A DNA stretch of 64,000 bases. Origin: Chloroflexota bacterium. Its GTDB lineage: Bacteria; Chloroflexota; Anaerolineae; Aggregatilineales; Phototrophicaceae. Under the pieces are notes generated by a model. The model ran no database searches and had not been told where the DNA came from. It saw only the letters and a list, made by a program, of their open reading frames with translations. The DNA is taken from assembly GCA_016223085.1 (NCBI GenBank), contig JACRPS010000016.1, forward strand, positions 1 through 64,000, given 5' to 3'. Positions 1 through 64,000 of the stretch are shown here, one piece after another. Position numbers and translations under genes: made by a program. Position 1 is the first letter of the stretch. Each line of letters opens with the position of its first letter.

Positions 1-235
1 TGGTTACGACCTCGGTGTCCACCATCTGTTTGATGTCCGCGCCGGCGGCAAAGGCTTTGTCGCTACCCGTTAGCACCATGCAGCGGATAGACGGGTCGCG
101 GTCGAAGGCTTCCATCGCCTCAAACACCTCGCGCGTCAGGTCGCCGTTCAGCGCGTTCAGCGCCTTCGGGCGGTTGAGCCGCACCAGACCGACGCCGGGC
201 GCGGGGGTTTCCACCAAAATATTTTCGTAAGTCAT
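1..235 (-). CDS. Enoyl-CoA hydratase/isomerase family protein (N-terminal part, cut by window edge)
   Basis: Crotonase-fold enzyme that would hydrate or isomerise acyl-CoA esters, for example in beta-oxidation. The first 78 residues are visible. They open MTYENILVETPAPGVGLVRL and continue with the family's N-terminal signature (LNRPKALNALN) and the oxyanion-hole segment AFAAGADIKQM. The ATG at 233-235 follows GAGGTG at good spacing, which supports the start. The C-terminal two thirds, with the catalytic acid residues, lie outside the window, so the exact reaction cannot be told. It is on the same strand as citrate synthase and separated from it by a palindromic repeat. Confidence 0.9.
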   Translation of the reverse strand, partial: MTYENILVETPAPGVGLVRLNRPKALNALNGDLTREVFEAMEAFDRDPSIRCMVLTGSDKAFAAGADIKQMVDTEVVT

Positions 236-273
236 CAAGAACACCTCGCAGATTAAGGTCTATCCATAAACCA

Positions 274-300
274 CAGGGGCGGGTTTAGAAACCCGCCCCA
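274..300. repeat. Palindromic intergenic repeat, CAGGGGCGGG/CCCGCCCC type
   Basis: Near-perfect inverted repeat with arms AGGGGCGGGTTT and AAACCCGCCCC. It lies between the citrate synthase stop and the enoyl-CoA hydratase start. The flank reads TCTATCCATAAACC, which recurs inverted beside the copy near 4608-4634, so the mobile unit may be longer than the palindrome. Confidence 0.75.
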
Positions 301-319
301 ACATCATTATTTTATGGCA

Positions 320-1594
320 CTATCGCTGAAAGATCGGCACAAACTGGCGCTCGCGCTCTCCCGTGTAAATCTGGCGCGGGCGAGCGATGCGCGTGTGTTT
401 ATCGGCGCGCATCTCTTTCCACTGCGCAATCCAGCCGGGCAGGCGGCCAATGGCGAACATGACGGTGAACATGTTCGTTGGGATGCCCATCGCGCGGTAG
501 ATGATGCCGCTGTAGAAGTCCACGTTCGGGTACAGCTTGCGTTCGATGAAATACTCGTCCCGCAGCGCGATTTCCTCCAGATTCTTGGCGATGTCCAGCA
601 GCGGGTCATTCACGCCCAGGGCCTGCAGCACTTCGTCCGCCGATTTCTTCAAAATTTGCGCACGCGGGTCGAAGTTACGGTAAACGCGGTGGCCGAAGCC
701 CATCAGCCGGAAGTCGGAATTTTTGTCCTTCGCCATGTCCACGTACTTGCGGTAGTTGCCGCCATCGTCGCGGATCATTTCCAGCATTTCGATCACTTCC
801 TGATTCGCGCCGCCGTGCAGCGGCCCCCACAGCGCGCAGATGCCCGCGCCAATCGAGGCGAACAGGCCGGCGCGGCTGCTGCCAACCATACGAACGGTCG
901 AGGTCGAGCAGTTCTGTTCGTGGTCGGCATGCAGGATGAGCAGCAGATTCAGCGCCCGTCCCAGCACATCCGGCACGACGTAATCCATCGTCGGCAGGCA
1001 GAACATCATATTCAGGAAGTTCTGCGTGTAGCTTAGATCGTTACGCGGGTAAACGTAGGGCTGACCGACCGAGTGTTTGTACGAAAACGCCGCAATCGTC
1101 GGCAGCTTGGCAAGCAGCCGGATGATATTCAGATTGATTGTCTCCGGGCTGTCGTCTTCGTGATAGTAGCTGGCGAGCGAAATGACCATCGCCGCTAAAA
1201 TCGCCATCGGGTGGGCCGTTGACGGATAGGCATCCAGCGCCTTTTTCATGTCTTCATGGATGAGGGTATGATAGCGGATTTCGCGCTCGAACTCGCGCAG
1301 TTGTTCCAGCACCGGAAGCTGGCCGTTGATGAGCAGATACGCCACTTCCGGAAAGGTGGCAAGCGCGGCAATTTGCTCAATCGGATAGCCGCGATAGCGC
1401 AGAATTCCCGCGTCGCCGTCAATATAGGTGATGGCGCTTTCACACGCCCCGGTGTTGCCATAACCGGGGTCAAACGCGATGGCTTTGGTTTTTGCCCGCA
1501 GCGACTGCATGTCGATGCCGATCTCTTCCTCGGTACCGACGATCACGGGAAATTCGTATTCCCGACCGTTGAAGCTGAGCTTGGCGTTTTCCAT
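320..1594 (-). CDS. gltA: Citrate synthase (type II)
   Basis: Condenses oxaloacetate and acetyl-CoA to citrate at the entry of the TCA cycle in the cytoplasm. The protein has 424 residues, normal for bacterial type II enzymes. The catalytic set is complete: LHADHEQN near residue 221, GPLHGGANQ with the active-site His near 260, the signature GFGHRVYRNFDPRA from about 299, and PNVDFYSG with the catalytic Asp near 359. The N-terminal beta-rich extension typical of type II enzymes is present (ELPVIVGTEE-like, here EFPVIVGTEEE). The ATG follows GGAG at 8 bases. The gene is monocistronic by spacing, with a 333-base divergent intergenic region upstream. Confidence 0.97.
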   Translation of the reverse strand: MENAKLSFNGREYEFPVIVGTEEEIGIDMQSLRAKTKAIAFDPGYGNTGACESAITYIDGDAGILRYRGYPIEQIAALATFPEVAYLLINGQLPVLEQLREFEREIRYHTLIHEDMKKALDAYPSTAHPMAILAAMVISLASYYHEDDSPETINLNIIRLLAKLPTIAAFSYKHSVGQPYVYPRNDLSYTQNFLNMMFCLPTMDYVVPDVLGRALNLLLILHADHEQNCSTSTVRMVGSSRAGLFASIGAGICALWGPLHGGANQEVIEMLEMIRDDGGNYRKYVDMAKDKNSDFRLMGFGHRVYRNFDPRAQILKKSADEVLQALGVNDPLLDIAKNLEEIALRDEYFIERKLYPNVDFYSGIIYRAMGIPTNMFTVMFAIGRLPGWIAQWKEMRADKHTRIARPRQIYTGERERQFVPIFQR

Positions 1595-1927
1595 AACAAA
1601 ATCTCCATGTATTGTTATTTCGTAAACCGGCCTGTCCGTCCGTGCCGGTCAGGTGCTATGCCATCGTATAGGAACGGGAAGTCCAGACATATCCCGATAT
1701 TCGGCTGCAAAAACGGCGGATGAGTATAAGCATAACGCACCGTTTCAATTCGTTCCACTAATGCAGGATGAGAACCCGATAGCCTGTTTCAGCCGCCGAA
1801 GCACTTCTAAAAAATTTGCAAAAAAAGTGCAGACTTAAGGCTTGATGGTTTGAAAACAGTTATAATGGGTTGGGGAAGGTTAAAAAATAGCCAGTTCGGC
1901 ACGGTCACACCCCATCGAGGACAAAAC
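1595..1927. other. Divergent intergenic region between gltA and a receiver-protein gene
   Basis: No convincing gene in these 333 bases. It must hold the gltA promoter (minus strand) and the receiver promoter (plus strand). On the plus strand TATAAT at 1861-1866 is a good -10 candidate, but I see no clear -35 at the usual spacing. An A-rich stretch lies at about 1809-1828. I could not pick a gltA promoter with confidence. Confidence 0.5.
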
Positions 1928-2299
1928 ATGGCAAACATTCTCATCGTTGAAGATCAGCCGTTGATGCAGCGCATACTGGAACTGGGGCTGCGCAACCAGG
2001 GGTATCACATCATGATGGCGGATAACGGCGTGGAAGCCCTGAAGTGCCTGGAGGAGATGTCGTTTGATCTGGCACTGGTGGACGTGGGGATGCCGCAGAT
2101 GGACGGCCTGACACTATTACGACACCTGCGCGCCGATGAACGTTATGCCACGCTGCCGGTGGTGATGCTGACAGCCAACGGCCAGGAAGCAGTGCGGTCA
2201 GAGGCGCTGGCGCTGGGCGCGGACGGCTTTTTAACCAAGCCGACCAGCCCGCGTGATCTGCTGGAGACGATCCGCCGCTTTGTTTACGCCCAAACATAA
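1928..2299 (+). CDS. Single-domain response regulator (CheY-like receiver)
   Basis: Phospho-receiver protein of 123 residues with no output domain. It probably acts by protein-protein contact in a phosphorelay or in motility or stress signalling. Acidic pocket residues ED are at 8-9, the phosphoacceptor Asp is near 52 in LALVDVGMPQMDG, the conserved Thr is near 82 in MLTANG, and the Lys is near 104 in FLTKP. The reading frame opens earlier, but the ATG at 1928 follows GAGGAC and begins the canonical MANILIVED core, so I use it. No histidine kinase lies nearby. A hairpin follows the stop. Confidence 0.9.
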   Translation: MANILIVEDQPLMQRILELGLRNQGYHIMMADNGVEALKCLEEMSFDLALVDVGMPQMDGLTLLRHLRADERYATLPVVMLTANGQEAVRSEALALGADGFLTKPTSPRDLLETIRRFVYAQT

Positions 2300-2336
2300 G
2301 GGCGGGCACTGCGCCCGCCCTGTCGGTTTCATTTTC
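2299..2336 (+). terminator. Hairpin terminator between convergent genes
   Basis: A perfect 9-base-pair stem (AGGGCGGGC / GCCCGCCCT) starts at the receiver gene stop and is followed by the T-rich stretch GGTTTCATTTT. It sits between the receiver gene and the convergent KGG gene. The stem also resembles the window's palindromic repeat family. Confidence 0.6.
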
Positions 2337-2343
2337 CGGGGGT

Positions 2344-2607
2344 CTAACTGCGGTGATCGCCGCGCTCCTCATCGCGGTTGCGGCGGCCATGTGATGACTG
2401 GCCGCCTTTGCGTCCGATTTCAGCCATGTGTTCGCGGTCACGGCTGACCGATTCGCCACCTTTACGGCCTGCTTCCCGCGCCTCATCTGACGTAAATTCG
2501 TGCGCGGTGCCTTTTTCATGCGCCGCTCGCCCACCTTTGCTGGCGATTTCGCGCTGCTTCTCCTGGTCCATTGAGGCAAAACCCCGTCGGGCCTTCTTGT
2601 CTGCCAT
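2344..2607 (-). CDS. KGG-repeat general stress protein (GsiB/con-10 type)
   Basis: Small hydrophilic protein of 87 residues built from KGG-type repeats, known from bacterial general stress and desiccation proteins. Three repeats are visible: EIASKGGRAAHEKG, EAGRKGGESVS and EIGRKGGQSSHG. The sequence is rich in Arg, Lys, Glu, Gly and Ser and should be largely disordered. The ATG at 2605-2607 (MADKKARRGF) follows AGGAGA and is preferred over the upstream in-frame ATG. It probably belongs to a stress regulon, which fits the stressosome elsewhere in the window, but the link is inferred. Confidence 0.88.
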   Translation of the reverse strand: MADKKARRGFASMDQEKQREIASKGGRAAHEKGTAHEFTSDEAREAGRKGGESVSRDREHMAEIGRKGGQSSHGRRNRDEERGDHRS

Positions 2608-2846
2608 GTCCGGTCTCCTTACAGTAAACCTCCAGATAGTTTCATCATAACCGGAAATCTTACGGCTGCCATGCACCACTTAGCGGATTTTTCGCTAGGA
2701 CAGGGGATGGGACAGGAAGGGGTACACCGGTTCACCTCGATGGAATACCTGAGGACGCTTTTTGGCTGTGGGCAGTCCGCTCTGTTCGGGGGCGTACCGT
2801 GTGTTATAATCAGAGCAGGTTGTTGGATAGCCGAATCTCCCCTATT

Positions 2847-3524
2847 ATGTCCACCGAACCCCTCCTCAAAATCGAAAACGAAGTCCCATTTGCCATGCCG
2901 ATCTACTGGTGGATTCACCTGGATGACATCCCGCTGGACACGCTGGTGAAACCCAGCCGCCACTACGAGCGCCCGTTCCTGGCCTGGGAAACGGTGCGAA
3001 AGCTGCGCAATCCGTTCTTCGACAACGGCACGGGCTTTGAAGGCTATCTGGTGGGGGTCTGCCATTCGCCGGACGAGGCGCTGGCGCGGCTGATCGGGCT
3101 ATGTCAAGGGATTCTGGACAACCTGCACCGGCTGCACCGCATGGATTACACCTTCCGGGCGCGCTCGATGAAAACGCTGACCGGCGAATGCAGCGATGTG
3201 AAAGCCATGTACGAGTGGTCGGCGCAGCTTGGCGCGGCTCTGGCGCGGCTACGCTGCAACATCCGGCAGAACCGCCGTACCGAACGCTTCCAGACTGAAA
3301 CCTATTACATCGTCAACCGCCTGCCAATGATTGATTACCACGAGGAAGACAGCACTATCGAGCAACGGTACCTGATCGGCTTCTGCCGCGCCCCGGCCAG
3401 CCGCGTTCACGTCACGCTGCAGGCGCTCAGGCCATCGGAGCAGGACGCCTGGCTAGTGGCGCAGTACATCGGGCGCTTCGGCCACCCGCTGGTACGGCAG
3501 TTTTTGCGCGCCGGTCTGTCTTGA
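2847..3524 (+). CDS. Hypothetical protein, 225 aa
   Basis: I do not recognise this family. The protein begins MSTEPLLKIENEVPFAMPIY, then has an aromatic-rich stretch (WWIHLDDIPLDTL). It looks soluble, with no signal peptide or membrane segment. Two similar segments stand out: GFEGYLVGVCHSPDEALARL in the first half and IEQRYLIGFCRAPASRVHV in the second. They suggest an internal duplication of a domain of roughly 90-100 residues. A TATAAT at 2805-2810 may be its -10 box. The start at 2847 is chosen because it follows an in-frame ATG that gives a poor N-terminus. It ends just before a palindromic repeat and rsmI. Confidence 0.7.
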   Translation: MSTEPLLKIENEVPFAMPIYWWIHLDDIPLDTLVKPSRHYERPFLAWETVRKLRNPFFDNGTGFEGYLVGVCHSPDEALARLIGLCQGILDNLHRLHRMDYTFRARSMKTLTGECSDVKAMYEWSAQLGAALARLRCNIRQNRRTERFQTETYYIVNRLPMIDYHEEDSTIEQRYLIGFCRAPASRVHVTLQALRPSEQDAWLVAQYIGRFGHPLVRQFLRAGLS

Positions 3525-3565
3525 CCATCCCCCGTTGTTGACCGTAATATCAATCACGACGAACC

Positions 3566-3593
3566 GTAGGGACACGATAGATCGTGTCCCTAC
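3566..3593. repeat. Palindromic intergenic repeat, GTAGGGACACGAT type
   Basis: 28-base inverted repeat with arms GTAGGGACACGAT and ATCGTGTCCCTAC. It lies 20 bases upstream of the rsmI start. The same sequence type recurs at 26909-26936. There is no T tract, so it is not a standard terminator. Confidence 0.85.
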
Positions 3594-3612
3594 ATTTTAG
3601 GGATGTAACACT

Positions 3613-4452
3613 ATGGGAACGCTCTACGTCGTGCCGACGCCGATTGGCAATCTGGAAGACATCACGCTGCGGGCGCTGCGCGTGCTCAAGGAAGCCGTGC
3701 TCATCGCTGCCGAGGACACCCGCACCACGCGCGTGCTGCTCGACCATTACGGCATCATCACACCGCTGACCAGCTACCACGAACACAATAAGCTGACCAA
3801 ACTCGACGCCATTTTTGAGGCGCTGGCAACCGGCGACGTGGCGCTGGTCTCGGACGCCGGCACACCGGGCATCTCCGACCCCGGCTATGAGCTGATCGGC
3901 GCGGCCATCCGGCGCGGCGCGCGCGTCGAACCGTTGCCGGGCGCGAACGCGCTGCTGCCGGCGCTGGTCGGGTCCGGGCTGCCGACCGACAGCTTCATCT
4001 ACCTGGGATTTTTGCCGCGTAAGCCGAAGGCGCTGCTGGAACTGCTGACTGACCTGGCCGACGAGCCGCGCACGCTGGTGGCCTACGACAGCCCCAACCG
4101 CCTGACCGACACACTGGCCGCCATCCAGCAGGCGCTTGGCGACAGGCCGGTGTGCGTGGCGCGCGAACTGAGCAAGAAGTTCGAGGAATTCCGGCGTGGG
4201 ACGGCGAGCGAGGTGCTGGTGCACTTCCAGCAAACGCCGCCGCGCGGCGAAATCACGCTGGTTATCGGCGGCAAACCCGCCGAAGCGCGGGAGATATGGG
4301 ACGAAACGAAAGTCCGCACCGCGCTGTACCTGCGCCTGGACGCGGGCGAACCGTTGAGCCGCGCCGCGCGCGCGATTGCGGGCATGTCCGGCTGGGAGCG
4401 CCGCGCCGTGTATGCCCTGGGGGCGGAGTATAAAGGCGGCGGGCGGCGGTAG
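3613..4452 (+). CDS. rsmI: 16S rRNA (cytidine(1402)-2'-O)-methyltransferase
   Basis: SAM-dependent enzyme that 2'-O-methylates C1402 in the decoding centre of 16S rRNA. The length of 279 residues is normal. The N-terminal signature LYVVPTPIGNLEDITLRAL is at residues 3-21. EDTRTTRVLL follows, and then the SAM-loop SDAGTPGISDPGY near residues 81-93. The C-terminal part carries the helical RsmI extension after about residue 235. The start ATG is the only one fitting the signature. The gene appears monocistronic. It belongs to the tetrapyrrole-methylase fold family, but the motifs identify RsmI specifically. Confidence 0.97.
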   Translation: MGTLYVVPTPIGNLEDITLRALRVLKEAVLIAAEDTRTTRVLLDHYGIITPLTSYHEHNKLTKLDAIFEALATGDVALVSDAGTPGISDPGYELIGAAIRRGARVEPLPGANALLPALVGSGLPTDSFIYLGFLPRKPKALLELLTDLADEPRTLVAYDSPNRLTDTLAAIQQALGDRPVCVARELSKKFEEFRRGTASEVLVHFQQTPPRGEITLVIGGKPAEAREIWDETKVRTALYLRLDAGEPLSRAARAIAGMSGWERRAVYALGAEYKGGGRR

Positions 4453-4607
4453 CCTCCGTTGAATTTAACGTTATCTCCATGAAATACGAGTTTATAATAA
4501 ATGGAATTTTAGGTTGCTATGATCGCAGGGGCTGGTATTGTGATTACATACCGTGTATGGCTGCCCGGTTTAGCGATTGCCGCGCTACTGGTTATCCTAA
4601 CCGAACG

Positions 4608-4634
4608 AGGGCGCAGCCATTGCCGCGCCCCTAC
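4608..4634. repeat. Palindromic intergenic repeat, degenerate copy
   Basis: Imperfect inverted repeat, AGGGCGCAGCCA paired with TGCCGCGCCCCT, lying between rsmI and the convergent SH3 gene. It is followed by GGTTTATGGATAGA, the inverted form of the flank seen at 260-273. Confidence 0.55.
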
Positions 4635-4654
4635 GAAGGGTTTATGGATAGACA

Positions 4655-6259
4655 CTAAAAGAAAGGTGTCTCTACCGGCGTTTCCTCCGGTGTAACCTGT
4701 GGCGCAATCGTTGGCTCTGGTGGTGGCGGCGCCAGCGGGATGGTCACGGTCTGGCTGGTGCAGACGACCTGCCCATGCAGCAGCGCCTGGACGTTCCACG
4801 AGAACTGGAACGCGCCGCTGGCGACGGACGTATTGGCGGTCAGGTTGGTCGCCACGCCCGCCGAGTCAAACGAACCGGCCAGCGACCCATCGGCGCGGAA
4901 CAGGTTCACCCGGTAGCTGGTCGCGCCGGGCGCGGGGTCCCAGTAAAACGTCTGCAGGCCAAAGGCGGCCCCATCCAGTGGTGAGGTCGCGCGGAAGGTG
5001 CGGCAGTCCACAATCGTCACCGGCTCCGGCGTCGTCTGCGGGCCGTTGTTGTCCGCAGGCGGGGCCGCGCCCGGCGGCAGGCAGAAGGCGCTGGTTTGAT
5101 CGGGGACGGTGATGGGGTAATTGAGGATGCTCAGCGGCAGGCCGGTCAGCGTTTGCAGCGCGGCGCGTTCTTCCGGCGTCAGCGGTCGGCAGCCCTGCCA
5201 CGGGCCGCTGATAACCGGACCGAATACCTGCGTAAGCTGCGGCGGCTCAGCCGTTCCCTCCGGCGCGGGCGTGCCTTCCGGCTCCGGCGTCCCTTCCGGT
5301 TCGCCCTCGTCACCGGGCAGATTGACCGGCGCGGTCGCTTTGAAGCCCGCCGGTACGATCAGGTTGTTGACGATGGCCTGCCCGTCCAGCACCGTGATTT
5401 CCATCGTGTTTTCGTCCAGCAGGCGCAGGATGATCGTCGAACCAAGCTGAATATTGGCCTCGTTCACCGTCAGGTCAATTTTCACGCCCTTCGGCCCCTG
5501 TACGATCAGCATGGACGGCGCTTCGTTGCACTCTGGATCGCCCAGGCCGGTGGTCAGGTAAAACGACTGCATCGGCGCGCGGGTTTCTTCGGTTAATACC
5601 GGCAGCGTGGAGAAATCGGCTTCGGAGAGGATGTCGCGGCTCATCCAGCCCGGCACGCCGTTCAGCACCACACGCAGCCACTGGCCGGACGGGTCAATCG
5701 CGTCAGCCTGCAGCGCCTGGCCTGATTCGGCCACCGTCAGCACGTTTGCCAGTGCGTTGGGCAGGCTGCGCAGGCGCGCGCGGGTTTTCGCTACCACGTC
5801 CACCGTTGCGTCCGAGGCCGGTGCCACCTGGTCGGCAGGGACAGCATTCTGCACCTGCGTGTCACCCATCAGTATAAAGACGACGTTTTGCCCCGGCAGC
5901 GTGTTGGGGATATTGGCCTGAAGGCGCAGCACGGCGATGCCCCAGGTTTCCAGGGCTTCGTCCAGCGGCGTCGTCTGGATGGAGGACAGGGTATTGATGG
6001 GGGTACGGTCGGACGGTTTGCTGAAAATATCGTCGGTGGGTTCTTCAAAGAAGGTCGCGCCGACGCGGTTAAAGCCGTAGCAGGCGGTGTTACGGTCCAT
6101 ATCGGCGCAGCTCTGGCCGACTTCCTCCAGCGCGCGCTGCGCCAGCGCCGTGCAGGTGTCATCTGCCGGCTGCGCCTGCCCGAACACCGGCGCCAGCACC
6201 AGCACGCTGACCACCAGCGTCAGGGCTGGAATCAGTAATCGAACGGAATGACTGGTCAC
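4655..6259 (-). CDS. Secreted SH3-domain protein with Pro/Glu/Thr-rich linkers
   Basis: Exported protein of 534 residues, likely cell-surface. A signal peptide spans about residues 1-29 (hydrophobic core LLIPALTLVVSVLVLAPVFG, then QAQPADD). After a Cys-containing N-terminal region there is a bacterial SH3-like stretch around 190-215 (SGQWLRVVLNGVPGWMS). Then comes a FecR-like beta segment (LDENTMEITVLDGQAIVNN), and next the repeated linker EGTPEPEGTPAPEGTAEP. A C-terminal Ig-like domain (FYWDPAPGATSYRVNLFRA) ends in a Pro/Glu/Thr tail. Translation starts at GTG (6257-6259) after GGAG at 8 bases. Large SH3/PET-linker proteins of this style are common in Anaerolineae. The ligand is unknown. Confidence 0.8.
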   Translation of the reverse strand: MTSHSVRLLIPALTLVVSVLVLAPVFGQAQPADDTCTALAQRALEEVGQSCADMDRNTACYGFNRVGATFFEEPTDDIFSKPSDRTPINTLSSIQTTPLDEALETWGIAVLRLQANIPNTLPGQNVVFILMGDTQVQNAVPADQVAPASDATVDVVAKTRARLRSLPNALANVLTVAESGQALQADAIDPSGQWLRVVLNGVPGWMSRDILSEADFSTLPVLTEETRAPMQSFYLTTGLGDPECNEAPSMLIVQGPKGVKIDLTVNEANIQLGSTIILRLLDENTMEITVLDGQAIVNNLIVPAGFKATAPVNLPGDEGEPEGTPEPEGTPAPEGTAEPPQLTQVFGPVISGPWQGCRPLTPEERAALQTLTGLPLSILNYPITVPDQTSAFCLPPGAAPPADNNGPQTTPEPVTIVDCRTFRATSPLDGAAFGLQTFYWDPAPGATSYRVNLFRADGSLAGSFDSAGVATNLTANTSVASGAFQFSWNVQALLHGQVVCTSQTVTIPLAPPPPEPTIAPQVTPEETPVETPFF

Positions 6260-6320
6260 AGGTTTGTCTCCTTGAACGTCTCACCCATTATAGCCCTGGA
6301 TCAAATTGGCTACCGGGCTG

Positions 6321-6626
6321 TCACCGCCGCGCCAGAATCAGGCCGCTGTGTTCCCGGCTGGTATCCACGTTATGCCGATGGACGTGATCGCCCGGCTGAA
6401 TGTCCGTCCTGGCCGTGCCAATCGTTAGACCGTATTTGATGATTCGTTCGCCCTGCCTGATAAGGCGCAGCGCCATTTTGTGGCCATGAGGAATATCGGC
6501 AGTGGCCGTCAGCCTGAGGTTGGATACCCGCCCGGTCGTGTAAACCGCGTCCCCCTTTTTAATGCAATCTTCGTGGACTGCCGTACCAACATTATCTTCC
6601 GGTTCGATCACAAAAACGGTTTTCAT
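6321..6626 (-). CDS. SAF-domain protein, altronate dehydratase (UxaA) N-terminal subunit type
   Basis: A 101-residue protein matching the SAF-like N-terminal domain of altronate/galactarate dehydratases, which in many bacteria is a separate small subunit. Family traits are DNVGTAV near the start, IPHGHKMALRLI in the middle, then GERIIKYGLTIGTA and PGDHVHRHNVD near the C-terminus. The GHK and HVHRHN histidines are likely metal or substrate contacts. The large catalytic subunit is not adjacent, so the protein is orphaned within this window. It sits at the 3' end of the minus-strand sugar locus, 228 bases beyond the aldolase-like gene. Confidence 0.8.
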   Translation of the reverse strand: MKTVFVIEPEDNVGTAVHEDCIKKGDAVYTTGRVSNLRLTATADIPHGHKMALRLIRQGERIIKYGLTIGTARTDIQPGDHVHRHNVDTSREHSGLILARR

Positions 6627-6854
6627 TCACATAAAGCCTTTTGGTGCAGCCAGACAATCGGGAATAGTGCGGGCGCTGCCACCAGTTTTATTGTAGGTAC
6701 AGCCGCCTCTCGTCAGCCTAAACTGGCGAGTTGCCGGTTTCCCGTTTCCAGAGATTGAAAATCTGATTTTATTCGTCCACCGCCGACGGATTCGCTCGTC
6801 ATGACTGAACAGGGAAAAATACCTGACTCTTTTCTGGTAGCTGGCAACTGGCAA

Positions 6855-7898
6855 CTACCGGATGTACCGTGTCAAAAAGTCCATCTCCAGGTCCCGGCTC
6901 TGCATCGTCAGACCGGTGGCGTCGTCGGGTGAGAGGCCGCGATACAGGATTTCGTGCACGGCGCGGGCAACCGCTGCGGGGTCGTCCGCGCCGGGGAAGG
7001 TCACGTTGCGTCCCACCATCGCGCCGCGGACGTTGGCGCGCGCCCGGATGCCGGCGGCAAACTCCTGATACATGCCGCGCGGGTCTTCCTTCGACGGCCC
7101 GCCGAGCAGGATGATCGGCAGCGCGGTTGCCATCGCCACGCGGCGGAAGTCCTCGCAGTACGGCAGTTTGAGCCAGGTGTGGCGCGCGGAATCGCCAAGC
7201 GCCGCCAGCACGCCGACCGGCCTGATTAACTCGTCGGCGGTGTTGTTCATCACCCACTTGCCATCCCTGAAATCCATGCGCAGCGGTTCGACAAACGCCG
7301 GCAGGTCGTACTGGTTCAGTTCGGTGATGGCGCGGGCGCAGTATTCAATCGTTCTGAGCGTCCGTTCGTCGTCCGGGACGTAGCGAATCAGCATCTTGCC
7401 GCCATCCAGCCGGAAGCGGTGCAGCGATTCCGCCGTGTAGGCGGTGAAGCGGTCTTCGATTTCGCCGGTGATGCCGTTCACGCCACCGCGCTGCATACAG
7501 CCGATCAGCACACGGTTGTCGAGGAACGACGGCCCGCCGCCCTGCTGCACCAGATAATCCAGAATCAGCAGGTCTTCGATCATATCCGGCGTGGACATAA
7601 AGCCGTCAAATTCGGTCGCCACCAGCACGCGCAGGACACGCCCCATCACCTGCTGGCGGTCGCCCATCGCCAACGGGTTGCTGCCCACCGCCGTCATGGC
7701 GCGTCCGGGGTGGTCGGCAGCGAGGATGGTCAGCCTACCCTGCGGCGCGAGTTTGGCACGGCGCTGGCGCAGTTTGGCCTGCTGCTCGATGATCTCCGGC
7801 GCGTCCACGCGGATTTCGGTGATGCGGTCAAAAATCCGCATCGGGAAAAACGCTTCGAGATCAAAGCGGTAGTTCGTGATGGTGTAATTGGTGGTCAA
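6855..7898 (-). CDS. Class I aldolase-like (beta/alpha)8-barrel protein, Cgl0159-like
   Basis: Probable TIM-barrel protein of 347 residues resembling the DhnA/LacD/Cgl0159 group of class I aldolase-like proteins, often found in sugar or inositol loci. Visible features are LTILAADHPGRAMTA near residue 58, LLILDYLVQQGG, the strand ALPIILLGGPSKEDPRG and VRGAMVGRNVTFPG near the C-terminus. I take the start as TTG at 7896-7898 because AAGGAG lies 8 bases upstream. The longer frame runs backward through a palindromic repeat and is unlikely. It lies directly downstream of phosphofructokinase in the same direction, which suggests a role in sugar catabolism. The substrate is unknown. Confidence 0.75.
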   Translation of the reverse strand: MTTNYTITNYRFDLEAFFPMRIFDRITEIRVDAPEIIEQQAKLRQRRAKLAPQGRLTILAADHPGRAMTAVGSNPLAMGDRQQVMGRVLRVLVATEFDGFMSTPDMIEDLLILDYLVQQGGGPSFLDNRVLIGCMQRGGVNGITGEIEDRFTAYTAESLHRFRLDGGKMLIRYVPDDERTLRTIEYCARAITELNQYDLPAFVEPLRMDFRDGKWVMNNTADELIRPVGVLAALGDSARHTWLKLPYCEDFRRVAMATALPIILLGGPSKEDPRGMYQEFAAGIRARANVRGAMVGRNVTFPGADDPAAVARAVHEILYRGLSPDDATGLTMQSRDLEMDFLTRYIR

Positions 7899-7917
7899 CA
7901 AAACTTCTCCTTTGTGT

Positions 7918-7945
7918 GTAGGGGCACGGCACACCGTGCCCCTAC
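7918..7945. repeat. Palindromic intergenic repeat, GTAGGGGCACGG type
   Basis: 28-base inverted repeat (GTAGGGGCACGG ... CCGTGCCCCTAC) between the aldolase-like gene and phosphofructokinase. A second copy begins 15 bases further on, making a tandem pair. Confidence 0.85.
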
Positions 7946-7960
7946 GATTGATGGTCTTTT

Positions 7961-7989
7961 GTAGGGGCGAACCGGCGGTTCGCCCCTAC
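7961..7989. repeat. Palindromic intergenic repeat, GTAGGGGCGAACC type
   Basis: 29-base inverted repeat (GTAGGGGCGAACC ... GGTTCGCCCCTAC). Its right end overlaps the last codon and stop (TAG, minus strand 7988-7986) of the phosphofructokinase gene, so the repeat supplies the stop codon. Confidence 0.88.
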
Positions 7990-9203
7990 AGTATAAAGCG
8001 CACAACCGGCGGCACGTCGCCGATCAACGGCAGCGCGTACTCGACAAACGCGGGTGTAATCATCGTGCCCTCAGCGTTGATGTATTCGCGGGGCAGGTAC
8101 TTGTGTTTGTTGATGATGTGAAGGAGTGGAACGAGATGGATATCCGCTTTGTAGGGGCGGGTCTCAGACCCGCCCCTATACCTTTCATCCATCACCCGTC
8201 CCAACGCAACCATTACGTCGTTGTGCCCATCAGCCAGCGCGGTCGCAGCGCATTCGCCCACGCGCCGCGCCTCAGTCTCATCTACTTCCGACACACACGC
8301 GCTGAATGAGCGCCCGATGTTGCCGGGGCGAAAGCAGCGTGTTTGCAAGCCCAGGCGTTCCCGCACCAGCCGCGCCAGAACCATACCCGGCCCATCGTTG
8401 ACGCCGTGCACCATCCGCCCCAGCATGTCGGTGACGCCATTTGTCGCCGCGCCAACAAATGCCCCGCCCGTGTAGCGGATGCCTTCGCCAACCACGATAT
8501 AAGCGCGCTTCAGCCATCCGTGAACAGCGGCCACGTCGTTCAAAAAGCGTTCGTCGTCAAATGGAATTTCCGGCACGTAGACCAGATGCGGCGCGTCGTC
8601 TGCCTGCTGCTTGAGCAGCGCCGAGGCCGCCGCCAGCCAGCCGGAGTCGCGTCCCATCGTTTCCAGAATCACCACGTCATCGAAGGTGGTCATCGCTTCC
8701 AGGTCAAGCCCAGTGTCACGCGCGGCCAGCGCCAGGAAGCGCGCCGCGCTGCCATAACCGGGTGAATGGTCGGTCGCTGCCAGATCATTGTCTACCGTCT
8801 TGGGGATGCCGATCACCCGCAGCGCATACTTCCGCGCCGCTGCCCGTTCTGCCAGATGATGCGCCACCCACATCGAACCGTTGCCGCCGATGTAGGCGAG
8901 GGCATCCACGCTGTGTTTTTGAAACACATCCAGCACGCGCTCAAACTCGCCCTCGTCCAGCCGCCGACGGCTGGAGCCAAGCGCCGCGCCCGGAGTGCGC
9001 GCCAGCCGGTCAAGCGTTTCGCCCGTGAGGTGGCTTAAATCAAGGAACTGGTCATGGAGCGCGCCTTCCAGCCCGTGCGCGAGGCCGTAGATTTTTGAAA
9101 AGCGGGCAGCGCCGAGCAGTCCCGCGAGAGAAGTGTTCATCACGGCGGTTGGCCCGCCCGACTGCCCGACGACCAGAACGTTCATTGCTTCCACAAGTGA
9201 CAT
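7986..9203 (-). CDS. 6-phosphofructokinase, probably pyrophosphate-dependent
   Basis: Phosphorylates fructose 6-phosphate at the committed step of glycolysis. The nucleotide/PPi-binding loop is GQSGGPTAVMN (residues 13-23). IGGNGSM follows near 104-110, with Asn where ATP enzymes have Asp. IPKTVDND near 137 carries the catalytic Asp and the Lys typical of PPi enzymes, and ETMGRDSGWLAA near 185 binds sugar phosphate. I favour PPi dependence from IPKTVDND, but this is inference. Starts at 9203 and 9185 (MNVLVVGQ) are both possible, and the second fits the family better. A palindromic repeat is embedded in frame at 8151-8179, encoding about ten extra residues (YRGGSETRPYK). Confidence 0.9.
   Translation of the reverse strand: MSLVEAMNVLVVGQSGGPTAVMNTSLAGLLGAARFSKIYGLAHGLEGALHDQFLDLSHLTGETLDRLARTPGAALGSSRRRLDEGEFERVLDVFQKHSVDALAYIGGNGSMWVAHHLAERAAARKYALRVIGIPKTVDNDLAATDHSPGYGSAARFLALAARDTGLDLEAMTTFDDVVILETMGRDSGWLAAASALLKQQADDAPHLVYVPEIPFDDERFLNDVAAVHGWLKRAYIVVGEGIRYTGGAFVGAATNGVTDMLGRMVHGVNDGPGMVLARLVRERLGLQTRCFRPGNIGRSFSACVSEVDETEARRVGECAATALADGHNDVMVALGRVMDERYRGGSETRPYKADIHLVPLLHIINKHKYLPREYINAEGTMITPAFVEYALPLIGDVPPVVRFIL
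8151..8179. repeat. Palindromic repeat embedded inside the phosphofructokinase coding sequence
   Basis: Inverted repeat GTAGGGGCGGGTCT ... AGACCCGCCCCTA, identical in style to the intergenic copies but located within an open reading frame. Read on the minus strand it encodes YRGGSETRPYK without a stop or frameshift. Confidence 0.85.
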
Positions 9204-9240
9204 TTACCGGTTAATAAATGGATTGTACGGTAAAAATTTC

Positions 9241-9305
9241 CGGTTGCCAGTTACCAGTCAACAGTCTCCAGTCATAGTCTTTGGTCTGAAAACTGACGAC
9301 TGATG
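9241..9305. repeat. Degenerate CAGT-rich short repeat
   Basis: A stretch of imperfect repeats around CAGTTACCAGTCAACAGTC and CCAGTCATAG, then CTGACGACTGATGAC, sits between the phosphofructokinase start and the permease stop. A related stretch (CAGTTATCAGTTATCAG) occurs at 12882-12912, and a weaker one (CTGGCAACTGGCAACTACC) near 6840-6858. No coding potential is seen. Confidence 0.5.
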
Positions 9306-9306
9306 A

Positions 9307-10359
9307 CTATTTTAGCCCCGTCGTCGCAATACCGGTTGTGATGTACCGCTGCAAAAAGGCGAACACGACCGTGATCGGCAGTAGCGTCAGCACCGTCATC
9401 GCCAGCACCATATCCCACTGGGTGTTAAATTCGCCCTGGAACGAGTTCAGGCCGATTTGCAGTGTGAACAGTTCCTTGCGGCTGAGGACGATCAGCGGCC
9501 AGAGGAAATCGTTCCAGCGCCATGTCACGGAGAAGATCGCCAGCACGGCCAGCGCCGGCCCGGCCAGCGGCAGTACCACCTGCCAGTAAATGCGCCATTC
9601 GCTGGCGCCGTCAATCCGGGCGGCGTCCAGCAGTTCGTCCGGGATGGTCAGCATGTACTGGCGCAGCAGAAACACGCCGGTGGGCGTGGCCGCCGCCGGG
9701 ACGATCACGCCGATCAGGTTGTTATTCCAGCCGATTTCGTTGATGACCAGATACACGGGTACGAGGATGACCGACAGCGGCACCATCAGCGTGCTGAGGA
9801 TGATAACAAAGATGACGTCGCGCCCCTTGAAGCGGTATTTGCTGAGGCCGAAGGCGGCCATGCTGTTCACCAGCAGCGTGATAAGCGTCGAAACCACCGT
9901 CACGATGGCGCTGTTGCGGAAGTAGCGCCAGAAGTCAAACGCCACCACGCCACGCAAATAATTGTCCGCGCCAAAGTACAGCGACTCGACCGGCTGCCGG
10001 TCCTTGATGTTCACCGTGATGATCTCGTCCGGTTGGGCCGGGTCTATCATGCGCGCTTCGATGCCCACGCGGGACACCTGCGCCAGCCGCCGGGTTGTGC
10101 CGTTCGGCAGCGTGACGGTATACAGGTCAAGCGGCTGCTCGTAGCCAGCGACCGTCACTGTCTCCTGCCGGTAGGGCAGCAGTGTCGGCGGGAAGCGCAC
10201 CAGTTGGGACTGTGGCTTAAACGACGACAGTGCCAGCCAGATCACCGGCCCGAACATCAGCACCGTGCCCAACGACAGGTAAATGTAGGTTATCCAGTCC
10301 CCGCGTGATAGCTGCCGTTTGCCGCGCGTGTTGGTGAGAAAGTCGAGAACGGTTCTCAC
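9307..10359 (-). CDS. Carbohydrate ABC transporter permease, MalG type
   Basis: Inner-membrane subunit of a sugar importer, 350 residues. The permease core has the EAA loop DAARIDGASEWRIYW near residue 246, which contacts the ATPase. The C-terminal end (FLQRYITTGIATTGLK) is typical of MalG. Between the first membrane helix (about 25-45) and the second (about 150) there is a periplasmic insert of roughly 80-100 residues, including YEQPLDLYTVTLPNGTTRR. The protein is therefore about 60-70 residues longer than usual. The GTG start overlaps the stop of the upstream permease (GTGA), so the two are translationally coupled. No cognate ATPase gene is in the locus, so a shared one is likely used. Confidence 0.93.
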   Translation of the reverse strand: MRTVLDFLTNTRGKRQLSRGDWITYIYLSLGTVLMFGPVIWLALSSFKPQSQLVRFPPTLLPYRQETVTVAGYEQPLDLYTVTLPNGTTRRLAQVSRVGIEARMIDPAQPDEIITVNIKDRQPVESLYFGADNYLRGVVAFDFWRYFRNSAIVTVVSTLITLLVNSMAAFGLSKYRFKGRDVIFVIILSTLMVPLSVILVPVYLVINEIGWNNNLIGVIVPAAATPTGVFLLRQYMLTIPDELLDAARIDGASEWRIYWQVVLPLAGPALAVLAIFSVTWRWNDFLWPLIVLSRKELFTLQIGLNSFQGEFNTQWDMVLAMTVLTLLPITVVFAFLQRYITTGIATTGLK

Positions 10360-11396
10360 GTTTCCTCCACCTCCGCTCGCCGCCCCAGCCGCAGTTGGGT
10401 GACAGTCAGCAGCATCAGCACGCCTGCCAGCACCACCGACGCGGCAGCGGCCAGTCCTGCCTGCCGGCTAGTACTGGTAAAGCCGGTGTTGTAGATGTAC
10501 TGCACGACGTAGGTGGTCGCCGTGCCGGGGCCGCCGCCGGTCAGCGCAAACGCCTGGTCAAACACCTGCACCGCGCGGATCAGCGACAGCACCACCACCA
10601 CCAGCAGCGTCGGCATCAGCAGCGGCAGCGTCACGTAGCGGAAGCGATTCCACGACGACGCGCCGTCAATCTGCGCCGACTCGTACAGTTCCGCCGGGAT
10701 GGATTGCAGCCCGGCCAGCAGAATCAGCGTGTAAAAGCCCATCTGCGCCCAGATGCTGACGAAGATTACCCAGAAGCGCGCCCAGTTGGGGTCGAGCAAA
10801 AACTGGATGCGGTCGCTGCCGAAAGCGATCAGCAGCGCATTCAGCAGTCCATCCCGCTGCAAAATCCACTTCCAGATGAGCGCCACCACCACCGGCGACA
10901 GCAGCACCGGGTAAAAAAACACGCTGCGGAAAAAACCGCGCCAGCGGATTTTGCGGTTGAGCGCCAGTGCCGTGACCAGCGCAAACAACACCATGCCGCC
11001 CACCTGGAACACCACAAACGTGCCGGTATTCAGCACGGCGCGCCAGAAGATATCCTCCTGGCAGGTGGTTGGGTTGGGGCTGAACACATTCTGGCAGTTA
11101 AACAGCGCCTCAAAGTTGTCCGTGCCGACAAACGGGCGATCCTGCGGGTAGAGCGCGCTGCCGCCGGTGAAAGCGTAATAGAAGTTGAGCAGCATTGGCA
11201 GCAGGATGAAGACGGCGAAGATCAGCAGGTTCGGCAGCACGAAGAAGTACGCCATGCGCTGCGTTCCCAGCCGCCGCTGCACGGGAACAACCACCAGATC
11301 AACGAGGTGCATCGCCCCGTGCAGCAGATCGGACAGAAAACCCAGCGGCAGCCGGAAGCGGACGACCCTGGGTTTATCGTAGGGAATATCGGTCAT
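10356..11396 (-). CDS. Carbohydrate ABC transporter permease, MalF type
   Basis: Partner permease of 346 residues with about six membrane helices. The EAA loop reads ESAQIDGASSWNRFRYVTLP near residue 238. The first helix is FFVLPNLLIFAVFILLPMLL near residues 50-70, and a periplasmic loop after it contains two Cys residues (NCQNVFSPNPTTCQED). It overlaps the next gene by four bases. Together with the upstream binding protein and the following permease it forms a CUT1-type sugar uptake system. The substrate cannot be read from the sequence. Neighbouring phosphofructokinase and aldolase-like genes point to a sugar feeding glycolysis. Confidence 0.93.
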   Translation of the reverse strand: MTDIPYDKPRVVRFRLPLGFLSDLLHGAMHLVDLVVVPVQRRLGTQRMAYFFVLPNLLIFAVFILLPMLLNFYYAFTGGSALYPQDRPFVGTDNFEALFNCQNVFSPNPTTCQEDIFWRAVLNTGTFVVFQVGGMVLFALVTALALNRKIRWRGFFRSVFFYPVLLSPVVVALIWKWILQRDGLLNALLIAFGSDRIQFLLDPNWARFWVIFVSIWAQMGFYTLILLAGLQSIPAELYESAQIDGASSWNRFRYVTLPLLMPTLLVVVVLSLIRAVQVFDQAFALTGGGPGTATTYVVQYIYNTGFTSTSRQAGLAAAASVVLAGVLMLLTVTQLRLGRRAEVEET

Positions 11397-11424
11397 GAAG
11401 GGTCCTGTGGCTGTTGAGCAAGAA

Positions 11425-11447
11425 GGGGGCGCGTGCGCCGCGCCCCG
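11425..11447. other. GC-rich stem-loop between binding protein and permease genes
   Basis: Inverted repeat GGGGGCGCG ... CGCGCCCCG in the gap after the binding-protein stop. Stable hairpins at this place in sugar ABC operons often raise the level of binding protein relative to permease by protecting the upstream mRNA. That role is inferred. There is no T tract. Confidence 0.5.
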
Positions 11448-11460
11448 CGGTGAGCGCCGA

Positions 11461-12753
11461 TTAGCCGGCCTGCGCGTTTTTGATCGCTTCGTCTACGTCC
11501 TGCTGAATGGCGATAATCGCATCATCCAGCGTCAGGTCGCCGACGATGACCTGACTGAGTCGGTTGTCAATCGGGCGGTTGTAGGTGAAGGCATACTCGC
11601 TGTACTGGAGGCGGTAAGCCTGTTCGTGAATCTTCGGGATTTCCGCCGACAGCACTTTCAGGACATCGGCGTTGGCCTCGTAATCCAGCCCTTTTTCCGC
11701 CAGTCCCAGGTGGCCGGGCAGGAACGATGACCGCTGGCTGAATTCCGCCAGCACCTCTTCCTGCGTCAGAAAGTCCATCAGTCTGGCGACTTCTTCGGGG
11801 TGTTTCGTACCGGCAAACGCCACCAGCAGCGAACCGCCGGGGCTGCCGGTGCTGCCACCGGGGCCGCTGGGGTTCGGCACGGCAGACCAGTCAAAGGTAT
11901 CGCCAATCGCGTTCGCCAGCCCGCCAACGGCAAAGCTGCCGCTGTACAGGAAAACAACCTGCCCGTTGGTGAACTGGTCGCGGGCCAGGCTGGGGCCATC
12001 CGGCAGGTTTGCCCAGATGGTCGCGTCGCTGAGGCCGTTCTGATTCCAGCCGATCAGTTTTTCGGCGGCGGTGCGGAAGCCGGGGCTATCCACTTTGAAA
12101 TTGCCTTCCTCGTCGAACCACGAACCGCCTTCGGAAATCACAAAACCCCAGAAGCGGTGGCCGCGCGGCTCGTAAGCGATGGCGAACGGCGTGCCGGTCG
12201 CGTCGGCAACCTGTTTGGCGGCCTCGGCCCATTCGTCCCAGGTCACGTCGTCTCTGGTATCGCTGGGGACTTCAATACCGGCCTGTTCAAACAGGGTGCG
12301 GTTAATGAACGGCGCAGTGATCGTAAACTGGAGAGGGAAGCCATAGATGCCGGTATCGTTTTCGCCGGCGCGGAGCGAGTTCAGCACCGCTTCGCTAAAG
12401 CTGGTTTCGTAATAAGTGGCATCCTTTACCAGCGGGCGCAAATCGAGATAATCGCCGATAAACAGCGCCACGTTATTGACGCGTGCCAGATCGGGTGGGT
12501 CGCCCGCTTCCACCTGCGCCTGAATCGTGGAATGATACACGTTGGGGTCGGCATAACCGATGTCATCCAGCACGACCGTAATACCTGGATTGTCGGCCTC
12601 GAAGCGATCCAGCAGTTCGCGCAGGACTTCACCTTCGTTGCCATCGTTGTACCAGGTGATACGGAGTTCAACCGCGTCCTGCGCCGCGACCAGAGTCACG
12701 GTCAGGACGGTGAGCAGCACGACCAGCAAAATCAGGAGCCGGTGTTGCTTCAT
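11461..12753 (-). CDS. Extracellular sugar-binding protein of ABC transporter
   Basis: Solute-binding protein of 430 residues that delivers sugar to the two downstream permeases. A signal peptide occupies residues 1-24 (hydrophobic run LLILLVVLLTVLTVTLVAA). There is no lipobox Cys, so it is not an obvious lipoprotein. The mature start QDAVELRITWYNDGNEGEVL and the segment LLDRFEADNPGITVVL are typical of the family 1 (MalE-like) group. The ATG at 12751-12753 follows AGGAG and is preferred to the upstream in-frame ATG. It is the first gene of the sugar operon. Upstream, GCAA-TGG-TTGC near 12787-12797 is a small dyad that could be an operator, but this is weak. Confidence 0.93.
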   Translation of the reverse strand: MKQHRLLILLVVLLTVLTVTLVAAQDAVELRITWYNDGNEGEVLRELLDRFEADNPGITVVLDDIGYADPNVYHSTIQAQVEAGDPPDLARVNNVALFIGDYLDLRPLVKDATYYETSFSEAVLNSLRAGENDTGIYGFPLQFTITAPFINRTLFEQAGIEVPSDTRDDVTWDEWAEAAKQVADATGTPFAIAYEPRGHRFWGFVISEGGSWFDEEGNFKVDSPGFRTAAEKLIGWNQNGLSDATIWANLPDGPSLARDQFTNGQVVFLYSGSFAVGGLANAIGDTFDWSAVPNPSGPGGSTGSPGGSLLVAFAGTKHPEEVARLMDFLTQEEVLAEFSQRSSFLPGHLGLAEKGLDYEANADVLKVLSAEIPKIHEQAYRLQYSEYAFTYNRPIDNRLSQVIVGDLTLDDAIIAIQQDVDEAIKNAQAG

Positions 12754-12881
12754 GCGAAACTTCTCCTCTCGACAGAATATCCACGCAACCATTGCCACGA
12801 CCCTTACGGGATAGCAGGCGCAATTTTAACAGCTTCGGCGGGGATAATAAAGCGGCGGGGTGGCTGCCGCAGGGGAAGTTT

Positions 12882-12952
12882 CCAGTTATCAGTTATCAGT
12901 TGTCAGAAAAGACAAGAAGAAATGCAGGGGTGAACCGGCGGTTCGCCCCTGC
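12882..12952. repeat. CAGTTAT short repeats followed by a palindromic intergenic repeat
   Basis: Three imperfect copies of CAGTTATCAGTT-like sequence (12882-12912) are followed by an inverted repeat at 12925-12952, CAGGGGTGAACC ... GGTTCGCCCCTG. It sits just beyond the stop of the NB-ARC/TPR gene and upstream of the sugar operon. Confidence 0.75.
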
Positions 12953-12964
12953 TGTATTGCTTCC

Positions 12965-15493
12965 TTACGCCTCAAGCTGGGCGTAGGCGTTGGCGGCGTA
13001 CTCCTGCGGGGTGCCGCGCACTTCGATGAAGGTCACGCCTTCGGCTTCCGCCAGCCGCCGTTCATTGGATACACGCTCTTTCAGGCGGGTTACGTCCCGG
13101 TCACCCGGTTCCAGCGCCGCTGCCTCGTTAATCAGCACTTCGGCAATCGCCAGATGGCGGCGGCTTTCCACCAGCAGCCGCACCAGGTCCACGATGCTGC
13201 TGACGATGTTATCGCGGTTGTTGGACTGGTACGCCAGGTGAAGCGCCTGCCGGAAGCGCAGCACCGCCTGCCCAAGCTGGTTGGCTTCGACCGCCGCCTG
13301 TCCCAGATTGCTCAGTTGCAGCGCCTCCTCCTCTTTGTCTTTCACCTCGCGGGCGATGTGCAGCGCCGAGGTGTGGAAGTTGATGGCCTCCGTCCAGCGC
13401 CCCAGTTCGCCGTAAGCGTTGCCCAGCCCACCCAGGGCGCGGCCTTCGTAATCGCGTTTGCCCTGGGCGCGGAACAGCTTCAGCGCCTGCTCCCAGGTCT
13501 GCGCCGCGCCATCCGGGTCGCTGTTGTCCAACTGCGCGTGGCCGAGCTTAAACAGGATTAACGCTTCGTTCTGCTCATCGTCGCGGTTGCGAGCGATCTC
13601 CAGCGCCTGCCCGTAGGCACGTACCGCTTCGCCGCTGTCGCCAAGCTGCTGGCGTGCGTCGCCCAGTGTGACCAGCAGGTGCATTCGCGTGTCGTCATCG
13701 TCCAGCGCTTCGGCCAGGTTAATGCCGCGCGTGGCGTGCATCACTGCCGCGCTGGAATTGTCGGTCTTGACCATCAGCGCCGACAGGGTGTCGAGCGCCC
13801 GCAGCATCCCTTCTTCGTCATCCAGCGATTCGTGAGTGTTCAGCAGTTCGGTGTAGACCGGAATCGCCTCGTTGTGCTGGCGCTGGTCGGTGTACAGCCT
13901 GCCGATTTGCGTCAGCAGTTCGATTTGACGCTGCGTATCCCCCTGCTGGCGTGCCTGCCGCAGCACCGCCTGCAGGCGGGCGGTTTCGGTCAGTTCACCG
14001 GGCATCTCGTCGGTATCCGCGCCGGGCAGTGCGGGTTCGTCGGCAGTTTCGTCCTCGTCCTCGAACTCGTCCAGCTCCTCGTCTTCGAGTACGGCCAACG
14101 CCTCCTCGTCAAATTCCTCCTCGTCTTCATCGTCCGCGCCCGGCAGCACCGCTGCCGACACCGCCGACCGGCGTTCGACCGTATCCCATAGCGTTGCCGT
14201 TGGCGAAGCGGCGAGAGTCATTTCTTCCGGTGGTGGGGGTGGATAGGCGGGGAACGGCGTGGTGAAGCTGGACGCCAGCCGGCGCAGTTGCAGCAGGTCG
14301 TAGACGTAGCCGCGTTCGTTCACAAAATCGCCGGCCTGCATCAGGCTGACCACAAGCTGGTTAACGGTGTCGCGGTCGCCATTGTCGGCGCTCCAGCGCG
14401 CGGCGGCCATGACGTTATCCATCTCCGCCGCCAGCTTATCATCATCGCCGGCATACTTCTTAACATAGTCCACCAGCGTATCGCGCACTTTCGTTTGCAG
14501 CGATTCCAGCCGCCCGGAGCCGCGCAGCCAGGTTTCGGCGAAGGCATGGGTGACATCGTGCAGGCGGTAATAGGGCGCGTCGTAGCGTTCAAACTGCTCG
14601 ACAAAATAGTTGTTGGCGAGCATGGACATCACCTGCTGGATGGTGTCGGCAGGCGCGCCGCTGACCATGCTCAACAGTTCCGGCGATCCCTGCCCGGTGA
14701 AAATCGCGCCCATCATCAGCATCAGCCCCTGCAGGGCGCTGTTGAGGCTGCGAAAGCCGACAGTGAGCGCCAGAAGCTGCGGCGTCGCCCCGGCGCTGGA
14801 CGGGATTTGCTCAAATGCCTGAAGATAATCGGCGGGGGACTGCTTCGCCATGCGCATCGTCCCGGCGGCGATCGCAATCGCCAGCGGTGTGTAATCGAGG
14901 ATGCTCGCCAGTTCGTCCAGATCGGCATCCACGTCCGGCTGCCCTTCCAGACCGGCATACTCGCGCAGCATGGTGATAGCCGCTTCTTCGTCCAGTTGCG
15001 CCAGTTCATATGGCGTCCAGGGGCCGTCAAGCTGGTCCTTGGCAACCACCAGCGCCGGCAGGCCATCGGCGCAGCGGGTAATAAAATCTGCTGTCGCCTG
15101 GGGGTCGTGTTTGCCGTCCAGCACCAGCAGCGGCTTGCTGGCCGTCAGCAGGCTGGCAACCGCGCCAACCATGCCCAGCGGCGTATCGCTGTTGGCAATG
15201 TCCTCGTCCCCCAGCGCGCGCCCCACGCGCACGATCAGTTCTTCCAGTGAATGGTCGTTGACCGTCAGCCACAGCACCCCGCCCGGCAGTTCAGTGTAGG
15301 CGCTGGCGAGTGTCCCGGCCAGGGCGGTTTTGCCGATGCCCGCCGCGCCATAGATCAGCACGGGATGGTTCATCTTCAACTGGGAATAGACCTGCGCCAG
15401 GCTTTTTTCGCGCCCGATGAGCTTGCCGTGCAGGGCAACGGGTAAAGTGTTGGCGGAATGGGCCGGTGCTTCATGCGCTGGGAAACTGGGCAT
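12965..15493 (-). CDS. NB-ARC-type ATPase with C-terminal tetratricopeptide repeats
   Basis: STAND-class signalling ATPase of 842 residues. The order is: a short N-terminus; an NTPase domain with Walker A GAAGIGKTALAG near residues 48-59 and Walker B-like KPLLVLDGKHD near 120; a helical and winged part up to about 350 (YYRLHDVTHAFAETWL); and a Pro-rich linker (AYPPPPPEEM). A very acidic disordered stretch follows around 450-490 (DDEDEEEFDEEALAVLEDEE), and then about eight TPR units from 510 to 800 (for example AIPVYTELLNTHESL). No DNA-binding or catalytic effector domain is visible. It may be a sensor/scaffold or a regulator lacking its output. The partner is unknown. Confidence 0.85.
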   Translation of the reverse strand: MPSFPAHEAPAHSANTLPVALHGKLIGREKSLAQVYSQLKMNHPVLIYGAAGIGKTALAGTLASAYTELPGGVLWLTVNDHSLEELIVRVGRALGDEDIANSDTPLGMVGAVASLLTASKPLLVLDGKHDPQATADFITRCADGLPALVVAKDQLDGPWTPYELAQLDEEAAITMLREYAGLEGQPDVDADLDELASILDYTPLAIAIAAGTMRMAKQSPADYLQAFEQIPSSAGATPQLLALTVGFRSLNSALQGLMLMMGAIFTGQGSPELLSMVSGAPADTIQQVMSMLANNYFVEQFERYDAPYYRLHDVTHAFAETWLRGSGRLESLQTKVRDTLVDYVKKYAGDDDKLAAEMDNVMAAARWSADNGDRDTVNQLVVSLMQAGDFVNERGYVYDLLQLRRLASSFTTPFPAYPPPPPEEMTLAASPTATLWDTVERRSAVSAAVLPGADDEDEEEFDEEALAVLEDEELDEFEDEDETADEPALPGADTDEMPGELTETARLQAVLRQARQQGDTQRQIELLTQIGRLYTDQRQHNEAIPVYTELLNTHESLDDEEGMLRALDTLSALMVKTDNSSAAVMHATRGINLAEALDDDDTRMHLLVTLGDARQQLGDSGEAVRAYGQALEIARNRDDEQNEALILFKLGHAQLDNSDPDGAAQTWEQALKLFRAQGKRDYEGRALGGLGNAYGELGRWTEAINFHTSALHIAREVKDKEEEALQLSNLGQAAVEANQLGQAVLRFRQALHLAYQSNNRDNIVSSIVDLVRLLVESRRHLAIAEVLINEAAALEPGDRDVTRLKERVSNERRLAEAEGVTFIEVRGTPQEYAANAYAQLEA

Positions 15494-15616
15494 TGCTCAC
15501 CTCGCCGGGAATGAACCGAGTCTGTCAGGAAGAATTAACACAGAGTATAGCATTGTCTCCCAAATTGCGACACTTTCCATGCTAGACGGGAGTGGGGAAT
15601 TGTGAAGCTATACGAT

Positions 15617-15644
15617 GTCAGGACACACTATAGCGTGTCCCGAC
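15617..15644. repeat. Palindromic intergenic repeat, degenerate GTCGGGACACGCTA type
   Basis: 28-base imperfect inverted repeat (GTCAGGACACACTA ... TAGCGTGTCCCGAC) in the divergent region between the NB-ARC/TPR gene and the GH99-like gene. It lies about 80 bases upstream of a TATAAT (15727-15732), the probable -10 of the latter gene. Confidence 0.7.
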
Positions 15645-15793
15645 ATAACCACACATTTCACCACTCTCTGCCTCCTTTTTGCCGCGCCGTACCTTCTTCC
15701 TACCCCGTCAGGCCGCTGTTTTCCGCTATAATGCGTCTGCAACCGAACGGTTGTTCCAACCACATAAAACACGTTTACAGGAGTTATAATCGT

Positions 15794-17026
15794 ATGCGAA
15801 CGACAATTCGCGTCCTGGTAGCCGCGCTGGCCGTGCTGATCGTAGCCGGGTTCGGTGTTCAGTCGCAGCCGGTGCACGCTGCCGGACGGCAGGTGTGGGC
15901 CTACTACTTCGGCTGGTATACGGGCGATACCTGGGGCGATGGCCGCCTGACCGACCGACCCGCCAACCCCTACGACTCACGCGATGGCGGGGCATTGGGG
16001 CGGCAGATTGACGAAGCCAAGAGCGCCGGCATTGACGCTTTTATCGTCAGCTGGTTTGGGCCGAAGGGTGACAACCTGACCAACCAGAATTTTAACGCCC
16101 TGCTCGACCAGGCCTCGGCGCGCGGCTTCGGCATTGGCGCGTCGGTGGATATGCAGGAAGGCGGCTACAACGCCACCACCGACGAAGTGCTGGAAACGCT
16201 GCGTTACCTCATCAACGACCGCGCCAATCACCCGGCTTACCTGCGCTACGACGGCAAGCCGGTGATTTACTTCTGGAATCAGGCGCGCTTCTCCGTGGGC
16301 GACTGGCAGAACATCCGCGACCAGGTAGACCCGAACCGCAATACCATCTGGGTAGCGGAAGGCACCAGCACCAAGTTTATCCCGGTGTTTGACGGCCTGT
16401 ACCTGTTTAACACCGCCTGGGCAGCCAATCCCGGCGCGGTCGCGGCGCAGTGGATGCGGAACGTGCAGAATGCCGGCGGCTGGTTCTACACGCCGACGGT
16501 GCTGCCCGGCTGGGACGAATCACGCATTGCCGGGCGCAGCAACCCGACCGACCCGCAGGATCGCGGCGGCAGCAGCTTCCTGACGCGAAGCTGGGAAGGC
16601 GCGGCCAACAGCGGCGCGAACGTGATTCTGATTGTGAGCTGGAACGAGTATTTTGAAAACTCGCATATCGAGCCAAGCCAGAACTTTGGCACGGCAGCGC
16701 TGGATACGCTGCGCCCGCTGATCGCCGCCTGGGAGAGCGGCCAGCCGGTGCCGGAAAGCGCGCCAGCGCCCAACGCCGGCGGCAATCCGCCCGGCGCGCC
16801 GACCGGCATCACCCTGACCATCACCAACAACGTCCGCTTCCGGGGCGGCCCCAGCACCAGCGCGGCCATCCTCGGCACGCTGACGTTTGATACGACGGTG
16901 GACGTAGTGGGACGTACCACCGATGGCGCGTGGATTCAGGTCAACTACCAGGGGCAAAGCGGCTGGGTGTCCAGCCGGTACGGCAACCTGAGCGGCGACC
17001 TGAACGCCGTGCCGGTGACAGGATAG
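15794..17026 (+). CDS. Secreted GH99/GH71-like glycosidase with C-terminal SH3 domain
   Basis: Exported protein of 410 residues. The signal peptide is residues 1-32 (LVAALAVLIVAGFGVQSQPVHAAG). The catalytic-type barrel spans about 33-310: VWAYYFGWYTGDTWGDG, then AGIDAFIVSWFGPKGDN, KPVIYFWNQARF, and the family-typical end WNEYFENSHIEPS near 285. These features match the GH99-like/WbsX-like group that cleaves alpha-mannan or related glycans. The substrate is not evident. A Pro/Ala linker precedes a bacterial SH3 domain (about 345-402, with VRFRGGPSTSAAILG and GWVSSRY). The start at 15794 follows AGGAG. TATAAT lies at 15727-15732. Confidence 0.85.
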   Translation: MRTTIRVLVAALAVLIVAGFGVQSQPVHAAGRQVWAYYFGWYTGDTWGDGRLTDRPANPYDSRDGGALGRQIDEAKSAGIDAFIVSWFGPKGDNLTNQNFNALLDQASARGFGIGASVDMQEGGYNATTDEVLETLRYLINDRANHPAYLRYDGKPVIYFWNQARFSVGDWQNIRDQVDPNRNTIWVAEGTSTKFIPVFDGLYLFNTAWAANPGAVAAQWMRNVQNAGGWFYTPTVLPGWDESRIAGRSNPTDPQDRGGSSFLTRSWEGAANSGANVILIVSWNEYFENSHIEPSQNFGTAALDTLRPLIAAWESGQPVPESAPAPNAGGNPPGAPTGITLTITNNVRFRGGPSTSAAILGTLTFDTTVDVVGRTTDGAWIQVNYQGQSGWVSSRYGNLSGDLNAVPVTG

Positions 17027-17130
17027 GGATGAGGGACGAGCGCCGAGTACAGAGTGAAAAGCAGCAGAGAAAAGTGTAACATGGAGTTACCGAGGCGCAG
17101 AGACACGGGAACTGCATAGCGAAGAATGAA

Positions 17131-17161
17131 CGGGGCGGCTGGACCGGTCGCCCCATTTTTA
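17131..17161 (+). terminator. Rho-independent terminator after the GH99-like gene
   Basis: Stem CGGGGCG(G)C / G(T)CGCCCC with a short loop, followed by ATTTTTATGGG. It lies 105 bases after the GH99-like stop and just before the Pho-box-like repeats of the next operon. An intervening stretch (17040-17115) resembles the ACGGAGGCGCAGAGACACGG type of dispersed repeat. Confidence 0.65.
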
Positions 17162-17178
17162 TGGGTGAGGGTAGGATT

Positions 17179-17223
17179 CTGTCACGCTGCTGTCACGATC
17201 CTGTCATGCGGGGTTTTTATGCT
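17179..17223 (+). promoter_or_regulatory. Three-unit Pho-box-like direct repeat and -10 box
   Basis: Three direct repeats at exact 11-base spacing: CTGTCAC at 17179-17185, CTGTCAC at 17190-17196 and CTGTCAT at 17201-17207. This is the heptamer and period of the PhoB box known in proteobacteria. A -10 candidate, TATGCT, lies at 17218-17223, ten bases beyond the last heptamer, the spacing used at PhoB-activated promoters. The next start codon is at 17268. The arrangement is visible in the sequence. That a PhoB-like OmpR-family activator binds it here is inference. Confidence 0.65.
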
Positions 17224-17267
17224 GATGGGACAGCCTGAGATTACCGGAAGGAATGAGAGGGAAATAT

Positions 17268-18344
17268 ATGGCGTCCAAGAATCCCCCTGACCCCAAGCAG
17301 GAACAGCCTGTGACAGATACCGAACCGCTGTCGGCTGCCATGCTGCCCGCCGCCGAACAGGCCGGCGAACTGGCGCGCCAGGCAGCGGCGGCGCCGGTGC
17401 GATTGGCGAACGATGCCGCGGCCTCCCTGGCGGTGTCGGCACAAGCCGTACCGGTGGAAGCCTCGGAGTCCGACATCACCGATGAACTGGAACGCGGCGG
17501 GCCGGCGTTTGGCTCGTTTGTCAAGAGCGTTGGGCTGGCCGTCGCCGAAGCGCAGGAAGAACTGGACAAAACGCTGGTGAAGACGGCCAAAGTCCTGTCC
17601 GAAACGCAGATTGACGTGATCGCCATCTTCGAGCAGGTGGTCAACGATGACGACGGCACGATGGCGCAGGGCAATATCATCATGCAGAAGCTGCCGCTCA
17701 TCAACTACCTGATGCCAACGGCGTACAAGTGGTCCCGCGTGTACCTGGAAGCTGATATGACGGTGTCGGAGTTTAACTCGGCCAACGGCTTCAACATCAG
17801 CAAGACGAAAGCAGGTATGGATTCCAGCGCGGCCTTTGGCTTTGGGATGGGCAGTTTTGGCGTTTCGGCAGATACCAATTTTGATTACTCCAGGACGAAC
17901 ACGGTCACAACGACTTCGACCGACAAGGCCGCCGGTTCGATGCACATGGAAGCCACACTGGAGCCGCGCGACGACATCCAACTGCCGCGCCCATTCATCC
18001 TGCAAAAAGGCCCGCGTCTGCGCCTGAGCGTAACCGCCAGCGAGGATATCACCGAATCAAGCAGTGGCGGTACGCCGGTTGTCGTGGGGCGGAAAGTGAC
18101 CATCTCGGCGGAACTGACCAAAACCGACGGGTCGGCGCACTCCGGCAAGTCGCTGCAGGTCAGTGTTGACCGGAACGATCTGACGTTTGCGATGGCCGCC
18201 CAGGAAACCGACAGCAATGGCCGCCTGCTGATTGACATTGAACGGCGCGGCGGGCAGGCGTTTGACCCGGCCACGCCGCGCGCGGCGGCGCTGGTTCGCG
18301 TCTCGTTCGGCCTCGTCACCGAAACGCTGGGGATCAGCATCTAA
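17268..18344 (+). CDS. DUF2589-like protein, first gene of an uncharacterised four-gene operon
   Basis: A 358-residue protein with no signal peptide. The N-terminus (1-70) is Ala/Pro/Glu-rich and probably disordered. Residues 75-130 form a helix (AVAEAQEELDKTLVKTAKVL). LPLINYLMPTAYKW near 142-155 precedes a beta-rich region (VYLEADMTVSEFN). The helix, then the L-P-L-hydrophobic-P motif, then beta strands, resembles DUF2589 proteins, though I could not verify it. The C-terminal 100 residues look like an Ig-like domain (GRKVTISAELTKTDGSAHSG). The ATG at 17268 follows AGAGGG. The stop is 5 bases before the next gene. Function unknown. Confidence 0.75.
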   Translation: MASKNPPDPKQEQPVTDTEPLSAAMLPAAEQAGELARQAAAAPVRLANDAAASLAVSAQAVPVEASESDITDELERGGPAFGSFVKSVGLAVAEAQEELDKTLVKTAKVLSETQIDVIAIFEQVVNDDDGTMAQGNIIMQKLPLINYLMPTAYKWSRVYLEADMTVSEFNSANGFNISKTKAGMDSSAAFGFGMGSFGVSADTNFDYSRTNTVTTTSTDKAAGSMHMEATLEPRDDIQLPRPFILQKGPRLRLSVTASEDITESSSGGTPVVVGRKVTISAELTKTDGSAHSGKSLQVSVDRNDLTFAMAAQETDSNGRLLIDIERRGGQAFDPATPRAAALVRVSFGLVTETLGISI

Positions 18345-18349
18345 CCGTT

Positions 18350-19579
18350 ATGGCGCTCACCGATTTTCACAACGTCTTTCAGGACAGCATCCGCTGGCGG
18401 CTGACGAGCAACGGCGTTGAGATCGAGAACGGCGGCGTCGAACGTACCAAAGGTGCGCCGCTGACAGCCACGCGCATCTGGGAAACGTATGGCAGGGTCA
18501 TCAACACCTATGCTGAAAAATACCGCGTGCCCTGCGCGCTGATCGTAGCGACCATCTGTACCGAGTCCGGCGGCGATGACAGGGCGTATCGCCGCCTGCC
18601 GGGATACACGTCTGACGATACCACGCCGGACAAGGTCAAGGTCGGCCTGATGCAGATGAAGCTGTTGAAGGCGCGGCAGGCGTTGCAGCGCAAAGACCTT
18701 ACCAGCCAGGACCTGCTGGAAGTGTCGCGCTGCATCGAAGCCGGCACGGCCTACATCGCCATGCAGGCGCGCGTTTCGCTGACGCTGTTTGACCCGCCCG
18801 TGGTGGCGGCGGCATACAACGCCGATACCATCGCCCACCAGACCGGCGCGCAGAACCGCTGGAAGCTGCGCCAGGAGCCAATCGGCACGGGCAAACACTG
18901 CGATACATTCATCCGCTGGTTTAATGACTCGGTGGCCGTGCTGGCGCAGCACCCGCTGCGGCCTGCCGTTCCTTATGACAGCCTGCTCGGCACGACCCCG
19001 CCGCAGCCGCGGCGTCCCGCTGCGCCAGGGCCGAAGCTGGACGACATCACCTTCACGTTCGGCGAGAACGCCAGGCCGGAAGTGTTGAGCGCTCATTCGA
19101 TAAAAGTGCTGAAGGAGATCATGGCGGCTGCCGGGCTAAAAACGGCCATGATTACCAGCACACTGCGGGATGCCGATGACCAGGCACGCGCGATGTACAA
19201 CAACCTGATACGCCCGGAAGGCGACTGCAAAGGGTGCGGCGTGGCCGGCGGACGCAAGATGTACGCCAGCAGCGGCAATAAGGTGATTGACGTGTTTGTG
19301 CAGTCGCGCAGCGAGGGCAAATCGCCGGAGCAGATCAAGGCAGACATGGCGGCCAAAATCCGGCAGTTGGGGCCGTCCAACGTCTCGCACCACTGTCAGG
19401 ACCCGAAGGATTATGCCAGACTGAACGTGGTGGATATTGGGCCAAAATCGGTCGCTAACCAGGCCGCGTTTGAAAAGGCCGCGCGGGAGGCTGAGACAGC
19501 GGGGCGGGTGGAGAAGTTCCTGAGTCCGCGTGACAGCGACCCGGCCTTTCACCTGGAGATACGCCAGCCGGCACAGTAA
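18350..19579 (+). CDS. Two-domain peptidoglycan hydrolase: lytic transglycosylase plus M15-like peptidase
   Basis: 409 residues with two apparent wall-cutting domains and no signal peptide. The N-terminal half has the SLT lysozyme-like set: catalytic Glu in TICTESGGD (near 72), KVGLMQM (97-103) and VAAAYNAD (152-159). After a Pro-rich linker (residues 215-228), the C-terminal half resembles zinc D,D-carboxypeptidases of family M15: ITSTLRDADDQARAMY, SNVSHH with His 347/348, VVDIG with Asp 362, and FHLEI with His 401 and Glu 403. Such bifunctional enzymes occur in phage tails and injection machines, but no structural tail genes are present here. Export must use another route. It is tightly coupled to its neighbours. 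Confidence 0.8.
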   Translation: MALTDFHNVFQDSIRWRLTSNGVEIENGGVERTKGAPLTATRIWETYGRVINTYAEKYRVPCALIVATICTESGGDDRAYRRLPGYTSDDTTPDKVKVGLMQMKLLKARQALQRKDLTSQDLLEVSRCIEAGTAYIAMQARVSLTLFDPPVVAAAYNADTIAHQTGAQNRWKLRQEPIGTGKHCDTFIRWFNDSVAVLAQHPLRPAVPYDSLLGTTPPQPRRPAAPGPKLDDITFTFGENARPEVLSAHSIKVLKEIMAAAGLKTAMITSTLRDADDQARAMYNNLIRPEGDCKGCGVAGGRKMYASSGNKVIDVFVQSRSEGKSPEQIKADMAAKIRQLGPSNVSHHCQDPKDYARLNVVDIGPKSVANQAAFEKAAREAETAGRVEKFLSPRDSDPAFHLEIRQPAQ

Positions 19580-19615
19580 CGGCGATCTGTCCCACCTGTG
19601 GGCAAAGGTTTAACC

Positions 19616-19960
19616 ATGTCCGTTCCCACCGAATTTGAGTTCTGGCTGCCCGTTGCGTCGCTGCCCAAAACGATTGTTTCGCTCGATCACCTCATGACAG
19701 CGTGTGCGCGGGGCATGGTGGCAGCACAGCAGGCGCTGGATGACCGGGCGCGCGCCAGTCTGGAACGCTGGGACGAGGAGGGGATTCCGCCCAGCGCCCT
19801 GACGCTGCGCCAGTGCCGCGTCCACTTCCCTACCCGGATAACCGTTGTGCCCAGACGCAGCAGCAGTGAGCAGACCGGCCTTACCCTTGCCCCACGTTTT
19901 GAGGGGCGCGGACGTGTGACCGTATCCTACCGCTACGTTTCCCGGCAGCGGAGTGAGTGA
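19616..19960 (+). CDS. Hypothetical protein, third gene of the operon
   Basis: 114 residues, family not recognised. It has an N-terminal segment MSVPTEFEFWLPVASLPKTI, then a helix (LDHLMTACARGMVAAQQALDDRARASL). A beta-rich half follows (LRQCRVHFPTRITVVPR, GRGRVTVSYRYV). The helix-then-strands layout resembles that of the first and fourth genes, suggesting the three could be distant relatives that assemble together. The ATG at 19616 follows AAAGGT. The stop TGA ends one base before the start of the next gene. Confidence 0.7.
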   Translation: MSVPTEFEFWLPVASLPKTIVSLDHLMTACARGMVAAQQALDDRARASLERWDEEGIPPSALTLRQCRVHFPTRITVVPRRSSSEQTGLTLAPRFEGRGRVTVSYRYVSRQRSE

Positions 19961-19961
19961 T

Positions 19962-20678
19962 ATGGCGGAACTGACGATCCAGGAACTGGGCGAGAGTCTG
20001 GTGCAGGCGCTCACCGGCGTGCAGCGGTCGCTGGCCGGTTCCGCCACCGAGGCCGGGCGCTACCTGATGAACGAGGTGGAACTGGACGTGCCGGTGCGGC
20101 TGCGCGTTGGCCCGGATGGGCAGGTGCTGGTCACGCCGGCAGAGAGCGATGATCCGCCGCATCAGTTAACCCGCATCCGGCTGACGGTGCGCCCCGCCGA
20201 AGCGGACGAGGCCATCGGCCTGCCGCTGCCCGCCGGCACCGACCGCCCGCTGTCGGTGATTCCCAATCTGGCCGAGGTCGTGATTCAGCGGCTGAACAGC
20301 CTGCATCTGTACACGATTGGCGATTTCCTGCGGGTGACTTCGACCGTTCGCGGTTACCGGATGATGGCGCAGCTTGGTCTGGATTTCGATCTCGACAAAA
20401 CCATCGAGCAGGCCAAGCTGGTCGCTTCCCCGGAAATGCCGCATGTGCTGGCAGAGGATTTGCTGCGGCATGGCGTCAACAGCCGCGTGGACTTCGCCCG
20501 GCTGAAGCGCGAGCAGCTTCCGCAGGTGATTTCCGACCGCCTGCTGGAGATCATCGGGCTGGACGAGATCATCCGGATTCAGGAGGCGATTCGCGCCCAG
20601 CCGGACGTGATTTTTGGCAGCGCCACACCGGACGGCAGGAAGCCGGACGGCGGCAGGCGCAAAGAGCGCGGGAAATAA
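19962..20678 (+). CDS. Hypothetical protein with helix-hairpin-helix-like C-terminus, fourth gene of the operon
   Basis: 238 residues, not recognised as a whole. Residues 1-75 hold a helix (ELTIQELGESLVQALTGVQR) and beta strands (VELDVPVRLRVGPDGQVLV, LTRIRLTVRP), like the third gene. Residues 100-215 look like two helix-hairpin-helix units: NLAEVVIQRLNSLHLYTIGD, and GVNSRVDFARLKREQLPQVI with IIGLDEIIRIQEAIRA. They could bind DNA or protein. The tail is basic and Gly/Arg/Lys-rich. The ATG follows GGAG at 8 bases and starts 1 base after the preceding stop, so translation is coupled. A stem-loop (20732-20756) follows the operon. Confidence 0.7.
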   Translation: MAELTIQELGESLVQALTGVQRSLAGSATEAGRYLMNEVELDVPVRLRVGPDGQVLVTPAESDDPPHQLTRIRLTVRPAEADEAIGLPLPAGTDRPLSVIPNLAEVVIQRLNSLHLYTIGDFLRVTSTVRGYRMMAQLGLDFDLDKTIEQAKLVASPEMPHVLAEDLLRHGVNSRVDFARLKREQLPQVISDRLLEIIGLDEIIRIQEAIRAQPDVIFGSATPDGRKPDGGRRKERGK

Positions 20679-20731
20679 CCGGCAGGGACGGATGACCTGT
20701 TCTTCCGTTACACTCCGGTTCAGCAAACCAT

Positions 20732-20756
20732 CGGGGCGGCCTGTCACATCGCCCCG
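20732..20756. other. Stem-loop at the end of the four-gene operon
   Basis: Inverted repeat CGGGGCGG ... CGCCCCG with an imperfect stem and a loop of about ten bases, 54 bases after the last stop. There is no T run. It could be a weak terminator or a worn copy of the palindromic repeat family. Confidence 0.45.
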
Positions 20757-20893
20757 ACAAAACCCTCACCATAAACCGAACTGAACTGCTGTTTCCCGTG
20801 TTCGGCGCAAAAACCGCGCGGACTCTTGACTCTCCCCGCCAAACCCCCGACTATGGACGGTAGATGATGGTCTTACCGTCTGGAGACTCACCC

Positions 20894-21871
20894 ATGCACA
20901 CTCCGCTTGTGCCCATCGCCGACGACATCTTTCAGGTGCATCTGCCGCTGCCATTTGCGCTTAACCGCGTGAACTGCTATCTGATTCGCGGCAGTGACGG
21001 CTGGTCGGTGCTGGATACCGGCCTGAACACCGCCGAAGGCCGCGCTGCCTGGAACACGGCCTTTGCCGCGCTGGACATTCGTCCGGCGGACATCACGCAG
21101 GTAATCCTGACCCACGCCCATCCCGATCACTTTGGCATGGCGGGCTGGTTTCAGGAGCAGGCCGGCGCGCCGGTAGGTTTATCAGCGCGGGAAGCGGCCT
21201 TCGCGCGGGCGGTGTGGCTGGAGGGACACATGGGCGAGGGGTTTGACCGGTATCTGGTGCAGTTGGGGATGCCACCCGACATGGCGCAGACGGTCGCGCG
21301 CGGGGTCGCCTCCACCGGCGAGATGACGTACCCGCATCCGACACGCTTTAGTCTGCTCCAGGCGGGCGACGAAATCCAGATCGGCCAGCGCCGCTTTGTC
21401 ATGATTCACACCCCTGGCCACAGCGACGGCCAGCTTGTCTTTTACGATGCCGACGATCAACTGCTGCTATGCGGCGACCACGTACTGATGAAGATTACCC
21501 CCAACATCGGCCTGTGGCCGGACAGCGACCCCAATCCATTGGGGCGCTTTCTGGCGTCGCTGCGTGACCTGAAGGCGCTGGAGGTGCGGCTGGCGCTGCC
21601 GGGGCACAAGGCGCTCATCACCGACTGGCGCGGGCGGCTGGACGAACTGATCGCCCATCACGAGGCGCGGTTGCAGCATACGCTGGCCGCCGTTGCCGAC
21701 TGGACGACGGTGTACCAGGCGGCGCGGCAGGTGTTTAACAGCGACGTGTTTTCGCCGCATGAATGGCGCTTTGCGATGGCCGAAACGCTGGCGCATCTGG
21801 ACTATCTGGAACGGCACGGGCAGGTCACGCGGGATGATAGTGGCGAGGTCTGGCGCTTCCGGCGGTTATGA
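20894..21871 (+). CDS. Metallo-beta-lactamase-fold hydrolase
   Basis: Zinc hydrolase of 325 residues. The metal motif LTHAHPDHFG gives His74, His76, Asp78 and His79. A further His is in MIHTPGHSDGQLVF, and Asp in LLCGDHVL. Residues about 265-325 form a helical C-terminal extension (FSPHEWRFAMAETLAHLDYL, then GQVTRDDSGEVWRFRR) like the small winged domain of the glyoxalase II/LACTB2-like subgroup. The substrate is probably a thioester or a lactone-like compound. The ATG at 20894 follows GGAG. The 3' end overlaps the convergent receiver gene by 6 bases. Confidence 0.9.
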   Translation: MHTPLVPIADDIFQVHLPLPFALNRVNCYLIRGSDGWSVLDTGLNTAEGRAAWNTAFAALDIRPADITQVILTHAHPDHFGMAGWFQEQAGAPVGLSAREAAFARAVWLEGHMGEGFDRYLVQLGMPPDMAQTVARGVASTGEMTYPHPTRFSLLQAGDEIQIGQRRFVMIHTPGHSDGQLVFYDADDQLLLCGDHVLMKITPNIGLWPDSDPNPLGRFLASLRDLKALEVRLALPGHKALITDWRGRLDELIAHHEARLQHTLAAVADWTTVYQAARQVFNSDVFSPHEWRFAMAETLAHLDYLERHGQVTRDDSGEVWRFRRL

Positions 21872-22237
21872 CGCGACTGGCAGCAGCCGTTCCAGCAGCT
21901 TTGACAACATTTGCAGCGACACCGGCTTCGAGATAAAAAATTCGATGTTGAGGTCTTCACACGCCTGCCGGTAATGATGCTCCGCCGACATGGCGATCAT
22001 CTGCATCCTGCCGTAGCGTTTGGCCTGGGCGCAGTCGCGCAGCAGGTCAATACCGCGTTCACTACCCAGCCGCATGTCACACAGGAACACGTCAAACGGC
22101 TGGCTGTCCAGCAACTGCTGCGCTTCGCCGATACTGGCGGCTCCCCGAACCTGATACCCCTGCCGCGACAGAAACACGGTGAACATGTGCCGGAGATCAT
22201 CGTCATCATCCAGAACAAGGACAGAAAAACCGTTCAT
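21866..22237 (-). CDS. Single-domain response regulator
   Basis: Receiver domain of 123 residues with no output module. The acidic pocket is LVLDDDDDLRHMF, the phosphoacceptor Asp lies in VFLCDMRLG near residue 51, MIAMSAEHH carries the conserved Ser/Thr position, and EFFISKPVS the Lys. The start MNGFSVLVLDD at 22237 is chosen from the fold. There is no clear ribosome-binding site, and an alternative ATG is 27 bases upstream. The gene converges on the metallohydrolase with a small overlap. No kinase is nearby. The run of four Asp after LVLD is one more than usual. Confidence 0.85.
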   Translation of the reverse strand: MNGFSVLVLDDDDDLRHMFTVFLSRQGYQVRGAASIGEAQQLLDSQPFDVFLCDMRLGSERGIDLLRDCAQAKRYGRMQMIAMSAEHHYRQACEDLNIEFFISKPVSLQMLSKLLERLLPVAS

Positions 22238-22707
22238 AACTGCGCTCGTTTTGAGGCCGGACATTACCGGAGACAACCATTTCCATCTTAACACGAATCA
22301 CACTGGTTTGAGGGTCTATTTTTGTGAAATTGCCGTAAAGGATACAAAACGGAATTGTAATTTTGTATGGCTTTGACACAATGTCGGTTAAGGGCATTAC
22401 CCACAGAATTAGGGGGCATGGCAGCGGCTGAACGGTCTATAATCGGTGTTGGCCGTTTAATAAGTCAGGGTAACAACGGTGAAAACATTACGGGTTTGTT
22501 GGCAAGCTGCCTCACGATCAGCGCGAGCGCCCCTACGTTCTTCCGTTTGCACGGGGCGCACCCGGCTTCGTGGCGACTGCCGCGCCTTTTATGCGCATGG
22601 CTACATGCGTGAAGAAGTGGACGCTCTACGCCGGCAGTGCGGGCAGGGATAACATTCCTTTGCCGGGGCGAACCGCCGGTTCGCCCCTACCCTTGCTCTG
22701 CAATCCC
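22238..22707. other. 470-base stretch without a convincing gene
   Basis: Short open frames here lack ribosome-binding sites and recognisable composition. Visible items are TTGACA at 22373-22378 without a good -10, TATAAT near 22437-22443, and a palindromic repeat at 22664-22690. A small RNA cannot be excluded, but I see no known RNA family. Confidence 0.4.
22664..22690. repeat. Palindromic intergenic repeat, GGGGCGAACC type
   Basis: Inverted repeat CGGGGCGAACC ... GGTTCGCCCCTAC, 18 bases beyond the stop of the GH127 gene. The same type occurs at 7961-7989 and 61467-61495. Confidence 0.82.
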
Positions 22708-24579
22708 TCACATCCGCAGCCAGACCTGCATCGGTCCGGCCTCCCGATTGCCCCAGGCAAAATACGGAATCGCGGTAATCTGCGTGGTTTCCGGCGTGGC
22801 TTGCAATCGCGTCGTCCGGTACAGTTCATTGCCCCAGGGCGCGGCGGGCGGCTGGGTGTGGGCCGTGGCATGCAGGGCGATGACCGCGCCGAGCATGTTA
22901 AAGAAGAAGGACGAGTCATACGGCTCGTCGCACAGCGTCAGGCCATCCAGATTCAGGCCAGGGTTATCGGCGGCTTCCACGCAGTACAGGATCGGCCCGC
23001 GCATCAGGGCAACGCGCCCGGTGTTGGCCGTCACGCGCGGATGGCTTTCTACCGCGCGCACCGGCATCGGCAGCGTCAGGCGCAGGCGGTCGCCGGACTG
23101 CCACTGGCGACGCACTTCGACATAGGTGCCCGGTGTCAGCGCGCCATCAAACGGCTGCGTGTTGATCGCCAGCGACGCGCCGTCGCACCAGCCTGGTATC
23201 CGCAGGAACAGGCTGAATTCGCCGCTGCCCTCAACCACCAGATCAATCCGGCCATCCCAGGGGTAATTGGTGCGCTGTTTGAGCCTCGCCGTCTGGCCGT
23301 TCGTCAGCGTGAGTTGAGCATCGTTCTGGGCGTACAGATGCGCCCACACCCCTTCGTCCGACACGCTGTAGACGTAGCCGGGCATCTGCGCCAGCAGCCG
23401 CGCCAGATTCGGCGGGCAGCAGGCACAGTTAAACCAGGGCTGGCGGCGGTGAGTGCCGTCGGCGGCCAGCGGGTTCACGTAAAAATAGTGCTGGCCGTCC
23501 AGCGCCAGCCCCGGTAGAACGGCGTTATACAGTGTATGCTCCATCAGGTCGGCATACCGCGCCTCGCCGTGCAGCAGCAGCATCCGCCAGTTCCACATGA
23601 CGCTGGCGATGGCGGCGCAGGTTTCGGCATAGGCCGTGTCGTTCGGCAGTTCGTAATCGTCGCCAAACGATTCGCCTTCATGCCGCGCGCCCAGCCCGCC
23701 GCTGATGTACATCTGCCGCGTGGTCATGTGCTGCCATTGGCGTTCGAGTGCCTCCAGCAGCACGGTTTCGCCCGTTTCGGCGTAGACATCCGCCGCGCCG
23801 GCGCACAGGTACAGCGCGCGCACGGCATGGCCGGCCAGCTTGTGCCGCTGGCGGAACGGCGTTTCGTCCTGGCAGTAGACCGCGCCGCCCAGCAACCCGT
23901 GCCCACGCGCGTCAATAAAGTACAGCGCCTGGTCGAGGTAGCGCCGTTCGCCCGTCAGCCGGTAAAGTTCCACCAGCGCCATCTCGATCTCCGGGTGGCC
24001 GTCGGTGCCGGGCCGCTTGCCTGCTGCTTCAGGGCCAAAGGTATCACAGATGAGATCGGCAAATCGCCGCGCAATGGTCAGCAGGTCGTCGCGGTTGGTC
24101 GCGCGCTTGTGCGCCACTGCCGCCTGAATCAGATGCCCGGCACAGTAGAGTTCGTGGTACACGGTCAGGTTGGACCACCGTTCGCCGGCGCGGTCGAACA
24201 TAAAATACGTGTTCAGATAGCCATCCGGCTGCTGCGCGGCGGCGACAATCCCGATGGCTGTATCAACCATATTGGCGACCGAGGCATTTTCGCCGCTTGC
24301 CAGCGTCCACGAGGCCGCTTCCAGCCACTTGTACACGTCCGAATCGTTAAAAAACAATCCCTGGAACTCCCCCTGCGGACTCGGCGCGGCAGCACGGCGG
24401 AAGTTCTCCAGCCGTCCCGTTACTTCACACTGGCGATACTGGTAGGGCAGGATCACAAACCGGTTCAGCCGCCCAAACAGTGACCATACCCGGTCATCCA
24501 GCGTAACGGCGTTAACCGCCACCGGACGCAAGCGGCTGTGCGGCGAACGGGTGGTATCGGTAATCACGGGGGATAACAT
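22708..24579 (-). CDS. Glycoside hydrolase family 127 (beta-L-arabinofuranosidase-like)
   Basis: Cytoplasmic-looking glycosidase of 623 residues, the usual length for GH127. The catalytic Cys cluster is FNCACCPPNLARLL near residue 375-388. The acid region is HEGESFGDDYELPNDTAYAE near 305-324. The (alpha/alpha)6 barrel signatures are DSDVYKWLEAASW and QQPDGYLNTYF near residues 80-125. The family removes beta-L-arabinofuranosyl units using the Cys as nucleophile. There is no signal peptide, so it acts on imported oligosaccharides. The start at 24579 lies behind AGGAGA. It could work with the sugar transporter 10 kb away, but no direct link is visible. Confidence 0.93.
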   Translation of the reverse strand: MLSPVITDTTRSPHSRLRPVAVNAVTLDDRVWSLFGRLNRFVILPYQYRQCEVTGRLENFRRAAAPSPQGEFQGLFFNDSDVYKWLEAASWTLASGENASVANMVDTAIGIVAAAQQPDGYLNTYFMFDRAGERWSNLTVYHELYCAGHLIQAAVAHKRATNRDDLLTIARRFADLICDTFGPEAAGKRPGTDGHPEIEMALVELYRLTGERRYLDQALYFIDARGHGLLGGAVYCQDETPFRQRHKLAGHAVRALYLCAGAADVYAETGETVLLEALERQWQHMTTRQMYISGGLGARHEGESFGDDYELPNDTAYAETCAAIASVMWNWRMLLLHGEARYADLMEHTLYNAVLPGLALDGQHYFYVNPLAADGTHRRQPWFNCACCPPNLARLLAQMPGYVYSVSDEGVWAHLYAQNDAQLTLTNGQTARLKQRTNYPWDGRIDLVVEGSGEFSLFLRIPGWCDGASLAINTQPFDGALTPGTYVEVRRQWQSGDRLRLTLPMPVRAVESHPRVTANTGRVALMRGPILYCVEAADNPGLNLDGLTLCDEPYDSSFFFNMLGAVIALHATAHTQPPAAPWGNELYRTTRLQATPETTQITAIPYFAWGNREAGPMQVWLRM

Positions 24580-24809
24580 TCTTTATTTCTCCTGAAATCG
24601 TTTTGGTTCAAAAGCATTGCGGATACACCTTCTTATTGGGAAACTGTATTGAACAGACCTCCCCTATTCTACCGTGAAACCCGGTGTCTCACCTTGCTCA
24701 CCCTTGCCTAACCGGGTTTAGCCTTCTGCAAGGGGAGATTCATACGATAAGGGCAATTCGATTATTAAGCTGCGCTACATTACAATGGATTACAGGCATG
24801 GGGTTGGGT

Positions 24810-25715
24810 ATGAAACCCGCAGTCAGCATCATCGTCTTAAACTATAACGGCTGCGAAGACACGCTGGCGTGTTTGCGGTCGCTGGAACATCTGACGTACC
24901 CGAACGTCGAGGTGATCGTGGTTGACAACGACTCCGCCGATGGTTCGGTGGACGCCTTCAAACAGGCGCATCCGGGTGTTCAGATCATCCAGACCGGCGC
25001 GAATCTCGGTTTTACCGGCGGCAACAACGTCGGGATTCGCTACGCGCTCAAACACGGGGCAGATTACGTGATGCTGCTGAACAACGACACGGTGGTCGCG
25101 CCGGACATGGTGGACATCCTGATCGAAGCGATGGAAGCCAACCCACGCATTGGTGTCAGCGGGCCGACCATCTATTATTACAGTGCCCCGGAGATCATCT
25201 GGTCGGCGGGCGGCACAATTGACTGGCGGCACGGCACCACCAGCATGATCGGCCTGAACGAGGAAGACAAGTCGCAGTTTGGCAACGCCCCGCGTCCGGT
25301 GGATTTTGTCACCGGCTGCTGCCTGCTGGCACGCCGGGACGTGTGGGAGCAGGCCGGGCTGCTGGACGAAAAGTTTTTTATGTATTATGAAGAAACGGAG
25401 TGGTGCGTCCGCGCCAGCCGCGCCGGGTATCAGATCGTCCACGTACCAACCGCGATGCTGTGGCATAAAATCTCCATCGAAAGCCGCGCCGCTTCCCCAC
25501 GCACGCACTATTATATGACCCGCAACCGGCTGCTGTTCCTCAGTCGCACCCGCGCCGGCGTCCAGCCAATCCTGTACACGCTGGCGGAATACACCCGCAC
25601 GCTGGTAAGCTGGTCAGTGAGCGCCAGATGGCACGATAAACGCCCCCTGCGCGACGTGATGCTGCGGGCGATCAAGGATTATTCGCTGGGGCGCTTCGGC
25701 CCGCTGACGGCATAA
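24810..25715 (+). CDS. Glycosyltransferase family 2
   Basis: GT-A fold transferase of about 301 residues. The start of the fold is SIIVLNYNGCEDTLACLRSL, the nucleotide-sugar Asp is in VIVVDNDSADGS, the metal-binding triad is in MLLNNDTVV, and FFMYYEETEWCVRASRAGY is typical of rhamnosyltransferase-like GT2 enzymes. It most likely builds a cell-surface or exopolysaccharide glycan at the inner membrane face. The ATG at 24810 (MKPAVSIIVLNYNG) is preferred, with 24798 as an alternative. Neither has a strong ribosome-binding site. It ends 3 bases before the next glycosyltransferase, so they are co-transcribed. Confidence 0.92.
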   Translation: MKPAVSIIVLNYNGCEDTLACLRSLEHLTYPNVEVIVVDNDSADGSVDAFKQAHPGVQIIQTGANLGFTGGNNVGIRYALKHGADYVMLLNNDTVVAPDMVDILIEAMEANPRIGVSGPTIYYYSAPEIIWSAGGTIDWRHGTTSMIGLNEEDKSQFGNAPRPVDFVTGCCLLARRDVWEQAGLLDEKFFMYYEETEWCVRASRAGYQIVHVPTAMLWHKISIESRAASPRTHYYMTRNRLLFLSRTRAGVQPILYTLAEYTRTLVSWSVSARWHDKRPLRDVMLRAIKDYSLGRFGPLTA

Positions 25716-25718
25716 ACG

Positions 25719-26912
25719 ATGGCGCGGATTGTATTTGTATCGTGGTGGTGGCCGTACCCTGCCGACAACGGCGCCAAACTGCGCGTTTACCACCTGCTGC
25801 GCGAGTTGAGCCGTAAGCATGATGTCACGCTGCTGTCGTTTGCCGAGCCGGGCGAGGCCGCGCCAGAACAGATGAACCACCTGCGCGAATTCTGTATCCG
25901 TGTCGAGTGTGTGCCAAAGCCGCACTACCAGCCCAGCACGCTGAAGGCCACCCTCGGCTATCTCTCGCGCTGGCCGCGTTCGCTGGTGGACGTATACAGC
26001 CCGGCAATGGCAACACAAGTGCGTGCGGCGGTCGAGAAGGGTGTAGATGTCCTGATCGCATCAGAGTTACAAACGATGCGGTATCTGGAACTGGCGCGTC
26101 ACATACCGGCAGTACTGGAAGAAGCGGAAATCACGGTATTCCAGGACCGGGTGGCAAGGGCCGCTCGCTCCAGCAGCCGGCTGCGAGCGCAGCTTACCCT
26201 GTCCAAACTGGAAAATGCTCTCCGGTCACTGCTGGAACGCGGTGTGGCGATAACGGTTGTATCCGATGCCGAACAGGAATACATCCGGCGGTTTGCTCCA
26301 TCCAACGCAACCATTGCGGTTGTTCCAAACGGTGTGGACACCATAACCAACCGCCCCAATCCCGACGCGCGGCCTGAACCGTACACGCTGGTGTACAGTG
26401 GCGCGGTGACGTACAGCGCCAATCTGGATGCCGTGACCTTTTTTGTGCGCGATGTGTGGCCGCTAGTGCGTGCCCGCGCGCCGGAAGCGCAATTCACGGT
26501 TACGGGCGGCACCGGCAAGGTGGACGTGAGCGCGCTGGCCGCGCAACCGGGGGTTACGTTTACCGGCTACGTGCCGGAAATCGCGCCGATTCTGCAAAAC
26601 AGTTGGGCGCTGGTGGTGCCGCTGCGGGAAGGCGGCGGCACGCGCCTGAAAATTCTGGAAGCGATGGCGCTCGGTCTGCCGGTCATTTCGACCAGCAAAG
26701 GCGCGGAAGGGCTGAACGTCTGGCATGGCGAGGACATTCTGATCGCCGACCAGCCGGCGCAGATGGCTGATGCCATTCGCGCCCTGTTTGACGACCCGGC
26801 GCTGCGCGCCCGGCTGGCAGCCAATGCTCGCGCGCTGGTCGAACGGGAGTATGACTGGAGCGTTATCGGTCAACGGCTGCTTGCTGTAATTGATAGCCTG
26901 AAGAAAATGTAG
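25719..26912 (+). CDS. Glycosyltransferase family 4
   Basis: GT-B fold transferase of 397 residues. The N-terminal domain begins MARIVFVSWWWPYPADNGAK with the Gly-Ala-Lys acceptor loop. The C-terminal domain has VVPNGVDTI near 205, VVPLREGGGTRLKILEAMA near 305 and LPVISTSKGAEGL, the usual nucleotide-sugar contacts. It follows the GT2 gene by 3 bases and should act on the same glycan. The stop codon TAG (26910-26912) lies within the left arm of a palindromic repeat that starts at 26909, so insertion of the repeat may have reset the C-terminus. Confidence 0.93.
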   Translation: MARIVFVSWWWPYPADNGAKLRVYHLLRELSRKHDVTLLSFAEPGEAAPEQMNHLREFCIRVECVPKPHYQPSTLKATLGYLSRWPRSLVDVYSPAMATQVRAAVEKGVDVLIASELQTMRYLELARHIPAVLEEAEITVFQDRVARAARSSSRLRAQLTLSKLENALRSLLERGVAITVVSDAEQEYIRRFAPSNATIAVVPNGVDTITNRPNPDARPEPYTLVYSGAVTYSANLDAVTFFVRDVWPLVRARAPEAQFTVTGGTGKVDVSALAAQPGVTFTGYVPEIAPILQNSWALVVPLREGGGTRLKILEAMALGLPVISTSKGAEGLNVWHGEDILIADQPAQMADAIRALFDDPALRARLAANARALVEREYDWSVIGQRLLAVIDSLKKM

Positions 26913-26936
26913 GGACACGATATATCGTGTCCCTAC
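26909..26936. repeat. Palindromic intergenic repeat, GTAGGGACACGATA type
   Basis: Perfect 28-base palindrome (GTAGGGACACGATA paired with TATCGTGTCCCTAC). It supplies the stop codon of the upstream glycosyltransferase and lies 27 bases before the next start codon. Confidence 0.92.
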
Positions 26937-26963
26937 AGGGATTATTTAGGGTAGGAGAGAACG

Positions 26964-28679
26964 ATGGTATCCAACACTCGTGCGGCTGCGCCTGCTGTCC
27001 CTGCTTTCAACCGCCAGTCGCAGGCGATGTTTACTATCCGCGAATGGCTATACGTCGGCGCGGTGATTCTGGTCGTGCTGGCGCTGACCGCCGTTCCGTA
27101 TGTCTTTGCCTACCGCACGGCGCCGCCGGACAAACAGTTTATGGGGGTAATGGTCAACATCCCCGACCATTTCCAGTATTTTTCCTGGATGCGTGAATCG
27201 CGCGACAAAATTCTCGTGCCGAACCAGCTTACGCCGGAGCCATCCACACCGCTGCTGTTTAATTTCCTGTGGTGGACGCTGGGACGTATCGAAGTACTGA
27301 CTGACCTGAGTTACGATGCCCTCTACCAGATCACGCGCTGGCTGGCCGGGGCGTTTGTGATGGCCGTGACCTACTTCTTCTGTGGCGTGGTCTTCACCAA
27401 CCGCGCCAAACGCTGGACAGCATTTTTCGTGGCGACCCTCACCTCTGGGCTGGGCTGGCTGCTGGTGGTCGAAAAGACGCTGCGCCGTCTGCCGGATGTA
27501 AATTCACCGTTTGCGATTTACACCTCTGAACCGAACACGCTGTTTAACATCCTGGCTTTCCCTCATTTTGCTATCGCCGCTGGACTGATTACGCTCATCT
27601 TCGCGCTGGTGCTGCTGGGGCAGCGGTCGCAAAGCCTGCGTTTTGCCTGGGGCGCGGCGGCGCTGTCGCTGCTGCTGGCTGTGCAGCACTCCTACGACAT
27701 GTTTATCATCTACCCGGTCATCGGCCTGTACGCGCTGTTTATCTGGCTGCGCGATCGCGAGTTCCCGCTGTACCTGTTTAAACTGGGCGTGATTGTGGTG
27801 CTGGTTTCGATGTGGCCGGCGCTGCAAGCCTTCTACATCACCACCGCCGATGACGTTTGGAAGGGCGTGCTGGCGCAGTTCGACAACGCCGGCGCCTGGA
27901 CGCCGCCGCCGTATCTGCTGCCGATTCTGATGGGGCTGGCGTGGCTGCTGGCGATCTGGGCGTTGGACCTCAAAACACCCTGGCGTAACCGGGACGACAC
28001 GCACCTGTTCCTGCTGGCGTGGTTTTTGGCGCACTTCGTGCTGATTTACATCCCGCTGAATTTCCAGATTCACCTGCTTAGTGGCTGGCAGGTGGTCATC
28101 GGCGTGCTGGCGACAATTGGCCTTTACCGGCGGGTGCTGCCCTGGTTACAGCGCCGTCTGCCACACGTCTCCCCTCAGCGGCTGGCGCTGGCCGCCTCGG
28201 TCGTGCTGGTGCTGGTGGTTATTCCCACCAACGTTTACATTCTGGCATGGCGCTTCGTAGACCTGCGTCGCTACGATTACCCGTTTTATGCTGACAAAGA
28301 CGTGCTGGCCGCGCTTGATTACCTCGAAACGCAGGCGCAGCCGGACGACGTGGTGCTGTCCGGTCTGACGGTCGGCCAGTATGTCCCGGCACTGACCGGC
28401 GCACGTGCCTTCCTGGCGCACTGGGCGCAAACGCTGGACTTCTATACCAAGGAGCGGTTGGCGCAGCAGTTTTTCACCGATACCACCACCGACGCCGACC
28501 GACTGGGTATTCTGAAAACCTACAGCGTGGATTACGTGCTCGCCAGTGATCAGGAACTGGCGCTGGACACAGCGAAGGTCAACGGTGGCTACGACCCGTC
28601 CTTGTCGCCGTTTTTGACGGAAGTCTTCCGTCAGGGTCAGGCTGCCGTTTATCAGGTGGATGCAGATTCCACTCAGTAA
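26964..28679 (+). CDS. Polytopic membrane protein, possibly GT-C-like
   Basis: 571 residues with about eleven hydrophobic segments, the first at 30-52 (LYVGAVILVVLALTAVPYVF). The loop after it contains MVNIPDHFQYFSWMRESRD, and further on come FPHFAIAAGLITLIFALVLL and HSYDMFIIYPVIGLYALF. A soluble C-terminal part from about 440 (ALDYLETQAQPDDVVLSGLT) follows. This layout, acidic residues in the first external loop then many helices, fits polyprenyl-phosphate-dependent GT-C transferases, but I cannot name a family. The ATG follows GGAGAGAACG. Context with two glycosyltransferases points to surface glycan assembly. Confidence 0.85.
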   Translation: MVSNTRAAAPAVPAFNRQSQAMFTIREWLYVGAVILVVLALTAVPYVFAYRTAPPDKQFMGVMVNIPDHFQYFSWMRESRDKILVPNQLTPEPSTPLLFNFLWWTLGRIEVLTDLSYDALYQITRWLAGAFVMAVTYFFCGVVFTNRAKRWTAFFVATLTSGLGWLLVVEKTLRRLPDVNSPFAIYTSEPNTLFNILAFPHFAIAAGLITLIFALVLLGQRSQSLRFAWGAAALSLLLAVQHSYDMFIIYPVIGLYALFIWLRDREFPLYLFKLGVIVVLVSMWPALQAFYITTADDVWKGVLAQFDNAGAWTPPPYLLPILMGLAWLLAIWALDLKTPWRNRDDTHLFLLAWFLAHFVLIYIPLNFQIHLLSGWQVVIGVLATIGLYRRVLPWLQRRLPHVSPQRLALAASVVLVLVVIPTNVYILAWRFVDLRRYDYPFYADKDVLAALDYLETQAQPDDVVLSGLTVGQYVPALTGARAFLAHWAQTLDFYTKERLAQQFFTDTTTDADRLGILKTYSVDYVLASDQELALDTAKVNGGYDPSLSPFLTEVFRQGQAAVYQVDADSTQ

Positions 28680-28810
28680 GACACGGCGCAATAATACGGA
28701 AGGGAAAGCGCAGGTGAAGTATCGGCGAACCTTTTGTTTGGTGAAGCGTGGAGTCAGACGCGACCGGTCTTTGACATGAGAAGCAGGGGTTGCGCCGTGC
28801 CACTTCAGCC

Positions 28811-28838
28811 TTGACTGAGGTAGTCACCATGCTATAAT
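28811..28838 (+). promoter_or_regulatory. Sigma70-type promoter of tRNA-Lys
   Basis: TTGACT at 28811-28816 and TATAAT at 28833-28838 with a 16-base spacer. Transcription would start around 28845, a few bases before the mature tRNA at 28852. Confidence 0.75.
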
Positions 28839-28851
28839 TTCCAACAGTTCT

Positions 28852-28924
28852 GGCCCTGTAGCTCAATTGGCAGAGCAGTTGACTCTTAATCAATTGGTTG
28901 TAGGTTCGAGTCCTACCAGGGTCA
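28852..28924 (+). tRNA. tRNA-Lys (anticodon CTT)
   Basis: The full cloverleaf can be drawn: acceptor arm GGCCCTG / CAGGGTC with discriminator A, D arm GCTC/GAGC, anticodon stem GTTGA/TCAAT around loop CTCTTAA (anticodon CTT), and T arm GTAGG/CCTAC around TTCGAGT. The 3' CCA is not encoded. A promoter lies immediately upstream and a strong terminator downstream, so it is a single-gene transcription unit between two glycosyltransferase regions. Confidence 0.96.
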
Positions 28925-28935
28925 CAGACCAAGTA

Positions 28936-28967
28936 ACAGAGTATCCCGCCGATACTCTGTTTTGTTT
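28936..28967 (+). terminator. Rho-independent terminator of tRNA-Lys
   Basis: A perfect 10-base-pair stem, ACAGAGTATC / GATACTCTGT, with loop CCGCC, followed by TTTGTTT. It starts 12 bases after the tRNA. The convergent glycosyltransferase gene ends just beyond it. Confidence 0.92.
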
Positions 28968-28970
28968 CCC

Positions 28971-30134
28971 TCATTTTGCCTCTCCCACCCCGACGTACAC
29001 ACTTTCCATCTGCGCGGCGACGGCGTCCCAGGTAAAGCGGTCGCGCACCAGCGCCCGCGCCGCCGCGCCCATCTGCTGCCGCCGCGCCTCATCGGTGAGC
29101 AGCGTTGTCAGCGCCGCCGCCAGTGGTTCGACCTGCGGCGGCACTTCCAGTCCCGCGCGGGACTGCGCCACTTCCGGCAGGTAGCAGCCCGGCGACACGA
29201 TCACCGGCAGCCCCGCCGCCATCGCTTCCAGCACCACCATCGGCAGCCCTTCGCCCACTGCCGGCAGCGCCAATACATCCGCCGCCGCCAGCGCCGCCAG
29301 CCGATGAGCGCCATCCAGATAACCGGTCACTGTCATGCGGTCGTCCAGCAGCGGCAGCAGGGACATGAGCGCCCCGTCGTCCGGCCCGGCCAGCACCAGT
29401 CGCGCGTCGGGCACATTCGCCTGCCGGAAGGCTTCGACCAGCACGCTCACCCCCTTGCGCCGGTGCAGCCGCGCCATAAACAGACACACGGGCGCATCGC
29501 CCAGACCATACCGTTCACGGAAGGATTCGCGCCCCGGCAAGTTAGCGTACTCGTCAGGGTCAACGCCGTTAGGGATGACGCTGAAGCCGGCTCGCGCGTC
29601 CCACGTCGTCCAGAGCGTTCGTGCTTCTGCCGCTTCGACATCGGTCAGGCCAACCACATGGTCGAACCGCCGCGCCAGAAACGGGCTGAACAGGTGATCC
29701 CAGGCGGCTTTAACCGTACCGCGTCCCGTTGCCAGCGCCAGCGTGCCATGCGGCGACAGCACCAACGGCTTGTTCGTGCGTACGGCCAGCGGCGTCACCA
29801 GCAGATTTTCGACGGTGCGGAACTCGTGGCAGTGAACCACATCGGCAGCCGGCAGCAGTTGCCGCGCCCGCGCGGCCAGCCCCGGCGGCGTGGACAGATT
29901 GAGCCGCCCGCGCAGCCAGGGCGACAGATTGCGAACGCGCACCACCCGCACGCCGTCACGGTGTTCATTTGCCGGGCCAGCGTAACGAGAGTGCTGCGTC
30001 AACGTATCGGTGGTCAGAACGGTAACGGTGTGGCCGCGCCGGACCAATGCCCGTGCCAGGCCTTCCACTGAACGGGTCACACCGCCAAAAGCAAACGCAG
30101 GCGCGTAATACGGGGTCAGGTGCAGGATGTGCAT
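28971..30134 (-). CDS. Glycosyltransferase family 4
   Basis: GT-B enzyme of 387 residues. The N-terminus MHILHLTPYYAPAFAFGGVT has the typical Gly-Gly acceptor loop. The C-terminal domain shows VIPNGVDPDEYANLPG near 180, FMARLHRRKGVSVLVEAFRQ near 215, and AVGEGLPMVVLEAMAAGLPV near 290 with the conserved Glu residues. The start at 30134 is chosen from the fold. The frame is open 36 bases further upstream, and no clear ribosome-binding site is seen. It converges on the tRNA-Lys unit. It probably contributes to surface polysaccharide, together with the plus-strand cluster on the other side of the tRNA. Confidence 0.93.
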   Translation of the reverse strand: MHILHLTPYYAPAFAFGGVTRSVEGLARALVRRGHTVTVLTTDTLTQHSRYAGPANEHRDGVRVVRVRNLSPWLRGRLNLSTPPGLAARARQLLPAADVVHCHEFRTVENLLVTPLAVRTNKPLVLSPHGTLALATGRGTVKAAWDHLFSPFLARRFDHVVGLTDVEAAEARTLWTTWDARAGFSVIPNGVDPDEYANLPGRESFRERYGLGDAPVCLFMARLHRRKGVSVLVEAFRQANVPDARLVLAGPDDGALMSLLPLLDDRMTVTGYLDGAHRLAALAAADVLALPAVGEGLPMVVLEAMAAGLPVIVSPGCYLPEVAQSRAGLEVPPQVEPLAAALTTLLTDEARRQQMGAAARALVRDRFTWDAVAAQMESVYVGVGEAK

Positions 30135-30166
30135 GGTGACGATGATAGCAGCCGACCCAGGAAACG

Positions 30167-30194
30167 GCAATCGCCCTGATTTCAGGGCGATTGC
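30167..30194. repeat. Palindrome GCAATCGCCCTGA / TCAGGGCGATTGC
   Basis: 28-base inverted repeat between two minus-strand genes. Its arms differ from the GTAGGGGC family. There is no T run after it on either strand, so termination is uncertain. Confidence 0.7.
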
Positions 30195-30214
30195 ACCGTT
30201 AAGCCATTTGATTG

Positions 30215-30436
30215 TTACTGGGTGCGCGCTTTTTTCTTGACCACAATTGCGCGGCTGTCAATGCCTTTGGTCAGTTCGGCAGCATCCAGCACGACCGTTT
30301 CCGCTTCCTGATCGAGAATGCGCACCTCGTCGTTGCCGGAATATGTGACGTGGCCTTCCACCACCAGCCGGCCATACTGGAAAATCACCACGTCTTCGCC
30401 GACACGAGGCCACATAATTCGCCGCATAAGAGCCAT
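30215..30436 (-). CDS. Small hypothetical protein, 73 aa
   Basis: The sequence MALMRRIMWPRVGEDVVIFQ is followed by alternating beta-type stretches (YGRLVVEGHVTYSG, EVRILDQEAETVVLDAAEL) and a basic end (IVVKKKARTQ). It looks like a small beta-barrel such as an SH3- or OB-like domain. The family is not recognised. The ATG at 30436 follows AAGGCGG, better placed than the upstream ATG at 30463. Nothing in the flanks suggests a role. Confidence 0.65.
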   Translation of the reverse strand: MALMRRIMWPRVGEDVVIFQYGRLVVEGHVTYSGNDEVRILDQEAETVVLDAAELTKGIDSRAIVVKKKARTQ

Positions 30437-30581
30437 AACATCCGCCTTTACGTTCTTTATCAAAGTAACGGCAATGATTACACTCTACCGACTCAAGCGG
30501 CGAAAAACGATGGGTCAGTAGTACTAAACGGGCACAGCCGTTTGTACCATTTTCACCTTCGGATGAATTCTGAAGGCGGTC

Positions 30582-30866
30582 CTAACGAGGGCGTTTAAAC
30601 ACACAGAAGTAGCTGCTGGTCCAGGTGCGCGCGCCGCTGTTGTCCACAACCAGAATGTCGTTATTGCTGCCAACCCGTACCGGCTGCATGTGCACCAGTT
30701 CCCAGCCCTGATCGCCCAGGGAATCCAACTGTGGGATCATGGCCTGGGGCACGTAGGGTGGGATACCCGCCTTCCAGTCCCAGCGTTCACGCAAGTAATC
30801 TTCTTCGCGTCTGGCGTCCGCTTCAACAAAAATTGTCAGGTATTCCCAGCGTTGCCGCTCGGCCAT
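30582..30866 (-). CDS. DUF4177-like small protein, 94 aa
   Basis: Small cytoplasmic protein whose ends match the DUF4177 pattern: an N-terminal RQRWEYLTIFVE strand, then LDSLGDQGWELVHMQPV, and a C-terminal YFCVFKRPR. Between these there is an insert of about 30 residues (RREEDYLRERWDWKAGIPPY) with Trp and Arg. Members of this group have no established function. The ATG at 30866 follows a full AGGAGG. It lies 60 bases upstream of the phosphoribosyltransferase stop on the same strand, so the two need not be one operon. Confidence 0.75.
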   Translation of the reverse strand: MAERQRWEYLTIFVEADARREEDYLRERWDWKAGIPPYVPQAMIPQLDSLGDQGWELVHMQPVRVGSNNDILVVDNSGARTWTSSYFCVFKRPR

Positions 30867-30926
30867 CTGTCCCTCCTGAAGACTGCTCATCTATCCCTGT
30901 TTCCGATGGAGAGCGACCCTGAGTTG

Positions 30927-31637
30927 CTACGTTCGACGGCGGTAGACCAGCGGCAGGTAACGCTGAATCAGGTAATCCGGGTAGCCGATGGTTTTGAGGT
31001 TAACTTCGCAGTCGGCCAGCGTTGCGCCCTGCGTGCGCCAGTAGGGGACACGTTTGATGAGTGTTTCCACCCGTTCGCGCGGGGTGATGATCCAGGTGTC
31101 CTTCGGCACCACGCTGAACCAGATCACCTCCATCTCCTCGACCATGCGCGTGTTTTTGAGGAATGGCGCAACTAGCACCACGCCGCGCGCGCCTTTACTC
31201 AGCAGTAGCTGCCGCACGAACTTGGCCGTGCCGCCCAGGTCTACCAGGTCTTCAACCACGCCAACCACGTGCCCGTCCACGTTCACGGTTAGCTCCTGTA
31301 TCACGCGTGGCTGGTCCAGCGGCTTGCCCGGCCCGGCATAACACTGCACCCCCAGCGTGCCAAACTCAATCGGCGGAATGTGCTTCTTGGCGCTCCAGGC
31401 GATATGATCGTGCATCAGCACCCCCGGCAGCAGGCCGCCCATCGTCACCATCACCGCTTTGGTGATCTGCTGCCCATCCTCGGCATGAGCCTGCTGGTAG
31501 TCATAGACCTGCCACGCCAGTTCAGCGACCATGTAGGCTTCAACGTCATCCGGGATATAAAGAAATTTCAGTTCATCCTGTGGAAGCGCGACACCCTGCG
31601 GCTGCCGCCAGTAATTGATATCCATCGTAAAATCCAT
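30927..31637 (-). CDS. Phosphoribosyltransferase-like protein
   Basis: Type I phosphoribosyltransferase fold, 236 residues. The PRPP-binding motif is VVGVVEDLVDLGGTAKFV near residues 127-144 (two acidic residues followed by the GGT loop), preceded by a strand and flexible region and followed by GARGVVLVAPFLKN. The family includes purine salvage enzymes and predicted regulators. The long N- and C-terminal regions do not match the common HPRT or APRT pattern, so the base substrate is unclear. A 16-base dyad CGATTTT-TT-AAAATCG lies 15-30 bases upstream of the start (31652-31667) and could be an operator. Confidence 0.8.
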   Translation of the reverse strand: MDFTMDINYWRQPQGVALPQDELKFLYIPDDVEAYMVAELAWQVYDYQQAHAEDGQQITKAVMVTMGGLLPGVLMHDHIAWSAKKHIPPIEFGTLGVQCYAGPGKPLDQPRVIQELTVNVDGHVVGVVEDLVDLGGTAKFVRQLLLSKGARGVVLVAPFLKNTRMVEEMEVIWFSVVPKDTWIITPRERVETLIKRVPYWRTQGATLADCEVNLKTIGYPDYLIQRYLPLVYRRRT

Positions 31638-31825
31638 CTCTGCTGCGATTTCGATTTTTTAAAATCGTATCAAAGGCAGTCAGACATTGAAAGACTTGTT
31701 TGCGCTTTTCTGACTTTTCTGCTCTATGCTGATGGTCGAGCACGCTCAACCGAATCGCGCCACTGTACCTCCGGGCCGGAGCGTGGTAAGCTGTAGAGGG
31801 TTTTGAAGGGATAGGGCTTGATCTC

Positions 31826-32800
31826 ATGAGTGTTTCTACCGTTTGTCCCAACTGCCAGCACCCGAATCCGACCGGGGCGGTCAAGTGTGAGAAATGCGGC
31901 ACGCCGCTGCCCGCCGATCAGCGGATTGAAACCGTCCGCTTTGCTGACCTGCCGGAACTGGCCGCAACCCGCAAACCGGGCTACCAGGGTAAGGTTGTGC
32001 CCGGCTTCATCGCGGTCTATGTGATGGATGAAACCGCGCCGCTGTTGTTTGAGGACAAAGGCACACTGACGTTTGGACGCTCGGCGCTGGGCGAGAAACC
32101 GCCGACGATCAACCTCACGCGCTATCATGCCGGCCTGCTGGGGGTATCGCGCCGCCATGCTGCGATTGAAGTGCTGGAAACCGAACACACCATTACCGAC
32201 CTGAACAGTTCCAACGGGACGTGGCTGAATCAGGAGCCACTAATTCCTGGCAAACCTTATGCCCTGCGCAGCGGCGACGCCATCCGGCTGGGACATCTGG
32301 CGCTGCACGTCTATTTTGAGGAAACGGGCAGCAACGGCGAGGGGCATCCGGCGGAACACAGCCCGGCGGTGAAAACCCTGCCGCCGGAACAGGGGGAAGT
32401 CAACAGCATCAGTCTGCGGCTGGTTGGACGGCCCGGTCCGGTTGAGTACCGGCAAAATCAGGTTACGGTGCGGATGCTGTACCTGCCGCCACCGGAGACC
32501 CCGGACGACATCACCGCGCTGCCGGTCACGCCAACCCGCTTTACGATTCAGCTCACACCGGAGCAATGGGATCAGGTCAAAGCGGATGCCGCCGAACCGG
32601 ACACCCGACTGGTGGTTGAGGGAACCTGCACCTATGGCAAGGAAAACGCCGGCATCATCGTCCACGCGGAGAAGGTGAGCGTGCAGAAACCGGAAGCGCC
32701 GCCGGGCGAGGCCAAAACCGCCGCGCCGCCTGCCAATACGGCGGCTGCTCCGAAGGAAACCGCTAAGCCGGCTGCCGGGGAAGGGCCTCAAGGCGGGTGA
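31826..32800 (+). CDS. FHA-domain protein with N-terminal zinc ribbon
   Basis: 324 residues. Residues 6-30 form a zinc ribbon (CPNCQHPNPTGAVKCEKCG, Cys pairs at both ends). The FHA phosphothreonine-binding domain spans about 70-150, with the key motifs LTFGRS, GVSRRHAAI and DLNSSNGTWLN. After a linker comes a beta-rich region (190-285) and an Ala/Pro/Lys-rich tail. FHA proteins bind Thr-phosphorylated partners of Ser/Thr kinases. No kinase lies in this window. The 3' end overlaps the antisense PIN remnant by 38 bases. Confidence 0.9.
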   Translation: MSVSTVCPNCQHPNPTGAVKCEKCGTPLPADQRIETVRFADLPELAATRKPGYQGKVVPGFIAVYVMDETAPLLFEDKGTLTFGRSALGEKPPTINLTRYHAGLLGVSRRHAAIEVLETEHTITDLNSSNGTWLNQEPLIPGKPYALRSGDAIRLGHLALHVYFEETGSNGEGHPAEHSPAVKTLPPEQGEVNSISLRLVGRPGPVEYRQNQVTVRMLYLPPPETPDDITALPVTPTRFTIQLTPEQWDQVKADAAEPDTRLVVEGTCTYGKENAGIIVHAEKVSVQKPEAPPGEAKTAAPPANTAAAPKETAKPAAGEGPQGG

Positions 32801-33083
32801 CGTGCCGGGGGCGCAGAATACCGAAGTCGCGCTGGTCGAGAGTCAGCACGCGGGTGAGGTTCAGCCGCTCGGCAACGGCGGCAATCGAAGCGTCTACGAA
32901 GTCCACCCGCGAGTCGGCGTACTGGTCGAGAAGGTCGGCAGTACGCATGAAATCTTCCGATTCTGACGCAATTGCTTTGTAGGTGGATTCAGATAAGTAG
33001 CGGAAGAAATGGGCAACTGCCTTGCTTCCACCCGCTTTCCGCAGATGGCCTGGCGTATCGGCAAGGCGCTCATGTCCAGTACT
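32763..33083 (-). pseudogene. PIN-domain (VapC-like) toxin remnant
   Basis: The C-terminal part of a PIN ribonuclease is clear: GGSKAVAHFFRYLSEST, then DFMRTADLLDQYADSRVDFV, DASIAAVAERLNLTRVLTLD and RDFGILRP, with the conserved acidic residues in VDFVDAS and LDQRDF. In a different frame just upstream, GVLDMSAL matches the N-terminal PIN motif with its first Asp. The segment between them (about 35-40 residues) is missing and the frame is shifted. There is no start codon in the C-terminal frame before 32948. I read it as a decayed toxin gene. No antitoxin is visible. Confidence 0.65.
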
Positions 33084-33119
33084 CCGTTTTCCTCTCGTTG
33101 ATTACCCCTGTCCGCGTGT

Positions 33120-35669
33120 CTACCGCACCGCCACTCGGCTGCCGTTGGGTGTTTTCTGCACCACCACATGCACCGGGAAGGAGTCGCGCAGATCGTCAAT
33201 GTGGGTGATGACCAGAATGAGGTCAAATTCCTGCTGCACGGCGGTGATCGCTTCCACCAGCTTATTCCGGCCATCCTCGTCCTGCGTGCCAAACCCTTCG
33301 TCAATGAACAGCGTCCGCAGGTGCGCTCCGGCACGGCGGGCGAGAAGCTGCGACAGCGCCACGCGGATGGCAAAGTCAATGCGGAAGGCTTCGCCGCCGC
33401 TGTACATCTCGTAACTGCGCGTGCCCAGTTCGTCGGCAATCTGAATATCGAGCGTTTCGATCACGCCGTCGCCGGCGGCTTTTTCGCGCTGCGTCGAAAA
33501 ATTCAGGCTCATGCGGCCATCGGTCATCCGCGCCAGCAGCCGGTTGGCGGACGATTCCAGTTCGGGAATCGCCGCTTCAATCACCATAGCCGGGACGCCG
33601 TTTTTGCCAAAAGCAGCGCGTAACTCTTTATACAACGATTCTTCATGCCGCTTGCGGGCGCAGCGCGCTTCCAGATCAGCTTTGCGGGCACGCTGGCTGT
33701 CCATCGCAGCCAGTTCCTGCTGGGCAATTGTCAGACGCTGGTGCGCGCTGCGTTCGGTTGTGCGCAGGCGGTTGACTTCCTGCTGGCGCGCCTGCTGTTC
33801 CTTCACCAGCACATCCAGCCGGCTGATTTCTGCCTTTAGCCTGTCCACCGACTCTTCATCTTCCGCCAGCGCCTTAAGCGTGCGTTCATGGCGAAGCTGC
33901 GCCGCTTCCAGCGCGGCCTTTGCACCGTCCAGGCTGTTGAGCGCGATCTGAAGCTGCTGGTAGCGTGCGTCGTACTCGCGGTACGTTTCCAGCTTCTGCC
34001 GCGCTGAAGTGTGGGTATCGGCGTCATAACCGATCCGGGCGCGTTCTGCCTGCGCTGCCGCCAACTGCTCGCGGATGTCCTGCGCGAATGCTTCCGCTTC
34101 CAGCATGGCGCGGACGGCATCCAACCGGGCACGTTCGGTGTCCAGCCGGGCAGCAGCAGCATTGGCCGCGTCCACCTGTTCCTGTAATTTGCCAGCCCGT
34201 TCGATCAGCGGCGGCAGGCGTTTAAGTTCCAGATCAAGTTCCGCCACCCGCTCTTTACGCCCCTTCAGTTCCACGCCGATATCCTTCATGCGCTCCTGGT
34301 TGGCGCTGTACTCGGCGCGGCGGATGACAATTTCCTCCTCAAGCTGGGCGATCAGTTCGGCGCGGTGGTCGGCGTCCAGCGGCTGCCCGCACAACGGACA
34401 TGTCGCCTCGGTCGTGATCTTCAGCCGTTCCAGCCGGTCGCGTAGATTTTGCCCCTCGGTGGTGAGCGATTTGCGCACGCCTTCCAGTTCAGCCTTTTCT
34501 TCGGCCAGTGCCCGCGCTTCGGCGTCCGCCTGCTGGCGCTCCGCTTCAAGCGCCTGCAGTTCAATAACCTGAGCCTGAACTTCCGCCAGTTCGTCCGGGC
34601 TGGCGTTGCTGACGGCGCGTTCCAGTTCGGCAATCGTCGCTGCGTAGCCGCCCGCCTCGGTTTCCAGCGCGGCGCGCGCGTCCGCCAGCCGTTTTTCCAG
34701 TTCGTGGCAGCGAGCGTCATAGTCGCTCAGTTGCAGCAGCTTGTCGCCCAGCGCGAAGTCTGCCTCACGCGCCGAGGTCAGCGCCGCGTAACCGGCTTCA
34801 ATGTCATCTCTGGCTTCAATCGTCGCCTGATACTCGGCGATACGCTGCTGCTGCCGGGTGATGTCCTCGTCAATCGCCGCCAGGTCATGCCGGCGTTCGC
34901 GCAGGTGGCGTTCGCAGTCGGCCAGGTTGCTCTGTGCGCTGCGCATGGCGTTTGCAGCGAAGGCCACTTCTTCCAGCCGCTTTTCGGCAGCGTCCAACGC
35001 AGCCAGCGCCTCCTGCTGCGCCCGTTCCGCCTCGACAAGCTGCGTTTTCAGGCGAGGCTCTTTCGCCAGTTCGTCTTCGATTTCCTTCACGCGCAGGTCT
35101 ATCACCCGCAGTTCGTTTTCAATGTTTTTGAGCATGTCGCGGGCAGCAGCTTCATAGGCTTCCCATTGCGCCAGCCCCAGGATGTCGGACAGGATTTGTT
35201 TGCGTCTGGCCGGCTGCTGCGTGGTGAAGGCGTCGGCCTTGCCCTGCTGCAGGAAGGCCGAATGGACAAACGTCTCGTAATCCAGCCGCAGCAGGCGGTT
35301 GATTTTTTCCTGCGTATCCCGCATGGCGGGTTCGCTTAAGGTCGTAATCTGGCCGTCCACCAGCGAATACAGGTTCAGCTCGCCTGTGCCACGATTGCGC
35401 CGCGACCGCTTGCGGATGACCCGGTAGATGATACCTTCCTGCTCGAAGTCCAACTGCACCAGCATGTCGGACTGTCCCTGGTGAATCATGTCGTCATCGC
35501 GTTTGGCGCGGGCGCGCCCCCACAGCGCCCAGGTAATCGCATCCAGCAGCGACGACTTGCCCGCGCCGTTGGGGCCGGTGAGGCAGGCAAGGTGGATGCC
35601 GTCGAAGCGAATCGGGTCAGGGGCGCGGTAGGCCAGGAAGTTGCGCAGTTCAAGCCGAACGGGGATCAT
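33120..35669 (-). CDS. sbcC: SbcC/Rad50-type DNA repair ATPase
   Basis: SMC-like ATPase of 849 residues that works with the SbcD/Mre11 nuclease on double-strand ends and hairpins. Walker A is GPNGAGKSS at residues 32-40. Long coiled coils flank the zinc hook TCPLCGQPLDADH near residue 425. The C-terminal ATPase half has the signature YSGGEAFRIDFAIRVALSQL and Walker B LFIDEGFGTQDEDG near 790. It is shorter than the E. coli protein (about 1050) and within the range of Rad50-like forms. No sbcD gene is adjacent: downstream is the PIN remnant and upstream a 330-base gap. No strong ribosome-binding site precedes the ATG. Confidence 0.95.
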   Translation of the reverse strand: MIPVRLELRNFLAYRAPDPIRFDGIHLACLTGPNGAGKSSLLDAITWALWGRARAKRDDDMIHQGQSDMLVQLDFEQEGIIYRVIRKRSRRNRGTGELNLYSLVDGQITTLSEPAMRDTQEKINRLLRLDYETFVHSAFLQQGKADAFTTQQPARRKQILSDILGLAQWEAYEAAARDMLKNIENELRVIDLRVKEIEDELAKEPRLKTQLVEAERAQQEALAALDAAEKRLEEVAFAANAMRSAQSNLADCERHLRERRHDLAAIDEDITRQQQRIAEYQATIEARDDIEAGYAALTSAREADFALGDKLLQLSDYDARCHELEKRLADARAALETEAGGYAATIAELERAVSNASPDELAEVQAQVIELQALEAERQQADAEARALAEEKAELEGVRKSLTTEGQNLRDRLERLKITTEATCPLCGQPLDADHRAELIAQLEEEIVIRRAEYSANQERMKDIGVELKGRKERVAELDLELKRLPPLIERAGKLQEQVDAANAAAARLDTERARLDAVRAMLEAEAFAQDIREQLAAAQAERARIGYDADTHTSARQKLETYREYDARYQQLQIALNSLDGAKAALEAAQLRHERTLKALAEDEESVDRLKAEISRLDVLVKEQQARQQEVNRLRTTERSAHQRLTIAQQELAAMDSQRARKADLEARCARKRHEESLYKELRAAFGKNGVPAMVIEAAIPELESSANRLLARMTDGRMSLNFSTQREKAAGDGVIETLDIQIADELGTRSYEMYSGGEAFRIDFAIRVALSQLLARRAGAHLRTLFIDEGFGTQDEDGRNKLVEAITAVQQEFDLILVITHIDDLRDSFPVHVVVQKTPNGSRVAVR

Positions 35670-35694
35670 AAAGCTGGACTCGTATAACTATCCT

Positions 35695-35723
35695 GTAGGG
35701 GAGGGTCTCAGACTCTCCCCTAC
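35695..35723. repeat. Palindromic intergenic repeat, GTAGGGGAGGGTCT type
   Basis: Inverted repeat GTAGGGGAGGGTCT ... AGACTCTCCCCTAC with one mismatch pair, 25 bases upstream of the sbcC start codon. Confidence 0.85.
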
Positions 35724-35897
35724 GCAAACGTCATTTTAGAACATCTGTGAGTCTAACGCCTTGCGCGGCGTGTGTCCAGCCTGAGCGTGGAATGGGCAAC
35801 CGTGAGGCTCGTCGGGTGGCTGCATAATACTGGCATGGTGACGGATGCAAAAGATAAACAGCAGCAGAGGTAGGGGAATGGGTGGCCGCGTTTGCGG

Positions 35898-35923
35898 CGG
35901 GGCGACCTGTCAGGTCGCCCCTG
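35898..35923. repeat. Palindromic intergenic repeat, GGGGCGACCTG type
   Basis: Inverted repeat CGGGGCGACCTG ... CAGGTCGCCCCTG, about 80 bases beyond the M28 peptidase stop. Confidence 0.8.
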
Positions 35924-36001
35924 CCAATGTTGGAGAATTACACCCTATCCGCCGGTCATGAAGATCAGGCGGTGAGGGTTATTGAACTTACGCGGCGCCC
36001 G

Positions 36002-37543
36002 TTACCGGACCAGATCGCCACCCCATTCGTCGCCGGAACGTGCGGGCTTGAAGTTGCCCTTGCCCTTCAGACCGTTGACGGATTCGGTGTTCATCGCATA
36101 TTGCAGCGTGGCATAAGCAATCGCGTCGGCGTTGAGGTCGAGCACCTCCAGATTGTTGTTGGCGAAGGTATCACAGGGCTGGTGGTAACACGGGTCGTAC
36201 TGGATGCCCGCCGTGCCGCCATAAACCAGCGCCTGCTGCGCGGTTTTAATCCCTTCCGCGCCTGTGAACAGGCCGCCAAATGGAATGCCGTTGTTAAAAA
36301 ACGCGGCGTAGTCCGACCGGAAGCTGATCTGCGTTGGCTCGGACGCCAGCCCGCGCGAGGCGTAAAAATTCACAAACAGGTTTTCGATAGCGCCTGATCC
36401 CGGCGGTCCGGCCAGCCCGAAGGCAGAACCATCGCCATCGTAGACGAACCGGACATAATTGGGCGACGCCACCATGTCAAAATTCAGGTACAGGGCGATA
36501 CGGTCGCGTTCGGCCTGACTTAATGAGTTGACATAGTAGGTCGAGCCAACCAGGCCGGACTCCTCCGCGCCCCACCAGGCGAAGCGTACCTTGTTACGGG
36601 GTTTGACCTTCGCCATTTGCAGCGCCACTTCCAGGATGGCCGCGCTGCCAGAGCCATTGTCGTTGATGCCCGGCCCGCGCGGCACCGAATCCAGGTGGGC
36701 GCCGACAATAACAACATTGTTCGGGTCGCCGTCGCGGGATTCGGCAAAGACGTTGGACGTGGTGGCGAGACCCCGGAACACGTTGGCGAACAGGTGCATC
36801 ACCAGTCCCGGCGTGCCAGCCCATTCCACGCCGCGATCATAGGACACCGTGACTACCGGGATGCCGCCGGAATAAGCCGCCGACAGCGTGCCAGCGAACA
36901 GTCCGCGACGGGCGGGTGTATTGGCATCCCCCTGGTTGAAGATGATAACCCCGACCGCGCCAGCCGCTGCCGCATTTTCGGCCTTCAACTGGAAGGTACA
37001 CCCGCCGCGCTGAATGAGGGCAATGTTACCCGCCGGGAAACCGGCGAAGTCCGCCGCCTCGCAGCCGCTGCTGGACGTATTCCCCAGTCCCAGTTGCAGG
37101 TCAACCGCTGTCACCGCCGCCGTTACATTGCCGGCGTCCGTCTGCGTTGCCAGGTTAAAGTCTACCCCTTCAATGTAAGACAACGCCGCCGGCGCGACCT
37201 GATCGAGCGCCGATGGCCCCAGCGACCGGGAACTGAAAAACTGGAACGACTGCTGCGTGACGATATACCCCGCCGCGCTGGCCCGGCTGGCAACGTAGGC
37301 CGCCGACGCATCATAGCCATTGCCGCCGGAAACCCGTTCGCCGCCGTTGGCATTGGCAATCGCCTGGAAGGCGGCCTGATGCGCCCGCACCCCTTCCAGC
37401 GTCACACATTCCAGCAGTTTGTTGAAGGTATTATTGTCCCGGTTGTCGCAGGCCGCACTGCCTGCCAGCACACCGGGGTAAACCGGCAGGGCGCTCAGAC
37501 AGATAACCAGTACAACCAAACATACAACTGCGCGTTTTACCAT
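36002..37543 (-). CDS. Secreted M28-family zinc aminopeptidase with PA domain
   Basis: Exported peptidase of 513 residues. The signal peptide is residues 1-30 (AVVCLVVLVICLSALPVYPG). A protease-associated domain is inserted at about 140-245 (GNIALIQRGGCTFQLKAENA, AAGAVGVIIFNQG). The M28 catalytic domain follows with all five zinc ligands in order: GAHLDSVPRG (His), GINDNGSGSA (Asp), WWGAEESGLVGS (catalytic Glu and ligand Glu), LNFDMVASPN (Asp) and YHQPCDT (His). The ATG at 37543 lies behind GGGGGA. It probably releases N-terminal amino acids from peptides outside the cell. It is monocistronic by spacing. Confidence 0.93.
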   Translation of the reverse strand: MVKRAVVCLVVLVICLSALPVYPGVLAGSAACDNRDNNTFNKLLECVTLEGVRAHQAAFQAIANANGGERVSGGNGYDASAAYVASRASAAGYIVTQQSFQFFSSRSLGPSALDQVAPAALSYIEGVDFNLATQTDAGNVTAAVTAVDLQLGLGNTSSSGCEAADFAGFPAGNIALIQRGGCTFQLKAENAAAAGAVGVIIFNQGDANTPARRGLFAGTLSAAYSGGIPVVTVSYDRGVEWAGTPGLVMHLFANVFRGLATTSNVFAESRDGDPNNVVIVGAHLDSVPRGPGINDNGSGSAAILEVALQMAKVKPRNKVRFAWWGAEESGLVGSTYYVNSLSQAERDRIALYLNFDMVASPNYVRFVYDGDGSAFGLAGPPGSGAIENLFVNFYASRGLASEPTQISFRSDYAAFFNNGIPFGGLFTGAEGIKTAQQALVYGGTAGIQYDPCYHQPCDTFANNNLEVLDLNADAIAYATLQYAMNTESVNGLKGKGNFKPARSGDEWGGDLVR

Positions 37544-37863
37544 GATAAATTCCCCCGTAGAAGCCAATATTTCACCATCAAAACCGCACAATTACACCGA
37601 GCCTGTGTTTCGCGTATCTGTCAGTGCCCTCCCTGGTAACTATTTTTCTGATACATGGGCTGTGAGTATGCCTCGCGCTCACTTATTGTAATGAAGTTAT
37701 TTCGGAATAAGTAAAAGCGTATCATTTGTGATTGTTTATACAAATTAATCTGACAATAATTTGTGCAGGGTATACCAGCGCGGAGCAGGACAACAAAAAG
37801 GGCAAGAGGTGCTTGCCCTGACAATCCATATTCGACTAATTGAGAATAAGAGCGTTGCGACGG
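37544..37863. other. Intergenic region between stressosome operon end and M28 peptidase
   Basis: 320 bases containing the terminator of the stressosome operon at 37794-37821 and, nearer the peptidase, an A/T-rich stretch (37690-37760) that probably holds the peptidase promoter. No gene is seen. Confidence 0.5.
37794..37821 (-). terminator. Rho-independent terminator of the stressosome operon
   Basis: On the minus strand the stem AGGGCAAG / CTTGCCCT with loop CACCT is followed by TTTTTGTTG. It lies 43 bases beyond the stop of the PP2C-type phosphatase gene, the last gene of the operon. Confidence 0.88.
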
Positions 37864-38469
37864 CTACCCGTTATACCGCGCGACGACCACCGTTGCGTCG
37901 TCGGTCCTGCGGTTGTAGCGGTCGAGGATGGCGTTTGCCATCACCTGCGGCGGCAAATGGACCGGGATGTCCTCCACGAAGGTGCTGCGAATGCCGTCGG
38001 TGACGATGACCAGCGTATCACCGGGGTAAAGCCGCTCCGTGAACACCCGCAGCGGCGGCATCCGGTAGCCCACCACCCCGCCGCGCAGCAGCAGGTGATC
38101 GCGGGCAGTGGCGGCGTTACGGTCGGAATGGATGAGCATGGCGGAGACGTTGCCAACGCTTAACCACGCCAGCGCCGACGCGCGCAGGTCGAGCCTTGCC
38201 AGCGTAACGACCGCGCCCCGAGTGCCCATCAGCGCCTGATGGCAGCGCTGCATCAACGACGGCAGATCGTCGTCGGTGTATGGGCGCAGCGCCTCAACGG
38301 CGGTCTGCGCCGCCAGAGCGGCCTTCGGGCCGTGCCCCAGACCATCAATTACTGCCAGAAACAAACCGTTCGGCTGCGGCTCAATCAGGTACTGGTCACC
38401 GCAATCCTTCTGACCGGCCTGCGCCAGCATGGCCGCGCCCCATTCAATCGGTTTATAGCCTTCGTTCAT
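37864..38469 (-). CDS. rsbX: PP2C/SpoIIE-type phosphatase, RsbX-like
   Basis: Ser/Thr phosphatase of 201 residues that, by position, should reset the stressosome by removing phosphates from RsbS/RsbR. Metal-binding motifs are LAVIDGLGHGPKAALAA near residues 40-55, LVIVTDGIRSTF near 150 and RTDDATVVVARY at the end. The first Asp motif and the final DD are conserved. ATG at 38469 has AAGGATG at good spacing, and an in-frame ATG two codons upstream is an alternative. It is the last gene of the rsb operon and starts 24 bases after the preceding stop. Confidence 0.88.
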   Translation of the reverse strand: MNEGYKPIEWGAAMLAQAGQKDCGDQYLIEPQPNGLFLAVIDGLGHGPKAALAAQTAVEALRPYTDDDLPSLMQRCHQALMGTRGAVVTLARLDLRASALAWLSVGNVSAMLIHSDRNAATARDHLLLRGGVVGYRMPPLRVFTERLYPGDTLVIVTDGIRSTFVEDIPVHLPPQVMANAILDRYNRRTDDATVVVARYNG

Positions 38470-38492
38470 ACGCATCCTTAATCCCCGACGAG

Positions 38493-38924
38493 TTAATGAG
38501 AGGTCGGGCGCTTCCACTTCTGCATGGCGACGGTCGTTCCGTGTCCGGGGCGGGACGCAATTTCAAACACGTCCATCAGGCGTTTGGCGCCCGGCAGCCC
38601 CAGCCCCAGGCTCTTGCCGGTTGAAAAACCATCTTTCAGCGCCAGTTCGATATCCTCGATGCCCGGCCCTTCGTCGCAGGCCAGCACCACAATACCGGCG
38701 CGGTCGCCATCCTGCACCACTTGCAGCGTGATGTCGCCCCCACCGGCATATTTCACGATGTTGCGGGCAATCTCCAGAATTGCCGTGCTGAAGGCGGTTT
38801 GCTCCACCAGCGTAAACCCCAACTGCGCCGCCAGGCTGCGCCCCTGCTGCGCCGCCACGACGGCGTGGGTATCATCACGAATGGGGATGCGAACCGGCAG
38901 CCACAGCCGGCTTACTTCAGCCAT
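38493..38924 (-). CDS. RsbT-like anti-sigma/stressosome kinase, second copy
   Basis: HATPase-fold kinase of 143 residues. The N box is AILEIARNIVKYAGGG, the G1 box ACDEGPGIEDIE and the G2 region KSLGLGLPGAKRLMD. These residues bind ATP. It overlaps the preceding RsbT gene by 13 bases and is clearly a diverged paralog of it. In stressosomes one RsbT kinase phosphorylates RsbS/RsbR and then switches on downstream signalling. The second copy may have a separate target or be the output kinase. It ends with a basic tail (KWKRPTSH). Confidence 0.88.
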   Translation of the reverse strand: MAEVSRLWLPVRIPIRDDTHAVVAAQQGRSLAAQLGFTLVEQTAFSTAILEIARNIVKYAGGGDITLQVVQDGDRAGIVVLACDEGPGIEDIELALKDGFSTGKSLGLGLPGAKRLMDVFEIASRPGHGTTVAMQKWKRPTSH

Positions 38925-39331
38925 TTCACCGCCGTCACGTTGGTGCCCCTGCCCACTTCAGAATGGATAAAAAACTCGTCCATCAGCCGCTTCGAGCCGG
39001 ACAGCCCCAGACCCAATCCGCCGGAGGTCGTCCAGCCGTCGGTTAAGGCCTTGTCCAACTGGGCAATGCCTGGCCCGTTGTCGTCGGCAATGACCTTGAT
39101 ACCGCGTTTGCCGTCCAGCCCCCGGTGTTCCATCACGATCACCGTGCCGGTTTTGGCATAAATCAGGATATTCCGCGCCAGTTCGGAGATGACAACGGCG
39201 ACCTTGGTGGCGTCCGCGTGTTGAAAGCCCATATCCAGCGCCAACTGCATCCCTGCCCGGCGCGAGTTGGACACATCGGCCACGTTATCAATCGTAAAAT
39301 GTAGCTGATCCTTGCGCGTCTGCGCGGCCAT
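38912..39331 (-). CDS. rsbT: Stressosome kinase RsbT
   Basis: HATPase-fold Ser/Thr kinase of 139 residues. The motifs are very close to canonical RsbT: SELARNILIYAKTG (N box), IADDNGPGIAQLDKAL (G1) and GGLGLGLSGSKRLMDEF (G2), ending in the typical TAVKWLK. It phosphorylates the Ser of RsbS and sites in RsbR STAS domains, then leaves the complex to activate its partner. The ATG at 39331 follows GAGGAG at 8 bases, preferred over a GTG 9 bases upstream. It starts 5 bases after RsbS ends, so the pair is coupled. Confidence 0.92.
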   Translation of the reverse strand: MAAQTRKDQLHFTIDNVADVSNSRRAGMQLALDMGFQHADATKVAVVISELARNILIYAKTGTVIVMEHRGLDGKRGIKVIADDNGPGIAQLDKALTDGWTTSGGLGLGLSGSKRLMDEFFIHSEVGRGTNVTAVKWLK

Positions 39332-39336
39332 ACGGC

Positions 39337-39759
39337 TCACTCCTCTTCCGCAGCGACGGCGCTCTCAAGCAGCATCTCCTCGTCCGGGGCGACGCCGTTC
39401 TGCCGCCGGGACAGCGACCGGCTGAGCGCCAGAGCATCGTCGAGGTCCAGCACGGCGTCCACGTTGGGCAGCGTCATGCCCAGTTCCACCATCGTTTCGA
39501 TCACCACATCCTGCAGGCCGGAGATAATGACCTGCGCGCCCATCAGTTCCACCATCTTCGACGTACTGTAGATAAACCGTCCGAAGAAGCTGTCACAGAT
39601 GTCCACTTTCGAAAAATCCAGCAGCACCATCTGCGACCCGTACTTGCGGATGGCCTGCAGCACCTCGCGGCGAAGCTGGATGACCTCGTCATCCATCAGG
39701 TCGCGCGGGACGGCAACCAGCAGCAGATTTTCCAGTTTTTGAATATTGGTGAATTCCAT
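39337..39759 (-). CDS. rsbS: Stressosome scaffold protein RsbS (STAS domain)
   Basis: Single STAS-domain protein of 140 residues forming the core shell of the stressosome with RsbR paralogs. The phosphorylatable Ser is near residue 57 in KVDICDSFFGRF, the equivalent of the DSYI/DSF motif of RsbS. LENLLLVAVPRDLMDDEVIQ and QVIISGLQDVVIETMVELGM complete the fold. A C-terminal tail of about 25 residues (ending in LLESAVAAEEE) is longer than usual. It starts 3 bases after the stop of the upstream rsbR gene. Confidence 0.92.
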   Translation of the reverse strand: MEFTNIQKLENLLLVAVPRDLMDDEVIQLRREVLQAIRKYGSQMVLLDFSKVDICDSFFGRFIYSTSKMVELMGAQVIISGLQDVVIETMVELGMTLPNVDAVLDLDDALALSRSLSRRQNGVAPDEEMLLESAVAAEEE

Positions 39760-39762
39760 GTG

Positions 39763-41580
39763 TTATGCTCGCTTTTCCCCGTTGTTCGGACGCTGTGTCA
39801 GCCGGATGCCAATCCGGTCCAGCGCGATAATCAGCCCGGTCTGCAAATCGCGCAGCGTTTCAAAACCGGTCCAGTCAATTCCCAGATCAACAACCGTTTC
39901 CGCTACCGCGTCGGACACGCCGGTGATGATCGTCTGCGCGCCCTTCAACCGCGCCGCCTGGATAGTGCGGTTCAGGTGGTCGGCCACGCCGCTGTCTACG
40001 ATGGGCACGCCGGTGATGTCCAGGATGGCGATCTGCGCCCGGTACTGGCTGATACCCGACAGCAGCGACCGCATGATGTCGCGGGCACGACCGGTATCAA
40101 TCGAGCCGACGATGGGCATGACGATGATACGATCCATGATGGGGATGATGGGGGTGGACAATTCCGCCAGCGCCTGCCGCTGCGCTTCAATCACCTGCTG
40201 CTGCAAACGGTCGCGTTCGGCCTCGGCCTGCTTGCGCTCGCTGATGTCCGTGATGATGGTCGCCAGCGCATTGATATTTCCCTGCGCATCACGGATGGGA
40301 AACAGCGCCTGCTCCACCGGGAAGGACCGGCCATCCCGGTGTTGCAGCCGGCTTTCGCCCCGCCAGTAGCCCCGTTCCATCGCGGTCGGAATCCCAACTT
40401 CCCGCAGCAGTCTGGCCGATTCAGGGTCGGTAAACTCGGTGTACGAGGTGCCGATAATCTCTTCCTGATGGAAATAACCCACCATTTCCAACCCTGCCGG
40501 ATTCATGTACAGCAGCCGACCTTCCAGATCGGCAATACCGATGCAATCGAGCGACGAATTGGCGATGGCTGCCAGCCGTTCGCGCTCGATGTCAGCCTGT
40601 TTGCGCGCGCTAACATCCTGCATCGTCCCGATAAACCGCATCCGCCTGGTGGCTTCGTCCGTGGCAGCATAGCCGGTCGTTGCTACATAGCGAACCGCGC
40701 CGTCATCGGTGATAACACGGTATTCAACCCGGAAGGGCTGCCCGGACTCGGCAGCTTCCAGCATCGTCTGATTCACATAATCCCGGTCGTCAGGATGAAC
40801 GATGTCCATATAACTGCCGCCAACCGGCGCCCCACGGGCGGGGTCCCGACCAGCGACCGTAAACATCGTATCCGACCAGTACAGATCAAACGTCTGCACA
40901 TCCAGTTCCCAGATGCCAATACCACCGACCCGCTGAGCTTCGATCAGCCGCTTCTCGCTGTCGCGCAGCGCAGCCGTTCGTTCCGCGACTGTCCGTTCCA
41001 GCTCCAGCAGCGAGCGCCGGTTGGCAACAACAGCCGCCGCGACCGGCTGAATCGCCTTAAACACGGTTCGGATTTCCTCGTTAAACGGCTGTTCATCGGC
41101 CCAGTTAAACGTCATCACTCCCTGAACACGCCCGGCGGACTGAAGCCACATGATGATCGTTGCCGTCATACCGGTATGGCGGAAAACCTCGCGCGTGATA
41201 CCGTCCGCCGTGCGGGGGTCGGTAAACATGTTTTCGACAAACAGTGGCTCGTCCGGGTTTTCCAGCGCCAGGCGCAGAATGGGGTTATCATCCAGTGGAT
41301 AATCGGTCGTCGGCAGCACGTCCTGAGGATTCACCGGCTGTCCCTGCATTTGCATGGCGACAACCTTCGCGCCGGTTACAACGCCATCAGCATCCATCTC
41401 GGAGAAGGCCAGGGCAGACCCCATAACACCATGCTGTTCGGCCAGGGTGGCAACCGCCGACAGGATTCCCTGTTCGTTAGTGGCGCTAGAGAGCGCAGCG
41501 TTCACGCGGGCAATTTGTTCTGCGCGCCGTTGGGCGACTTCCAGTTCAGCGATGCGGGTTTCAAAGTCGGCGACAGCCAT
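39763..41580 (-). CDS. RsbR-type stressosome sensor with GAF, two PAS and STAS domains
   Basis: 605 residues and intact. Order: short coiled coil (1-30), GAF domain (about 30-185, VATLAEQHGVMGSALAFSE), PAS 1 (about 205-325, GIGIWELDVQTFDLYWSD), PAS 2 (about 335-455, SLDCIGIADLEGRLLYMNPA), a coiled coil (QAEAERDRLQQQVIEAQRQ) and the C-terminal STAS domain (about 480-595, AILDITGVPIVDSGVADHL). The STAS domain has Ser where classical RsbR has a phosphorylated Thr (VDSGVA). It begins after GGAG at 8 bases. It is the last of three rsbR genes, whose STAS segments are nearly identical at DNA level. Confidence 0.92.
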   Translation of the reverse strand: MAVADFETRIAELEVAQRRAEQIARVNAALSSATNEQGILSAVATLAEQHGVMGSALAFSEMDADGVVTGAKVVAMQMQGQPVNPQDVLPTTDYPLDDNPILRLALENPDEPLFVENMFTDPRTADGITREVFRHTGMTATIIMWLQSAGRVQGVMTFNWADEQPFNEEIRTVFKAIQPVAAAVVANRRSLLELERTVAERTAALRDSEKRLIEAQRVGGIGIWELDVQTFDLYWSDTMFTVAGRDPARGAPVGGSYMDIVHPDDRDYVNQTMLEAAESGQPFRVEYRVITDDGAVRYVATTGYAATDEATRRMRFIGTMQDVSARKQADIERERLAAIANSSLDCIGIADLEGRLLYMNPAGLEMVGYFHQEEIIGTSYTEFTDPESARLLREVGIPTAMERGYWRGESRLQHRDGRSFPVEQALFPIRDAQGNINALATIITDISERKQAEAERDRLQQQVIEAQRQALAELSTPIIPIMDRIIVMPIVGSIDTGRARDIMRSLLSGISQYRAQIAILDITGVPIVDSGVADHLNRTIQAARLKGAQTIITGVSDAVAETVVDLGIDWTGFETLRDLQTGLIIALDRIGIRLTQRPNNGEKRA

Positions 41581-41682
41581 TGGTACAGCTCCGTAATTGA
41601 ATCGTTGACTTGTTGCACATATCGTATCTTATCTCACATCTTCCTCCAGTTATCGTTTAGAAAAACCCAAGTCGGTAAAAGG

Positions 41683-43084
41683 TCATCCTACCCGTTTCGC
41701 GCCGTTGCTCTGCCGACTCAGGTGATAACCGATGCGTTCCAGCGCTGTCACCAGCCCGGTTTGCAGATCGCGCAGCGTTTCAAAGCCAGCCCAGTCAATG
41801 CCCAGGTCCACAATCGTTTCCGCTACCGCGTCCGATACGCCGGTGATGATCGTCTGTGTCCCCTTCAACCGCGCTGCCTGAATGGTGCGGTTCAGGTGGT
41901 CGGCCACGCCGCTGTCTACGATGGGCACGCCGGTGATGTCCAGGATGGCGATCTGCGCCCGGTACTGGCTGATGCCGGACAGCAGCGACCGCATGATGTC
42001 GCGCGAGCGCCCGGTGTCAATCGCGCCGATGAGCGGCATGACGATGATGCGATCCATGATGGGGATGATGGGGGTAGACAGTTCCGCCAGCGCCTGCTTC
42101 TGCGCTTCGATCACCTGCCCCCAGCGTGCCGATACACTGCCCGGCCCGGTCGAGCAAAGGCACCTTGCTGGTGCGCAGCCACAGGGTTGAGCCGTCGCCG
42201 CGTGTCAGTTGTTCTTCAATATTGAGGCGCGCCTGCCGGGTTTCACGGACGGCCTGATCGTCGGCGCGGTAGCTCTCCGCCCGGTCAGCCGAGGCAAAGT
42301 CGTAGTCGCTTTTTCCGATCAGCTCATCCGGCGACGTGCAGCCCATGTCCTGCGCGAACAGCCGGTTGCAGCCCAGGAAGCGGGACTCGGTGTCTTTCCA
42401 GAAAACCCGCACCGGAATGGTATCCAGCACGGTTTGCAGCATATTGCGCGTCTCGCGCATTTCGGCGGTGCGCTGCTCAATCACGTGTTCCTGGTTGGCG
42501 ACCACGCGCAGATTCTCCACCACCGGCGCGGCCAGCGCCGGAACGGCCTGGTACAGCGCCACTTCCAGATCGCTAAAGGAGTGCGGTTCCGGCCAGCCGA
42601 TGCCCATCAGCCCTACCCAGCGTCCGCCCTGCGTCAGCGGCACGACGATCAAGGCCTGCGTGCCAAAGCCGACCAGCATGGGACGGAGGTTATCGTCAAT
42701 CATCTCCGCCTGCGCCACATCCGGGATAAACTGAGTCTCATTGGGGTTGGCAAGCCACAGCCGGTTAAACGGAAAGTCCGCCAGTTGGATGCGGAAACCC
42801 GGGGGCATCGCGCCGAAGTCTTCATCCCGCACCCAAGAGGCGACGATCTCCGCCCATTCCGGCTCACCCGATGGATTGAGGTCAATGTACAGCAGGTAAG
42901 CGCCGGTTGCACCGGAAGCGACGGCGGTCTGGATGATCAGTTTCAACACATCGTCCGGCGTGCGGGCGATGTTCAAAGCGCGGCTGACGTCAAGCAGTGT
43001 CTGGAGTTTGGTTTGCTCAAGACGAAGCCGGGTTATTTCCGCTTCCAGTTGGGTAGCGATCACGGTTTTATACTCCGTCTCCAT
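41683..43084 (-). pseudogene. RsbR-type sensor with GAF, PAS and STAS, broken by a deletion
   Basis: The N-terminal part (43084 to about 42118) encodes a coiled-coil start (LEAEITRLRLEQTKLQTLLD), a GAF domain and a PAS domain (DTIPVRVFWKDTESRFLG, up to GQCIGTLG). The C-terminal part (42114 to 41683) encodes a complete STAS domain in another frame. At the junction near 42118 the expected linker (about 20 residues, ITERKQAEAERDRLQQ in the paralog) is missing, and the frame is out by an amount not divisible by three. The total length of 1402 bases confirms the shift. This is either a real inactivating deletion or an assembly error in a near-identical repeat. Confidence 0.8.
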
Positions 43085-43173
43085 AATGTCCCATACGCTA
43101 CTTTTATCATCCCGCGCTTTTACGCTTTCTTCCGTTAAGATTAAGGGAAACGCTGTGAAGAAAGGCTGAACGT

Positions 43174-44425
43174 TTACCGGCCCCGGCTCAACCGCAGCCC
43201 CAGCCGTTCCAGCGCTGCCACCAGCCCCGACTGCAAATCGCGCCGAATCTCGATCTCCCCCCAGTCAATACCCAGGTCCACAATCGTTTCCGCTACCGCG
43301 TCCGATACGCCGGTGATGATCGTCTGTGTCCCCTTCAGCCGCGCCGCCTGGAGCGTCCGGTTCAGGTGATCGGCGACACCACTATCTACGATGGGCACGC
43401 CGGTGATGTCCAGGATGGCGATCTGCGCCCGGTACTGGCTGATGCCCGACAGCAGCGACCGCATGATGTCGCGCGAGCGCCCGGTGTCAATCGCGCCGAT
43501 GAGCGGCATGACGATGATGCGATCCATGATGGGGATGATGGGGGTAGACAGTTCCGCCAGCGCCTGCTTCTGCGCTTCGATCACCTGCGGGGGTAGACAG
43601 TTCCGCCAGCGCCTGCTTCTGCGCTTCGATCACCTGCTGCTGCAAATAGTCGCGGTCCCGTGCCTCCTTGATTTCAGTTATATCACGCACGATGCCCACG
43701 ATACCGACGATGTTACCCTGGCTGTCACGGAAGGGCATCTTGGTCGCCTGCATCCAGCGGATGTTCCCGTCAGCATCCCGGACCCGTTCTTCATAACCCA
43801 CCTTGCCCAGGCCGGACTCCATCACTTCAACTTCGTCGGCCCGGTACTTGGCGGCATCCGCCTGGGGGAAGAAGGCAAAATCGTTTTTGCCAATTGCGTC
43901 TTCCGGGGTGGCCACGCCCATCACCTTCGCCTGCATCCGATTCAGGATAAGGAAATTGCTGTCACGATCTTTCGCCCAGATGAGATCGGGCATCGTGTCT
44001 ATCAGCGTGCGCAGCAGATGGCGTTCCTCGGTCAACCGCGCCAGTGCGCCGCTGCCTAACATCGTTGAGGCCACACGGCAGTGCAGAAACAGGCTGTCAT
44101 TAAGGGCGGCCAGCCAGGTTGACTGGCCAGCCGCAGCCACCGCTTCCTGTCCCAGCACAAACTGCGCTGCCCGCCGCAGCGTATCCAGACTGCGGATGAA
44201 GGTGGGCAGCTCCAGATGCAATTCCTGTGCCTGCTGCGCCACTCTTTCTGCTGCCGCCGTTGGCTCAAGCTGACCGCACAGCGTCCGCCGCAGATTGTCC
44301 AGCACAGCGTCCCACAGCGGGTACAGCGTGCCGTCGGCCAGCGGTTCCGCCTCTTCCTGTTCGTAGGACAGCCCAACCGCGACAATTTCCTGCCGTCGTG
44401 ATTCCAGCCAATCTACCAGCATCAT
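43174..44425 (-). pseudogene. RsbR-type sensor with RsbRD-N-like, PAS and STAS domains, broken by a 49-bp duplication
   Basis: First gene of the stressosome operon. The N-terminal helical domain (about 1-120, LVDWLESRRQEIVAVGLSYE) resembles the RsbRD N-terminal domain. A PAS domain follows (about 135-250, LIDTMPDLIWAKDRDSNFLI), then the coiled-coil linker and STAS. A 49-base tandem duplication (43540-43588 and 43589-43637) shifts the frame between linker and STAS. Removing one copy gives exactly 401 codons in one frame, so the lesion is a single event. GAGGTG precedes the ATG at 44425. If the duplication is an assembly artefact the gene is intact. Confidence 0.8.
43540..43637. repeat. 49-bp tandem duplication in an rsbR gene
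   Basis: Two identical, directly adjacent 49-base units, each starting GGGGGTAGACAG and ending GATCACCTGC on the plus strand. The unit boundary coincides with the point where the neighbouring rsbR gene is deleted (42118). Its length, not divisible by three, causes the frameshift. Confidence 0.95.
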
Positions 44426-44673
44426 GTGTGTTCACCTCGTTGTGAAGCAAGTAGTTTGAGAGCGTTTCCCCACAGCGCATCAATCAATGCCCTGCCACCG
44501 GCTACAGGCAGACAAACACAACCTGCTTCTTCGCCGGCAAAAAGAGACAAAAGCATACATTATAAATTGTTTATTGTTTCGTTCTCTGTGACAGAATCAA
44601 TCATAACACAAGGTTTGTGGGTCAAACCTAAAGAAAGTGTGCAAAAAATGAGGATTTACGGAGAACGGTGCTG
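44426..44673. other. Leader region of the stressosome operon
   Basis: About 250 bases upstream of the first rsbR gene, A/T-rich between 44550 and 44660. On the minus strand TTTATAATG around 44557-44566 is a -10 candidate, and further upstream GTTTGACCCAC with TATGAT lies around 44600-44625, at a spacing that is too short. No gene is seen. The promoter cannot be fixed. Confidence 0.4.
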
Positions 44674-44699
44674 GTAGGGCGCACGTGAGCACGCCCCTG
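44674..44699. repeat. Palindromic intergenic repeat, degenerate
   Basis: Imperfect inverted repeat GTAGGGCGCACG ... GTGCTCACGTGCGCCC-like (minus reading), next to the stop of the DUF4139 gene. It appears to be a decayed member of the GTAGGGGC family. Confidence 0.5.
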
Positions 44700-44704
44700 A
44701 AGTG

Positions 44705-46096
44705 TTAGCCTGCCCACTCGTAGCGGACGGTGTAGGTGATCGCAGTCTCGCCGCCGGGCGGCACATCGGCGCGGAACTCGATGAGGGACGAACTCTCGCG
44801 GGTGTAGGGATGCGAGGCTTCGATAATCTGCCAGTTGCTCCACCGGAACAGGCGCTCCGGCACGCGGATTTCCACCGCCTGCGTGTCCTTGCGGTTGCGC
44901 AGCGTAATCCGGTAGCTCTCCTCGACCACGTTTTTGCGTGGCTGGTGGAAGCGCGTCTGCACCCGTTCGCCGACCAGATCAAACGCCCTGCCCAGTTCCA
45001 GCCTGATCGTCTCGTCCTTCGGCGTGTGTTTGATGGTATTCTCCCCGATCAGCACCGCCGAGTCGTCGGCGTCTAGCTGGTAGACACGCACGCGCCCCGC
45101 GGGTAAGTCCGCCCCCAGGCCACTGTCGTTGCCGGTGGAAAATTCCAGCCACACCTGTACCGCGCCGCCTTCCAGCGTGTAATCGCGGTCAAAGTACGGC
45201 TGCACGCCGTAAACCGCAAACGGCGTGGCGGTGCGGAACATGTAATGTGTCTCCGCCTTTACGCCGCGCGCCGCCACAAACTCGACCTGCTTGGTCTGGT
45301 TATCGGCCACCGTCACGGGACGTTTGATCTCGTAAAGCTGGTACTCAAACACCTCGCGCTGCTCGACCTGCGTATCGGTCGGGGATGCCATCGCGCCCAG
45401 CACCATCGCCTGCCGGTACATCGGGCGCGGCGACTGGATGCGTTTTACCTCGCCCGCCACCAGCTTCACCCTCGCCTCGGTGAAGGTGGCGCCGCTGGTG
45501 TTGGTCAGCGTTACCCAGCCGGTGATGTCGAGGCGGCGGTTATCGGTCGTCAGCAGCAGATTGTAATCCGCCGTCCAGTTCATGCCGCCGGTCAGATAGG
45601 TGATTTCGACCGGCTGCGTCCCGGCCTTCGCGCTGTGCAGCAGCCAGCGCAGCGTGGGCCGCGTGATGAGGCCACCGGGCAGTGACGGAAAGCGGATGTC
45701 GCGGATTTTGTCCATACGGGCGAACGCAATCTGCCCGTCTATCAGCCGCAGGATGACATCCCCCTGTATCGCGCCGTTGTAATCGCCCGGGTTGGGCACG
45801 TTCAACAGGTCGCCCGTGTAGCGCGTGCCGTCGTCAAGCGTGATTTCGATGGTCTGGTCGAGGTAGCGCCGCAGCAGCGCGTCGCCGCCTACCAGGTCAA
45901 ATAGGTAATTTTGCTCCAGCACCCCCGTTTCTGGCGCATCCACTGCCACGAACGTAACCGACGTGACGTCAATCTGCGCTGTCACGTCGGTGAAGTCCAG
46001 CGTCATCACCCCCGCGCCCAGGTCAAACACGCGCCGGTCGCGCACCAGTGCCGTGCCTTCGTTGTAAATCGTCAGGCTCACCTGTTGGTCGGCCAA
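44705..46096 (-). CDS. DUF4139-type protein
   Basis: 463-residue beta-rich protein. Segments such as VSLTIYNEGTALVRDRRVFD at the N-terminus, ITYLTGGMNWTADYNLLLT near 205, and ESYRITLRNRKDTQAVEIRV near 410, ending FRADVPPGGETAITYTVRYE, fit the DUF4139 family of uncharacterised proteins. There is no signal peptide. The start is TTG at 46094-46096: GGAGG lies seven bases upstream and the following residues (ADQQVSLTIYNEG) begin the conserved domain. The frame upstream overlaps the end of the broken Uma2 gene. No function is established for the family. Confidence 0.75.
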   Translation of the reverse strand: MADQQVSLTIYNEGTALVRDRRVFDLGAGVMTLDFTDVTAQIDVTSVTFVAVDAPETGVLEQNYLFDLVGGDALLRRYLDQTIEITLDDGTRYTGDLLNVPNPGDYNGAIQGDVILRLIDGQIAFARMDKIRDIRFPSLPGGLITRPTLRWLLHSAKAGTQPVEITYLTGGMNWTADYNLLLTTDNRRLDITGWVTLTNTSGATFTEARVKLVAGEVKRIQSPRPMYRQAMVLGAMASPTDTQVEQREVFEYQLYEIKRPVTVADNQTKQVEFVAARGVKAETHYMFRTATPFAVYGVQPYFDRDYTLEGGAVQVWLEFSTGNDSGLGADLPAGRVRVYQLDADDSAVLIGENTIKHTPKDETIRLELGRAFDLVGERVQTRFHQPRKNVVEESYRITLRNRKDTQAVEIRVPERLFRWSNWQIIEASHPYTRESSSLIEFRADVPPGGETAITYTVRYEWAG

Positions 46097-46717
46097 AACA
46101 AGCCTCCATCGCAAAATCATGGAAAGGTACTGCATCCTGAAACCATTGTATCGCCAGTGCAAGCGAAAAACCCGGCACCACGCCGCCGGTCAGTGTGTCG
46201 GTTTCAGTCAGGATATCTTCGGCGTCTTTCGTCAGCACAACGACAGGCCGCTTATCCGGGTATACCGGCCACACCAGCCGCGCTCCATTCGCCAGATAAT
46301 AGGCGCCTTATCACGCATGGCTTTACAGGTATCACGCGGGGATTTCACCTCAACAACCAGGTCGGGCATTTGCAGCACCGGCCCCTGTTTGACGACGGGG
46401 CGGCTGGCATCGGCATAATAGGCTACATCCGGCACGCGGTCGTTATGTGGATCACCGGGTACGCGGTGACACACTTCGACCACCACACGCCCGACGCCGG
46501 TTACTTCAACGCTTAACCGAATGGCAAAGTAGATATTGCCCGTGACCACCCCGTGTTCTTCGGTTGGCCTTTTTTCGATAATCTCCCCATTTACCAGTTC
46601 AAACAGCCGGTCACGGTTCTCTGGCCGGGCGATAAATCCCTCAAATGCGTCCACCGTCACAAGGTGTTCCCGCACGTCATGTTCAAGCCCTCGATCTACC
46701 TGCACGTAGTATGCCAT
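46023..46717 (-). pseudogene. Uma2-family (DUF820) putative nuclease, frameshifted
   Basis: The N-terminal 138 residues (with RDRLFELVNGEIIEKRPTEE and DRVPDVAYYADASRP, then LQMPDLVVEVKSPRDTCKAM) carry the PD-(D/E)XK-like core with the E-V-K motif. The rest (YYLANGARLVWPVYPDKRPV, up to GFSLALAIQWFQDA) continues in another frame. One base is missing around 46300-46305, after the codons for MRDKA. Either a recent loss-of-function mutation or a sequencing error. Uma2 genes are abundant in Chloroflexota and Cyanobacteria, and their role is unclear. Its 3' end overlaps the DUF4139 gene start by about 74 bases. Confidence 0.75.
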
Positions 46718-46739
46718 CCCTTGCGTCCTGCACCCCGCT

Positions 46740-46822
46740 GTGCCTCTGAATCTCCGAGCCTCCGTGTTACGCTTTTGCTTTTCCCTTTGCGTCTTTGCTC
46801 CTTCGCCCCTTTGCGTTAAAGC
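46740..46822. repeat. CTTTGCG-type dispersed low-complexity repeat
   Basis: Series of near-repeats (CTTTGCGTCTTTGCTCCTT, CCCCTTTGCGTTAAAG, CTCCGAGCCTCCGTG) in the gap between the Uma2 and M50 genes. A complementary-style stretch (CCGAGGCGCAGAGACACGG) is at 17089-17107. Such A/C/G-G-biased strings are often dispersed in intergenic DNA of this type of genome. No function is implied. Confidence 0.4.
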
Positions 46823-46823
46823 T

Positions 46824-47537
46824 TCACTGCCCCCGCCGCAGCGGCCTGACCACCGCGTACCACACCGCCACGCCCAGGATAACCAGCGCCAGCACTACCC
46901 ACACCAGCGCCCAGATTGGCGCCGGCACCAACGGGAACACCTCGGCGCTGAAAGCCGCCGCGTCGTTACGGATGTTGCCCAGCGCGGCGCTGCTGTTCCC
47001 GACCAGAAACACCACGTCCAGCACCGCGTTCAGCCCGGTTAAAATCGCCAGCACGTTCAGCACCAGCGCGTTTACGTCACGGCTGGCTTTGTAGGCCAGG
47101 CCGATCAGCACCGCGCCAAACGCCAGCCCGACCAGCAGCGCCGTCACGGAAAAGCGGCCAAACGCCAGCGATACAACCATCAGCGCCACACCCAGACCAA
47201 GCGCGATGGCCCGCGTACGGTGAAAGCGGTTCACGGCGTAAAACAGCGCCGCGCCAAACAGTGCCGCGCCCAGATAGCCTGCCGGTAAAATCAGCGCGCG
47301 GCTGCCCCCAGCAGTGATCGCCTGACCGGAACCGCCCGGCAAAATCTCGAAATGCAAAAATCGTCCACCGGTCAGAATCGCCATCAGGCCATGACCGGCT
47401 TCGTGGACGTAGGTCACAAACAGCCGGAATGGGTACAGCAGCGCATCCAACTGCGGCACGTTCCACAGGAAAAACACCATCACAACGGCCACCGCGACGA
47501 TCAACAGGTTACGGCGGTGCGCAGCGTCAAACTGCAT
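46824..47537 (-). CDS. M50B-like membrane metallopeptidase
   Basis: Membrane protein of 237 residues with about six helices. The zinc motif HEAGH lies near residues 45-49 in VTYVHEAGHGLMAILTGG, directly after the second hydrophobic segment, the arrangement of the M50B-like (site-2-protease-related) group. The second metal ligand region would be near LNAVLDVVFLVGNSS (residue 165 on), where Asp in the N-x-x-x-D pattern is visible. It may cleave a membrane-bound substrate such as an anti-sigma factor, but no partner is adjacent. The ATG codes for MQFDAAHRRNLL. Confidence 0.85.
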   Translation of the reverse strand: MQFDAAHRRNLLIVAVAVVMVFFLWNVPQLDALLYPFRLFVTYVHEAGHGLMAILTGGRFLHFEILPGGSGQAITAGGSRALILPAGYLGAALFGAALFYAVNRFHRTRAIALGLGVALMVVSLAFGRFSVTALLVGLAFGAVLIGLAYKASRDVNALVLNVLAILTGLNAVLDVVFLVGNSSAALGNIRNDAAAFSAEVFPLVPAPIWALVWVVLALVILGVAVWYAVVRPLRRGQ

Positions 47538-47583
47538 CGGCTTTTGCCTCCCGATTGGTTACAATATCGTCCATGATAGTGTT

Positions 47584-47612
47584 GTAGGGGCGAACTGCTG
47601 GTTCGTCCCTAG
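47584..47612. repeat. Palindromic intergenic repeat, GTAGGGGCGAAC type
   Basis: Inverted repeat GTAGGGGCGAACTG ... GGTTCGTCCCTAG with one base change in the right arm, in the divergent region between the M50 and endonuclease IV-like genes. Confidence 0.75.
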
Positions 47613-47630
47613 CTGGAAAGGGACAGGCGC

Positions 47631-48524
47631 TTGGACATCCTCAACGAAACCATTCGCTTCGGCACGGTTGGCTCGCCGCAAACCACGCCAACTTCTGGCA
47701 CTGCCGCTGCGATTGCCCATATCCGCGAACTGGGGCTGAATCATCTCGAAATCGCCTGGGTACAGAGCGTGCGCGTCAGCGACGATACCTGCGGCCAGAT
47801 TCAGGCGGCGGCGTCCGGCTATGGCGTCACCCTCAGCATTCATGCACCGTATTATATCAACCTCAACAGCCAGACGACGGAACTGATGCAAAAAAGCGAC
47901 GAACGGTTGCTGGCAGCCGCCCGCAAGGGCTGCCTGGCCGGCGCGAAGGACATCATCTTCCATCCGGGCAGCTACCACAGCCAGCCGCCTGAACAGGTGT
48001 ACGAACGGGCGAAGGAAAAGTTGCTGGAAATTACTGGCATCCTGCGCGAGGAAGGCGTCAACGTGACGCTGCGCCCGGAGACGATGGGCAAATCCGCCAT
48101 GTTTGGCAATCTGGACGAGGTGCTGCAATTGAGCCGGGACGTTCCGGGGGTGGCGCCGTGTATTGACTGGGCGCACCTGCACGCGCGCCGGGGCGATGGC
48201 ACGTTTAACAGCTACGACGAATTTGCCGCCGCGCTGGAACAGGTGAAAGATGTGCTGGGCGAAGCGGGACTGAAAAATCTGCACTTCCACCTGTCCGGCA
48301 TCGCCTACACCGCCAAAGGTGAAAAAGAACACCTGCCGCTGAACGAGGCCGATCTGCGCTACCGGGAACTGCTGCAGGCCTTTGTGGATTATGGCGTGGA
48401 AGCCACCTGTGCGGTTGAAGCGCCCGAACCATTCCACACCTCCGACGCGCTCACCATTCAGGCCACGTACCGGCGGCTGGTAATGCTGAAAGAAGGCGTG
48501 CCGCTGAAGCAGGACGCGGATTAG
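47631..48524 (+). CDS. Endonuclease IV-like TIM-barrel protein
   Basis: 297 residues, xylose-isomerase/endonuclease IV fold. Strands and metal ligands: IRFGTVGSPQTTP at the start, LEIAWVQSVRV, VTLSIHAPYYINLNS (His near 73), AKDIIFHPGSYHSQP (His near 114), TLRPETMGKSAMFG (Glu near 148), PCIDWAHLHARRGDG (Asp and His near 183-186), FHLSG and TCAVEAPEPF. This matches AP endonucleases of the Nfo group, which cut DNA at abasic sites, although related archaeal-type proteins differ. The start is TTG at 47631 after AAAGGGAC. The last 30 residues are duplicated downstream at 49224-49299, flanking a toxin-antitoxin module. Confidence 0.85.
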   Translation: MDILNETIRFGTVGSPQTTPTSGTAAAIAHIRELGLNHLEIAWVQSVRVSDDTCGQIQAAASGYGVTLSIHAPYYINLNSQTTELMQKSDERLLAAARKGCLAGAKDIIFHPGSYHSQPPEQVYERAKEKLLEITGILREEGVNVTLRPETMGKSAMFGNLDEVLQLSRDVPGVAPCIDWAHLHARRGDGTFNSYDEFAAALEQVKDVLGEAGLKNLHFHLSGIAYTAKGEKEHLPLNEADLRYRELLQAFVDYGVEATCAVEAPEPFHTSDALTIQATYRRLVMLKEGVPLKQDAD

Positions 48525-48527
48525 GAA
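48434..48527 (+). repeat. Direct repeat, copy 1: 3' end of the endonuclease IV-like gene
   Basis: Contains CCACACCTCCGACGCGCTCA and ends GCAGGACGCGGATTAGGAA. It matches 49224-49299 except for an 18-base internal difference and a few substitutions. It is the copy used by the present gene. The two copies flank the 696-base HepT/MntA segment. Confidence 0.92.
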
Positions 48528-48865
48528 GCGCCCAACAACAGGATTGTTTCAAGGTCAGCTATCAATTCGGGAATGCGATTAGCCACTGTATTCCAGATGA
48601 TATCGAGGTTGACATCATAATAAGCATGAATAAGCCGGTTTCTCATTCCGGTGATCAGTACCCAGGGAATTTGAGGATTCGCGGCGCGACATTCCGCACT
48701 TACCTTTGATGCCGCTTCACCGATGATCGTGATCTCCTGAATGAGAATGAGAACCAGTCCGCGATCGGTGTTTAACGATGCGCGGGTTTTGCCTGCCGCA
48801 AAGGTTTGCGCTTCTCTGGCTGCGGCCAGCATATGTTCCAGTCGAATACGATCATCGTCGTTCAT
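48521..48865 (-). CDS. HepT-like HEPN toxin (DUF86)
   Basis: All-helical HEPN-domain ribonuclease of 114 residues. The catalytic RX4HXY motif is exact: R-NRLI-H-A-Y in GMRNRLIHAYYDVN near residues 73-86. LIQEITIIGEAASKVSAECR is the typical central helix. With the upstream nucleotidyltransferase it makes a HepT/MntA (type VII) toxin-antitoxin pair in which MntA AMPylates the HepT Tyr. It overlaps the antitoxin gene by 14 bases. Its stop (TAA on the minus strand) overlaps the stop TAG of the convergent endonuclease gene within the tetranucleotide TTAG. Confidence 0.93.
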   Translation of the reverse strand: MNDDDRIRLEHMLAAAREAQTFAAGKTRASLNTDRGLVLILIQEITIIGEAASKVSAECRAANPQIPWVLITGMRNRLIHAYYDVNLDIIWNTVANRIPELIADLETILLLGAS

Positions 48866-49154
48866 ACAGAATTTCAGCCGTGTCTATCACACGCTGCCGA
48901 AAATGACGGCTTAAATCCTGTGGCGTTCGCACATCCACCTTTCGGTCAAACATTTCCGCAAGCGTTATTTCCATTTCCACAATATCAAACAGGTCAACGA
49001 CTGCGTCTGGCTCAAATTCCACCAGTACGTCTATATCGCTGTCATCGCGGAAGTCGGCGCGCAGCACGGAACCAAAGAGTGACAGTTTACGAACACGATA
49101 CTTGTGGCAGAAAGCGGCCAGCTCGTCCTGAGATACGGCAATTCGTTGATTCAT
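48852..49154 (-). CDS. MntA-like minimal nucleotidyltransferase antitoxin
   Basis: Nucleotidyltransferase of 100 residues. The active-site pattern GSX10DXD is exact: GS-VLRADFRDDS-D-I-D in LSLFGSVLRADFRDDSDID near residues 25-43, followed by VLVEFEPDAVVDLFDIVEME. It should transfer AMP to the HepT toxin and neutralise it. It is the first gene of the pair, with a 14-base overlap to hepT. The module is bounded on both sides by copies of the 3' end of the endonuclease IV-like gene. Confidence 0.93.
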   Translation of the reverse strand: MNQRIAVSQDELAAFCHKYRVRKLSLFGSVLRADFRDDSDIDVLVEFEPDAVVDLFDIVEMEITLAEMFDRKVDVRTPQDLSRHFRQRVIDTAEILYERR

Positions 49155-49223
49155 AATTAACCGTCCTCATCATCTGATTCCGAGAGATTGTAGCACATAA
49201 TCATACTGGGTTGGTGGTTCATA

Positions 49224-49299
49224 CCACACCTCCGACGCGCTCACCATTCAGGCCACGTACCGCCGCCTGCTGCTGCTGAAGCAGGACGCGGATTAGGAA
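49224..49299 (+). repeat. Direct repeat, copy 2: orphan 3' end of the endonuclease IV-like gene
   Basis: Encodes in the old frame HTSDALTIQATYRRLLLLKQ and then DAD-stop, against YRRLVMLKEGVPLKQDAD in copy 1. It has no upstream part of the gene, so it is an abandoned 3' end left beyond the inserted HepT/MntA segment. Confidence 0.92.
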
Positions 49300-49338
49300 A
49301 CCCCGATTTACCAGTTCTTTGGCTCAGGCCGGTGGTGA

Positions 49339-49367
49339 TTGACGACGGTACAAAAAACTCCTACACT
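49339..49367 (+). promoter_or_regulatory. Sigma70-type promoter candidate
   Basis: TTGACG at 49339-49344 and TACACT at 49362-49367 with a 17-base spacer. It points at the 28-codon frame beginning 49391 and further at the DUF4287-like gene at 49626. Confidence 0.55.
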
Positions 49368-49390
49368 GAAAATAAAGGGAAGGATTACAA

Positions 49391-49477
49391 ATGACGTGTG
49401 TTTTACTGTTTGGAACTTCTGCCTCGCGTAGGGTTGAACCTTCGTCTACCTCGGGCTTGATGGCCGCTGCCTTTTAG
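49391..49477 (+). CDS. Possible 28-residue small protein
   Basis: ATG preceded by GAAGGATTACAA (good ribosome-binding site) and a promoter at correct distance. The peptide starts MTCVLLFGTSASRRVEPSS and ends LMAAAF. The family is not known and the composition is unremarkable. It could be a leader peptide for the gene at 49626 or a chance frame. Confidence 0.35.
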   Translation: MTCVLLFGTSASRRVEPSSTSGLMAAAF

Positions 49478-49625
49478 CACCGCTGAAGCAAGTGTAATGA
49501 GTCATCCTGTAAAAAGCAGCCAGCCGGCTGTAGCTGCATTGTCCAATCGGCACACATCTATTGTCGTACAGAGTTGGGATGATCGTTCGTCGGCATAACC
49601 TTATGCCGGAGCAGGGAGGTGCGAA

Positions 49626-49871
49626 ATGATCGGGGGTTTGCATGGTTACAGAGGAATAAGCGATTACGAGGTGGAGTCTGCAACCGGCAAAGGTTGGTGT
49701 ACCTGGCTGGAATTGCTGGACGCCTGGAATGGGGAAAAAAAGAGTTTTGTGCCCATTATGCGATATTTGCTGAACCAGTATCGCCTTCCCTACTATTGGG
49801 CACAGGCAGTGGCGGTACACTACGTGCTGAAACGGTTGTATGACCAGGGGCCAAGCTATTTAAGCAGCTAG
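49626..49871 (+). CDS. Small DUF4287-like protein, 81 aa
   Basis: Conserved traits: SDYEVESATGKGWCTWLELL, then FVPIMRYLLNQYRLPYYWAQ and AVAVHYVLKRLYDQG. This matches the pattern ATGKxWxxW...LLxxx..L..WWAQAVxVxY of small DUF4287-type domains, of unknown function. The ATG follows GGGAGGTGCGAA, a strong ribosome-binding site. It stands alone, with a palindromic repeat after the stop. Confidence 0.75.
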   Translation: MIGGLHGYRGISDYEVESATGKGWCTWLELLDAWNGEKKSFVPIMRYLLNQYRLPYYWAQAVAVHYVLKRLYDQGPSYLSS

Positions 49872-49893
49872 TAGTTCAGCTCTGCAAACGCCA

Positions 49894-49921
49894 GTAGGGG
49901 CACGGCATGTCGTGCCCCTAC
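49894..49921. repeat. Palindromic intergenic repeat, GTAGGGGCACGGCATG type
   Basis: 28-base near-perfect palindrome, GTAGGGGCACGGCA ... TGTCGTGCCCCTAC, 22 bases after the DUF4287-like stop. Confidence 0.9.
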
Positions 49922-50115
49922 CGACAGATAAAAGAGGTTTACGGATCAGTCCTCAATAACGCTCTGGCCTGAATCTCGCAAGTTCCGTGTAACGCTGAGT
50001 TCTACGACTTCAATCAGAATCGGGTAGATCGCCGTCATTCGTTTGATTTCCTGGTGAAGGACGATTAAAAAGGCTAAAATCACTGCTGCGTTTGTACATC
50101 AAGCGAGGAAAACAA

Positions 50116-50538
50116 ATGGACAAGCAGCAGCTTATTGACGGACTGAACGGTGATCTGGCGGGCGAACTGCAAGCCGTTATTATGTACACGATTTATTCCG
50201 CGCAGGTGAAAGGGCCATACCGCCCACAGTTGGTCCAGTTTATGCAGGCGGAAATCGCCGACGAACTGCTTCACGCCCGCTTTCTGGCGGATAAGATTGT
50301 GTCGCTCGGCGGCACGCCCACAACCAGCCCGCGCCCCGTACCTGCCGCTGCCGGCGCCAAGGAAATGCTGGAAAACATCCTGAAAGCCGAAGAACAGGCG
50401 ATCAGGGACTACAGCGCCCGCAGCGAACAGGCGCGCAGCCAGGGTGAGCTGGGTCTGTCCGTCCAGCTTGAAACGATGGTTCAGGACGAAACGTCACATT
50501 ACGAGGAAACCAAGAAACTGCTGGCGGAGTGGCACTAA
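50116..50538 (+). CDS. Ferritin-like (bacterioferritin-type) protein
   Basis: Four-helix ferritin-like protein of 140 residues. Di-iron ligands fit the pattern: Glu in GDLAGELQAVIMYTIYSAQ near residue 16, Glu and His in EIADELLHARFLADKI near 46-53, Glu in LKAEEQAIRDYSAR near 92, and E-x-x-H in QDETSHYEETKK near 126-129. Likely iron storage or protection from oxidative stress. The ATG at 50116 follows GAGGAAAAC. It is transcribed convergently with the TIR-membrane protein gene. Confidence 0.9.
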   Translation: MDKQQLIDGLNGDLAGELQAVIMYTIYSAQVKGPYRPQLVQFMQAEIADELLHARFLADKIVSLGGTPTTSPRPVPAAAGAKEMLENILKAEEQAIRDYSARSEQARSQGELGLSVQLETMVQDETSHYEETKKLLAEWH

Positions 50539-50585
50539 CCGGGTTTAGCGTAGTACAACGGCAGAACCGGAAAGCACCTGTGTGG

Positions 50586-51935
50586 TTAAAAGCCGCGCCC
50601 CAGAAGTTGTACCCACAGCAACATTCCGTAGGCCGCCACCAGCATGACCAGCAGCAGAAAGTTGAGGCGGCCTACCTGTCGCTGCCGCAGTGCCGCGCCT
50701 ACCGTCGAGCCGGTCATCAGTAAGACGACGCCCAGACAGCAAATTACACTGGCGTAGGCCACCATACCCCTGGCGGTGATGTCCGATTCGCTGGTATCCG
50801 GCGGCAGCACTGGCTGGAGCGTTGCGCTCACCGGGATATACAGCACCAGCCCGCACCAGACCAGAAACCCGACGGAGAGCCAGATACCCAGCCAACTGGC
50901 AACGCCGCGCGCCAGATTGCTGGCAAGGATAGCTCCCACAAAAACCGACAACGCGCCAGCGATGATTAAAACCTGCTGGGTGGGAGATGTCAGCAGGTAA
51001 ATCAGTCCGTCGCGTGTCTCAAGAATGGGTTGGGTGGGGACGATGGTGCCCATGTATAGTACCGCCGCCGCCAGACCGGCCACGATCATCGCCATCTGGA
51101 GTGGCCCACGCAAAAAGGCGCGAAGGCCAGTCCGCACATCGAAATTGACCTGACCGAACAGGCCGGTCAGCAGCCAGGCAGCAGCGATAATCCAGCCGGG
51201 AAGCCGGACAAGCGGCTCCTGCTCCAATCCCCACACTGGAATATCCTGTAGCCGAAAGGCCAGTACGTTGATCGCGAACGGCAGCCAGAACAGGGTGCTG
51301 GCGAGCCAGACGGCCAGCGCCCGGCTGGCCTTGGGGTCGTAGGCGTAAAACCGAACTGGATTAAACAGATACAGGACAACCAGCTTCACATAATCCACCG
51401 GATTCCACAGGCGCAGCCTGCCGGCGAACTGCATCGGCTGCCCGGCAACCGGGGTGGCTGGTGCGGTGGGAGTGCTGATGGTTGTGGAACTTTCAACTGT
51501 GGGAGTTTCTGGCTGGTCGGGACATAGGTCGGGCAGCTTAAGAATGTCGCACACGGCTTCCTGCAGCGCCCGCAGTCCCGCCTGATAATCCTGCCGCATG
51601 TCTGCCCGCTGCACGCTGATGAGCAAAAATGGTACGGCGCTTTGGGTATCACCGCGCACGAGAGCCGGGATAATCGGCACCTTAAAGGCGCGGGCGTAGT
51701 CGAGTTCGCGCTCAATCCATTCAGACTTCTTGGCATCCGGCGACAGCAGCACCACCACAACGGCTGAACATTCGATGGCGGTCTGAATTGCCGATTTCCA
51801 GGAATCGGTTCCCGGTTCAAGCGCCTCGTCGTTCCAGATGGTAAACCCGGCGCGGCGCAGGTCCTCGGTGATGCCCCGCATCATGGCGGCGTCACTGCGG
51901 CTGTAGCTCATAAAAATGTGATATGCTTCGGGCAT
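50586..51935 (-). CDS. TIR-domain protein with C-terminal membrane segments
   Basis: 449 residues. The N-terminal TIR domain (about 5-140) has the start HIFMSYSRSDAAMMRGITED, the conserved WNDEALEPGTDSWKSAI, and SPDAKKSEWIERELDYARAF with Glu at the position used by NAD-cleaving TIR domains. A Pro/Thr-rich linker (155-180) follows. From about 200 on come seven or so hydrophobic helices (ALAVWLASTLFWLPFAINVL, LLLVMLVAAYGMLLWVQLLG). Membrane-bound TIR proteins occur in bacterial immunity, but here no sensor or cyclase gene is adjacent. The start at 51935 (MPEAYHIF) is preferred to an ATG 33 bases upstream. Confidence 0.85.
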   Translation of the reverse strand: MPEAYHIFMSYSRSDAAMMRGITEDLRRAGFTIWNDEALEPGTDSWKSAIQTAIECSAVVVVLLSPDAKKSEWIERELDYARAFKVPIIPALVRGDTQSAVPFLLISVQRADMRQDYQAGLRALQEAVCDILKLPDLCPDQPETPTVESSTTISTPTAPATPVAGQPMQFAGRLRLWNPVDYVKLVVLYLFNPVRFYAYDPKASRALAVWLASTLFWLPFAINVLAFRLQDIPVWGLEQEPLVRLPGWIIAAAWLLTGLFGQVNFDVRTGLRAFLRGPLQMAMIVAGLAAAVLYMGTIVPTQPILETRDGLIYLLTSPTQQVLIIAGALSVFVGAILASNLARGVASWLGIWLSVGFLVWCGLVLYIPVSATLQPVLPPDTSESDITARGMVAYASVICCLGVVLLMTGSTVGAALRQRQVGRLNFLLLVMLVAAYGMLLWVQLLGRGF

Positions 51936-52024
51936 AGGATTGATCTCATGTGCCGGAACTATGCCCATTATAGTAGAGAAATGCCGATTACGACGGGCGG
52001 CGCTGACAGTCTCACCCCAGTGGA

Positions 52025-52315
52025 TTACCGGACAATCCGCCGCAGCACCCAGCCCAGGAGGCGGGACAGTTCAACAGTGAGAACGACGCCTTTACGTTTG
52101 CGGTCGTAGGCGGCGCGGCGAGCCGGGTCGGATAACACGGTATAGGCTTCATTAATCTGTTTCATCCGGTCGTCCGAAGCCTCGTCCGTCTGCGTATCCG
52201 GGTGATATTTCAATGCCAGCCGCCGGTAAGCAGCCTTGATCGTTTTCAGATCAGCGTTCGGCGCAACGCCTAACACGCGGTAATAATCCAAATCTTGTCT
52301 ATCCCGATAAAGCAT
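52025..52315 (-). CDS. Small J-domain (DnaJ-like) protein
   Basis: 96 residues, nearly all J domain: DLDYYRVLGVAPNADLKTIK, RRLALKYHPDTQTDEA with the HPD motif that stimulates DnaK ATPase, and INEAYTVLSDPARRAAYDRK. The last 20 residues (LSRLLGWVLRRIVR) are an amphipathic or weakly membrane-binding helix. There are no zinc or substrate-binding domains, so it is a J-domain co-chaperone of class C. The ATG at 52315 has no clear ribosome-binding site. It lies just beyond the hdeD terminator. Confidence 0.85.
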   Translation of the reverse strand: MLYRDRQDLDYYRVLGVAPNADLKTIKAAYRRLALKYHPDTQTDEASDDRMKQINEAYTVLSDPARRAAYDRKRKGVVLTVELSRLLGWVLRRIVR

Positions 52316-52316
52316 A

Positions 52317-52354
52317 TAAAAACAGCGCCGAGCCATCACCCGACGCTGTTTTTC
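52317..52354 (-). terminator. Rho-independent terminator of the HdeD gene (possibly bidirectional)
   Basis: Stem AAAAACAGCG ... CGCTGTTTTT with inner pairs CGG/CCG, giving a run of T on either strand. It is 20 bases beyond the HdeD stop. The J-domain gene starts at the other side of it, so any transcript of that gene needs its own promoter or read-through. Confidence 0.92.
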
Positions 52355-52374
52355 CTACTGAGTGAGACAGACGC

Positions 52375-52941
52375 TTATGCCCCTGCCGGCGTCTGGCGCA
52401 TCCCGCTCTGGTTCTGGATCCCGCGCAGCCGGAACGCCAGGATAATCATCACCACGCCGAAGGCGATGGCATACCCGGCCACCAGCCACAGCACTGTCAG
52501 GATACCCGTACCGGGGAACAGGATCAGCAGCACGCCAAACAGGATGGACAGCGCGCCGCCCAGCCCCAGCCAGAATTCCCCTTCGATTTCCCTGCGGAGC
52601 TGGATGGCCGCCCAGATTTCAAACACGCCGGTCAGGATAGCCCAGAAGGCGATGATGTACAGCATGACCAGCGCCGTGATGCCGGGGTAAGCAATCGCCA
52701 GAATACCGGCGATCACGCTAACGATACCTTCCAGCAAATGTACCCACCAGCGTTCCTGTTGCCGGTTGCGAATCGCGGCAATGATCGTAAAGACGCCGTC
52801 CACCAGCGCATAGGCCGCGAACAGGATCACAAACGTGCTCAGCGCCGCGCCGGGGAAAGCAATCACGAGGATACCAAACACAATCGCTGCCAACCCCCGC
52901 AGCAGCAGCGACCACCAGTTGCTTGTCATTAATGTTGCCAT
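52375..52941 (-). CDS. HdeD-family membrane protein
   Basis: 188 residues with six membrane helices in three similar hairpins: LLLRGLAAIVFGILVIAFPG, then LLEGIVSVIAGILAIAYPG and LGLGGALSILFGVLLILFPG, each with the G-x-L-x-I-x-x-P-G pattern of HdeD. Family members are linked to acid resistance and stress. There is a short basic cytoplasmic N-terminus. The ATG is preceded by GGGAGG. It is a single-gene unit with a strong terminator. Confidence 0.92.
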   Translation of the reverse strand: MATLMTSNWWSLLLRGLAAIVFGILVIAFPGAALSTFVILFAAYALVDGVFTIIAAIRNRQQERWWVHLLEGIVSVIAGILAIAYPGITALVMLYIIAFWAILTGVFEIWAAIQLRREIEGEFWLGLGGALSILFGVLLILFPGTGILTVLWLVAGYAIAFGVVMIILAFRLRGIQNQSGMRQTPAGA

Positions 52942-53096
52942 ACAATACCTCCCGTAAAGTGTGCGTCCAAGCGTACTCTACAGCAGGTGTGTCAGAGTTT
53001 AATTATGGCAACGTCTATTTTTCGTAAACAAAGTATTGGAAGTAGGAGTGTCCGTCGCTGCGGGTACATCGCCGTTACATGGTCGTTGCGTACCTT

Positions 53097-53651
53097 TTAC
53101 CCCTCAAGTACCTTATACAGCGCGTCGTCTACTTGAAACTCGTCCCGGTCCATCCGGTACAGCACCAGTTCGGTGTTGTTGTAATACTGGCTGGTCAACC
53201 CAATGTAGCGCATCCCGATCTTCTGCATCACGCGCTGCGAGGCGACGTTGGGCGGGTTCGCCACCGCCAGGATATACGGAAGCGCCGCCGTTTCAAAACC
53301 GTAGCGCAGGCTGGTGCGCGCCGCTTCTGTTGCATAGCCCTTACCCCAGTGCGCCTTGCCGAACGCATACGCCACTTCGATTTCGGTTGTGTTCGGAATT
53401 GTAAACAGTCCAGCCTGCCCGATAAACTCGCCGTCGTCCTTCCGTTCCACCGCCCACACGCTGAAGCCGTGCTGCGCCTGATGCTGGATAAACACGTTCA
53501 GCGTCGCCTGCGTGCGTTCGACTGGACGCGGCACGCCGCCGGGCAGGTAGCGCATCACGTCGGCGTCCCCATAGATGAGCGACTGGTAACTGTCGAGATC
53601 GTCAGCGCGGGCAGGCCGCAGGCGCAGGCGTGCAGTTTCGATGATGGGCAT
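53097..53651 (-). CDS. GNAT N-acetyltransferase, RimJ/RimL type
   Basis: 184 residues. The N-terminal strand IETARLRLRPARADDLDSYQ is typical of the RimJ/RimL subgroup. The acetyl-CoA loop is in AYAFGKAHWGKGYATEAART (Q/R-x-x-G-x-G/A as HWGKGYA), and the C-terminal strands VANPPNVASQRVMQKIGMRY are the conserved asparagine segment. Substrate unknown: ribosomal protein, small amine or antibiotic. The start at 53651 has a weak ribosome-binding site. It follows the 185-residue hypothetical gene by 12 bases, so co-transcription is likely. Confidence 0.9.
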   Translation of the reverse strand: MPIIETARLRLRPARADDLDSYQSLIYGDADVMRYLPGGVPRPVERTQATLNVFIQHQAQHGFSVWAVERKDDGEFIGQAGLFTIPNTTEIEVAYAFGKAHWGKGYATEAARTSLRYGFETAALPYILAVANPPNVASQRVMQKIGMRYIGLTSQYYNNTELVLYRMDRDEFQVDDALYKVLEG

Positions 53652-53663
53652 AGCAATTATCTT

Positions 53664-54221
53664 TTACTCGTACCACAAATCTTCAAGCCACTTGTACTGA
53701 TCGGGGTGTTGAGCATACGCTTCATATCTATTGTGATTCCTTGACAACCGAATTAAGAATACCTCGTCAGAATGCAAGCTGAACCACTTCTCATCATGGA
53801 CATCGAATGGGTCTTGCCCAATACCAACTTCCTCTCCGACTATACCTGCAAATTCATTTCGAAGTTCTTGATGACTATTACCGCTTCCTCTAAAAGCGCA
53901 CTGTGACGGATAGTAATCATCTAAAGAGACAATACGAAACCATTGTCCATCTGGAATCCGTCGTAATGCCTGTTCCAGGAGTTGCTCATTTGCGACGCCG
54001 CGTATCGAATATTGAAGCCGGCGGAATATGGTAAAACATATTTCCGGCCACGTTTGCTGAACGACGAGGTCTCGTAACTCTTTCATTGACCGGACGAAAT
54101 AAGCGCTACCGCTGTTTCCGCTATGCGGCCAGTAAATATCAACGTAAAGTTCTCCCGTTTCAACTAGCCAATCGCTTAGTACAGCAAGATGTTGAGGCAG
54201 GAACAAACGAAGATAACTCAC
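53664..54221 (-). CDS. Hypothetical protein, 185 aa
   Basis: Soluble protein with many aromatic residues (ELYVDIYWPHSGNSGSAYFV, NRYEAYAQHPDQYKWLEDLW). No family is recognised. The start is GTG at 54219-54221, whose last two bases overlap the stop TGA of the SDR gene (GTGA), behind GGGGGATTC. The longer reading frame extends into the SDR gene in another frame and is not used. The coupling suggests that it is made together with the SDR and possibly the acetyltransferase. Confidence 0.65.
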   Translation of the reverse strand: MSYLRLFLPQHLAVLSDWLVETGELYVDIYWPHSGNSGSAYFVRSMKELRDLVVQQTWPEICFTIFRRLQYSIRGVANEQLLEQALRRIPDGQWFRIVSLDDYYPSQCAFRGSGNSHQELRNEFAGIVGEEVGIGQDPFDVHDEKWFSLHSDEVFLIRLSRNHNRYEAYAQHPDQYKWLEDLWYE

Positions 54222-54988
54222 GGCCTGAATCCCCCGTTCGAATGTATCACCTGACCCGTCACCCACTGCGCGGCGTCGCTGGCAAGGAACGCGATCAGCC
54301 GCGCGGCGTCGTCCGGCGTGCCAACGCGCCCCTGCGGCGTGTGCGCCAGCACCCACGCTTTCAGATCGTCGCTCATCCAGCCGGTGTCGGTCGGGCCGGG
54401 GTCAACCGCGTTGACGGTGATGCCCTTGTGTGCCACGCCCGTCGCCAGCGACACGGTAAAGGCTTCGACCGCGCCTTTGGTGGTGGCATACGCCAGTTCG
54501 TCGGGCATCGGGCCGAGTCCCTGCCCAGACGTCAGGCTGATGATACGCCCCCCGCTGCCAGCCTGAAACCGACGTGCAAACTCGACACTCAGCAGGAACG
54601 TGCCGCGAATGTTGACGGCGTAATGCGCGTCCAGCATGGCCGCGTCCAGCACATCATAGCCGCCATTGACCGAATAGGTCGCATTGTTGACCAGTATCGA
54701 AACCATGTCCAACGCCGCTTCGGCGGCATCCAGTATAGCGGCAGGGGTGTCCGGTTGGCTGAGGTCGGCCTCAAGGCTGGCACAGCGCACACCGAGCGCA
54801 TGGAGTTCGGCTTCCAGCAGCGCCGGCGCGTTGTCGTCCGCGCCCCAGGGCATCGTGCCGTCGTAGGGACGCCAGTAGGTGAAAAACACGTCCACGCCCT
54901 GCCGCGCCAGCGCCCGGCAGACCGCCGCGCCGATGCCAATGCGGCGGCTGGCCCCCGTGACCAGCGCCACGCGGCTAACGGCGTTCAT
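54218..54988 (-). CDS. Short-chain dehydrogenase/reductase
   Basis: NAD(P)-dependent oxidoreductase of 256 residues, classical SDR. The nucleotide-binding loop is VTGASRRIGIGAA (TGxxxGxG form near residues 11-20), the structural motif is LVNNATYSV (NNA, usually NNAG), and the catalytic Ser-Tyr-Lys is in IISLTSGQG and YATTKGA. DPGPTDTGWM follows, and the end is IHSNGGFRP. Arg after TGAS suggests NADPH. Substrate unknown. The ATG follows GAGGAAAGTACC. It is the first gene of a likely three-gene unit with the hypothetical protein and the GNAT enzyme. Confidence 0.93.
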   Translation of the reverse strand: MNAVSRVALVTGASRRIGIGAAVCRALARQGVDVFFTYWRPYDGTMPWGADDNAPALLEAELHALGVRCASLEADLSQPDTPAAILDAAEAALDMVSILVNNATYSVNGGYDVLDAAMLDAHYAVNIRGTFLLSVEFARRFQAGSGGRIISLTSGQGLGPMPDELAYATTKGAVEAFTVSLATGVAHKGITVNAVDPGPTDTGWMSDDLKAWVLAHTPQGRVGTPDDAARLIAFLASDAAQWVTGQVIHSNGGFRP

Positions 54989-55175
54989 GGTACTTTCCTC
55001 AAACGGTGAGTGGTCATCGTCCCTGTCCTGATTTGGAAAGGGGAGATTGTACTGCTTTTGTCACGGCTGCCCCAACCGACGATGGCCGGCAACGATGGGA
55101 ACGCCGCCGAATCTTACGCTTTTCAAATTGCGATCGGGTACGCTAGGGGAACGAATCAGGTACGAGGATGGCTGC

Positions 55176-55409
55176 ATGTACGATTTGACCCCCGACCCCG
55201 GACTGATGAAAGACCTGGCCGAAGAACGCCAGCGCGATATTCTGGAGGAGGTCGAAGCCGACCACCTGGCCGAGGAAGCCGCGCATGGCGATGACGACGC
55301 TGACAACAACGAAGTTGTGCCGGGCAACTACCAGCCCGTCACCGACGATGACAGCGATCTGGTGGACAGCCGCGAATCCAACCGCAACGTACACAAAGGT
55401 GAGCGTTAA
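55176..55409 (+). CDS. Small acidic hypothetical protein, 77 aa
   Basis: Begins MYDLTPDPGLMKDLAEERQR and continues with an Asp/Glu-rich stretch (HGDDDADNNEVV, PVTDDDSDL), ending SRESNRNVHKGER. Probably disordered. ATG at 55176 follows GAGGAT, and the upstream frame is ignored. It is 10 bases before a second acidic protein gene, so they form a pair. No function is known. Confidence 0.65.
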   Translation: MYDLTPDPGLMKDLAEERQRDILEEVEADHLAEEAAHGDDDADNNEVVPGNYQPVTDDDSDLVDSRESNRNVHKGER

Positions 55410-55419
55410 GGAGCATTAC

Positions 55420-55731
55420 ATGGTCGCAAACCGACCGCCACGCCGAGACCGCAACCCGGATTTGCCGCATCAGTGGGATGAGGAAGAGATTCCGACGATT
55501 GATGAAGATGCCCTGCGCGGACGCCCGGAGTGGCTGGAACGCATCGGCAATGAAGACGAAGACCCCCGGCGGATTGAGCAGAATATCCGTGAGGAATGGG
55601 GGCGGCTGGATGAGGATGATTTCGTGAGTTCGCCGGTGAGCGAGTCCGATGCGCCTGACTGGACAGACAAGGACTACGATGACGAGCCGGGCGACGAGGA
55701 CGGCGAGGGCGACCGCTACCGTTATTCGTGA
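55420..55731 (+). CDS. Acidic hypothetical protein, 103 aa
   Basis: MVANRPPRRDRNPDLPHQWD, then a run of acidic motifs (EEEIPTIDEDALRG, NEDEDPRRIEQNIREEWGRL) and a C-terminal tail of Asp/Glu/Gly (DYDDEPGDEDGEGDRY). The ATG follows AAGGAG. Together with the preceding gene it looks like a coupled pair of disordered acidic proteins. Not recognised. Confidence 0.65.
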   Translation: MVANRPPRRDRNPDLPHQWDEEEIPTIDEDALRGRPEWLERIGNEDEDPRRIEQNIREEWGRLDEDDFVSSPVSESDAPDWTDKDYDDEPGDEDGEGDRYRYS

Positions 55732-55739
55732 GACAACCC

Positions 55740-55767
55740 GTAGGGACATGGCATGCCGTGTCCCTAC
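55740..55767. repeat. Palindromic intergenic repeat, GTAGGGACATGGCATG type
   Basis: 28-base near-perfect palindrome, GTAGGGACATGGCA ... TGCCGTGTCCCTAC, 9 bases after the stop of the acidic protein gene. Confidence 0.9.
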
Positions 55768-55832
55768 CTGAAACGTGGTGGGGTGTTGGCGCAGAACGGA
55801 TTGCGCCATCGGAGGCGGGTCAATGGCTCGCC

Positions 55833-56771
55833 TCATTTTTGGTCTGGTGTGTATTCCTGTGGGATAGGGAATGGGCCGTCTTCCAGCCGTACCCCCTGGC
55901 GATACAGGTCTGCTACCAGTGCCATCCGGGTGTGGATGCGCTGCTGGTCAAACTCACTGTATCGCTCGAAACGCTCCGGTAGGCGCTCGTAGTCCACGCG
56001 AAAGCTGTAAGCGCGCAGGCTGCTGTAGGTCCGGTTATAAACCGTGTTAAGCGGCACTGTAATCTCGTCATTTTCGGCCAGAGGAATTGGTATGGTCGGA
56101 ACAGGGTCATCTACATAAAACGCATACGTGCGCGATGTACCCGTTTCAATGCTCGGTCTTGGACGGCTAATTGTTATTGAATAAGGATATGATCCCGGTT
56201 GCTGTGGATAAAGTAGTATATCTTTTACAGGGGACGGAGTCTCGTGCTGGTAGTCTATCTCCACCAGTTGAAGGCCACTTCGCACGACCGCCCGGCGTTT
56301 ATCGCGGTACTGTCGCCCGGCCTCACCGGTCTTGTTCGTTGGTGAAAGCAGTTCAATGCGAGTCACAGGCTTACCAAGTCCACCGATATTTTCTTCAACC
56401 TGATAAACGATCAGTGCCGGGTAATAAACGTCTTCGTCCCATCCATCAAGGGTTTCAAGTAGGGGACGCTCCAACGTTGCAGCCGAACGCGGCAGGTTGG
56501 GGGGCAGGTTTGTTCTGCTCGTCTGATAAATAGTCACGTCGGCTTTTAAACGGATGGCAGCAGTTTCGCCTGTATCAAGCCGTTCTTCGCGGATTTGCAG
56601 TGACTGTTCCATATCCACGATATATCCCTCTGGCAAAAGGGCATTAATTGCTTCGCCTAAGTCGGCAATATGTTTGTTGTGAAATCCTTCCCATCCACCG
56701 CGCGCCTGATAGTAACTTTGCAGGTGGGCATTGACTCCCAGATACTGATTGACGACTGATTGTATCGGCAT
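55833..56771 (-). CDS. DUF4058 family protein
   Basis: 312 residues of a family frequent in Cyanobacteria and Chloroflexota. Signature stretches are NAHLQSYYQARGGWEGFHNK near the N-terminus, INALLPEGYIVDMEQSLQIR, ITRIELLSPTNKTGEAGRQ-like (here PVTRIELLSPTNKTGEAGRQ), YRDKRRAVVRSGLQLVEIDY and PIPLAENDEITVPLNTVYNR. The E-L-L-S-P-x-N-K with the following R-x-K resembles a restriction-like nuclease core. The function is unknown. The ATG follows GAGGCGGCC. It is not obviously in an operon. Confidence 0.85.
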   Translation of the reverse strand: MPIQSVVNQYLGVNAHLQSYYQARGGWEGFHNKHIADLGEAINALLPEGYIVDMEQSLQIREERLDTGETAAIRLKADVTIYQTSRTNLPPNLPRSAATLERPLLETLDGWDEDVYYPALIVYQVEENIGGLGKPVTRIELLSPTNKTGEAGRQYRDKRRAVVRSGLQLVEIDYQHETPSPVKDILLYPQQPGSYPYSITISRPRPSIETGTSRTYAFYVDDPVPTIPIPLAENDEITVPLNTVYNRTYSSLRAYSFRVDYERLPERFERYSEFDQQRIHTRMALVADLYRQGVRLEDGPFPIPQEYTPDQK

Positions 56772-56846
56772 GGCCGCCTCACCAATTCATCGTGCAATGG
56801 GTCCCAATGACGTTCGCCACAGCCCCATTGTACTGCAAACCGCGCC

Positions 56847-57548
56847 TTATTCGGCCAGCAAATAGCGCGTGTCCAGCGCTGTTTCCAGCGCCGCGCCGTT
56901 CACACACTCCACGTAATAACCTCTGGCGTTAGGGCGAGAACTGACCACTCCTGCCAACTTACCATCAATGAAGTGCCCTGCCGCGCCATCATCGAAGGCA
57001 TAGCCCGCCGGCATTTCTCCGGCTGCGATGACGCGGTGCAGGGTCGGGCGGCGCTGGGCTTCGCCGTCGTAGTGCGGTGTGCAGCTTCCCGGCAGGAAGT
57101 CCAGGCACGGCAGAACCGTGAGCGTGCCGGGAATCGAATCGGTTGTGCAGTATTCAAACCAGCAAATCGCCCCGGCGCTGATGCCCGCCAGCACCACGCC
57201 CGCTTCCAGCGCCTCGCGCAAAATACGATCCAACCCCCATTCGCGCCACAGCGCCAGCATGGACTTGGTATTACCCCCGCCGACGTAAATTACATTCTGT
57301 TCCAGCAGAAAGCCGCGAATATCAGCAGTGTGCGGCTGAAACAGTGACAGGTGCGACGGGCGGCAGTCCAGCTTCGTGAACGCGCTGTAAAAGTTGATGA
57401 TGTAATCGCGTGCCTCGCCGCTGGCCTGCGACAGAAAACATACTTTCGGGCGCTCGACGCCGGTCTGTTCGATCACGTAGCGGTCAAGCGCGGGATTGTC
57501 CGGCTCCATCGAAAAACCGCCCCCGCCCATTGCGATGATGTGCTGCAT
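56847..57548 (-). CDS. Peptidase S51 (peptidase E/cyanophycinase-like)
   Basis: 233 residues, class-I glutamine-amidotransferase-like fold with a nucleophilic Ser. The nucleophile elbow is GISAGAICWF near residues 122-131. QNVIYVGGGNTKSMLALWRE precedes it, and LPGSCTPHYDGEAQRRPTLH carries the His. The N-terminus reads IIAMGGGGFSMEPDNPALDR. It is close to alpha-aspartyl dipeptidase/peptidase E types that hydrolyse Asp-Xaa dipeptides. No cyanophycin synthetase is seen, so cyanophycinase is less likely. The ATG follows AAGGTGGAAG. It lies 9 bases beyond the Uma2 gene. Confidence 0.9.
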   Translation of the reverse strand: MQHIIAMGGGGFSMEPDNPALDRYVIEQTGVERPKVCFLSQASGEARDYIINFYSAFTKLDCRPSHLSLFQPHTADIRGFLLEQNVIYVGGGNTKSMLALWREWGLDRILREALEAGVVLAGISAGAICWFEYCTTDSIPGTLTVLPCLDFLPGSCTPHYDGEAQRRPTLHRVIAAGEMPAGYAFDDGAAGHFIDGKLAGVVSSRPNARGYYVECVNGAALETALDTRYLLAE

Positions 57549-57557
57549 CTTCCACCT

Positions 57558-58196
57558 TTACTGTTCTGCTGCCAGTAATGCCTGTACTGCTGTGACAACT
57601 GCCGCCGGGCCGGGTAGTTCTGTTTCCCATAAAGTGGGTACATGGAGGCGAAAGCTGGGTAGCAGCGGTGTACGATAGTACCCCTGCTGATCGAGTGTCT
57701 GGCTGCGATACCTTCCCAGTTCATCCAGACGATAAAAGCGGGTTTCTTCGCGCAGAGCATCAATAATCCAATACTCTCGAACACCGCCCTTTTCGTATTC
57801 GATGAACTTCTCGCCGTAGTCACGTTCGCCACTTTCTTCCGATACAATTTCTATGCAGATGTCCGCCGGCCCATCCAGATATGTTTCTTTCAGTTCGTGT
57901 GGGTTGCTTTTCAATACCACCATCAGGTCAGGTTCGCGGCGGCGGTTTGGAAATGCGGGCAGGCGCATGACAAACGGCTGGATAAGCACTACACCAATAG
58001 CACGAAATTCAAAGTAGGTATCAAGCAGCAGCGCCAGGTATTTCATCAAGCGGTTGTGACTTACGGTTACGGGAGACACTTTAATCACTACCCCTTCAAT
58101 CCATTCGCAATTGTCCGCCGCGTATCGCTCCATGTATTCATCAAGCGATACGTCAGTTGCCACTACCTGACTGGAAAATACCTGTAAGTCCGCCAT
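57558..58196 (-). CDS. Uma2-family putative nuclease (DUF820)
   Basis: 212 residues with the PD-(D/E)XK-like core intact: PNRRREPDLMVVLKSNPHEL (Asp), then ICIEIVSEESGERDYGEKF (Glu and the following acidic pair) and EYEKGGVREYWIID with Lys. Uma2 proteins are abundant in multicellular and filamentous bacteria, but their target is unknown. The ATG is preceded by GAGGCTGT. It lies 9 bases upstream of the peptidase S51 gene, so they may be co-transcribed, and 37 bases downstream of hisS in the same direction. Confidence 0.88.
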   Translation of the reverse strand: MADLQVFSSQVVATDVSLDEYMERYAADNCEWIEGVVIKVSPVTVSHNRLMKYLALLLDTYFEFRAIGVVLIQPFVMRLPAFPNRRREPDLMVVLKSNPHELKETYLDGPADICIEIVSEESGERDYGEKFIEYEKGGVREYWIIDALREETRFYRLDELGRYRSQTLDQQGYYRTPLLPSFRLHVPTLWETELPGPAAVVTAVQALLAAEQ

Positions 58197-58233
58197 ACAG
58201 CCTCAATATCCATACCGACTCTGTTATTCTATT

Positions 58234-59565
58234 CTACCCCAACATCTCCTGCACTTTTGCGCCGACTTGGCCCCGGCTGACCGTCATTTCCGCGCCGTCG
58301 TTCAGGCGTTTGAGCTTCACCGCACCTGCTGCGATTTCCTCCGGCCCCAGCACCGCCACCAGCGGAATCCGCTTTTTGTCAGCGTAGTTAAACTGCTTGC
58401 CCAGGTTTTTGTCCTGCAAGTACAGTTCGGTGTTCACGCCCGCCGCTCGCAGTTCCGCTGCCAGCCGGGTGGAGTCGCGCCGCGTATCATCGTTAAACAC
58501 CGACACCAACACCTGCACCACCGTCCCCACGATGTCCGGCGGATACAGATTCAGGATGTCCATCAGGTCAATGATACGTTCAATACCCAGTGACGTGCCG
58601 GTCGTCGGCAGGCTTTCCTTGCGGAACAGGCCGACCAGATCATCGTAACGACCGCCGCCGGTCACGCTGCCCAGGTTCGGCTCGGTGATAACCGTCTCAA
58701 AAATCGGGCCGGTGTAATACCCCAGGCCGCGCACCATCGTAAAGTCAAACTCGTAAAACTGTGGCGGGATGTTCGCATCTGCCAAATGTCCGGCCAGTTC
58801 GCGCAGTTCGCGGATGCCCTCCTGCGCTGCCGGGAAGTTGCCCATCATTTCCTCGGCGTAATCCAGGCTTGACAGCCCCGGCTGCCGCGCCTGAATCAGC
58901 TCCATCATCCGGGCGACGGCCTCACTCTCAATACCGCGTTCCAGCAGTTCCTTCCGCACCCCGTCCGCGCCGATTTTGTCGAACTTGTCCACGCTGCGGT
59001 ACAGGTCGCCAAGCTGGTCGCGCGGCACGCCGGCATACTGGCCGATGGCCGTCAGCAGCTTGCGGTTGTTGATCTTCACGCTGAACTGCTGGAAGCCCAG
59101 CCGTCGCAGCGCCGTTACCACCACGCCCAGGATTTCGGCGTCGGCGCTCATGCTGGCGATGCCCACGATGTCGGCGTCACACTGGTAAAATTCGCGGTAG
59201 CGTCCGCGCTGGGGACGTTCGGCGCGCCACACGGGCGACAGTTGATAGCGTTTAAACGGCAGCGCGATCTCGTTTTCGTACAGCGCCACCACGCGCGACA
59301 GCGGCACAGTCAGGTCGTAGCGCAGCGCCACTTCTTCCTTGCCACCGGGGTGCTGGGCATGGTAAATCAGCTTTTCAGCATCCTCGCCATATTTGCCCAT
59401 CAGCGTTTCTTTCAGTTCCAGTACCGGCGTTTGCAGCGGCTCAAAGCCGTACAGGTGGAACACCTGGCGCACGATGTCAAACACGTACTCGCGCTTCAGC
59501 ATTTCGTTCGGCAGAAAATCGCGCATCCCCTTCGGCAAACGCGGCTTGATTTTGACGGCGGTCAT
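58234..59565 (-). CDS. hisS: Histidyl-tRNA synthetase
   Basis: Class II synthetase that charges tRNA-His, 443 residues. The start KIKPRLPKGMRDFLPNEML, motif 2 region KRYQLSPVWRAERPQRGRYR with EFYQCDADIVG, the histidine-specific loop VRGLGYYTGPIFE, and motif 3 LGSVTGGGRYDDLVGLF and TSLGIERIID identify it. The C-terminal anticodon domain begins near 335 (QVLVSVFNDDTRRDSTRLAA). The ATG at 59565 follows AGGAGG. The upstream region holds a histidine-rich leader peptide and a terminator (entries below), so expression seems to be controlled by attenuation. Confidence 0.97.
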   Translation of the reverse strand: MTAVKIKPRLPKGMRDFLPNEMLKREYVFDIVRQVFHLYGFEPLQTPVLELKETLMGKYGEDAEKLIYHAQHPGGKEEVALRYDLTVPLSRVVALYENEIALPFKRYQLSPVWRAERPQRGRYREFYQCDADIVGIASMSADAEILGVVVTALRRLGFQQFSVKINNRKLLTAIGQYAGVPRDQLGDLYRSVDKFDKIGADGVRKELLERGIESEAVARMMELIQARQPGLSSLDYAEEMMGNFPAAQEGIRELRELAGHLADANIPPQFYEFDFTMVRGLGYYTGPIFETVITEPNLGSVTGGGRYDDLVGLFRKESLPTTGTSLGIERIIDLMDILNLYPPDIVGTVVQVLVSVFNDDTRRDSTRLAAELRAAGVNTELYLQDKNLGKQFNYADKKRIPLVAVLGPEEIAAGAVKLKRLNDGAEMTVSRGQVGAKVQEMLG

Positions 59566-59590
59566 GGTTGGTCCTCCTACGAGCACTGGT

Positions 59591-59620
59591 GTAGGGGCGG
59601 GTTTCTAAACCCGCCCCTAC
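59591..59620. repeat. Palindromic intergenic repeat within the hisS leader
   Basis: 30-base perfect palindrome with arms GTAGGGGCGGGTTT and AAACCCGCCCCTAC, sited between the attenuator terminator and the hisS start codon. It will form a hairpin in the mRNA, but has no T tract. Confidence 0.93.
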
Positions 59621-59633
59621 GGCGGACAGACAA

Positions 59634-59662
59634 TAAAAAAGCGTGGACTGACGCCCACGCTC
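59634..59662 (-). terminator. Attenuator terminator in the hisS leader
   Basis: On the minus strand, stem AGCGTGG / CCACGCT (7 perfect pairs) with loop GCGTCAGT, followed by six T. It lies about 69 bases before the hisS start, so readthrough is required for expression. The 5' arm plus loop (GGGCGTCAG) is also complementary, with one bulged C, to CTGACCCC that follows the leader-peptide stop, giving the alternative antiterminator. Confidence 0.88.
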
Positions 59663-59688
59663 TCGGAATCCAAAACGGTCGGGGTCAG

Positions 59689-59733
59689 CTAACCACGCTC
59701 AACGATCGCATGATGATGGCGTTGCAGGTTCAT
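59689..59733 (-). CDS. hisS leader peptide with three consecutive histidines
   Basis: Fourteen-residue frame MNLQRHHHAIVERG ending TAG. GAGGAAAACA precedes the ATG. The His codons are residues 6-8. The stop is at 59689-59691, and the next bases (CTGACCCC) form the 5' half of an antiterminator. In the known his-operon scheme, slow decoding of His codons when charged tRNA-His is scarce leaves the ribosome at this point and lets the antiterminator form. Full translation covers it and lets the terminator form. I infer the same here. It is not homologous by name to a known leader. Confidence 0.8.
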   Translation of the reverse strand: MNLQRHHHAIVERG

Positions 59734-59756
59734 TGTTTTCCTCGCCGAATAATCGT

Positions 59757-59785
59757 AGTGTAGACGAAAATCTGGCAGATTGCAA
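59757..59785 (-). promoter_or_regulatory. Sigma70-type promoter of the hisS leader
   Basis: On the minus strand TTGCAA (59785-59780) and TACACT (59762-59757) with a 17-base spacer. A start near 59750 would give a leader of about 17 bases before the leader-peptide ATG, and an attenuated transcript of roughly 115 bases. Confidence 0.65.
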
Positions 59786-59891
59786 CGGGTGTACGAAGTG
59801 TTGCCCACACAACAGCCGGTTGGCGCTAATTCTGTTACCCTCAGGGTGAACCACTGGGAATACTGTGAGTCAGGATTGAAGGAGTAAGCAT

Positions 59892-60335
59892 ATGTCTACC
59901 CGTACGATGCAGTCGCCCAATGCAGCCCTCAGCCGCCAGCTTGTCCGGGGCGCGGCTGCCGGTCTGGTCGGCGGCGTGGCCTTTGGCATCCTCATGACGA
60001 TCTGGGGCGTACTGCCAATGGTCGGCATGCTGGTCGGACAGGAAAACGCGGTTGTGGGGTTTGTCGTCCACCTGCTCATCAGCGCCTTCATCGGCGCAAC
60101 CTTTGGCGTGATCGCGGCACGCCTGCCTTCGACCTGGGTCTTGCAGATCGGCGCGGGCGCGGTCTATGGCGTCATCTGGTGGGTGCTGGGCGCGCTCGTC
60201 CTCATGCCGCTGCTGCTGGGTATGAATGAGATGGTGCTGCAAATCGGCGCGATGCAGGTCAACAGTCTGATCGGCCATCTGGTTTTTGGCGTGCTGACAG
60301 GCGTGGCGTACAAGGTGCTGAGTGAGCGCCGGTGA
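59892..60335 (+). CDS. Small polytopic membrane protein
   Basis: 147 residues with four membrane helices: GAAAGLVGGVAFGILMTIWG, GFVVHLLISAFIGATFGVIA, VLQIGAGAVYGVIWWVLGAL and NSLIGHLVFGVLTGVAYKVL. Gly/Ala-rich helices and a His in two of them (VVHLL, IGHLV) are notable. The family is not named with confidence, though similar proteins occur beside heme-copper or redox genes. The ATG follows GAAGGAGTAAGCAT, a strong site. The Crp-family gene follows 91 bases downstream and might be independent. Confidence 0.8.
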   Translation: MSTRTMQSPNAALSRQLVRGAAAGLVGGVAFGILMTIWGVLPMVGMLVGQENAVVGFVVHLLISAFIGATFGVIAARLPSTWVLQIGAGAVYGVIWWVLGALVLMPLLLGMNEMVLQIGAMQVNSLIGHLVFGVLTGVAYKVLSERR

Positions 60336-60426
60336 CCTGCCGCCTGTCATTCTCCTCACGCAACGCTCAGATGTTTATCAGCCTGAGCGTTTACCTTAAA
60401 AACAAGCGATAGGGCGAGGACAGGCG

Positions 60427-61134
60427 ATGATTGGCGCAGACAAACAGGCGGCGGCCCCATCACATCGTTCTTTCCTGGGCAGTTTGGCTGATACCTGCGA
60501 ACTGCTCGACCTGGCGACGATAGAACGCTATCGCAAAGGTGAATACATCTTTTATGCCGGTGATCCTGCTGACTGCATTTACGTGCTGCTGCGGGGCAGC
60601 GTCAAAAAGCTGTTTGTGAATTTAAGCGGTGACGAAAAGACCATCAGCCTGTACTTCCCTGGCGATATCTTCGGCCACCTGTTCCTGGGCAAATACCGCC
60701 ACCGCATCAGTTCGGCCTGCGCGCTGGAAGACGTGGAAGCCGCCCGGCTGTCAGAAACCAGCCTGACGGCACTGGTGCAGCAGTTGCCCCAGGTGGGGTT
60801 AAAACTGATTGCCTACCTAGCTGACGAGCAGCGGGAGACTCTGGCTCGCCTGCACGCCCTGATGCACCTCGACGCGCGCACCCGGCTGATGGGCACGCTG
60901 TTGAGCCTGGGTCGGCGGCTGTGTTGTCACGAGGCGGACTGGTTTCAGTTGCCCGCGACAATTACGCAGGAAAATCTGGCGAGTCTGGCCTGTATGAACC
61001 GCAGCACCGTGAATATCTATCTCAGCGAACTGCGCGCTCAGGGCATCGTTGGCGGCAGGGGACGGGTGCTAACGGTCAGCCTGCTGGCGCTGGAGCGCCA
61101 GTTACACGAGGCCGGGCTGGAAATTCTGGAATGA
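60427..61134 (+). CDS. Crp/Fnr-family transcriptional regulator
   Basis: 235 residues. The cyclic-nucleotide-binding-like beta-roll spans about 25-125 (RYRKGEYIFYAGDPADCIYV, LYFPGDIFGHLFLGKYRH). The central dimerisation helix is ADEQRETLARLHALMHLDAR, and the winged helix-turn-helix lies at about 165-215 (TITQENLASLACMNRSTVNI, recognition helix RSTVNIYLSELRAQG). There is no FNR-like Cys cluster, and the cAMP-contact Arg-Ser pair is absent, so it probably senses something else. GAGGACAGGCG precedes the ATG. A stem-loop follows the stop. Confidence 0.92.
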   Translation: MIGADKQAAAPSHRSFLGSLADTCELLDLATIERYRKGEYIFYAGDPADCIYVLLRGSVKKLFVNLSGDEKTISLYFPGDIFGHLFLGKYRHRISSACALEDVEAARLSETSLTALVQQLPQVGLKLIAYLADEQRETLARLHALMHLDARTRLMGTLLSLGRRLCCHEADWFQLPATITQENLASLACMNRSTVNIYLSELRAQGIVGGRGRVLTVSLLALERQLHEAGLEILE

Positions 61135-61539
61135 AAACAGGGACGTGCGGCGTCCCTGCTCTCGCTCCTGGCGGCTGGGCGTGAACCGGCTGGAAATGAG
61201 CCGCCGCGCCACGTCCCCACGTAGTGCGAAATCAGCTCGCCGCGCTGACGCCTGCCACCCTGCCACACCCGGCGCTGGCTGCCTAATTGCCGACAACAAC
61301 ACAGGTACAGGATGCCTGTCGGATGCCAGAAGTGTGGTCATGCTTCAAGGCTGCTTCCCACGCTAAAACAAATCGCAGCGCCTGTAAACCACGATCCGCC
61401 ACTTTTCTGACATTTTTTGGACAGGAACAGCGAACAACACAGCCATGAGTTATTACCCGATAATGGGTAGGGGCGAACCGCCGGTTCGCCCCTACAAAAA
61501 ATCATCCGCTGTGTTTTTTATCCCCAGGCGTGGCTTATC
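61135..61539. other. Intergenic region between the Crp-family and DinB genes
   Basis: 405 bases without a convincing gene. It contains a stem-loop at 61139-61159 (CAGGGACG ... CGTCCCTG), a possible terminator for the regulator gene without a T run, and a palindromic repeat at 61467-61495. Confidence 0.5.
61467..61495. repeat. Palindromic intergenic repeat, GTAGGGGCGAACC type
   Basis: 29-base near-perfect palindrome, GTAGGGGCGAACCG ... CGGTTCGCCCCTAC, followed by AAAAAA. It lies 45 bases beyond the DinB stop. Confidence 0.92.
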
Positions 61540-62145
61540 CTATCCTTCCAGCACCAGCGCTCTGGCTGCCAGCGCCTGCCGCGCCACCTCGCGGAACTGA
61601 TCGTGGTGATTGACTTCGTGCATCAGGCCGAACAGGAAGGCAGCGGGCGCGTTCATCGCCCCATGCCGTTCGATAAACCGTTCCGAAAGCTGGCGGAACA
61701 CGTGCAGGTGCGGCTCGTTCGGCCATGTATCCAGATACGCCAGCCGGATACGGCGGCTTTCTTCCAGCCGCTGCACGCACTGCGCTTTGGTCAGAATCGC
61801 GCGCCAGGGGGTTTCGTAGCGCAGGCGCGGTTCTGCCGGGTAGGTGATGCCACGCGCCAGCAGGGAACTGTAGGCCGCCCATTCTTCGCTGCTGGCCGTC
61901 ACGTGCGCCACCAGATGCGCGATATTCCAGCCGATCTTTTCCTCACCGGGGGCGGCATACGGGTCATGCGCGTGGGGGTCTACCGGGTCAAAAATTACAT
62001 CGGCATCGTTCAGACCGGAAACAATATCCAGAATGGTGTCTATTGAGTCGCTCGTCGCCGCGCGTAAATCATCCACCGAATAACGCGCCGACAGTTCCAG
62101 CAGCGTCAGTTTTCGTTCCTCAACCGGCTTATAATGAATTCGCAT
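61540..62145 (-). CDS. DinB-family protein
   Basis: Four-helix DinB-fold protein of 201 residues, family of putative metal-dependent transferases (thiol-S-transferase-like). Helix patterns: ELSARYSVDDLRAATSDSID, then GWNIAHLVAHVTASSEEWAA (His ligand near 86-90) and FGLMHEVNHHDQFREVARQ with His near 180-184. The three-His metal site is therefore visible. The ATG at 62145 (MRIHYKPVEERKL) follows AAGAGG and is used instead of the upstream in-frame ATG. Monocistronic. Confidence 0.85.
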   Translation of the reverse strand: MRIHYKPVEERKLTLLELSARYSVDDLRAATSDSIDTILDIVSGLNDADVIFDPVDPHAHDPYAAPGEEKIGWNIAHLVAHVTASSEEWAAYSSLLARGITYPAEPRLRYETPWRAILTKAQCVQRLEESRRIRLAYLDTWPNEPHLHVFRQLSERFIERHGAMNAPAAFLFGLMHEVNHHDQFREVARQALAARALVLEG

Positions 62146-62293
62146 CCTCTTGGCTCCCTCTATAAGAAACACATATGCAGAGAACGTTTTCATCCCTCAA
62201 TCCTTACGCGCCGATAGCAATGAACTTTGGTCTTTTACCGGGCGGGTGGTACACTCGGTAATTAAACCGGGATTCGATAAGGGGTACGTGCCA

Positions 62294-64000
<1,707 letters not shown>

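Follow-up and report, generated by a model that had tools for sequence, protein, structure and literature searches.

In the leader of the gamma-proteobacterial his operon (RF00514), a ribosome stalls on His codons, an antiterminator competes with a terminator, and biosynthesis is thereby controlled. Classical attenuation of a synthetase gene is represented by the pheST attenuator of gamma-proteobacteria. Leader attenuators were also predicted for leuS and trpS2 in Streptomyces (PMC1262725) and for the his operon in some Firmicutes (PMC9413887), and His leader peptides were predicted for the hisZ and hisS* paralogs of bacilli, together with a discussion of sensor switching on hisS (Naville & Gautheret 2010, PMC2965389). 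In Chloroflexi, mentioned as a poorly sampled group (PMC4833913), T-boxes are known (PMC2494555; PMC3766115). In the main text, "chloroflex" was not found in PMC2965389, and in PMC9413887 "hisS" was absent and "chloroflexi" occurred in the reference list only. In the literature covered, which lay mostly outside subscription journals, we recognised no report that describes attenuation by a leader peptide for Anaerolineae or for Chloroflexota at large.

Here we describe a short element upstream of hisS on the minus strand of the window, that is, the whole stretch of 64,000 nucleotides that was analysed. The best explanation of this element is a ribosome-mediated transcription attenuator that would make hisS expression depend on charged tRNA-His, and we assign to it, from sequence and folding models, a probability of roughly 0.93. 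Like the leaders of hisZ and hisS* in bacilli, it places a short ORF that has consecutive His codons, and then a terminator, ahead of a gene of the hisS family; those genes are duplicated paralogs of Firmicutes, whereas the present one scores as histidine--tRNA ligase and belongs to Anaerolineae, the likeness being drawn from the published description (PMC2965389). The window shares its attenuation logic with the RF00514 leader, but it would regulate a synthetase gene, is unmatched by the RF00514 model, and has an antiterminator strand that starts at the stop codon, 26 nt before the hairpin. The his attenuators predicted in some Firmicutes are alike in their His-rich leader, terminator, and antiterminator but precede biosynthetic operons (PMC9413887). 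The pheST, leuS, and trpS2 attenuators control synthetase genes, as would that of hisS, but concern other amino acids and phyla. T-box leaders (RF00230) have the same input (tRNA charging) and the same class of genes, but bind tRNA directly and contain no leader peptide. The mechanism was already known; the novelty, as far as searched, lies in the family, in its occurrence in this phylum, and in the compact layout. An earlier reading made from the sequence only (hereafter the sequence-only reading) had called the arrangement notable for this lineage; His leaders on hisS-family genes had already been predicted in bacilli.

The features are listed in Table 1. All parts that the sequence-only reading had named were present upstream of hisS on the minus strand: the promoter (TTGCAA, 17-base spacer, TACACT; read directly), the Shine-Dalgarno site, the 14-codon peptide with His-His-His, the segment after its stop, and the terminator with six T at 59662-59635 (sequence and folding). 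It had left unmentioned that GAGCGTGG repeats the 5' arm of the terminator and that a palindrome lies between the terminator and hisS; this palindrome has 103 copies in the genome at two mismatches or fewer, its own copy included. The gene was identified by an NCBIfam profile match at 388.6 bits, the cut-off of that profile (TIGR00442) being 286.75. Among named relatives of this hisS, the 13 best-ranked are MAGs that carry the labels Anaerolineae, Anaerolineaceae, Anaerolineales, or Chloroflexi, which places the lineage in Anaerolineae (Chloroflexota).

Table 1 Features of the hisS leader in the window and related loci outside it.
Feature	Position or locus	Strand	Basis or remark
Promoter: -35 TTGCAA 59785-59780, 17-base spacer, -10 TACACT 59762-59757	59757..59785	-	read directly
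Leader ORF MNLQRHHHAIVERG, ATG 59733, stop TAG 59691-59689	59689..59733	-	14 codons; purine-rich GCGAGG 5' of ORF
Three tandem His codons CAT CAT CAT, putative control codons and expected ribosome stall site	59710..59718	-	folding
GAGCGTGG at leader end, copy of terminator 5' arm	59693..59700	-	pairs with terminator 3' arm in predicted antiterminator state
Antiterminator 5' strand CTGACCCC, immediately 3' of stop codon	59681..59688	-	pairing and covariation, 33 genomes
Antiterminator 3' strand GGGCGTCAG, drawn from terminator 5' arm and loop	59648..59656	-	covariation, folding
Intrinsic terminator: 10-pair hairpin GAGCGTGGGCGTCAGTCCACGCTT 59662-59639 and six T 59640-59635	59635..59662	-	-17.0 kcal/mol
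Perfect palindrome GTAGGGGCGGGTTT..AAACCCGCCCCTAC, hisS 5' region	59591-59620	-	between terminator and hisS
Shine-Dalgarno region of hisS GTAGGAGGA	59572-59580	-	sequence
hisS, histidine--tRNA ligase, putatively controlled gene; ATG 59565	58234..59565	-	TIGR00442
tRNA-His gene before hisS	L210, L211, L217, L219, L222, L260, L264, L271, L273, L275, L276		families f15/f35/f49
Aromatic leader (...SYWYYYFSS...) and terminator	L157 (G000 contig C1), aroH at 1524	-	relatives L228-L257

In the proposed mechanism, transcription would begin about 7 nt past the -10 box and a ribosome would start the leader peptide. The signal would be tRNA charging: when His-tRNA is scarce, the ribosome would halt at the three His codons. 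The last stretch of the leader ORF, together with the eight post-stop bases, would then remain unoccupied and would base-pair with the arm and loop of the terminator as these emerge, and with this antiterminator formed the polymerase would continue into hisS. When His-tRNA is plentiful, the ribosome would reach the stop codon and cover the 5' strand of the antiterminator, the terminator would form in the cell, and the attenuated transcript would end after about 115 nt. Tandem cognate codons, an intrinsic terminator, and a conserved antiterminator that excludes it, three features expected of a leader-peptide attenuator, are found here (sequence and folding).

A search for hisS succeeded in 98 of 101 genomes, counting that of the window, and its upstream DNA was compared for 70 genomes, a number that includes one with zero upstream DNA (G006) and two with little (G008 and G017). 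A compact terminator within 330 nt of hisS was found in 36 of the 70 upstream regions. In 33 of these 36 genomes, a short ORF with HH or HxH ended 0-60 nt before the hairpin; His made up 103 of the 388 residues after the start codon in these 33 leaders, and the distance from stop to hairpin was 20 to 41 nt. Both the His codons and the exclusive pairing, for which the sequence-only reading had suggested a comparison with relatives, thus proved conserved (33 of 36 leaders, and covariation as given below). A copy of the terminator arm resembling GAGCGTGG was also visible in G005, G007, and G013. Among the three genomes without a detected leader, the G008 contig begins inside the element and its other contig shows MFVALVNHHHLNRFR, G014 has MLNITLNHPSHQARSV as read by eye, and no leader was found with the compact terminator of G044. 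In G021 and G041, which lack a compact terminator, His-rich short ORFs are still present 5' of hisS. In the 33 leaders, the window included, the best promoter match was exactly TTGCAA-17-TATACT or TTGCAA-17-TACACT in 16 and the pattern was unmatched in 5, counts that stand without a shuffled control. At two loci upstream of hisS, L013 (G001) and L031 (G047), the -10 box ends 8 to 10 nt before the leader start codon; given this short distance, the transcripts that encode these leader peptides may be leaderless.

Nascent-chain arrest peptides of the ligand-sensing type exist. If the leader were one of them and responded to free histidine, or to some other ligand, within the exit tunnel instead of to charged tRNA, ribosome stalling would leave the same RNA exposed. 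The residues flanking the His run vary among the leaders, however, the distance from the last His codon to the stop ranges from 2 to 8 codons, and the His residues are interrupted in some leaders (HPHH, HAHH). These properties fit codon-by-codon slowing better than peptide-specific arrest, and we hold the arrest peptide to be improbable.

The switch expected of a ribosome-mediated attenuator was reproduced by folding of the window RNA. With the A site on any His codon, the probability of the terminator was 0.00-0.01 when the footprint edge was set 9, 12, or 15 nt downstream, and with the ribosome at the stop codon it was at least 0.98; in these folds a ribosome on the His codons frees the antiterminator and one at the stop blocks it. 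At the shorter footprints the flip to the terminator came one to three codons past the last His, and with an edge of 18 nt the last His codon already gave 0.90. Five bases of GAGCGTGG were paired in the stalled fold; because GAGCGTGG copies the 5' arm of the terminator and pairs with the 3' arm, the stalled-state hairpin is longer than first described. The eight-pair antiterminator of the sequence-only reading was thus correct in excluding the terminator but too small, since the structure can take up both terminator arms. Its interpretation as attenuation is supported by the exclusive folds predicted in the window for a ribosome on the His codons and at the stop. The antiterminator also won in the ribosome-free transcript, and no hairpin that sequesters its strand without a ribosome was found in the window RNA, so that an untranslated leader should read through.

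Among the 33 leaders, a full equilibrium switch (terminator probability below 0.5 at some His codon and above 0.9 at the stop) was obtained for 15. In the remaining 18, the terminator was mostly favoured at equilibrium; the switch there would therefore have to be kinetic, with the antiterminator forming first during transcription. Freeing the linker stabilised the pre-terminator intermediate (mean 9.8 kcal/mol versus 6.9 kcal/mol with shuffled linkers; Wilcoxon p 1.5e-6), but in only 14 of the 33 leaders the stalled intermediate fell in the lowest tenth of its own shuffled-linker controls. In G038, the fold at the stop position with a 12-nt footprint did not favour the terminator. The 18 leaders that do not flip fully at equilibrium would be in line with some other regulation, by an RNA-binding protein, Rho, or mRNA stability, in which the His codons merely tune leader translation. 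Against this, ribosome position alone flips the window RNA, and inspection of the 33 aligned leaders by eye revealed no conserved block besides the His codons and the two hairpins; we give quite little credence to such regulation.

Pairing was evaluated in an alignment of the 33 leaders (A1). The terminator was paired in 96.6% of cells, with changes on both sides in 6 of its 10 pairs and a covariation score of 0.341 versus 0.229 in shuffled alignments (0 of 500 as high). The antiterminator core, defined as eight pairs, was paired in 77.6% of cells; 31 cells were changed on both sides versus 13.8 in shuffles, and its covariation score was 0.399 versus 0.242 (0 of 500 shuffles as high), with at most 0.147 for six slid versions. 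Two other counts did not exceed the shuffles: antiterminator pairs changed on both sides numbered 6 and additional pair types 15, values reached by 266 and 168 of 500 shuffles, respectively. The mean energy of the antiterminator duplex was -15.5 kcal/mol with own partners versus -12.6 kcal/mol (sd 0.47) with permuted ones, and none of 20000 permutations was as good. The exchange of bases is visible in single groups: the commonest combination pairs loop CGTTGG with CCAACG after the stop, G052 carries loop GGCCGTTC and post-stop GAACGG, and the window's group (G000, G005, G007, and G013) has loop GTCAG with post-stop CTGAC. In G019, G069, G070, G081, and G090, own pairing was no better than the swapped mean, the two being nearly equal in G019 and G081.

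Covariation between the post-stop strand and the loop also bears on a simpler explanation, namely that the hairpin simply serves as terminator for a gene further upstream, with the short ORF arising by chance. Compact intergenic terminators are common, one of them lying between a subtilase gene and aspS in the same genome, and a poly-Ser ORF before a terminator on the serS side proved to be the end of the upstream gene and was discarded as a candidate leader. At hisS, however, the nearest gene-like ORF 5' of the leader (59892-60335, plus strand; no NCBIfam family match) points the opposite way and carries a GGAG of its own; the terminator is therefore not that gene's and would act on a transcript starting in the gap. 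Moreover, the runs are specific to His: in the pre-terminator short ORFs of the 36 genomes, runs of two identical residues were found for His in 32, Ser in 8, Arg in 7, Leu in 6, and any other amino acid in at most 5, and runs of three for His in 20 and any other amino acid in at most 3. With the divergent ORF, the His leaders, and the covariation, the upstream-gene explanation is scarcely credible and was rejected; a chance origin of the arrangement of leader and terminator is very unlikely from the sequences compared. Control of hisS by a T-box, which the T-boxes elsewhere in the same genome might suggest, has a negligible probability and was likewise rejected, since RF00230 had no match at hisS in gathering or permissive scans, as the sequence-only reading had said of T-box motifs, and the same library finds the T-box of valS. 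No Rfam family, including His_leader (RF00514) and T-box, matched the hisS leader at the gathering score, and when about 3 kb around it was scanned permissively, the single match was at chance level and belonged to neither.

The valS T-box (L200 1614-1831, G000) scored 108.3 bits against a gathering score of 93, and a further T-box match, 5' of pheS (L206 920-1251, minus strand, G000), reached 62.1 bits (E 3.5e-12), which is below gathering. The valS T-box and the hisS leader in one genome indicate that the two systems coexist. A second leader of the peptide type precedes aroH-aroF, which encode chorismate mutase and DAHP synthase (NCBIfam): leader MNALAPRSYWYYYFSSHIEASGALRAGQVKVR is followed by a terminator. 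aroH was present in 55 of the 61 genomes searched, and an ORF with an aromatic run (Tyr, Phe, or Trp) and then a terminator preceded aroH at 28 of 30 relatives' loci (only aromatic residues were counted). When 24 of the 30 loci were folded, the mean terminator probability was 0.49 on the aromatic run and 0.97 at the stop, and the stalled intermediate beat at least 95% of the shuffled linkers in 11 of 24. These sequences make it likely that the aroH-aroF leader is a second leader-peptide attenuator. In addition, a Met-rich ORF, MNTKRLFFTLGMMSMRDPRRDGRRALCHA, follows a TATACT box and precedes a terminator about 290 to 130 nt 5' of a metS-like gene at 2113 of L202 (G000 contig C10), and is possibly a Met leader of that gene as judged from its sequence. 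The scan for other synthetases covered 13 stretches and the aspS and aroH loci by script and by eye, with synthetase names uncertain and a gene start in L204 that looked wrong. A hisS-like gene beside hisG in the same genome, putatively hisZ, had no terminator in the region before it.

The distribution of the hisS element was examined with a covariance model (R1) built from the 33 leaders, the His-codon columns included. At E<=0.001, R1 matched 49 places in 47 of the 154 genomes of the order; by our own count, 32 of these were model sequences and 17 lay outside the model, and 15 of the 17 were 5' of hisS on its strand. The 17 places are not fully independent: two are one sequence on two G008 contigs, one comes from G017, a genome with two similar copies of which the other is in the model, and some belong to genera that are represented in the model. 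Among the 15 is the place in G071, whose hisS is just 35% identical to that of the window. The remaining two of the 17 were at a contig end (G341) and before an arsC-like gene with hisS absent from the 1.8 kb fetched (L327, G340). A His-rich short ORF was present in 12 of 12 fetched non-model places, a property that follows in part from how the model was made. In the window's genome, R1 gave one strong match, at hisS, and five weak ones: the terminator between the subtilase gene and aspS (E=0.047), a match on contig C1 that is antisense to the aroH transcript and led to the aromatic leader, and three others in which no His leader with a terminator was seen by eye (ORFs were listed for one). 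A class-wide search at E<=0.01 matched 11 of 249 genomes, of which 6 were convincing and all in the same order (G000, G007, G030, G047, G063, and G062). The other five (G304, G259, G238, G177, and G117; E 4e-4 to 6e-3) were attributed to chance, there being no His ORF followed by a terminator in the middle 500 nt of each locus, a scan that may miss matches near contig ends and for which ORFs were listed in two.

An arsC-like phosphatase gene 5' of hisS was preceded by the element at L165 (G062), L187 (G098), L329 (G344), and L186 (G080), and in G080 a hydrolase gene was present there as well; the arsC-like and hydrolase names were given by reading the protein sequences. Three of these genomes (G062, G080, and G098) belong to the 34 of 70 upstream regions without a compact terminator near hisS. 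A deeper look upstream in 29 genomes had added G080, G098, and G035 (the last outside the 70), and G062 was found by the model search. In G075, the element was absent from 1.8 kb 5' of hisS and from a further 2.7-kb stretch. In several attenuator-less genomes, the gene directly 5' of hisS is a look-alike of the gene at 61540-62193 (minus strand) of the window, which is DinB-like by eye and had no NCBIfam family above cut-off.

In the wider class, hisS was found at E<=1e-80 in 75 of 249 genomes; upstream DNA was taken for 60, 12 had been seen before, and G073, G078, and G310 were left out. By script, a His leader followed by a terminator was found among the 60 in 4 of 6 genomes of family f50, 2 of 12 of f11, 1 of 2 of f15 (weak, with a GTG start), and 0 of 40 of the other families. 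A tRNA-His gene within 600 nt 5' of hisS was present in 2 of 2 genomes of f15, 3 of 3 of f35, and 6 of 6 of f49, and in 0 of 49 others. For the His leaders of f50 and f11 (7 loci given, 6 analysed), equilibrium folds gave the terminator at both ribosome positions. With odds a little better than even for all of its parts together, leader-peptide attenuation may be a general regulatory layer of Anaerolineae, with hisS control rebuilt repeatedly in the class. This joint reading would comprise at least two independent sensors, one of His for hisS and one rich in Tyr and Phe for aroH-aroF, perhaps with one of Met for metS, beside T-boxes in one genome; a compact His leader in the window's order and a differently built one in f50; a tRNA-His gene in three more families; and an attenuator now placed on an arsC-like gene with or without hisS.

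The ribosome-mediated attenuator of hisS would place classical amino-acid attenuation in Chloroflexota and offers one well-resolved family for study. Its compactness (a transcript of about 115 nt) and the predicted flip right after the His codons make it suited to reporter tests. Two further arrangements came out of the same searches, namely the aromatic leader ahead of DAHP synthase and an operon whose phosphatase-like gene would come under the control of the hisS element. Since valS uses a T-box in the same genome, the lineage allows one to ask why synthetases differ in being governed by a ribosome sensor or by a tRNA-binding RNA.
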